Position numbers and translations under genes: made by a program. 35,244 nt of DNA, taken from Campylobacterales bacterium (GTDB lineage: Bacteria; Campylobacterota; Campylobacteria; Campylobacterales; QNZT01). The DNA lies in the NCBI GenBank assembly GCA_027068765.1, contig JAMOMC010000091.1, forward strand, positions 1-35,244, written 5' to 3'. This document shows positions 1-35,244 of this stretch, piece after piece (within the stretch, counting starts at the first letter, position 1; each line of letters begins with the position of its first letter). The notes beneath the pieces were generated by a model. That model was not told the origin of the DNA and searched no databases. It saw only the letters and a list, made by a program, of their open reading frames with translations.

Positions 1-96
1 TGAATTTGGTTAGATTAACTTATAGTGTAAATCGGCTATAAAGCCCTAAAGTTTAGGAGTTTGTTTTAGTAAGTTGGATTGTATTAAATCGTAAGA

Positions 97-510
97 TGGT
101 GGAACAGAGGGGGATCGAACCCCTGTCCAAAAACAAGTCTATATTCTAACTTCTACATGCTTAGCGGCGATGTTAAATCTTCAACAAAACCTGCCCATCG
201 CCCACCGACTAGTTTTGTCTAAGCCCAAAGATATCCTACAAAGCTATGCTTTGTAGGGATCCATTCTCGACGAAATGCACGGGCGGACATATCGTTAAAG
301 CTACTTTTGTTTTATATGAAGCTATGCCAACCCTAAGTAACCAAGAGCGACTGACATAACTGACCGGCTTTAAGCTCTTACGCCGCTAATGCGTGCGCAG
401 GTCTATAATCTGTATTGTTTGCGTTTAAATTAACGAGATAGTTTAAAGTCTTTGCATAGACTACATGCCATTAGAACCAACCTGCTCCTGTCGAAAGCCA
501 AGTCTGTCCC
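97..510 (-). ncRNA. ssrA: transfer-messenger RNA (tmRNA)
   Basis: Minus-strand 5' end GGGACAGACTTGGCTTTCGACAGG and 3' end ...GGACAGGGGTTCGATCCCCCTCTGTTCCACCA. GGGACAG pairs with CTGTTCC; T-arm and CCA are present. Internal tag ORF GCA AAC AAT ACA GAT TAT AGA CCT GCG CAC GCA TTA GCG GCG TAA (422->378) = ANNTDYRPAHALAA*. Confidence 0.96.
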
Positions 511-519
511 ATCGGGTTA

Positions 520-525
520 AATATA
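520..525 (-). promoter_or_regulatory. putative -10 element of ssrA (TATATT)
   Basis: Minus strand TGTGCTATATTTAACCCGAT immediately before the tmRNA 5' end; short gap to the DHH gene stop. Confidence 0.45.
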
Positions 526-544
526 GCACATTTTGAGCCACTTG

Positions 545-1483
545 TCAAGCAGTGACTTTTTCTTTTAGGTTTAATAGTATCTCTTCAAGTACAGCATCAG
601 CCACATCATGAGCCACTTGACAAGTTCCAGCGGCCATATGTCCGCCACCGTTAAAGTTTAACATCAGATCACCAATGTTTGCAGTTGAGCTTTTGTTGAT
701 GATTGATTTTCCTACTGCAAAAACTGTATTTTGTTTCTTAAATCCCCATATCTTATGGATAGATACATTTGTATCAGGAAATAGAGCATAAATCATAAAT
801 CGATTTCCAGGATATATAATCTCTTCCTCTCTTAAATCCAAAACAACAACATTATCATGTAAAGTTGAGCATCTTTGAAGTTGGTCTATAAACTCATCTG
901 TATATTTGTTGTACAAATTAACTCTCTCTACAACATCAGGAATTTCCATAATCTTTTCTATATCATGGTCTTTACATGCATTTATTAAATCCATCATTAA
1001 GGCATAGTTTGAGATTCTAAACTCTCTAAATCTTCCAAGTCCTGTTCTAGAATCCATCAAAAAACTAAGTAGCTCCCAACCTTTTGGATTAATTATCTCT
1101 TTTTTACTAAAATTGGCTGTATCTGCTTTGTTTGCTGCATCCATCATAGGTTTGAATTTATCTGGAAATTTTGCCTCTCCTCCATAAAACTGATAGACAA
1201 CTTCAGCTGCTGAGGGTGCATCTGGGAGAATTACATGGTTGCTTTGTATCTCTTTGTTTCTAATAGTTTCGCTTAAATGATGATCAAATGCAATTCCAAC
1301 TCCAGCAACATATGGAAGGTTTGTTGTGATGTCATTTTCAGTTATATCGATGATACCATCTTGCATATCTTTGGGGTGTACAAACTTTATATCATCTATC
1401 ATATTGAGGTGTTTTAGAAGCACAGCACATACTAAACCGTCCATATCACTTCTTGTTACTAATCTATGTTTTTTCTTGTTCAT
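545..1483 (-). CDS. DHH family phosphoesterase (DHH/DHHA1)
   Basis: 312-aa ORF with TRSDMDGLVCA, FDHHLSE (DHH) and C-terminal GGGHMAAGTCQV (DHHA1 glycine-rich motif). Confidence 0.85.
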   Translation of the reverse strand: MNKKKHRLVTRSDMDGLVCAVLLKHLNMIDDIKFVHPKDMQDGIIDITENDITTNLPYVAGVGIAFDHHLSETIRNKEIQSNHVILPDAPSAAEVVYQFYGGEAKFPDKFKPMMDAANKADTANFSKKEIINPKGWELLSFLMDSRTGLGRFREFRISNYALMMDLINACKDHDIEKIMEIPDVVERVNLYNKYTDEFIDQLQRCSTLHDNVVVLDLREEEIIYPGNRFMIYALFPDTNVSIHKIWGFKKQNTVFAVGKSIINKSSTANIGDLMLNFNGGGHMAAGTCQVAHDVADAVLEEILLNLKEKVTA

Positions 1484-1593
1484 ATCTCTACCTTTTGTTT
1501 GTTGTTAGGAGATATATCGACAAGTTGTAGTGAAAAATCAATCAAGGTTAAAATAGTTTTATCTTTTTTTTTGAGTGTTTAGATAAGTAGCAT

Positions 1594-2334
1594 TTAAGAG
1601 TTGATCTCCTCTTTAATGATTTTTGCCAACTCTTGCATATGGCTAATTTTTTCATCAAAAGATAGCTCATCATTTAACATTATGGACACAAAAGCACTTC
1701 CTACTATCACTCCATCTACATCTTTTGCTTTTGCTTTTGCCGTTTTTGCATTTACTCCAAACCCTATATATATATCTGTATTTGTAGTTGATCTGATATC
1801 AGAGATAACACGACTTAAATTCTCTTCTTTTCCACTTCCAGTTATACCTGCATAAGCTACTAAGTAGACAAATTTTTGAGAATTTTTAAGTATGGTTTGG
1901 ATTCTTGAGAGTGTATCTGTTGGGGCTACAAAATCAATTAGTGCTATTTGGTTTTGTATGAAGTTGTCTTTATAGATTAAACTCTCTTCATATGGGAGAT
2001 CTGGAATTATCATGCCACTTACTCCAGTTTTTTTTGCTTCACTTATAAAAGTATCAACACCTCTTTTATAAAAAGGGTTAAAATACCCCATCCACAAGGT
2101 ATCAATCTCGGGGGCAATTTTTGCTGAAAGTTCTAGTAGTTGGTCTATTTTAAAGCCATTTTCAAGAGATTTTAGATTTGCCTCCTCTATGATTGGACCA
2201 TCAGCTACTGGGTCAGAAAAAGGGATACCAAGTTCTAAGCTATCAACCCCTGCTTCTTTTAGTGCAAGTGCTGCATCTTCAGTAAAATCAAGATCGGGGT
2301 AGCCAGTGGTGATATATGCGACAAGTTTTTTCAA
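1594..2334 (-). CDS. trpA: tryptophan synthase alpha subunit
   Basis: MKKLVAYITTGYPDLDFTED, LELGIPFSDPVADGPIIEEAN, GMIIPDLPYEE, YAGITGSGKE, GFGVNAKTA, DGVIVGSAFV are TrpA motifs. Confidence 0.97.
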   Translation of the reverse strand: MKKLVAYITTGYPDLDFTEDAALALKEAGVDSLELGIPFSDPVADGPIIEEANLKSLENGFKIDQLLELSAKIAPEIDTLWMGYFNPFYKRGVDTFISEAKKTGVSGMIIPDLPYEESLIYKDNFIQNQIALIDFVAPTDTLSRIQTILKNSQKFVYLVAYAGITGSGKEENLSRVISDIRSTTNTDIYIGFGVNAKTAKAKAKDVDGVIVGSAFVSIMLNDELSFDEKISHMQELAKIIKEEINS

Positions 2335-2407
2335 ATTAATACTCCTAAAATTGCAATTATATCAAATTTTAGGTAAAATCGTCACAATTTCATATTGGGG
2401 AATATTG

Positions 2408-3220
2408 ATGAGTATACATAGTAAAAAAAGTGTCAAAAATATAACAGTAAGTACGATAAGGGGCATGAAAAGTGTTGAGCCAATTACAATGATTACAGCT
2501 TATGATGCACTTTTTGCAAAGCTTTTTGATAAAAGTGTTGAGATGATTTTGGTTGGAGATTCATTAAATATGAGTTTTAGTGGTAAAAGTGATACCCTCT
2601 CAGCAAACATGGAGCTTATGCTTTATCATACAAGAGCTGTTTGCAGGGGAGCTAGCAGACCTTTGATTGTCTTTGATATGCCTTTTGGCTCTTATACTTC
2701 TGAGGATTTGGCTTTGAAAAATGCTACTAGAATTTATAGAGAGAGTGATGCTCAGGCTTTAAAGATTGAGGGTGGAAAAGAGAGGGCAAATATCATAAAA
2801 GTATTAACTCAAAACTCAGTTGCTGTTATGGGGCATATTGGTCTTATGCCTCAATTTGTTAGAAGTGAGGGTGGCTATAAGATAAAAGGAAAAGATGAGA
2901 AAAATATTGCATCTTTAGTAGAAGATGCAAAAGCAATTGAAGCAGCTGGTGCATTTGCTATTGTGATTGAAGGGGTTAAGTGTGAAGCTGCCAAAGCTAT
3001 AACAGATGCTGTTAGTATTCCTACTATTGGTATAGGGGCAGGGCTTGATGTTGATGGGCAGGTGCTTGTTTGGAGTGATATGTTTGGCTTTTTTGAGGAT
3101 TTTAAACCAAAATTTGTAAAGCAGTATTTAGATGGTGCAAAACTTATTCGAGATGCTGTTGATGTATATGTAGATGAAGTGAAGAGTAAAAAATTTCCAA
3201 GTGATGAGTTTACTTACTGA
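2408..3220 (+). CDS. panB: 3-methyl-2-oxobutanoate hydroxymethyltransferase (start moved from 2306 to the ATG at 2408)
   Basis: [67 protein letters not shown] at 2408 is preceded by GGGGA; the upstream extension overlaps the divergent trpA start. Confidence 0.95.
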
Positions 3221-4227
3221 TGGAGAGAATTGTTGATGTAGAGAAAATCTCTTTTGAAAATGAAGAGGAGAATACTCTTCGACCTAGTTGTTGGGATGAT
3301 TATATAGGTCAAGAGAAGATCAAAAAAAATCTTCAAGTTTTTATAAAAGCTGCTAGAAAACGAGAAGAGAGTTTAGACCATGTTCTCTTTTTTGGACCTC
3401 CTGGACTTGGAAAGACAACTTTAGCAAATCTTATTTCAAATGAGATGAATGCAAACATCAAAACAACAGCAGCCCCAATGATAGAAAAAAGTGGCGATTT
3501 AGCCGCAATTTTGACAAATTTAGATGAGGGTGATATACTCTTTATCGATGAGATACATCGTCTTTCGCCTGCTATTGAAGAGATTTTATATCCTGCTATG
3601 GAGGATTTTCGTCTAGATATAATTATTGGAAGTGGTCCAGCTGCTCAGACTATCAAACTTGATTTGCCTCGCTTTACACTCATTGGTGCTACTACAAGAG
3701 CTGGTATGATTAGTGCTCCTCTTCGAGATAGATTTGGGATGCATTTTCGTCTTAATTTTTATTCACATTTAGAGCTTGCTGAGATAATTAAACGAGCGTC
3801 TATTAAGCTAGAATGTATTTGTGATAAAGAGGCTAGTTTTGAGACTTCAAAAAGAAGTCGTGGAACTCCTAGAATATCTTTAAGACTTTTAAAGAGAATT
3901 AGAGATTATGCTGAAGTTGAAAATGAGACGAAGATAACTCTAAGTCGTGCTGAGTATGCTCTTGATGAGTTAGGGGTTGATGAACACGGTTTTGATGAGC
4001 AAGATAAGAAATTTTTAGAACTTCTCATAACTGCCAAAGGAAAACCAATGGGCTTAGGAACAATCGCTGCAACTCTCAGTGAAGATGAGGGGACAATTGA
4101 AGATGTGATAGAGCCATATTTGATTGCAAATGGATATATTGAAAAGACTGCAAGAGGAAGGATTGCAACTCCTAAAAGTTATGATTATTTTAGGTTGACT
4201 CCTGATTCAAACCCTTCACTATTTTAA
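3220..4227 (+). CDS. ruvB: Holliday junction branch migration helicase RuvB
   Basis: [86 protein letters not shown] overlap with panB stop. Confidence 0.98.
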
Positions 4228-5069
4228 ACAGCTATTGCTAATTTTGTAGGAGTTTCTCCTTCGCTCCTTGGATAAGCTCTCTCTTCTATGATAATTTCAC
4301 CTTTCATAAAAAGTGTTGCTTTTGCTCTTATTATTACATTGCCATTTTCTAAATCACATATAATTTCACTTTTTCTTTTTGATAATTGTGTAGCATTTAA
4401 GCTTTTATTGTCTAAAACTTGTGACCAATATGGTGCTAGCTGTGAGTAGATAGAGCCTGTTATAAGGTCTTCATTCATGCCAAGTTTTGGAGCAAAATAT
4501 TTAAACACAAAATCACTCTCTTTTCCTCTTGCTGTTATACATACTCCTCTTAAGTCAAGGTTTTTTAATATATCTATCTTTGGTTTTAGGCTTTTGATTA
4601 TATCTTGGTTTTCATATACTAAAATATAATCTTTATCTTTTAAAACTTTTAAAGGCTCAACTCCAAAAGCTAAACTAAAGATTGGGTTTGTCTGCTTGTA
4701 AAGTGTTGGCATAGAGATTGGAAAACTCATAAGATACAGCTCTTTATCTTTGTAAATTATTATATTTTCACTTAAGGTATTTAGTGTGACTTTTTTTGAT
4801 TTTTTATCAAAATAGTTAAAGATAACATAAGCACTAGCAAGTGCTGCATGGTCACAAAGTGTGATTTCGTGTTCTGGTGCGAACCATCTTATATCATATA
4901 TTCCATCTTCTTTTTTTACAAAAAAAGCTGTTTTACTGAGATTTGTCTCAGATGCAATTTTTTGCATTAAAGAGTCATCAATCCATTTATCAAGAGGACA
5001 AACTGCGGAGCTTTGTCCTTTAAAAATTGTATCAGTAAATGCATCTACTTGGTATATGTCAATCTTCAT
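4224..5069 (-). CDS. PhzF family protein (phenazine biosynthesis-like isomerase)
   Basis: [71 protein letters not shown]. Confidence 0.9.
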
Positions 5070-5149
5070 TAAGAACCTTCGTTTCGAATATATGGTGATT
5101 ATATCAAAAAATAATTAAAAATTAAATATATTTAATTATTTTAATGAAA

Positions 5150-5584
5150 TTATGGATTACTCCAGAAAAATTCAATCCAATCATGTGCCTCTTTTATCTT
5201 AAAATCTGGAGTAAAAACTGCATCTTTTTTATAAAAAATTGCACCTGTTTTAAAAGAGGTTTTTGGAAATTTTTGTTCTAATACTCTCATAATCTCTCTT
5301 AAGCTCTCACCACTATCTACAATATCGTCTAAAACTAATATTTTTTTATATGCAGGTAGATTTGGAATGTTAGAGATTTTGATAGTAGGAAGTTTTTTCA
5401 TATTATCATAATGGATAGAGTTTAGAGTGTAAAGCTCTCTAAGGTCTAACTTTTCAGCCATAAAATGTCCAAAAGTAACACCCCCACGAGCAACTGCCAA
5501 AATAATATCTGGTTTATAATCTCCCATAAACTTACATAAAAGCTCTAAATCTTGAACAAACTCTTCATACTTATAGTGATACAT
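5150..5584 (-). CDS. phosphoribosyltransferase (xanthine/hypoxanthine-type)
   Basis: DIILAVARGGVTFGHFMAEKL and KILVLDDIVDSGESLREIM (PRPP-binding motif). ORF track starts at TTG 5587; ATG at 5584 overlaps the alr stop. Confidence 0.85.
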   Translation of the reverse strand: MYHYKYEEFVQDLELLCKFMGDYKPDIILAVARGGVTFGHFMAEKLDLRELYTLNSIHYDNMKKLPTIKISNIPNLPAYKKILVLDDIVDSGESLREIMRVLEQKFPKTSFKTGAIFYKKDAVFTPDFKIKEAHDWIEFFWSNP

Positions 5585-6582
5585 CAAACAACAACTCTAG
5601 GTATTGAAGTAGAGAGTTTTACCAATACATCGTAGCTAATTGTATTAAAGTGATTTGCTACATAAGATGCATCTTGAAAGATAGAGACTTTTTGTTTGTC
5701 TGACTCAAATGCACAAGAGTCCATTGATACTTTTCCAAGAAATGGTTTTTTTTCACCATTAAGAAGTTCACCCTCTCCATCAAATCTAAAAAACCCATCT
5801 CCATAACCTATATCATAAGTTGAAATCATCATCTTTTTTGTAGCTTCAAACTCTCCACTATAACCAACTCTATCTCCTTTATTTAAACTTCTTGTGGCGA
5901 TTTTTTCAGCCCATAAAGAGAGTATCGGTTTTAATTTTGGTGTTTTAAAAGATGAGGGTAGTGAGTGGTAGCCATATGTTGAAATTCCGCATCTTGCAAA
6001 ATCATCATAACATTTTTCATCTCTTAATAAAGCCGCACTATTTGCACTATGAAAAAGAGGTCTTTTCTCTCTTAGTTTTAAAACTTCTTTTTTAACATCT
6101 TCCCAAATTTTTTTTTGCCAAAATAGCTCTGAAGAGAGCTTATCAGCTGATCTAAAGTGAGTTAAAACACCATCTAAGTTTTTGATAAGTTTGCAAGCTT
6201 TTTGAACCTGTGAAATATCTATACCATTTCTATGCATTCCTGTATCAACTTTTAGATGAATTGAGCAATTTTGGGAGAGTAGGGGGATTTGTGTTAAGTC
6301 GTTTATAACATATGAAAATTTTGGATTTTCTTTTTCACCTTTTTTTGGCGAGAGTATGATTATATGTTCAAAAAATGGCTCAATCTTTATAGCCTCTTCG
6401 CTAAATCTAACAACAGCTCTCTTTATTCCAAACTCTGATGATAGCTTTGCCATAATCAAAAGAGAGTGTCCATAAGCATTATCTTTTAAGACAACACTTA
6501 TTCTCTGTTTCCCTCCAGCTTTAGTAGATAAAATTTCTAAATTATGAAAATAGTCTGTTTTGTTTATCTCTATAAAAGACAC
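5584..6582 (-). CDS. alr: alanine racemase
   Basis: SVVLKDNAYGHSLLIMAKL (PLP-Lys motif), LKVDTGMHRNGID, RCGISTYGYHSL, GDRVGYSGEF, DIGYGDGFFR, GKVSMDSCAFE. Confidence 0.93.
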   Translation of the reverse strand: MSFIEINKTDYFHNLEILSTKAGGKQRISVVLKDNAYGHSLLIMAKLSSEFGIKRAVVRFSEEAIKIEPFFEHIIILSPKKGEKENPKFSYVINDLTQIPLLSQNCSIHLKVDTGMHRNGIDISQVQKACKLIKNLDGVLTHFRSADKLSSELFWQKKIWEDVKKEVLKLREKRPLFHSANSAALLRDEKCYDDFARCGISTYGYHSLPSSFKTPKLKPILSLWAEKIATRSLNKGDRVGYSGEFEATKKMMISTYDIGYGDGFFRFDGEGELLNGEKKPFLGKVSMDSCAFESDKQKVSIFQDASYVANHFNTISYDVLVKLSTSIPRVVV

Positions 6583-6586
6583 TATT

Positions 6587-6814
6587 TTATTTCATATCCC
6601 TAGCTTCAAAGAGAAGTCCTCTTATCTTTCTTGCTTGATAGTCTAGTTTAAAAAAGTGTTCATATGCTTCTTTCGCATCTAAACTTTGTGGGCTTGAAAA
6701 ATCAAATTGATCATTGGTACTTTTTTTGATATTTGTATCTAAATAATCGTAGAATTCATTTCTAATTTGTTCATACTTTTTCATCTCTTTTTTTGTATCT
6801 TCTATACTTGTCAT
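6587..6814 (-). CDS. small hypothetical protein (75 aa, predicted helical)
   Basis: ORF in line with flanking minus-strand genes, 4-nt gap to alr, upstream AGGAAAGA. Confidence 0.6.
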   Translation of the reverse strand: MTSIEDTKKEMKKYEQIRNEFYDYLDTNIKKSTNDQFDFSSPQSLDAKEAYEHFFKLDYQARKIRGLLFEARDMK

Positions 6815-6828
6815 CTTTCTTTCCTTTT

Positions 6829-8409
6829 TTATAAATTTGCTGCTACTTTGTATGTTGGGTCATTTTCTGCAAAGGTGCAAAATGGCCCAGCCTCTTTTAG
6901 AAGATTTTTACAATCTTTGCTGATATGTCTGATTGTCAAAACTCTTCCGCTATCTTTGTACTTTTTAGTTATTGCATCTATAGCTTCAACTCCTGATATA
7001 TCCATGACTCTAGCATCTTTAAAATTTAAAACAACATTTTTTGGATCATTTTCTAAATCAAACTGCTCATTAAAAGAGGTGACTGAACCAAAAAACAGAG
7101 GTCCATTTATATCATAAATTTTAACTCCATCTTCTTCTATTCTGCCTTTTGAATATATTTTAGCATGTTGCCAAGCAAAAACCAAAGCAGAGATGATAAT
7201 ACCAGCAATTACAGCAATCGCTAAATCAAAAAATACAGTCACAATCGTAACTAAAATCAAAACAAAAGCATCATGACGAGGCATATACTTGATACGAGAA
7301 ATACTAGAAAATTCAAAAGTCCCAATACTAACCATAAACATAATTCCAACAAGTACAGCAACAGGAATAACTCCTATCAAATCACTTAAACTTACAACAA
7401 AGATTATAAGCAGTATTGCAGCAGTTGCAGATGATACTCGTCCAAGCCCACCTGAAGTGAAGTTAATGATGCTCTGTCCAATCATAGCACACCCAGCCAT
7501 TCCACCAAAAAACCCACTTGTTATATTTCCACACCCTTGAGCTATGCACTCTTTGTTTCCACTACCTCTAGTTCCGCTCATCTCATCCAAAACAGAGAGT
7601 GTTAAAAGAGACTCTATAAGTCCAACAAGTGCCACTAAAATAGCATATGGCAATATAATCATAAAAGAGTCAAATGAAAAAAGTGACATATCTGGCATAA
7701 CAAAAGATGGGAAGGCTCCCTCTATATTTGCAAAATCTGATATGGTTTTTGTATCTAAGTTTGTAATATAAACAATAAGAGTCAAAAATACAATAGCAGC
7801 TAAACCAGAGGGTATAACTTTTGTGATTTTTGGCATATAGTACATAATAGCCATAGTGATAGCAGTTATGATATACATCCAGTAATTTTCACTAAAACTG
7901 TGTATTAAAATATCACTCCAGCTATCTAATGTATCATAATCGCTTGATTTAAAAAAACTAAGTTGAGCCAAAGCTATAACGATAGCAAGGCCATTAACAA
8001 AACCATACATGGCAGGTTGAGGAACAAGACGGATAAATTTTCCCATCTTAAAAACCCCTACAAGCACTTGAAGCAAGCCTGCAACAATGGTGGTAAAAAG
8101 TATGTAGTGAAGTATCTCCATAGAGAGTGCTTCACCACTAAGATGCGGATTTAACTTAGCAACTGCTAAACCAAGCCCCACAAAAACAATCGCAACAGCT
8201 CCAGTTGCTCCCGAAATCATTCCAGGTTTTCCACCAAAAAGAGCAGTTATGAGACCTAGTATAAAAGCTGCATACATTCCAACAAGAGGGCTAACACCAG
8301 CGATAAAACTAAATGCAATAGCCTCAGGAACAAGAGCAACAGCTACAACCATCCCTGATAGTAGTCCATTTTTTATGTTAAATTTTTCGTAGTTTTTAAG
8401 ATTAATCAA
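6829..8409 (-). CDS. SulP family anion transporter with C-terminal STAS domain (possible sulfate/bicarbonate permease); TTG at 8409 preferred over TTG at 8433
   Basis: GLLSGMVVAVALVPEAIAFSFIAGVSPLVGMYAAF, FGGKPGMISGATGAVAIVF, multiple TM segments, C-terminal STAS (VVLNFKDARVMDISGVEAIDAI). GGAG lies 6-7 nt before TTG 8409. Confidence 0.9.
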   Translation of the reverse strand: MINLKNYEKFNIKNGLLSGMVVAVALVPEAIAFSFIAGVSPLVGMYAAFILGLITALFGGKPGMISGATGAVAIVFVGLGLAVAKLNPHLSGEALSMEILHYILFTTIVAGLLQVLVGVFKMGKFIRLVPQPAMYGFVNGLAIVIALAQLSFFKSSDYDTLDSWSDILIHSFSENYWMYIITAITMAIMYYMPKITKVIPSGLAAIVFLTLIVYITNLDTKTISDFANIEGAFPSFVMPDMSLFSFDSFMIILPYAILVALVGLIESLLTLSVLDEMSGTRGSGNKECIAQGCGNITSGFFGGMAGCAMIGQSIINFTSGGLGRVSSATAAILLIIFVVSLSDLIGVIPVAVLVGIMFMVSIGTFEFSSISRIKYMPRHDAFVLILVTIVTVFFDLAIAVIAGIIISALVFAWQHAKIYSKGRIEEDGVKIYDINGPLFFGSVTSFNEQFDLENDPKNVVLNFKDARVMDISGVEAIDAITKKYKDSGRVLTIRHISKDCKNLLKEAGPFCTFAENDPTYKVAANL

Positions 8410-8480
8410 AGTTTCTCCGTTAATATTGTACAATTAAAGTCGCAGATTGTACTCAAATTTTAATTTAAAGATAGTGAAAG

Positions 8481-9548
8481 ATGGATATATTAGAGATACT
8501 TTACACAAGAGAGTTTAAAAAAGTAACATTAAATGTGAGAAAACTCTCATTTAACACAAAAAAAATACTTCTTTTAGGTCCCAAAGGGGCTGGTAAGAGC
8601 AGTATGATTTATGACTATCTATCTTTGAGAAAAAGAGGTAGTTTTTTATATATTGATTTTGATGATTTTAGGCTTAAAGGTGTGGATATATCTGAAGAGT
8701 TACCACAGTTTTTACAAAAATATCAGATAAACCTGCTTGTGTTGGAAAATTTTAATTTTAATTTTGAGATACCTTTTTGCCAAGAGGTAATTATAACAAC
8801 AAATAGAAAAACTACTTTAGAAAATTTTACTATCTTGACACTATATCCACTTGATTTTGAGGAGTTTATCTCATTTGAGAGTAGGTATGAAAATATGGAA
8901 GCTACTTTTAGTAATTTTGCAGTAATTGGAACATTTCCAGCTTTAAAAAGAGTATCTAGAGAGGACTTTGTAAATGTATATCAGATTTTTTTACAAAAAT
9001 TTGCAAAAAATGATTTACAGATGCATATGCTTCAACTTCTATCTTCAAAGCAAGGACGAACAGTATCAATGCATGAGTTATTTTTAAAGATAAAGCTTAA
9101 GCATAAAATTTCTAAAGATACATTCTATGCTTATTGTAAAAAGCTTCAAGATGAGTATGTTCTTTTTTTAGTGGAAAAGTTTGAAAAAAAAACAGCTGTA
9201 AAAAAACTATATTTGATAGATTTTGCTTTAAGGAGTGTTCTTAGTTTTGAGAAAGATTTTATAAAGAGGTTTGAAAATATTGTTTTTTTAGAGCTTTTAA
9301 AGAGAGATAAAGTTTTCTATTACACAGATGCAATAGATTTTTATCTTCCAAGTGAGAAAAAAGCGATCTTGACAATTCCATTTTTACCTCTAAATATGAT
9401 TGAAAAAAAGTTAGAGAGAATAAGCTCTCATCTTATAAGTTTTGGGGTTTTAAATGTGTTGGTTGTTACTATGGAAGTTGAAGCATCTTATGAGTTGCAG
9501 AGCATAAATTATGAGCTGATACCTTTTTGGAATTTTGCTACTTTGTAG
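8481..9548 (+). CDS. AAA-type ATPase, DUF4143-like architecture
   Basis: Walker A GPKGAGKSS; AAA_14-like LYPLDFEEFISF; C-terminal ENIVFLELLKRDKVFYYTDAIDFYLP resembling the degenerate nuclease-like tail of DUF4143 proteins. Confidence 0.7.
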   Translation: MDILEILYTREFKKVTLNVRKLSFNTKKILLLGPKGAGKSSMIYDYLSLRKRGSFLYIDFDDFRLKGVDISEELPQFLQKYQINLLVLENFNFNFEIPFCQEVIITTNRKTTLENFTILTLYPLDFEEFISFESRYENMEATFSNFAVIGTFPALKRVSREDFVNVYQIFLQKFAKNDLQMHMLQLLSSKQGRTVSMHELFLKIKLKHKISKDTFYAYCKKLQDEYVLFLVEKFEKKTAVKKLYLIDFALRSVLSFEKDFIKRFENIVFLELLKRDKVFYYTDAIDFYLPSEKKAILTIPFLPLNMIEKKLERISSHLISFGVLNVLVVTMEVEASYELQSINYELIPFWNFATL

Positions 9549-9635
9549 TTTATTATCAAAATAAAATAGTTTTTTAGTATAATCAGTTAAATTATTTAAA
9601 GCTAAGGAAAAACTATTTTACGACTTTTAAGATAT

Positions 9636-11891
9636 ATGTTTATTGCAATGTGTTTACTTTTTTTAGGCATCTCTACAATTTGGCCAGATGCACCCATGGT
9701 TGGGAAAATTGGAGCTAATATCGGGATTTATAATAAGGTCTATTTTGGATATTTTTCATTTTTTTATCCTTTTTTATTGATCTGGATTGGATTTAATCTT
9801 TATAAAAACCAGAGTATGAATAGTGATAGAAAAAAGCTTATTTTACCATCTTTTTTACTTCTTATATCTTTTTTGGTTTTTCAAGCTTTTGTAGTTGATG
9901 GAAACTACTATGGGGCTTTGGGTGGTTTTATTGTAGGGTTTTTACAAAGTTATATTGGTGGGGCTGGGATTTGGATTTTTATCTTGGCTACTTTTGTTTT
10001 GGGATCTATTTTATTAAATGATATACTTAGCCTCTCTTTGCCTGAAAATTTTACTATTTATAACTATATTCAGAGGATAAAAGAGAGGTTTCATAACTTT
10101 TTATACAAAGACAATAGTGATGATTTTTATATAGAAGATGAGCCAAAAATTGTAGAAGTTATATCTAAAAAACCTCTTAAAAAATTGAACTCTTATGATT
10201 TGGATTCTAAAGAGCAGACTATTCAAGAGACATTAGAATTACCAGAGTCTATAGATGCATTTTTAAACCAGCAAGTTAGCTCTAAAGAAGAGGTTATTGC
10301 AAAGAGTGAAGATGACACAATCTTAGCTATTAAAAAAGAGTCACAAGAGTTGTTTCCACAGGAGAAAATTTTAGAACCAATTCAAAAAGCAAAAGTAAAA
10401 ATGGTTAAGGAGATAGAGGAAAATACAAAACTTTTAAAAGAGATAAAACAAGGTAAAGCTAAAAAACCAAAAAACTTTAAGTTGCCATATTTTGACTTTT
10501 TAAAATCAACACCAAAAAGAAAATCACATGTAAATGAGAGTGAAATAGATAAAAAGATAGAAGACCTCATAGAGAAACTTAAACAGTTTAAAATTACAGG
10601 TGATGTTGTTCGCACATACTCAGGCCCAGTTGTTACAACATTTGAGTTTCGTCCAGATGCACATATAAAAGTATCTAAGATTTTAACTCTTCAAGATGAT
10701 TTAGCGATGGCTTTAAAAGCTCAAACTATTCGTATTCAAGCTCCAATTCCAGGTAAAGATGTTGTTGGTATTGAGATACCAAATAAGAGCATTGAGACGA
10801 TTTATTTAAAAGAGATACTTCAATCTGAGATTTTTCAAAAAGCATCATCTCCTCTCACTATGGTAGTTGGAAAAGATATAGTTGGAAACCCTTTTGTTAC
10901 AGACTTGACAAAGCTACCACATCTTCTGATAGCAGGAACAACAGGAAGTGGTAAAAGTGTTGGTATAAATGCCATGCTTCTCTCACTATTATATAGAAAC
11001 TCACCAGATGATTTAAAACTTTTAATGATAGATCCAAAGATGCTAGAGTTTTCTATATACAATGATATACCACATCTTTTAACTCCCGTTATAACTCAAG
11101 CAAAACAGGCAATTATCGCTTTGGCAAATATGGTTGTTGAGATGGAAAGACGATATAAAATGATGAGTAAAACAAAGACTAAAAATATAGAAAACTACAA
11201 CGAAAAAGCAAAAAAAGAGAGCCATGACCCTTTCCCTTATATCGTAGTTATTATCGATGAGTTAGCTGATTTGATGATGACAGCTGGAAAAGAGGTTGAG
11301 TTTTATATAGCAAGATTGGCACAGATGGCAAGAGCTAGTGGAATACACTTAATCGTAGCAACACAAAGACCATCAGTTGATGTAGTTACAGGATTGATAA
11401 AGGCGAACCTTCCTAGCCGTATCTCTTTTAGGGTTGGTCAAAAAATTGATTCAAAAGTTATCTTAGATTCACCAGGAGCTGATAGTCTTTTAGGTCGTGG
11501 TGATATGCTTTTTACTCCTCCAGGAAGTTCAGGGCTCATAAGACTTCATGCTCCATTTGTAACAGAAAAAGAGATAGAGACTGTTGTAGAGTTTTTAAAA
11601 GTACAAAGAGAGGTAGAGTATAATCCAGCATTTTTAATAGAACCTACAGTTGCAGGAGTGAGTGATAGTGTTGTTACTATGGGTGATAAAAAAAGTGGAA
11701 GTGGTGATTTTGATGAGTTGTACGAAGATGCAAAAAATGTTATATTAACTGATAAAAAAACTTCTATCTCATATCTACAAAGAAGATTACAAATAGGCTA
11801 CAATAGATCTGCTAGTATTATCGAACAGTTAGAGATGATGGGTGTAATTTCTGCTCCAAATACAAAAGGTCAAAGGGAGATTTTAGAATAA
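9636..11891 (+). CDS. ftsK: DNA translocase FtsK/SpoIIIE
   Basis: N-terminal TM helices; PHLLIAGTTGSGKSVGINAMLLSLLYR, LLMIDPKMLEFSIYNDIPHLLTPVIT, IVVIIDELADLMMTAGKEVE, GIHLIVATQRPSVDVVTGLIKANLPSRISF; gamma domain SYLQRRLQIGYNRSASIIEQLE. Confidence 0.97.
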   Translation: MFIAMCLLFLGISTIWPDAPMVGKIGANIGIYNKVYFGYFSFFYPFLLIWIGFNLYKNQSMNSDRKKLILPSFLLLISFLVFQAFVVDGNYYGALGGFIVGFLQSYIGGAGIWIFILATFVLGSILLNDILSLSLPENFTIYNYIQRIKERFHNFLYKDNSDDFYIEDEPKIVEVISKKPLKKLNSYDLDSKEQTIQETLELPESIDAFLNQQVSSKEEVIAKSEDDTILAIKKESQELFPQEKILEPIQKAKVKMVKEIEENTKLLKEIKQGKAKKPKNFKLPYFDFLKSTPKRKSHVNESEIDKKIEDLIEKLKQFKITGDVVRTYSGPVVTTFEFRPDAHIKVSKILTLQDDLAMALKAQTIRIQAPIPGKDVVGIEIPNKSIETIYLKEILQSEIFQKASSPLTMVVGKDIVGNPFVTDLTKLPHLLIAGTTGSGKSVGINAMLLSLLYRNSPDDLKLLMIDPKMLEFSIYNDIPHLLTPVITQAKQAIIALANMVVEMERRYKMMSKTKTKNIENYNEKAKKESHDPFPYIVVIIDELADLMMTAGKEVEFYIARLAQMARASGIHLIVATQRPSVDVVTGLIKANLPSRISFRVGQKIDSKVILDSPGADSLLGRGDMLFTPPGSSGLIRLHAPFVTEKEIETVVEFLKVQREVEYNPAFLIEPTVAGVSDSVVTMGDKKSGSGDFDELYEDAKNVILTDKKTSISYLQRRLQIGYNRSASIIEQLEMMGVISAPNTKGQREILE

Positions 11892-11958
11892 ATTAATGTT
11901 TTAAAGATTGTTTTAGTTATTATATTTAAACAAACTACAAAATAGGGCTATTTAAAAT

Positions 11959-12168
11959 ATGAAAATTTCAAATAAAGAGATTGCAACATTGATTAAGAAA
12001 ACTCCATCAGCTATCTCATATTTGAAAAAAAATAATGAAAATGAGTATAAAATTTTAAAACTAGGTGTTTTATGTAGAAAGCTTGAATTAGATTCGCAAG
12101 ATTTAGAAGCTATGCATTTACTTAAAAAAATTGAATTTAAAAAGAGTGAGTTTAACAAAAAGAACTAA
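11959..12168 (+). CDS. small putative HTH protein (69 aa)
   Basis: ISNKEIATLIKKTPSAISYLKKNNENEYKILKLGVLCRKLELD; HTH-like N-terminal half; paralogous to the next ORF, which supports coding. Confidence 0.7.
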   Translation: MKISNKEIATLIKKTPSAISYLKKNNENEYKILKLGVLCRKLELDSQDLEAMHLLKKIEFKKSEFNKKN

Positions 12169-12234
12169 TACAATATCTTTTACTCATATTTATAGCATCT
12201 ACTGTAGACTTAGCTCTTTTAAGGAGAGATTAAT

Positions 12235-12414
12235 ATGAATGTTACAGATGAAGAGATGGCAAAGACTCTTGATAAAACTAAACTAGAGATACAGAAATTA
12301 AAAGATAGAGATATAACTTTATATAAACTTTTAAAAGTGGGTGTACTTTGTAGAAAATTGGATTTAGATGTTGAAGATTTACATAAGATATATGAAAAAA
12401 AAGTTTTTAGTTAA
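12235..12414 (+). CDS. small protein (59 aa), tandem paralogue of the 11959-12168 product; not in supplied ORF track
   Basis: Read directly: ATG with AAGGAGAG 5' of it, MNVTDEEMAKTLDKTKLEIQKLKDRDITLYKLLKVGVLCRKLDLDVEDLHKIYEKKVFS*. Shares YK(I/L)LK(L/V)GVLCRKL(E/D)LD with the preceding ORF. Confidence 0.75.
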   Translation: MNVTDEEMAKTLDKTKLEIQKLKDRDITLYKLLKVGVLCRKLDLDVEDLHKIYEKKVFS

Positions 12415-12424
12415 CTTTAGTCTT

Positions 12425-12476
12425 GTAACAATTTGTAACTTCCAAATTTTTTACTGTAACTTATAGTAACAGTTAC
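12425..12476 (+). promoter_or_regulatory. phased GTAAC repeats (putative operator) upstream of acnB
   Basis: GTAAC at 12425, 12435, 12456 and 12466, plus inverted GTTAC at 12472. Spacing inside pairs is exactly 10 bp. Confidence 0.5.
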
Positions 12477-12500
12477 TTCTATCTTAAAACTATATTTAAG

Positions 12501-12506
12501 TATAAT
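12501..12506 (+). promoter_or_regulatory. putative -10 element TATAAT of acnB
   Basis: TTTAAGTATAATCATAC, 31 nt upstream of the acnB ATG. Confidence 0.6.
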
Positions 12507-12531
12507 CATACAAAATTTTTTAGGAGAATAG

Positions 12532-15099
12532 ATGAGTTTACTCAATGATTATAAATTACACACACAAGAGAGAGAAAAATTAAATGTACCACCATTGGTT
12601 TTAACCCCTGAGCAGGTAGCAGAGTTAGTGGAGCTTTTAAAAGCTTCACCAATTATAGATCAAGATTATGCAATGGATCTTTTTGAAAACAAAATTCCAG
12701 CAGGTGTTGATGATGCAGCTTATGTGAAAGCGGCTTTTTTAAATGATATTGTTCAAGGAAATGCATCTTGTGAAGCGATTGATAGTGTAAAAGCATGTGA
12801 GATTTTAGGAACTATGCTTGGTGGATTTAATGTTAAACCACTTGTTGAAGCTTTGAAAATTGATGGAGCTGTAGCTGATTGTGCAGCCCAGCAGCTTAAA
12901 AATACACTTTTAGTTTATGACTCATTTAATGATGTAAAAGAGCTTATGGATAGTGGAAATGCAAAAGCAAAAGAGATTATTGAATCTTGGGCGGATGCAC
13001 AGTGGTTTAAAAATAGAAAAGGTATTGAGAGTGAGATGACTTTAACTGTTTATAAAATCCCAGGTGAGACAAATACAGATGATTTATCTCCTGCTAGTGA
13101 AGCATTTACAAGAGCTGATGTTCCTCTTCATGCAAACTCATTTTTGATAAATCGTATGGATAATCCACTTCAAACTATGGAAGAGTTAAAGAAAAAAGGT
13201 AACCCTTTAGTTTATGTTGGTGATGTAGTTGGGACGGGAAGTTCTAGAAAATCAGGTATAAACTCTGTTCAGTGGCATATGGGTAGAGATATACCTTCTA
13301 TTCCTGGTAAAAGAACGGGTGGTGTTGTTATTGGTGATATTATCGCTCCTATATTTTTCAACACGGCTGAGGATAGTGGATGTCTGCCTATTGAAGCTCC
13401 TGTGGCTAACTTAGAGACTGGTGATGTTATAACATTGAAGACATTTGAAGGTGTTATAGAAAAAGATGGAAAAGTTGTAAGTGAGTTTAAGGTAAATCCA
13501 AACACACTTCCAGATGAGATGCAAGCAGGAGGTAGAATTCCTCTGATCATAGGAAAAGGATTAACAGCTCGTGCAAGAGAAGCTTTAGGACTTGGAGCAA
13601 GTGATGCATTTTTAATCCCAAATCAACCAGATGATGATGGCAAAGGGTTTACTCTTGCTCAAAAGATGGTAGGAAAAGCTTGTGGCATGGATGGTGTAAA
13701 ACCTGGTGTATATTGTGAGCCTGTTGCTACAACTGTAGGAAGTCAAGATACAACAGGCCCCATGACAAGAGATGAGATAAAAGAGTTGGCTGCTTTAAAC
13801 TTTGGGGCTGATATGGTTATGCAATCTTTTTGTCATACAGCAGCTTATCCAAAGCCAGCAGATATAAAACTCCAACACACACTTCCAGATTTTTGGACAA
13901 GTAGAAAAGGTTTTATTCTCCGCCCAGGTGATGGTGTAATTCACTCATGGCTAAATAGACTCTGTCTTCCTGATACTGTTGGAACAGGTGCAGATTCACA
14001 TACAAGATTCCCTATTGGTATCTCATTTCCAGCAGGAAGTGGGCTTGTTGCATTTGCAGGAGTTACTGGAATGATGCCTTTAACTATGCCTGAGTCTGTG
14101 TTAGTTAAATTTAGTGGAGAGTTACAACCTGGAATTACTCTTAGAGATTTGGTAAATGCTATTCCTCATCAAGCTATAAAAGATGGTTTATTGACGGTTG
14201 AGAAAAAGGGTAAGAAAAATATTTTTGCAGGTAGGATTTTAGAAGTTGAAGGTCTTGAAGATTTAAAATGTGAGCAAGCATTTGAACTCTCAGATGCAAG
14301 TGCTGAGAGAAGTGCAGCCGCTTGTACTGTAAAGTTAAATAAAGAGCCAGTTGCTGAGTATTTAGAATCTAATGTAGTATTAATCGAAGAGTTAATTGCA
14401 CAAGGTTATGAAGATGCCGCAACTTTACAAAGACGAGCTGATAAGATGAAAGATTGGTTAAAAACTCAGGAGCTTTTAGAAGCAGATAAAGATGCAGAGT
14501 ATGCAGCTGTTATAAATATAGATTTAAATGAGATAACTGAGCCAATTTTGGCTTGTCCAAATGATCCAGATGATGTAAAAACATTAACAGAGATTAAGGA
14601 AGCTGGATTAAGATTAGAGATTGATGAAGTATTTGTTGGGTCTTGTATGACAAATATCGGATTGTTTCGTGCTTGTGGAGAAGTTTTACGAGGAGAGGGT
14701 GCAGTTCCTACTAAACTTTGGATTTGTCCTCCTACTAAAATGGATGAGAAAACTCTTCAAGAAGAGGGTTATTATTCTGTATTTGGAGCAGCTGGAGCTA
14801 GAACAGAGATTCCTGGTTGCTCTCTTTGTATGGGTAATCAAGCTAGTGTGGCTAAAGATGCTTGGGTATTTTCAACTTCAACTAGAAACTTTGACAATAG
14901 ACTTGGAAAAGGGAGTCAAGTATATTTAGGCTCTGCTGAACTTGCTGCGGTTGTTGCTCTTAAGGGTCGTATTCCTACAAAAGAGGAGTATTTAGATATA
15001 GTGCCAAATAAAATCAAGCCTGAGATGAGCGATGAAGTTTATAAATATCTAAATTTTCATAAAGTAAGTAAAGAAGAACTTACTGCTATGGTTCAATAA
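12532..15099 (+). CDS. acnB: aconitate hydratase B (bifunctional 2-methylisocitrate dehydratase type)
   Basis: 855 aa; AcnB architecture: [108 protein letters not shown]. Confidence 0.98.
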
Positions 15100-15108
15100 A
15101 GGATATGT

Positions 15109-15130
15109 TTAGACCCTCTTTAGGGTCTAA
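15109..15130 (+). other. perfect 8-bp hairpin between acnB and mltG
   Basis: TTAGACCC-TCTTTA-GGGTCTAA; no U-tract follows. Confidence 0.6.
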
Positions 15131-15138
15131 GCCTTCAT

Positions 15139-16107
15139 ATGATTAAAAAACTCTTTCAATTTATATCTGTTTTTACTTTTTTACTCCTTTTTTTAGCAGG
15201 AGGAGCTTATCTCTATTTACAAAACTATCTTAATGAAAATATATCTACACCAGAAACTCTTTTTATACCAAAAGGTTCAACAAAATCTGTTTTATCACAT
15301 CTTGATAAAAATGGAATTAAGATGCAGTTTTTTGACTATTATTTGGTAAAATTGTATGGATTTCCTCAAGCTGGCTGGATTGACATTGGTGTTCAAAATC
15401 TTACAAGAGATGAGTTTTATAAAAAGCTTACAAGTTCAAAAGCTGCTGTAAAAAATGTTACATTGATTCCAGGTGAGACAAAAGAGATCTTTTTTCAAAA
15501 ACTTTCACAGAAGTTTGATTTTAATATATCAAAATTGTTTGCATCTTATGAGAAGTTTGCTCCTTATCCAGATGGTGTTATAGTTGCTGAAACTTATAGT
15601 CTTCCTATGGGGATAAATGAGGAAGAGTTAGTGAAGCATCTTGTAAATAACTCTCTTAGTGAGCACAAAAAACTCTCTCATAAACTTTTAAATACATATA
15701 ATGAAAAAGAGTGGTTTGAAAAATATATAACCATTGCATCTATAATTATAAAAGAGTCAGCAGGAGATGAAGAGATGCCACTTATCTCTGCTGTAATTTA
15801 TAATAGACTAAAAATCAATATGCCTTTACAGATGGATGGCACACTAAATTATAAATATCAATCAAATACAAAAGTAACACCAAAAATGATAAGAGAAGAT
15901 TTGTCACCTTTTAACACATATAAAAACAAAGGACTCCCTCCACATCCAATTTGTGCAGTTACAAAGGAGGCAATAGAAGCTTCAATAAATCCAGCAAATG
16001 TGAATTATCTCTACTTTATGAGAAATATAAGTGGTAAACATGATTTTACAAATTCATATAAAAAGCATCTTCTGAATATCAAAAAGCTCAAAAGTGTGAA
16101 GAAATGA
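15139..16107 (+). CDS. mltG: endolytic transglycosylase MltG
   Basis: N-terminal TM; IPKGSTKSVLSHLDKNGI, LIPGETKEIFFQKLS, VAETYSLP, ASIIIKESAGDEEMPLISAVIYNRLKINMPLQMDGTLNY, YNTYKNKGLPPHPI-type region, KHDFTNSYKKH. Confidence 0.94.
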   Translation: MIKKLFQFISVFTFLLLFLAGGAYLYLQNYLNENISTPETLFIPKGSTKSVLSHLDKNGIKMQFFDYYLVKLYGFPQAGWIDIGVQNLTRDEFYKKLTSSKAAVKNVTLIPGETKEIFFQKLSQKFDFNISKLFASYEKFAPYPDGVIVAETYSLPMGINEEELVKHLVNNSLSEHKKLSHKLLNTYNEKEWFEKYITIASIIIKESAGDEEMPLISAVIYNRLKINMPLQMDGTLNYKYQSNTKVTPKMIREDLSPFNTYKNKGLPPHPICAVTKEAIEASINPANVNYLYFMRNISGKHDFTNSYKKHLLNIKKLKSVKK

Positions 16108-16127
16108 AACACTTGAGATTTTATTAT

Positions 16128-16142
16128 GTTACAAAAAGTAAC
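16128..16142 (+). promoter_or_regulatory. GTTAC/GTAAC pair upstream of icd (10-bp phasing; also a 5-bp stem)
   Basis: GTTAC(16128)AAAAAGTAAC(16138)TTTTGATAC; 26-30 nt upstream of the icd -10. Confidence 0.4.
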
Positions 16143-16167
16143 TTTTGATACTTTTTTAGAAAAAATA

Positions 16168-16173
16168 TATAAT
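16168..16173 (+). promoter_or_regulatory. putative -10 element TATAAT of icd
   Basis: AAAATATATAATCTTAGG, 53 nt upstream of the icd ATG. Confidence 0.6.
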
Positions 16174-16225
16174 CTTAGGGTTAAAATATCCGCTACAACA
16201 ATATAAAAAATAAAAGAGGTAAAAA

Positions 16226-18421
16226 ATGTCAACAATTATATGGACTAAAATAGATGAGGCTCCAGCCCTAGCAACTTATTCACTACTGCCAATCGTAAAT
16301 GCATTTACAAAGTCAGCTGGTGTTGATGTTGAGCTTAGAGATATTTCATTAGCAGGAAGAGTTTTATCTACTTTCCCTGAAAATTTAACAGATGCACAAA
16401 AAATTGATGATGAGTTATCATATTTGGGTACAGTTGTACAAAAAGCTGATGGAAATATTATTAAGCTTCCAAATATTTCAGCTTCTGTTCCACAACTTCA
16501 AGACTGTATAGCTGAGCTTCAAGGTCAAGGTTATGATATTCCTAATTTCCCTGAAGATCCTCAAAATGATGAAGAAAAAGCTATCAAAGAGAAGTATTCA
16601 ACTTGTCTTGGAAGTGCGGTTAATCCAGTTTTAAGAGAAGGTAACTCAGATAGAAGAGCTGCGGTTGCGGTTAAGAATTTTGCAAAGAAAAATCCACATA
16701 AACTTAGAGCATTTGAAACTCCTTCAAAAGCATATGTTGCACACATGAGTGGAGGAGATTTTTTCTCAAATGAAAAATCAGTTATAAAATCAGGTGCAGG
16801 AAGTGTTACAATTGAGTTAAATGGTAACTGTCTTAAAAAGCTTGATGATATTCAAGATAAAGAGGTGTTAGATGCAACTTTTATGTCTAAAACTGCACTA
16901 AGAAGTTTTTTACAAGATACTTTAGATGAAGCTAAGAAAAATGATGTTTTATGGTCACTTCACATGAAAGCTACTATGATGAAAGTTTCTGATCCAATCA
17001 TATTTGGTCATGCAGTTGAAGTATTTTTCAAGGATGTATTTGCAAAATATAGTGATGAGTTTAATGCTATTGGTTATAACTCAAACATGGGTCTTGGTGA
17101 TCTTTATAAAAAATTAGAAAAATCTTCTAAAAAAGATGAGATTATAGCTGCAATTGAGGCTACATATGCAACTCAGCCAAATATGGCTATGGTTGATTCA
17201 GATAAAGGTATCACAAACTTACATGCTTCAAATGATATTATCATAGATGCTTCAATGCCTGTTGTCATTAGAGATGGTGGTAAGATGTGGAATGCTGATG
17301 GTAAGCCACAAGAGTGTGTATCTGTAATCCCAGATGCTTCATATGCAGTTTTTCATAAAGCTATGGTAGATGATTGTGTTGCAAATGGTCAATATGATGT
17401 TACAACTATGGGTAATGTTGCAAATGTTGGTCTTATGGCTCAAAAAGCTGAAGAGTATGGTTCTCATCCTACAACTTTTGAAGTTTCAGAGGCTGGTACT
17501 ATGGAAGTAAAAGATAGTGATGGAAATGTTTTAATGAGCCATGATGTAGAAGAGGGTGATATTTGGAGACTTAGTAGAACAAAAGATATTCCTATTCAAG
17601 ATTGGGTAAGATTAGCTGTTGAGAGAGGAAGACTTACAGGTTCTCCTGTTGTATTTTGGCTAAATGAAAAAAGAGCTCATGATGCAAATATTATAGCAAA
17701 AGTTGAAGAATATATAAAAAGTCATGATACATCTGGATTAGAGATTTTAACTATGGATGTAGCAAGTGCTACAAAATACTCAAATGCTAGAATGAGAGAA
17801 GGAAAAGATACAATTGCTGCTACTGGTAATGTACTAAGAGACCATTTAACTGATATGTACCCAATTTTAGAGTTAGGAACAAGTGCAAAGATGCTTTCTA
17901 TCGTTCCATTAATTGCAGGTGGTGGATTGTTTGAAACCGGTGCTGGTGGTTCTGCTCCAAAGCATGTTGATCAATTTGTAGAAGAGGGGCATTTAAGATG
18001 GGATTCACTTGGTGAGTTTTTAGCACTTGCTGAATCTTTAAGATTTATTGCTCAAAAAAATAGTTCAAAAGATCTTGAAGTTGTAACAGCTGCACTAGAT
18101 GCTGCAAATCAAGCTTACTTAGATAATAACAAAGCACCTTCAAGAAAATGTGGTGAGCCCGACAATAGAGCGAGTCACTTTTTTGTAGCACAATATTGGG
18201 CAGATGCTTTAGCTTCTCAGAGTGAGGATAAAGCTTTAGCTGAAAAATTTGCACCAGTTGCAAAAGCTTTAAAAGATAATGAAGAAAAAATTATTGCAGA
18301 GCTTTTGGCAACTGAAGGAAAAGCTCAAGATATTGGTGGATATTTTCACCCAGATGATGCAAAAGCGGAAAAAGCAATGAGACCGTCTGCTACTTTAAAT
18401 TCTATAATTAATTCAATTTAA
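16226..18421 (+). CDS. icd: isocitrate dehydrogenase, NADP-dependent, monomeric type
   Basis: 731 aa; IIWTKIDEAPALATYSLLPIVNAFTKSAGVDVELRDISLAGRVLS, IKLPNISASVPQLQDCIAELQ, GNSDRRAA, ETGAGGSAPKHVDQFVEEGHLRWDSLGEFLAL. Confidence 0.98.
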   Translation: MSTIIWTKIDEAPALATYSLLPIVNAFTKSAGVDVELRDISLAGRVLSTFPENLTDAQKIDDELSYLGTVVQKADGNIIKLPNISASVPQLQDCIAELQGQGYDIPNFPEDPQNDEEKAIKEKYSTCLGSAVNPVLREGNSDRRAAVAVKNFAKKNPHKLRAFETPSKAYVAHMSGGDFFSNEKSVIKSGAGSVTIELNGNCLKKLDDIQDKEVLDATFMSKTALRSFLQDTLDEAKKNDVLWSLHMKATMMKVSDPIIFGHAVEVFFKDVFAKYSDEFNAIGYNSNMGLGDLYKKLEKSSKKDEIIAAIEATYATQPNMAMVDSDKGITNLHASNDIIIDASMPVVIRDGGKMWNADGKPQECVSVIPDASYAVFHKAMVDDCVANGQYDVTTMGNVANVGLMAQKAEEYGSHPTTFEVSEAGTMEVKDSDGNVLMSHDVEEGDIWRLSRTKDIPIQDWVRLAVERGRLTGSPVVFWLNEKRAHDANIIAKVEEYIKSHDTSGLEILTMDVASATKYSNARMREGKDTIAATGNVLRDHLTDMYPILELGTSAKMLSIVPLIAGGGLFETGAGGSAPKHVDQFVEEGHLRWDSLGEFLALAESLRFIAQKNSSKDLEVVTAALDAANQAYLDNNKAPSRKCGEPDNRASHFFVAQYWADALASQSEDKALAEKFAPVAKALKDNEEKIIAELLATEGKAQDIGGYFHPDDAKAEKAMRPSATLNSIINSI

Positions 18422-18431
18422 TAAGAAATAA

Positions 18432-18462
18432 ATTTACATAGTGATATTTTCACTATGTAAAT
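18432..18462. terminator. perfect 13-bp stem hairpin between icd and mdh (terminator or mRNA-processing hairpin)
   Basis: ATTTACATAGTGA-TATTT-TCACTATGTAAAT; no strong T-tract. Confidence 0.55.
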
Positions 18463-18511
18463 ATAAGCATAGTTTATATATAATATGCGAAATATGAAAT
18501 TTGGAGATTTT

Positions 18512-19471
18512 ATGGGAAAGAGTAAAAAAGTAACTGTAGCTGGTACTGGAAATGTCGGCTCTACTGTTGCCTTTATTTTAGCTATGAACGGTTTATGTCA
18601 TGAGGTGGTTCTTCGTGGTCGTGACATCGATATAGCTAAGGGAAAAGCATTAGATATGTCTCAAGCGGCAAATGCAGCAAGACAACATACAGTAGTTAGA
18701 GCTGCTGAAAAACCAGAAGATATAGCTGATAGTGATATAGTTGTTATAACAGCTGGAATACCAAGAACTCCAGGTATGAGTCGTGACGATCTTCTAATTG
18801 GAAATGCAGAAATTACTAGAAAAATTGTAAAAGATATAGTTAAATATGCTCCAAATGCAATCATCATAACAGTTGCAAACCCTCTTGATGTTATGACTTA
18901 TGTTGCACTTAAAGAGAGTGGGTTTCCAAAAGAGAGAGTTATGGGAATGGCTGGAATTTTAGATAGTGCTAGAATGGCACATTTTATATATGAAAAACTA
19001 GAGTTTGGTTCAGGACAAATTAGAGCTTCTGTTATGGGAGGACATGGTGATGATATGGTTCCTCTCTCAAAGTTTACAACAGTTGCTGGTGTTCCAATAT
19101 CCGATCTGTTATCAGATGAAGAGATTGATGAAGTTGTTGAGAAGACAAAAAATGGTGGAGCTGAGATAGTCTCTTTGTTAAAAACAGGGTCAGCTTATTA
19201 TGCTCCTGCAAAATCTACTGCTATGATGGTTGAAGCGATTTTGAGAGATACAAAGCAGATACACTCATGTGCTGTCTATCTTGATGGTGAATTTGGCTAT
19301 AACAATGTTGTTAGTGGAGTTCCTGCAATGATTGGTTCTCACGGAGTTGAGAGAATTATTGATGAGATAAAGTTAAGTAAAAAACAGCAAGAGCAGTTTA
19401 AAAACTCGGTTGCTTCAGTTCAATCGCTTATAGATATACTGTATGAAAATAATTTTTTTGGAGATAAATAA
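18512..19471 (+). CDS. mdh: malate dehydrogenase (start moved from 18485 to 18512)
   Basis: [72 protein letters not shown] precedes ATG 18512 at proper spacing. Confidence 0.94.
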
Positions 19472-19473
19472 AG

Positions 19474-20865
19474 ATGAGTACAAGGATAGAAAAAGATACA
19501 ATGGGAGAGATACAAGTACCAAAAGATGCATATTGGGCGGCACAAACTCAAAGGAGTATACATAACTTTGCAATTGGTGAAGAGAAGATGCCTTATGAGA
19601 TTACAAGAGGCTTTTCATACTTAAAAAAAGCAGTTGCTCTTGTAAATAAAGATCTGGGAAAGTTAGATGCAAAAAAAGCGGATGCGATTGCTAAAGCTGC
19701 TGATGATATGCTTGATGGAAAACTTGATGACAACTATCCACTTGTTGTTTGGCAGACAGGTTCTGGTACTCAATCAAATATGAACAATAATGAAGTTTTA
19801 GCAAATCGTGCAACTGAGATTTTAGGTGGTGATTTTAGAGTCGAAAAATTAGTACATCCAAATGATGATGTAAACAAATCTCAAAGCTCAAATGATACTT
19901 ATCCAACAGCTCTTCATATCGCTGCTATTATTGCTGTAGAAGAGAGTCTGCTTCCTGCTATTTTAAAATTAAAAAATACACTTGATGAGAAGTCAGCTAA
20001 GTTTGAGTCAATTGTAAAAATAGGAAGAACACATCTCCAAGATGCAACACCTATAACTCTTGGGCAAGAGATAAGTGGCTGGAGTGAGATGCTTAAAAAA
20101 TCACACAAGATGATAGATACTTCACTTGAAGCTGTAAGAGAGTTAGCTCTTGGTGGAACTGCTGTTGGAACAGGTTTAAATGCTCATCCAGAGTTAGGTG
20201 AGAGAGTTGCTAAAAAAATATCCCAGTTAACAGGACACGATTTTATAACAGCACCAAATAAATTTCACGCACTTACTTCTCATGATGCACTTGTTTTTAC
20301 TCACGGAGCCATAAAAGCACTATCTGCTGATATGATGAAAATAGCGAATGATGTAAGATGGTTAGCTTCGGGTCCAAGGTGTGGAATTGGTGAAATTTCT
20401 ATTCCTGAAAATGAACCAGGAAGTTCAATCATGCCTGGAAAAGTAAATCCAACTCAAAGTGAAGCTGTAACTATGGTCACTTGTCAAGTTATGGGAAATG
20501 ATGTGGCAATTGGGGTTGCTGCATCTCAAGGTAACTTTGAGTTAAATGTATTTAAGCCAGTAATTGCATATAATTTTTTACAATCAGTTAGACTTATGAG
20601 TGATTCTATTGTCTCATTTAATGATAATTGTGCAGTAGGAATTGAGCCAAATGTGGAAAATATAGATCATTTTTTACATAACTCATTGATGTTAGTAACA
20701 GCTTTAAATCCTCATATTGGGTATGAAAATGCAGCAAAGATTGCAAAAACAGCTCATAAAAATGGTACAACTTTAAAAGAAGAGACTATAAACTTGGGCT
20801 TTTTAACAGAGGATGAGTTTGATAAGTATGTTAAACCAGAAGATATGATAGCACCAAAAGCATAA
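19474..20865 (+). CDS. fumC: fumarate hydratase class II
   Basis: [75 protein letters not shown]. Confidence 0.97.
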
Positions 20866-20901
20866 AAAAATTTTAAGTAAATCTAACTACAAGGAGATTA
20901 T

Positions 20902-22074
20902 ATGAATATACACGAGTATCAGGCGAAGCAGATTTTTAATAAGTATGGCATACCAACACCTAAAGGATTACTTGCTTTAAGTGTGGATGAAGCGGTTTTA
21001 AATGCTAAAGAGCTTGGCGGACCTATTTGGGTTGTGAAAGCACAAATCCATGCAGGTGGTCGAGGGCTTGGTGGTGGTGTAAAACTAGCTAAAAGTTTAG
21101 ATGAAGTTAAGCAGTTTGCTGATGAGATACTTGGCATGACTTTGGTGACTCATCAAACTGGACCTGAAGGAAAGCTTGTTAAAAAACTCTATATTGAAGA
21201 TGGTGCAGATATAAAAGATGAGCTTTATCTTTCTGTTGTATTAGATAGAAAGTTAGAGATGCCTCTTATTATGGCTTCAACTGAAGGTGGTATGGATATT
21301 GAGACTGTAGCTGAAGAGACTCCTGAAAAAATTATTACAATCCCTGTTGATCCTGCTATTGGTTTTCAGGGTTTTCACGGGAGAGAACTTGCATTTGGTC
21401 TGGGTATAACAGATAAGGGTGAGCAGAAAAATATCATCACATTCGCAAAAAAACTATATCAACTTTATATGGATAATGATGCTGAAATGATTGAGATAAA
21501 TCCACTTGTAAAAACAGGAAGTGGTGAATTTATCGCACTTGATGGAAAAATGGGATTTGATAACTCAGCTCTTGGGAGACAACCTGATATTTTAGCTATG
21601 AGAGATCTTAGTGAAGAGGATGCGGATGAAGTTGAAGCTTCTAAATATGGTCTATCTTATGTAGCACTTGATGGTGAGATTGGTTGTATGGTAAATGGAG
21701 CTGGACTTGCTATGGGGACTATGGATACTATAAATTATATGGGTGGAACACCTGCTAACTTTTTAGATGTTGGAGGGAGTGCTAATGCTGAAACTGTTGC
21801 AAAAGGTTTTGAGATAATTTTGAAAAACCCTAAAGTGAAAGCGATTTTTGTAAATATTTTTGGTGGAATTGTAAGATGTGACAGAATTGCAAATGGTATT
21901 ATTGAAGCCACAAAGATTACAGATGTTAATGTACCTGTTATTGTTAGACTTGATGGTACAAATGCGATAGAGGCTTCTGAAATTTTGAAAAAAGCAAATA
22001 TTGCAAATTTAATTGTTGGCAATGATTTAGGTGATGGAGCTGCAAAAGCAGTTGCAGCAGCGAAAGGAGCATAA
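20902..22074 (+). CDS. sucC: succinyl-CoA synthetase (ADP-forming) beta subunit
   Basis: MNIHEYQAKQIFNKYGIPTPKG, WVVKAQIHAGGRGLGGGVKLA, EINPLV, NFLDVGGSANAETV, FVNIFGGIVRCD. Confidence 0.98.
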   Translation: MNIHEYQAKQIFNKYGIPTPKGLLALSVDEAVLNAKELGGPIWVVKAQIHAGGRGLGGGVKLAKSLDEVKQFADEILGMTLVTHQTGPEGKLVKKLYIEDGADIKDELYLSVVLDRKLEMPLIMASTEGGMDIETVAEETPEKIITIPVDPAIGFQGFHGRELAFGLGITDKGEQKNIITFAKKLYQLYMDNDAEMIEINPLVKTGSGEFIALDGKMGFDNSALGRQPDILAMRDLSEEDADEVEASKYGLSYVALDGEIGCMVNGAGLAMGTMDTINYMGGTPANFLDVGGSANAETVAKGFEIILKNPKVKAIFVNIFGGIVRCDRIANGIIEATKITDVNVPVIVRLDGTNAIEASEILKKANIANLIVGNDLGDGAAKAVAAAKGA

Positions 22075-22953
22075 ATGAGTATATTAGTAAACAAAGATAC
22101 AAAGGTAATTGTACAAGGTTTTACGGGGAAAGAGGGAAGTTTTCATGCTGAACAATGTATCGCATATGGTACTAATATTGTAGGTGGTGTTACTCCAAAT
22201 AAAGGAGGACAAGAGCATCTAGGTAAACCAGTTTTTAATACAGTGAATGAAGCTGTTAATAAGACAGGGGCAACTGTTAGTATGATTTTTGTTCCACCTG
22301 CATTTGTTGGTGATGCGGTTATGGAAGCGGCTGAGGCTGGAATTGAGTTAGCTGTTATTATAACAGAAGGTGCTCCTGTAAAAGATATGCAAGCAGCTAA
22401 AGCTCATGCTACAAAACATAACATGATGACAATTGGACCAAACTGCCCTGGTATTATCACAGCTGATGAGTGCAAGATTGGTATTATGCCAGGTTTTATT
22501 TTTAAAAAAGGTAATGTTGGACTTATATCAAAGTCTGGAACATTAACTTATGAGGGTGCAAATCAAGTTTGCAATGAGGGGTATGGTATTACGACAGCAG
22601 TTGGAATAGGTGGAGATCCGATAATTGGTCTCTCATATAATCAAATACTACCAATGTTTGAAGCAGACCCTGAGACTGAAGCAATTGTAATGATAGGTGA
22701 GATTGGTGGAGATTTAGAAATTCAAGCTGCTAAACTTATAAAAGAGCAAATTACTAAACCAGTTGTTGCATTTATCGCTGGACAGACAGCTCCTAAAGGT
22801 AAGACTATGGGTCATGCAGGAGCTATTGTGAGTGGTAGTGCAGGAACTGCAAAAGAGAAGATGGAAGCATTAGAAGCGGCAGGCGTGAAAGTTGTTGTAA
22901 GCCCGGCAGAGATTGGTAAAGCAATCGCTGAAGTATTAGCAAATAAAAAATAG
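22075..22953 (+). CDS. sucD: succinyl-CoA synthetase alpha subunit
   Basis: [77 protein letters not shown]. Confidence 0.98.
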
Positions 22954-22963
22954 GAGAAATTTA

Positions 22964-23308
22964 ATGGAAAGTTTTAGAACAAAAAACCCAGGCGATCAAC
23001 CTGTGTGGATAAATACAAGCAACTGTAAAGCATGTGATATTTGTGTATCTGTATGCCCTGCAGGAGTATTAGGTATGATATATGCAGATTCATCAACGCT
23101 TGGTGCGATGATTTCAATCGAACATCCTGAGTCTTGTATAGGTTGCAATGATTGTGAGCTTAATTGTCCAGATTTTGCTATTTTTGTAGCAGATAAGCAA
23201 GAGTATAAAGCAGCAGGACATAGTTTTGCAAAATTAACAGACGAAGCAAAAGCTAGACAAGCAGCAGTAGCTGCAAATAATTTTATGTCACTAGAAGGAG
23301 CTAAATAA
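22964..23308 (+). CDS. oorD: 2-oxoglutarate:acceptor (ferredoxin) oxidoreductase delta subunit, 2x[4Fe-4S]
   Basis: CKACDICVSVCP and CIGCNDCELNCP ferredoxin motifs, directly upstream of oorA. Confidence 0.93.
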   Translation: MESFRTKNPGDQPVWINTSNCKACDICVSVCPAGVLGMIYADSSTLGAMISIEHPESCIGCNDCELNCPDFAIFVADKQEYKAAGHSFAKLTDEAKARQAAVAANNFMSLEGAK

Positions 23309-24441
23309 TGGCAACAAGAGAGATAATTTCAACTGGTAACGAATTAGCAGCAATTGCTGCAGTTGATGCTGGATGTACATTTTTTGGTGGATATCCATTA
23401 ACACCGTCAAGTGAAATAATGCATACTATTTCAGATTTTTTACCCGAAGTTGGCGGTACTTGTATTCAGATGGAAGATGAGATAGGGGCAATTTGTGCTG
23501 TTATTGGTGCAGGAATGTCAGGCGTTAGGACAATGACAGGAACTTCTGGTCCAGGCATGAGTCTAAAAGCTGAAAACTTAGGTTTAGCACAGATGGCAGA
23601 AGTGCCGTTGGTTTGTGTAAATGTTATGAGAGGTGGTCCATCAACTGGTCTTCCAACTCGTGTATCTCAAGGAGATATTTTACAGTCTAAAAACCCAAGT
23701 CATGGCGATTATAAATCAATCACTCTTTGTGCTGGTAGTTTGGCTGAGTGTTATACAGAGGTTGTTAGAGCTTTTAATATAGCTGATCGTTTTATGCAGC
23801 CGGTAATTGTTTTATTAGATGAAACTATAGGTCATATGCACGGAAAAGCTATGCTTCCAACAAAAGAGGAAGTAAAAGCTGGAATTGTTCCTAGAAAAAG
23901 CTTTGATGGTCCGGCTGAAGAGTACTTTCCATATCAGTGTGGACCAACTGAGCCTGCGGTTTTAAACCCAATGTTTAAAGGGTATAGATACCATTTTACT
24001 GGTCTTCATCATGATAAAAGAGGTTTTCCAACTGAAGAGATAGAGACTTGTAGAAAGCTTATTCAAAGACTTGAAGATAAGGTTGAAGCACATAAAGATG
24101 AGATTGAATCTTATGAAGAGTTTATGATGGATGATGCAGAAGTTATGATTATTGCATATGGTTCTGTATCTTTGGCTGCTAAAGAGTCTATTAGGCATTT
24201 AAGAGCTGATGGCATTAAAGCTGGTCTTTTTAGACCTATAACTATTTGGCCATCTCCTGCTGAAAAGATGAAAGAGTATGCAGATAAGATTGAGAAAATA
24301 TTGGTAGTTGAGTTAAATATCGGTCAATTTCATAGCGAAGTTGAGAGAGCTACTTCAAGATTAGATATTGAGGGTCTCTTTAAAGTAAATGGAAGACCAA
24401 TCTCTCCACATGAAATAGTTAGTAAAGTAAAGGAGTTATAA
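23308..24441 (+). CDS. oorA: 2-oxoglutarate:acceptor oxidoreductase alpha subunit
   Basis: GNELAAIAAVDAGCTFFGGYPLTPSSEIMH, QMEDEIGAICAVIGAGMSGVRTMTGTSGPGMSLKAENLG. Confidence 0.95.
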   Translation: MATREIISTGNELAAIAAVDAGCTFFGGYPLTPSSEIMHTISDFLPEVGGTCIQMEDEIGAICAVIGAGMSGVRTMTGTSGPGMSLKAENLGLAQMAEVPLVCVNVMRGGPSTGLPTRVSQGDILQSKNPSHGDYKSITLCAGSLAECYTEVVRAFNIADRFMQPVIVLLDETIGHMHGKAMLPTKEEVKAGIVPRKSFDGPAEEYFPYQCGPTEPAVLNPMFKGYRYHFTGLHHDKRGFPTEEIETCRKLIQRLEDKVEAHKDEIESYEEFMMDDAEVMIIAYGSVSLAAKESIRHLRADGIKAGLFRPITIWPSPAEKMKEYADKIEKILVVELNIGQFHSEVERATSRLDIEGLFKVNGRPISPHEIVSKVKEL

Positions 24442-24442
24442 G

Positions 24443-25300
24443 ATGGCATTTAATTATGAAAAATATTTAAGAATTGAAAAAATGCCGACACTTTGGTGTT
24501 GGGGGTGTGGTGATGGTGTTATACTTAAAGCCTTTGTAAGAGCTGTTGAAAAGATGGGTTGGAATCAAGATGATGTATGTGTAGTTTCTGGGATCGGATG
24601 CTCAGGAAGATTTTCATCATATGTTGATTTTAACACAGTTCACACAACTCATGGTAGGACTGTAGCTTATGCAACTGGTATTAAGTTAGCTAATCCAACA
24701 AAGCATGTTATCTGTGTGGCAGGTGATGGGGATGCATTGGCGATTGGTGGTAACCATACAATTCACGGATGTAGAAGAAATATTGATATGACTATGATTG
24801 TAATTAATAACTTTATTTATGGTTTAACAAACTCTCAGACTTCTCCTACTACTCCAAAAGGTATGTGGACAGTAACCCAAAAAGCTGGAAATATTGATCC
24901 TACTTTTGATACTTGTGCGTTGGCGATTGCATCTGGTGCTTCGTTTGTAGCAAGAGAGAGTATGATTGATCCTAAAAAGTTAGAAAAGATGTTTGTTGCT
25001 GCATTTTCACATAAAGGTTTTTCAATGGCAGAAGCATTATCAAATTGCCATATTAACTTAGGTCGTAAAAATAAAATGGTAAGTGCTATGGATAACCTTC
25101 AATGGATTGATGATATTACTATGCCTAAAAAGAAATATGATGAGTTAAGTAAAGAGGAGCAAATAAATATACTCCCTACTGGTATTTTACACCATGATAC
25201 AGAGGCTGATGAGTATTGTGATATGAATGAAGAGATTATAAAAGTACATCAAGGTAAGAGAAATAAAATTACTCAAGATGACTTTACTAAAAAAATATAA
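24443..25300 (+). CDS. oorB: 2-oxoglutarate:acceptor oxidoreductase beta subunit (TPP-binding)
   Basis: TLWCWGCGDGVILKAFVRA, SGIGCSGRFSSYVDF, VICVAGDGDALAIGGNHTIHGCRRNIDMTMIVINNFIYGLTNSQTSPTTP. Confidence 0.95.
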   Translation: MAFNYEKYLRIEKMPTLWCWGCGDGVILKAFVRAVEKMGWNQDDVCVVSGIGCSGRFSSYVDFNTVHTTHGRTVAYATGIKLANPTKHVICVAGDGDALAIGGNHTIHGCRRNIDMTMIVINNFIYGLTNSQTSPTTPKGMWTVTQKAGNIDPTFDTCALAIASGASFVARESMIDPKKLEKMFVAAFSHKGFSMAEALSNCHINLGRKNKMVSAMDNLQWIDDITMPKKKYDELSKEEQINILPTGILHHDTEADEYCDMNEEIIKVHQGKRNKITQDDFTKKI

Positions 25301-25309
25301 GGAGACATA

Positions 25310-25864
25310 GTGGCACGAACTTTGATGAGATTTACAGGTGTTGGTGGACAAGGTGTTCTTCTTGCCGGTGAGATTTTTGCAGCTGCAAAAATTAAAACTG
25401 GTGGATATGGACTAAAAACTGCAACTTATACATCACAGGTTAGAGGTGGACCAACTGTTGTTGATATCACTTTGGATGATAATGAAATCTATTACCCTTA
25501 TGCAAATGATGGTGAAATTGGTTTTATGTTATCAGTTGCAGATGTAAGTTATAAATCATTTAAAAATGGTGTTCAAGATGGTGGTGTTATAGTTATTGAC
25601 CCTAATCTTGTTCATCCAACTGATGAAGATAGAAAAAAGTGGAATATTATTGAGATACCTATCATCTCTATTGCTAAAGAAGAGGTAGGGAATGTTATTA
25701 CTCAATCAGTTGTAGCACTTGCTATTGCAAACACTATGATGAATGCAATTGATAAAGATACTCTTATTGATGTTATGCTTTCAAAAGTACCACCTAAGGT
25801 TCATGATGTGAATAAAGTAGCATATGAGCTTGGTGAGAAGTATGCTAAAGAAGCTATGGCTTAG
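25310..25864 (+). CDS. oorC: 2-oxoglutarate:acceptor oxidoreductase gamma subunit
   Basis: RFTGVGGQGVLLAGEIFAAAKIKTGGYGLKTATYTSQVRGGPTVVDITL. GTG start at 25310 after AAGGAGACATA. Confidence 0.94.
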   Translation: MARTLMRFTGVGGQGVLLAGEIFAAAKIKTGGYGLKTATYTSQVRGGPTVVDITLDDNEIYYPYANDGEIGFMLSVADVSYKSFKNGVQDGGVIVIDPNLVHPTDEDRKKWNIIEIPIISIAKEEVGNVITQSVVALAIANTMMNAIDKDTLIDVMLSKVPPKVHDVNKVAYELGEKYAKEAMA

Positions 25865-25872
25865 ATTAATAT

Positions 25873-25901
25873 TTAGAGTTTGGGAATTTTCCAAGCTCTA
25901 A
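25873..25901 (+). terminator. putative terminator after the oor genes
   Basis: TTAGAGTTTGG-GAATTTT-CCAAGCTCTAA (11-bp stem, one G-T), followed by an A/T-rich tail. Confidence 0.55.
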
Positions 25902-26072
25902 ATAAAATATTTATATTTGATTTGTGTACAAATATAATTTTAACTACACTTCCCCCTTTCATGTTTTTTCAAGAATACTTATTCAGAGGCTCAAATAAAT
26001 AATCAAAGTAATCATTGTAGAAATTTCAGCTAAAGGATGTTATTATAAAATGAAAAGGGTTATCATAAAATC

Positions 26073-26510
26073 ATGAGAAACAATCAACAATCATCAGCAA
26101 CAAATTGGAATCTTGCATTTTTTGCTTGGTTAGTAGCTATTATCGCTACTTTAGGGAGTCTATTTTTTAGTGAAGTTATGGAGTTTCCTCCTTGTACTTT
26201 TTGTTGGTATCAGAGAATTTTGATGTATCCTTTGGTTTTTATCTTTCTTGTTGGGCTTTTCCCATTTGATAAAAATGTGGTTAGATATGCTTTTCCGCTT
26301 GCTTTTGTAGGTTGGCTAATAGCTATTTATCACAATCTTTTACAGTATGAAATTATACCAGAGAGTGCAGCACCTTGTTCACAAGGAGTACCTTGTTCGG
26401 CTAAATATATCTCTTGGTTTGATATATTAACAATCCCTATGCTATCATTAATTGCATTTTCGATTATATTGATTTTGCTAATTATATTAAAAAAAAGGTT
26501 ATCATCATGA
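26073..26510 (+). CDS. disulfide bond formation protein DsbB/BdbC-like
   Basis: Four-TM profile; CTFCWYQRILMYPL (CXXC) and CSQGVPC second cysteine pair. Confidence 0.88.
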   Translation: MRNNQQSSATNWNLAFFAWLVAIIATLGSLFFSEVMEFPPCTFCWYQRILMYPLVFIFLVGLFPFDKNVVRYAFPLAFVGWLIAIYHNLLQYEIIPESAAPCSQGVPCSAKYISWFDILTIPMLSLIAFSIILILLIILKKRLSS

Positions 26511-27151
26511 ATAAACAAAAAGTTATACTGTTTTCCATTATTGGATTGGCACTGTTATTTGTACTTGGGAGTTATCTTTATAAAGGTAGTCAAAGTGAGA
26601 AGATAGATGAAATATCTAAGAGTAATAATGAAGTTTTTATAAGAGAACACTCTACCATAGTAGGTCCTGAAGATGCAAAGGTGACTCTTGTTGAGTTTTT
26701 TGATCCAGCTTGTGAAGCTTGTAGAGCTTTTTATCCACTTGTTAAAAAGATTATGCAAGAGAATCCTGGTCAAATTAGACATGTTTTCAGATATGCGCCA
26801 TTTCATCCTGATTCTGATTATATAGTGAAAATTTTAGAAGCTGCGAAAAAACAAGATAAATATTTTGAAGCATTAGAAGTTCTTTTTCACCACCAAAATA
26901 AGTGGGCAAGTCACCATAAACCAAATATTAAAATGGTATGGAGGATTTTACCAAGTGCAGGAATTGACACTGAAAAACTTCAAGAAGATTTGAAAGATCC
27001 AAAATTAGAGGCTATAGTTTTACAAGATATAGCAGATGCAAAAACTCTTGGTGTTAGAAAAACTCCAGGTTTCTTTGTAAATGGAAAGCCTTTACAAAAA
27101 TTTGGATATGAAGAGTTAAAAGCGATGATTAAATCTGAAATTGATAAATAA
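26507..27151 (+). CDS. DsbA/BdbD-like thiol:disulfide oxidoreductase, membrane-anchored
   Basis: N-terminal TM, VEFFDPACEACRAFYPLVKKIM (CEAC active site), GVRKTPGFFVNGKPL (cis-Pro loop). ATGA overlap with dsbB. Confidence 0.9.
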   Translation: MNKQKVILFSIIGLALLFVLGSYLYKGSQSEKIDEISKSNNEVFIREHSTIVGPEDAKVTLVEFFDPACEACRAFYPLVKKIMQENPGQIRHVFRYAPFHPDSDYIVKILEAAKKQDKYFEALEVLFHHQNKWASHHKPNIKMVWRILPSAGIDTEKLQEDLKDPKLEAIVLQDIADAKTLGVRKTPGFFVNGKPLQKFGYEELKAMIKSEIDK

Positions 27152-27160
27152 GGAATAATT

Positions 27161-27760
27161 ATGAAAAAAATACTTACACTGCTTGTTGCTTCTGTTTTAC
27201 TATTTTTTACAGCTTGTTCTGATTCAAAAGATGCAAAAGAGGTTAAAGAGACAAAAAGTGGGCCTAAAACATTTTTATTAAAAGATATAAACTCAGGGGC
27301 TCAGTATAACCTAAAAAAAACAGATGATGGTTTTGTTGTTGTGGGTCATGAGCATAAAGTTGTTATGTTTGATATGTATGCGACATATTGTGCCCCTTGT
27401 CAAAAAGAGGCTCAACACTTAACTGAACTTCAAGTAAAATATGCAGATAAGTTTTTGATAATTGCTCTTAATACTTTTGAAGAGGTTACAAATCAATATG
27501 TAAATGATGAGTTTAGATTTAAGTATGGAGGGTATTACTTTATAACTAACTCAAAACAAAATGAAGAGATTATATCTTTGATTCTTAAAGATATAGGCTA
27601 TAAAAGAACGATACAAATACCTTTTAAAGTTGTTTTAAAAGATGGAAAGTATCAGACATTAACGGACATCTACAAAGCTGATCCTGATAATAAATATTAT
27701 ATAGGTGAGATTGAGACAAAGACTATTGAAAAAGATCTTAAAGAGATTTTTAAAAAATAA
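27161..27760 (+). CDS. TlpA/ResA-like thioredoxin lipoprotein
   Basis: Lipobox-like LLFFTAC; VVMFDMYATYCAPCQKEAQHLTELQ (CAPC). Confidence 0.88.
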   Translation: MKKILTLLVASVLLFFTACSDSKDAKEVKETKSGPKTFLLKDINSGAQYNLKKTDDGFVVVGHEHKVVMFDMYATYCAPCQKEAQHLTELQVKYADKFLIIALNTFEEVTNQYVNDEFRFKYGGYYFITNSKQNEEIISLILKDIGYKRTIQIPFKVVLKDGKYQTLTDIYKADPDNKYYIGEIETKTIEKDLKEIFKK

Positions 27761-27762
27761 TT

Positions 27763-27794
27763 TAGAGTGATATTTTAGGTATCACTCTAGTTTT
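27763..27794 (+). terminator. intrinsic terminator after the TlpA-like gene
   Basis: TAGAGTGATA-TTTTAGG-TATCACTCTA (perfect 10-bp stem) followed by GTTTT. Confidence 0.75.
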
Positions 27795-27827
27795 AAAAAA
27801 CCTTTTTTTCTCTTAATTGGAGGTAAA

Positions 27828-30344
27828 ATGAAAATAGTTCTCTTAGTTTTACTTTTTATATCTTCGATTTTTGCAAATGAGGTAAAATTAGAGAAAGTAA
27901 AACTTCAACTACAATGGAAACACCAATTTGAATTTGCTGGATTTTATGCAGCAAAAGAGAGAGGTTTTTACCAAGAAGTTGGACTTGATGTTGAGTTTAT
28001 AGAGTATACAAATGATATAAATATCATCGAAGATGTTTTAAATAATAAAGTTCAATATGCCACAACTTATGCAAACCTTGTATCTAGTTATCTTGAGGGT
28101 AAACCTGTAGTTTTTATGGCAAACTTTTTTAAGCAGTCAGCTTTAGCTTTAGTATCTCAAAAAGATATTAAGCTACCTAGTGATTTAATTGGAAAAAAGA
28201 TTATGAGTGTTGAAGAAGAGCTTATGATTATGATGATGTTTAAAAAATTTGGGTTAGATGCAGACCAATATACATTGGTAAAACCAACATTCAATATAGA
28301 TGATTTCATAGATAAAAAAGTAGATGCTATGACTGTATTTACAACAAATGAGACTTATTTTTTAGATAAAAGAGGTATAAAATATAATGTTTTTAATCCT
28401 ACAGTTTATGGTGCAGAGTTTTATGATGTTAACCTTTTTACATCCCAAGATGAGTTAAATAAAAATCCACATAGAGTAAAAGCTTTTAAAGATGCTAGCA
28501 TAAGAGGTTGGAAATATGCATTGAAGCACCAAAATAGAGTAATTGAGCTAATTTTAAAAAAATATAATACACAAAATAAATCAAAAGATGCACTTATTTA
28601 TGAAGCTAAACAGATAGAGAATCTTATATTACCAAAACTGTATCCAATAGGCAGTATTGATATTGAGCGAGTTAAAATGATAGCGGAAAACTTAATAGAA
28701 TTAGAGATAATAGATAAAAATTCAAAATTAAACTTTGATAATTTCATTTATGATAATTTAGTAAAAAATATCAATCTTACATCGAAAGAGCGTAGTTATT
28801 TGAATAAAAGAGATAGTATTACTATGTGTATTGATCCAAATTGGTTTCCTTTTGAAAAGATAGATAAAAATGGTGAACATAAAGGGATGAGTTATGAGTA
28901 TACAAAGATTTTCTCTAAAACAATTGATATACCCATAAAATTAGTTAAGACTAAAGATTGGACAGAGTCTTTGGAGTTTTTAAAAGAGAAGAAATGTGAT
29001 ATTTTACCATTTGCTATGCGAACACCTAAAAGAGAAGAGTATATGGATTTTACAAAACCATATTTTTACTCTAACTTAGTTGTTATTGGGCAAGGGAGTA
29101 AGCCATTTGTTGGAGATTTTAAAGAGTTATCAAATAAAAAAATTGGTATAACAAAAGGGTATGCTTATTTTGAATTATTGAAAAATAAGTATAAAAATAT
29201 AGATATAAAAGAGATAGATACTCTAGAAAATGGTTTGAAGCTTATTGAGAATTCTAAATTAGATGGCTATATAGAGGCACTTGAAGTAGTTGGGAGTAAA
29301 ATTCAAAATGAATATTTAGGTGAGATAAAAGTAATCTCTAAACTTGATGAACATTTAGAGTTATCAATTGCAACTAGCAAAGATGAACCACTTTTAAATA
29401 GCATTTTTCAAAAAGCAATAGATAAATTGACACCAAAAGAGCATGCTAGTATAAAAAATAGATATCTATTTGTAACTGTTGAAAATAAGGTAGATTACTC
29501 TTTTATCTACAAGGTACTGTCTATATTTTTTGTAATAATACTATTTGTACTTTATAGACAATATCTTTTACATAAATTAAATAGAGATTTAGAGATAAAA
29601 ATGAGAGAAGAACTTGAAAAATCAAAAGATAAAGATAACATGATTAATCAGCAGAGTAAACTTGTATCAACAGGAGAGATGATTACAAATATTTCTCATC
29701 AGTGGAGACAGCCACTTGCTAGTCTAAATGGTCTTTTAGTTAATTTAGACTATGATTATGAAAATAGTAGACTTAATAAAAATAGCTTTAATAACTATTT
29801 AAATGAAGCTGAAAAATTAACAGCATATATGTCAAAAACGATAGAAGACTTTAGTGATTTTTTTAATCCTAAAAAGAAAAAAGAGATTTTTAGTATTAAA
29901 GAACTATTGTTAAGTACTCGGAGTTTACTCTCTGTATCTTTAAAAAATGAGAGAATATTGTTAGAGATAAAAGGTAGTAGAGATATAAAAATTAACTCTT
30001 TTAAATCTGAACTTATGCAGATAATCTTGACAATAATTAGCAATGCAAAAGATGCTTTTATCTTGAATGATACAAAAAATAGAGTTATAATTATCTTTTT
30101 ATATAAGTGTGATAAAGAGATAGTTATAGATATTCAAGATAATGCAGGTGGAATTGATGAGAATATAATCGGCAATATCTTTGAACCTTATTTTACAACA
30201 AAAAATAATTTACAAGGAACAGGACTAGGTCTTTACATCGCAAATTCTATTGTTACAGGGAGTTTAGGTGGAGAGTTGTTAGTGCAAAATAAGAAAAAAG
30301 GTGCAAAGTTTACTATAAAATTTAAAAAACTTTCTTTTTCCTAA
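27828..30344 (+). CDS. sensor histidine kinase with N-terminal NMT1/THI5-like and SBP_bac_3-like domains
   Basis: Signal peptide; LQLQWKHQFEFAGFYAAKERGFYQEVGLDVEFIEY (NMT1); MCIDPNWFPFEKIDKNGEHKGMSYEY (SBP_bac_3); TM; H-box NISHQWRQPLASLNGLL; N-box NAKDAF; GTGLGLYIANSIV. Confidence 0.92.
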   Translation: MKIVLLVLLFISSIFANEVKLEKVKLQLQWKHQFEFAGFYAAKERGFYQEVGLDVEFIEYTNDINIIEDVLNNKVQYATTYANLVSSYLEGKPVVFMANFFKQSALALVSQKDIKLPSDLIGKKIMSVEEELMIMMMFKKFGLDADQYTLVKPTFNIDDFIDKKVDAMTVFTTNETYFLDKRGIKYNVFNPTVYGAEFYDVNLFTSQDELNKNPHRVKAFKDASIRGWKYALKHQNRVIELILKKYNTQNKSKDALIYEAKQIENLILPKLYPIGSIDIERVKMIAENLIELEIIDKNSKLNFDNFIYDNLVKNINLTSKERSYLNKRDSITMCIDPNWFPFEKIDKNGEHKGMSYEYTKIFSKTIDIPIKLVKTKDWTESLEFLKEKKCDILPFAMRTPKREEYMDFTKPYFYSNLVVIGQGSKPFVGDFKELSNKKIGITKGYAYFELLKNKYKNIDIKEIDTLENGLKLIENSKLDGYIEALEVVGSKIQNEYLGEIKVISKLDEHLELSIATSKDEPLLNSIFQKAIDKLTPKEHASIKNRYLFVTVENKVDYSFIYKVLSIFFVIILFVLYRQYLLHKLNRDLEIKMREELEKSKDKDNMINQQSKLVSTGEMITNISHQWRQPLASLNGLLVNLDYDYENSRLNKNSFNNYLNEAEKLTAYMSKTIEDFSDFFNPKKKKEIFSIKELLLSTRSLLSVSLKNERILLEIKGSRDIKINSFKSELMQIILTIISNAKDAFILNDTKNRVIIIFLYKCDKEIVIDIQDNAGGIDENIIGNIFEPYFTTKNNLQGTGLGLYIANSIVTGSLGGELLVQNKKKGAKFTIKFKKLSFS

Positions 30345-30367
30345 CTATTGGAGGGTACAATGAATAT

Positions 30368-31057
30368 ATGAACCTTTTAAAGCAGATGGTATTGCTATAT
30401 GCTGAAGATGAATTAGATATTCAAAAGCACTATAGTAGCTATTTCCAAAATTATTTTAGATATGTTTATACGGCTGTTGATGGAGAGCAAGCTTTGGCTA
30501 TTTATAAAGAGAATAGACCTGATGTAGTCATCTTAGATATCAACATGCCTTATTTAAATGGCTTAGAGGTAGCTAGAAAAATAAGAGAAGATAGTAGTGA
30601 GATTAGTATTATCTTATTAACCGCAAGATCAGATAAAGAAACTTTAATAGAAGCGGTTGAAATTGGTTTAGTGACATATCTTGAAAAACCTATCCAAAGA
30701 GATATCTTAAAACATGCATTGGCAAAATTAAATCAAAAATTGAAATCAAATAACAAAATAAATTTATGGTTTTATAAAAATAGTTTTTATACTTGGAATA
30801 AGAGTAAACAACAACTTTTTTATAAACAACAGCAAATTTTACTTACAAAGCAAGAGATTAGCCTATTAGGAATTTTAATATCAAGTAATGGTGCAAAAGT
30901 TAGTTACCAAGATATTTATGAAGAGATTTGGTTTAATGAAGATAGAGAGTATAAAGAGTCTACAATTAAAACATTGATAAGTGCTTTACGGGTTAAGTTA
31001 CCTCCAAAAGCTATAGAAAATGTTTATGGTATGGGTTATTATTTAAATATTTATTAA
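30368..31057 (+). CDS. OmpR/PhoB-family response regulator
   Basis: Receiver domain (YAEDELD, VVILDINMPYLNGLEVARKIR, TARSDKETLIEAVEIG, YLEKPI) and winged-helix C-terminus (ILLTKQEISLLGILISS, YQDIYEEIW, STIKTLISALRVKL, GMGYYL). Confidence 0.92.
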   Translation: MNLLKQMVLLYAEDELDIQKHYSSYFQNYFRYVYTAVDGEQALAIYKENRPDVVILDINMPYLNGLEVARKIREDSSEISIILLTARSDKETLIEAVEIGLVTYLEKPIQRDILKHALAKLNQKLKSNNKINLWFYKNSFYTWNKSKQQLFYKQQQILLTKQEISLLGILISSNGAKVSYQDIYEEIWFNEDREYKESTIKTLISALRVKLPPKAIENVYGMGYYLNIY

Positions 31058-31084
31058 TCAGACTATTTGCTAACTATTTTTTCT

Positions 31085-31090
31085 TATAAT
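31085..31090 (+). promoter_or_regulatory. putative -10 TATAAT upstream of the PAS gene
   Basis: TTTTTTCTTATAATATTTG. Confidence 0.5.
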
Positions 31091-31142
31091 ATTTGAAATT
31101 TGAGTTACAACTCAGGTTTAAACTAAAATTTTAGGTTTCAGA

Positions 31143-31670
31143 TTGAAAAAAATATCTATAAGCGGTAGAGAGAAAAAGCTCAATGATGAAGATTTTATAG
31201 TATCTAAAACAGATACAAAAGGTAAAATTATATACTGTAATGAGATATTTGCAAAAATGGCTGGATATAAGGTCTCTGATTTGATAAATGCAAATCACAA
31301 TATCATAAGACACCCTGATATGCCAGCTCTTGCTTTTAAAATTGCTTGGAGTTTAATTCAAGGTAAAAAAGAGTTTTTTGGATTTGTAAAAAACTTATGT
31401 GCAGATGGTAGTTACTACTGGGTATTTGCTTGTATTACAGCTGATTTGGATACTAATGGTGATATTATTAGTTATACTTCTGTTAGAAGAAAAGCTCCTA
31501 AAAGTGCCATTGAGACAATTATCCCTATTTACAAATTACTTCTTGATGCTGAAAAAAAGGAGAACTTAGAAGCTTCATCAAAGCTTTTAGATGATTTTCT
31601 TAGCCAAAATCAAACTACTTATGATGAATTTATCATAAATCTTCAAAATAGTATTAAAGTAAAAAATTGA
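31143..31670 (+). CDS. PAS-domain protein, Aer/CetB-like energy-taxis sensor subunit
   Basis: [75 protein letters not shown] resembles Aer-type PAS domains. TTG start. Confidence 0.85.
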
Positions 31671-33112
31671 ACAGTATTAAAAATTTAAAAGTAATTGTGC
31701 TCTTGGTTTTAATCTCTATATCTTCTATCTTTTTAATTATAAACTCTTATTTTCTTATAGGTGTTGCATTGATTGTATTGGCGATTTTAGCTATTTTTAT
31801 TCCAACAAAAAGAGCAGTTAATTTATATGAAAATGAGTTACTTGATAAAATTGCAAAAACTTTAAAAGATGCAAAAAACGGTAATTTATCCACTCGTGTA
31901 ATTGTGCATAAAAATGAATCTAAACTTGAAGAAATTGCAATCTATATTAACAATACTCTTGATCAGATGGAGATTATTTTAAGAGAGACAAGATCTACTA
32001 TATCAGCTGTTAGTGAAGGTAAAATGCATAGAAATATGTATCCAAGTGGTTTTCACGGGGAGTTTATACAAACAGCCAACTCTATACAAACAGCAGTATT
32101 ATCAATAAAAGCTAGTCAAAGATATAAAACGATGGGAGAGCTATCAACTGCATTTAGTGGATTCAATAAAGGAATGAAAGGAAGCTTTGATACTATTACG
32201 GCTGATATCAATAAGACACAAGACTCATTTACAGCAGTTACAGCCTTAACCAAAGATGCAGAAACATCTGCCAATAAAACTTTTAATTCAGCTCAAAAAA
32301 CTGCAAAAGAGATCTCTAAACTTAGTGAATTAGTTACAAATACAGCAGATGCCATAGAGCAGATGAATGAAAATGTTAGCAGTATTACAACGGTCATAAG
32401 TCTTATAAAAGATATTTCAGATCAGACAAATCTACTTGCATTAAATGCTACGATAGAAGCAGCTCGTGCAGGAGAAAACGGTCGAGGTTTTGCTGTTGTT
32501 GCTGATGAAGTTAAAAGGCTTGCAGAGAGAACCAATAAAGCAACTGGAGAGATAGGTATAACAATTGGAAGTCTTCAAGAACAATCAAGTAGTATCTCTA
32601 AAAATGCGACTAATATGAGTGTAATTGCTAATAATACAAATAGTACAATGCACAATTTATCAGATGCCATGTCTTCACTCACTAAAGATATTAGTACAAC
32701 TTCAAAACATTCAAGTCAGAGTAGTTTTGCTCTATTTTTGGCAAATTATAAGATACATCATATCATATATAAATCAGCCGCATATTCAGCAGTTGTAAAT
32801 GCAAATGCAACAAAAAAGCTTATGAAATCTCATAAAGATTGTGGATTTGGTCTTTGGTATTATGGTGTTGGAGCTGAGCTTTTTGGATCAAATAGTACAT
32901 TTAAAATGATGGATTCTTATCATGCAAAATTTCATAAACTTATAAATGAAAATTTAGAGGCTGTTATGATAGCTGATGGTATAACAAATAGTAATCAAAA
33001 AGATGAGATAATGAAAAGATTTAAAGAGGCTGAGGAGTGTTTTAACTCTTTATTGACTTTGATGGATAACTTAACGGATGAGTTTGATACAGATAAATCA
33101 TTAGTGTTTTAA
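31667..33112 (+). CDS. methyl-accepting chemotaxis protein (CetA-like, no periplasmic domain) with C-terminal CZB zinc-binding domain
   Basis: TM hairpin, HAMP-like segment, signalling tip [42 protein letters not shown]-terminal [15 protein letters not shown]...[12 protein letters not shown]...YHAKFHKL fits CZB His/Cys residues. TTG start overlaps the previous stop (TTGA). Confidence 0.9.
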
Positions 33113-33134
33113 TTTAGCCCATTATTGCTAACTT

Positions 33135-34724
33135 TTATATTTTTGATTTTACTATAATTTTTGAAGGCTCAAAAAGTTCTTGGGCCTTTTTTACAAACTC
33201 ATTTTGCATAATATCATCTTTGTCTATCTCATTGTCGCTAGTTACAACTTCATTTGAGATGCAACTATCAGTTTTTTTTGTAGCTATTGGTTCTTCAATT
33301 TTTGGTTCATTTTTTGGTATCTCTTTTTTATCACAAGCGAGCATAGAGATTTTTGTCTCGATTGTAAAACACTCTTGTACAAAGTGTTTTATGATACCTG
33401 AGTTTTGTCTAAGGATTTTTTTGCACTCATTTTTTGCACAAGATATGAGAGTTAGAGAGTTTTCTATAAAGTCTACAAATTTTATAGAGTTTTTAAAACA
33501 CTCTCCTAGCTCATAGTTTCTATCATAAAGTTTTTCTACCAAGTTTTCAAATTGAGAAGATGAAGATTTTTCTAGAGTCTGCTTGGGTTCTTGCTTTTTT
33601 TCAACAGTTTCAGGAGCTTTGGTAGGAGCTGTTTGCATCTGTATAGCTTGAGGCTTTTTAATGGTTATTTTCCCTTCTAACTCATCAATCATCTGCTCTA
33701 TATCTTTTATCTTTGTAGCTTCTATCATCTTGAAAAACACAAGAGTCAAGACAAAACTACTATCTGCATTTAAAAATAGTAAATTTTTTGATTCACTTAA
33801 AATTCTAAAAAATCGCTCTGTTATCATCATAGAAAAGCGAATATCTTTTTCAAAAAATCGCTCCTTTACAAAAGATATAATTTCATCTATTACAATTTCA
33901 CTCTCATAATTTTCAAGTTCTTTAATTAACTCTATAAGCTTTTCTCTATCACTTATAAAAATTGATTCAAAAATACTATCTATAAACTCAGGATCTAAAA
34001 TTCCAAGCATTAAAGCTACATTTTTTGCATCTACAAAGTTTTTAGAGAAGATTATAGCTTGGTCAAGCAGAGTTAGGGTATCTCTTAAAGAGCCGTTACC
34101 TGCACGAGTTAGCATATGTAGTGCATCTAATTCAAACTCAACATTTTCAAGATTTAAAATATGGCTAAGATGCTTCACAACTTCAGGAGAGTTTATCTTT
34201 TTAAATCGAAAATGTTGAGTTCGTGAGAGTATAGTTGGAGGTAGTTTCATAGGATCTGTTGTGGCTAAGATAAATTTTATATACTCTGGTGGCTCTTCAA
34301 GAGTTTTTAAAAGTGCATTAAAAGCCTCTTTTGTAAGCATATGAACTTCATCAATTATAAAAATTTTAAATCTTGCAGAGTTTGGCTTGTACTTTGTCTG
34401 CTCAACCACACCTCTTATATCATCAATCTTTCTACTACTTGCTGCATCCATCTCTATGATGTCTATGTGTCTATTTTCATTTGCACTTATACAGTTTTCA
34501 CAAACTTCGCAAGGTCTTGAAGTCGGTCCATTGTCGCAAACTAATGCTTTTGCAAAGATACGAGCAGTTGAAGTTTTACCACTTCCTCTAAGTCCTGAAA
34601 AAAGGTATGCATGAGAGAGTCTGTTTTTCTCTAACGCACTTGTGAGAGTCTGTGTTATAGTCTCTTGTCCGATTAATGTTTCAAAGGTTGATGGTCTGTA
34701 TTTTAAGGCTAAAACTTGTGACAA
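33135..34724 (-). CDS. dnaX: DNA polymerase III subunits gamma/tau
   Basis: LALKYRPSTFETLIGQETITQTL, HAYLFSGLRGSGKTSTARIFAKAL, C-x8-C-x2-C zinc motif (CDNGPTSRPCEVC), FIIDEVHMLTKEAFNALLKTLEEPPEYIKFILATTDP. Confidence 0.97.
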   Translation of the reverse strand: MSQVLALKYRPSTFETLIGQETITQTLTSALEKNRLSHAYLFSGLRGSGKTSTARIFAKALVCDNGPTSRPCEVCENCISANENRHIDIIEMDAASSRKIDDIRGVVEQTKYKPNSARFKIFIIDEVHMLTKEAFNALLKTLEEPPEYIKFILATTDPMKLPPTILSRTQHFRFKKINSPEVVKHLSHILNLENVEFELDALHMLTRAGNGSLRDTLTLLDQAIIFSKNFVDAKNVALMLGILDPEFIDSIFESIFISDREKLIELIKELENYESEIVIDEIISFVKERFFEKDIRFSMMITERFFRILSESKNLLFLNADSSFVLTLVFFKMIEATKIKDIEQMIDELEGKITIKKPQAIQMQTAPTKAPETVEKKQEPKQTLEKSSSSQFENLVEKLYDRNYELGECFKNSIKFVDFIENSLTLISCAKNECKKILRQNSGIIKHFVQECFTIETKISMLACDKKEIPKNEPKIEEPIATKKTDSCISNEVVTSDNEIDKDDIMQNEFVKKAQELFEPSKIIVKSKI

Positions 34725-34838
34725 TTAACATCCTTATAACTTTTAAGTATGGATGATTATAGCAAAGATAATGTGAAGTTTCGTTTTTTCTCTTTTAATG
34801 TAGTATAATTACTAAAATTTAATATAAAGGTTTAAATA

Positions 34839-35237
34839 ATGAAAAAAACTATATTTAAAGATAAGTATCCAGTTTGGAGATTAGAGCTTAAAAAAAGTGA
34901 AATTAGAGAGACAAGTCTTGAAGAGATTATTGATTATTTTAAAAAAGAGATAGAAAATCATTCATTTGCTGAGTATATTGCTTTTTTTGACCACTATGAG
35001 CATATAAAAAGTATTAATGGGACAATTATACCTGAAGTTCTAGATATGCAAAACATCATTTTCTGTTTTGGACCAGATATCTTAGATACACAAATAGCAG
35101 CAGTAAGACCAAGATCTATAGGTGTTTGTCAGTTAAAAAATAGTTATATCATAGAGTTTATGCAAGCTCCAAGCGACAAAGCAAATGATACTATGATAGA
35201 GTGGACAAAAACACTTGAAAATATGTTGAAAATTTAA
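34839..35237 (+). CDS. conserved hypothetical protein (132 aa)
   Basis: ORF with upstream TATAAT and AAAGG; DILDTQIAAVRPRSIGVCQLKNSYIIEFMQAP. No family assigned with confidence. Confidence 0.7.
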   Translation: MKKTIFKDKYPVWRLELKKSEIRETSLEEIIDYFKKEIENHSFAEYIAFFDHYEHIKSINGTIIPEVLDMQNIIFCFGPDILDTQIAAVRPRSIGVCQLKNSYIIEFMQAPSDKANDTMIEWTKTLENMLKI

Positions 35238-35244
35238 AAGTTGA

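Follow-up and report, generated by a model that had tools for sequence, protein, structure and literature searches.

Do the GTAAC words that precede acnB in this Campylobacterales genome form an operator and, if so, which regulator would read it? In the window (the whole stretch of DNA analysed, 35,244 nucleotides), GTAAC lies at 12425, 12435, 12456, and 12466 and TATAAT at 12501-12506, exactly where an earlier note had placed them. An inverted GTTAC at 12472 is also present, as that note had said, but relatives do not share it, and it is probably a chance occurrence. In favour of the repeats being likewise chance or compositional features without function, GTAAC as a single word is not enriched in the window (51 observed versus 42.5 expected). 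The paired arrangement is a different matter: GTAAC-N5-GTAAC occurs as 2 pairs, whereas 300 dinucleotide shuffles of the window gave 0.013 on average and 0/300 reached 2, and 0/5000 shuffles of the 116-bp intergenic region contained two such pairs. The coordinates of the relevant features are given in Table 1.

Table 1. Predicted operators, promoter element, and target genes in the window.
Feature	Position	Strand	Remarks
Distal 17-bp dyad operator (predicted) TGTAACAATTTGTAACT	12424..12440	+	Centre -100 from acnB start; 1 mismatch to TGTWAC-N5-GTWACA; kept in 17/17 family relatives
Proximal 17-bp dyad operator (predicted) TGTAACTTATAGTAACA	12455..12471	+	Centre -69 from acnB start, 31 bp from distal centre; 0 mismatches
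acnB promoter -10 box TATAAT	12501..12506	+	GTATAAT-like element, distance conserved in relatives
acnB, aconitate hydratase B, target gene	12532..15099	+	NCBIfam TIGR00117, 1374 bits
Single 17-bp dyad operator (predicted) TGTTACAAAAAGTAACT, upstream of icd	16127..16143	+	1 mismatch
icd, monomeric NADP-dependent isocitrate dehydrogenase, second target in the window	16226..18421	+	NCBIfam TIGR00178, 1108 bits

Conservation upstream of orthologous acnB genes, which the earlier note had named as its own test, was found in 17/17 relatives of the window's family, each with two such elements. All 17 of these promoters match TGTWAC-N5-GTWACA with at most 1 mismatch, compared with 0.4% of shuffles. Among 68 acnB promoters from outside the family, 53% match at the same threshold, rising to 79% under a looser half-site pattern (shuffles, 0.5-0.6%), although acnB promoter sequences share ancestry and these counts are therefore not independent. 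Most genomes labelled Sulfurimonas, Sulfurovum, or Arcobacter carry an altered form of the pattern upstream of acnB, with the related elements TGTTTACTTTTGTAACA, TGTAACTATCCGATACA, and TGTAACTTTTATTTACA; these labels are a guide only, since many of the loci come from metagenome assemblies. Because shuffling fails to generate the double pair and the pattern is conserved upstream of acnB, it is best described as a real operator, and the conservation refutes an origin by chance, a reading whose probability, given also the fixed geometry and the recurrence over many genera, is negligible.

Some neighbouring features vary among the relatives. The acnB promoters labelled Arcobacter (L070-L092) have one more element in common: about 60-100 bp before the gene, with the dyad on one side and the -10 box on the other, they carry TTGTACA...TTTACAAAAATTGTACA. 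In the window, two short paralogous reading frames (11959-12168 and 12235-12414; 69 and 59 codons), neither with a Pfam match, lie between an ftsK-like gene and acnB, and in most relatives the end of the ftsK-like gene directly adjoins the upstream side of acnB.

The earlier note had read the repeats as tandem OmpR/PhoB-type boxes and had pointed to the OmpR-family regulator at 30368-31057 as a possible binder. Within the window's family, the 10-bp spacing of GTAAC-N5-GTAAC suits such a regulator, and the genome has 18 Trans_reg_C matches. However, the family by itself cannot separate a direct repeat from a dyad, since GTWAC is almost palindromic. Every TGTAAC in the non-family acnB promoters was therefore taken as an anchor (n = 54) and the positions that follow were compared. 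GTAAC stands at the direct-repeat position in 0/54, whereas ACA stands at the mirror position in 35/54, and the forms GTTAC-N5-GTAAC and GTTAC-N5-GTTACA are common. On this evidence, the element is a dyad of about 17 bp, TGT-N11-ACA with inner preferences, or TGTWAC-N5-GTWACA, present twice. What stands of the earlier proposal is thus a helically phased operator that ends just upstream of the promoter and is aimed at rTCA genes; its direct-repeat geometry is ruled out by the mirror-image conservation test. The regulator at 30368-31057 is itself an unlikely binder because a clear orthologue is found in only one relative (G020, 79% identity; best full-length matches elsewhere, about 30-43%) and every acnB promoter in the family retains the operator. 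Taken together, binding of tandem 10-bp repeats by this or another OmpR/PhoB-family response regulator is unlikely. The regulator gene follows a histidine kinase gene with solute-binding-protein-like segments, and the two (27828-31057) adjoin the rTCA block. No motif was found in the literature searched for RacR, the OmpR-type regulator of fumarate genes in C. jejuni, that would allow comparison.

The spacing of the dyads is also constrained. In acnB promoters, the second strong site lies 31-33 or 41-43 bp from the distal anchor and almost nowhere else, so that the dyad centres are separated by three or four helical turns. Counted from the proximal dyad centre, the -10 box starts 36-38 bp downstream in 26/29 acnB promoters; in the remaining 3/29, it starts after 27 bp. 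In the window, this distance is 37 bp, and no clear -35 box is seen there. Similarly, the two dyads upstream of aclB are exactly 42 bp apart in 16/17 loci and 41 bp apart in 1/17, and all 17 have a -10-like box at a distance of 68-71 bp from the centre of the proximal dyad; in nearly all 17, the proximal aclB site reads TGTTWC-N8-ACA, which contains the HP1021 box. Since the proximal acnB sites fall near -49 in promoters that lack a clear -35 box, we infer that the protein bound there would act as an activator.

Which protein might bind is suggested by the half-site. The HP1021 box is TGTTWCW and the best Cj1509 box is TGTTACA (PMC6052347). In the window, TGTAACA (12424-12430) and AGTAACA (12465-12471) are the reverse complements of TGTTACA and TGTTACT, respectively, and both fit this box (PMC6052347). 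HP1021, Cj1608, and Abu0127 are now named CemR (PMC11334517). When cemR is deleted, TCA enzymes fall in C. jejuni, where gltA is among the controlled genes, Nuo, GltA, and Icd fall in A. butzleri, and in H. pylori the control of PFOR and ccoN-Q by oxygen is lost; binding of A. butzleri CemR to the nuoA promoter was shown by ChIP-qPCR and EMSA (PMC11334517). Additionally, HP1021 and its homologues are reported to be under Cys-based redox control (PMC8266642, PMC12632262). A full-length CemR orthologue of 296 aa with Cys27 is present in the window's genome (G000:C193:15648-16535). The gene lies downstream of ispDF in 30/30 cemR loci examined, as it does in H. pylori (PMC10593804). The protein ends in a Fis-type HTH, which scores narrowly over the Pfam cut-off and is near-invariant; much of it does not vary at all among 23 aligned orthologues. 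The structure predicted for the protein (mean pLDDT 88) is closest in fold to NtrC-family regulators. Strong CemR matches are present in 145/150 genomes of the class, a distribution so wide that presence or absence cannot prove a link to the operator. Of the five genomes lacking a strong match, two have no AcnB match either; for the other three, the dyad is absent from their relatives too. In the host-associated families f2 and f3, the acnB promoters have no dyad and CemR is nevertheless present.

Dyads of this kind also precede other genes of energy metabolism. Pattern searches of the whole genome found TGTWAC-N5-GTWACA, with at most 1 mismatch, 42 times, compared with 10 for the reversed control pattern. 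Many of the one-mismatch dyads lie inside genes and are probably non-functional; therefore, claims are limited to sites that recur or are well placed. For instance, dyads at -144 and -102 precede aclB (ATP-citrate lyase; L320), one at C92:9234 precedes porGDAB from within the upstream gene, and one at C92:11836 lies about 310 bp before ccoN of ccoNOQP. We take these to be acl, por, and cco genes from recognition of their protein sequences and from gene order rather than from a family search. At icd, dyads with at most 1 mismatch occupy the equivalent position in several syntenic relatives (e.g., L011, L013, L014, L017, and L020). Some relatives have a dyad before nuoA, and TGTTTC-N5-GTANCA is found in 7/10 Arcobacteraceae nuoA promoters, with one more a single base off. 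In the Campylobacter- and Helicobacter-like families, no dyad was found within 2 mismatches in gltA promoters. Three loci of the Campylobacteraceae-like family f3 (L301, L304, and L305) share a weaker block, roughly GTTACTTTTTTACTCA, upstream of gltA; gltA is a proven CemR target in C. jejuni, and a tie between this block and the dyad is suggestive only. Perfect intergenic dyads also occur in the window's genome at G000:C9:11256, C51:4574, and C59:12397, followed by genes for a DEAD-box helicase and an outer-membrane-like protein, for an MCP-like and an unknown protein, and for a thioredoxin-like protein, respectively; the relation of these genes to energy metabolism is uncertain.

Other regulators that bind dyads have to be weighed against CemR. 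A LysR-type regulator could occupy paired T-N11-A dyads as recognition and activation sites: T-N11-A is part of TGT-N11-ACA, a distance of three turns between two sites fits a LysR tetramer, and one LysR gene (L236:4722-5624, the only one found in the window's genome) adjoins cemR. This neighbour is missing beside cemR at the other 29 loci examined, no dyad was found near the LysR gene itself, and a 42-bp spacing between sites is long for LysR-type regulators, so that the probability left to such a protein is very small. A regulator of another kind, such as a HexR/RpiR-like protein or a second Fis-type response regulator, would also fit the symmetry, as the 17-bp TGTAA...TTACA geometry of HexR-type operators is similar and CemR is a proposed binder. 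It seems unlikely, however, given that the half-site and the target set both coincide with CemR. A CRP/FNR-type dyad was set aside because the odd TGT-N11-ACA spacing does not fit such proteins.

Of the regulators considered, CemR gives the best account of the sites. It is likely that paired CemR activator sites set the expression of rTCA and respiratory genes according to the oxygen or redox state. The 17-bp dyad stands in two copies immediately ahead of the acnB promoter, both on the same face of the helix; each copy would bind one CemR dimer, and the two dimers may cooperate across three or four helical turns. CemR bound upstream of a promoter without a clear -35 box would then activate transcription, a direction suggested by the position of the sites and by CemR mutants in other species. 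In this way, CemR could match rTCA and respiratory enzyme levels to oxygen or redox state and act as a redox-linked switch on the carbon-fixation cycle. There is perhaps an even chance that the role is broader and that, across the class, CemR serves rTCA-using Campylobacterota as the master switch of autotrophic carbon fixation. Phased pairs of CemR dyads on acnB and aclBA, together with sites at icd, por, and cco, would couple rTCA enzyme levels, and perhaps also the direction of the cycle, to oxygen or redox state, and host-associated relatives would have kept CemR but redirected it to different genes of the TCA cycle and of respiration.

The CemR regulator family is known; what is probably new is the form of the operator and the set of rTCA genes that it precedes. 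No description of CemR in an rTCA autotroph was found in the literature searched. The C. jejuni box has been described as too relaxed for genome scans (PMC6052347). If CemR binds here, then its operator can be predicted as a pair of 17-bp dyads, and CO2 fixation in the autotrophic Campylobacterota of vents and sulfidic waters gains a concrete, named regulator. The operator and its proposed regulator make the regulation of carbon fixation in rTCA Campylobacterota testable.

In comparison to known systems, the acnB element resembles OmpR/PhoB tandem boxes in that GTAAC recurs at 10 bp in the window's family, but its symmetry is inverted rather than direct across the class. A second likeness is to NtrC-type operators, which are 6-5-6 dyads with sites about three turns apart. 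The 17-bp dyad geometry is shared, and CemR has a Fis-type HTH and an NtrC-like fold. In contrast, the acnB dyads are close to a TATAAT-type promoter, with a -10 box at a fixed distance and no GG-N10-GC element of a sigma-54 promoter seen by eye before acnB, and CemR is much shorter than the NtrC-family structures that it matches. A third likeness is to the boxes of CemR/HP1021/Cj1608 (Cj1509)/Abu0127, with which the dyads share the TGTTWCW half-site, the target pathways (TCA, por, cco, nuo, and icd), and an orthologous regulator with Cys27 and ispDF synteny. The boxes known so far from publications, mapped in H. pylori and C. jejuni at oriC and at a few promoters, are relaxed 7-mers that stand singly, whereas those described here are paired 17-bp dyads, held at a fixed spacing of three or four turns, at the rTCA genes of free-living relatives.
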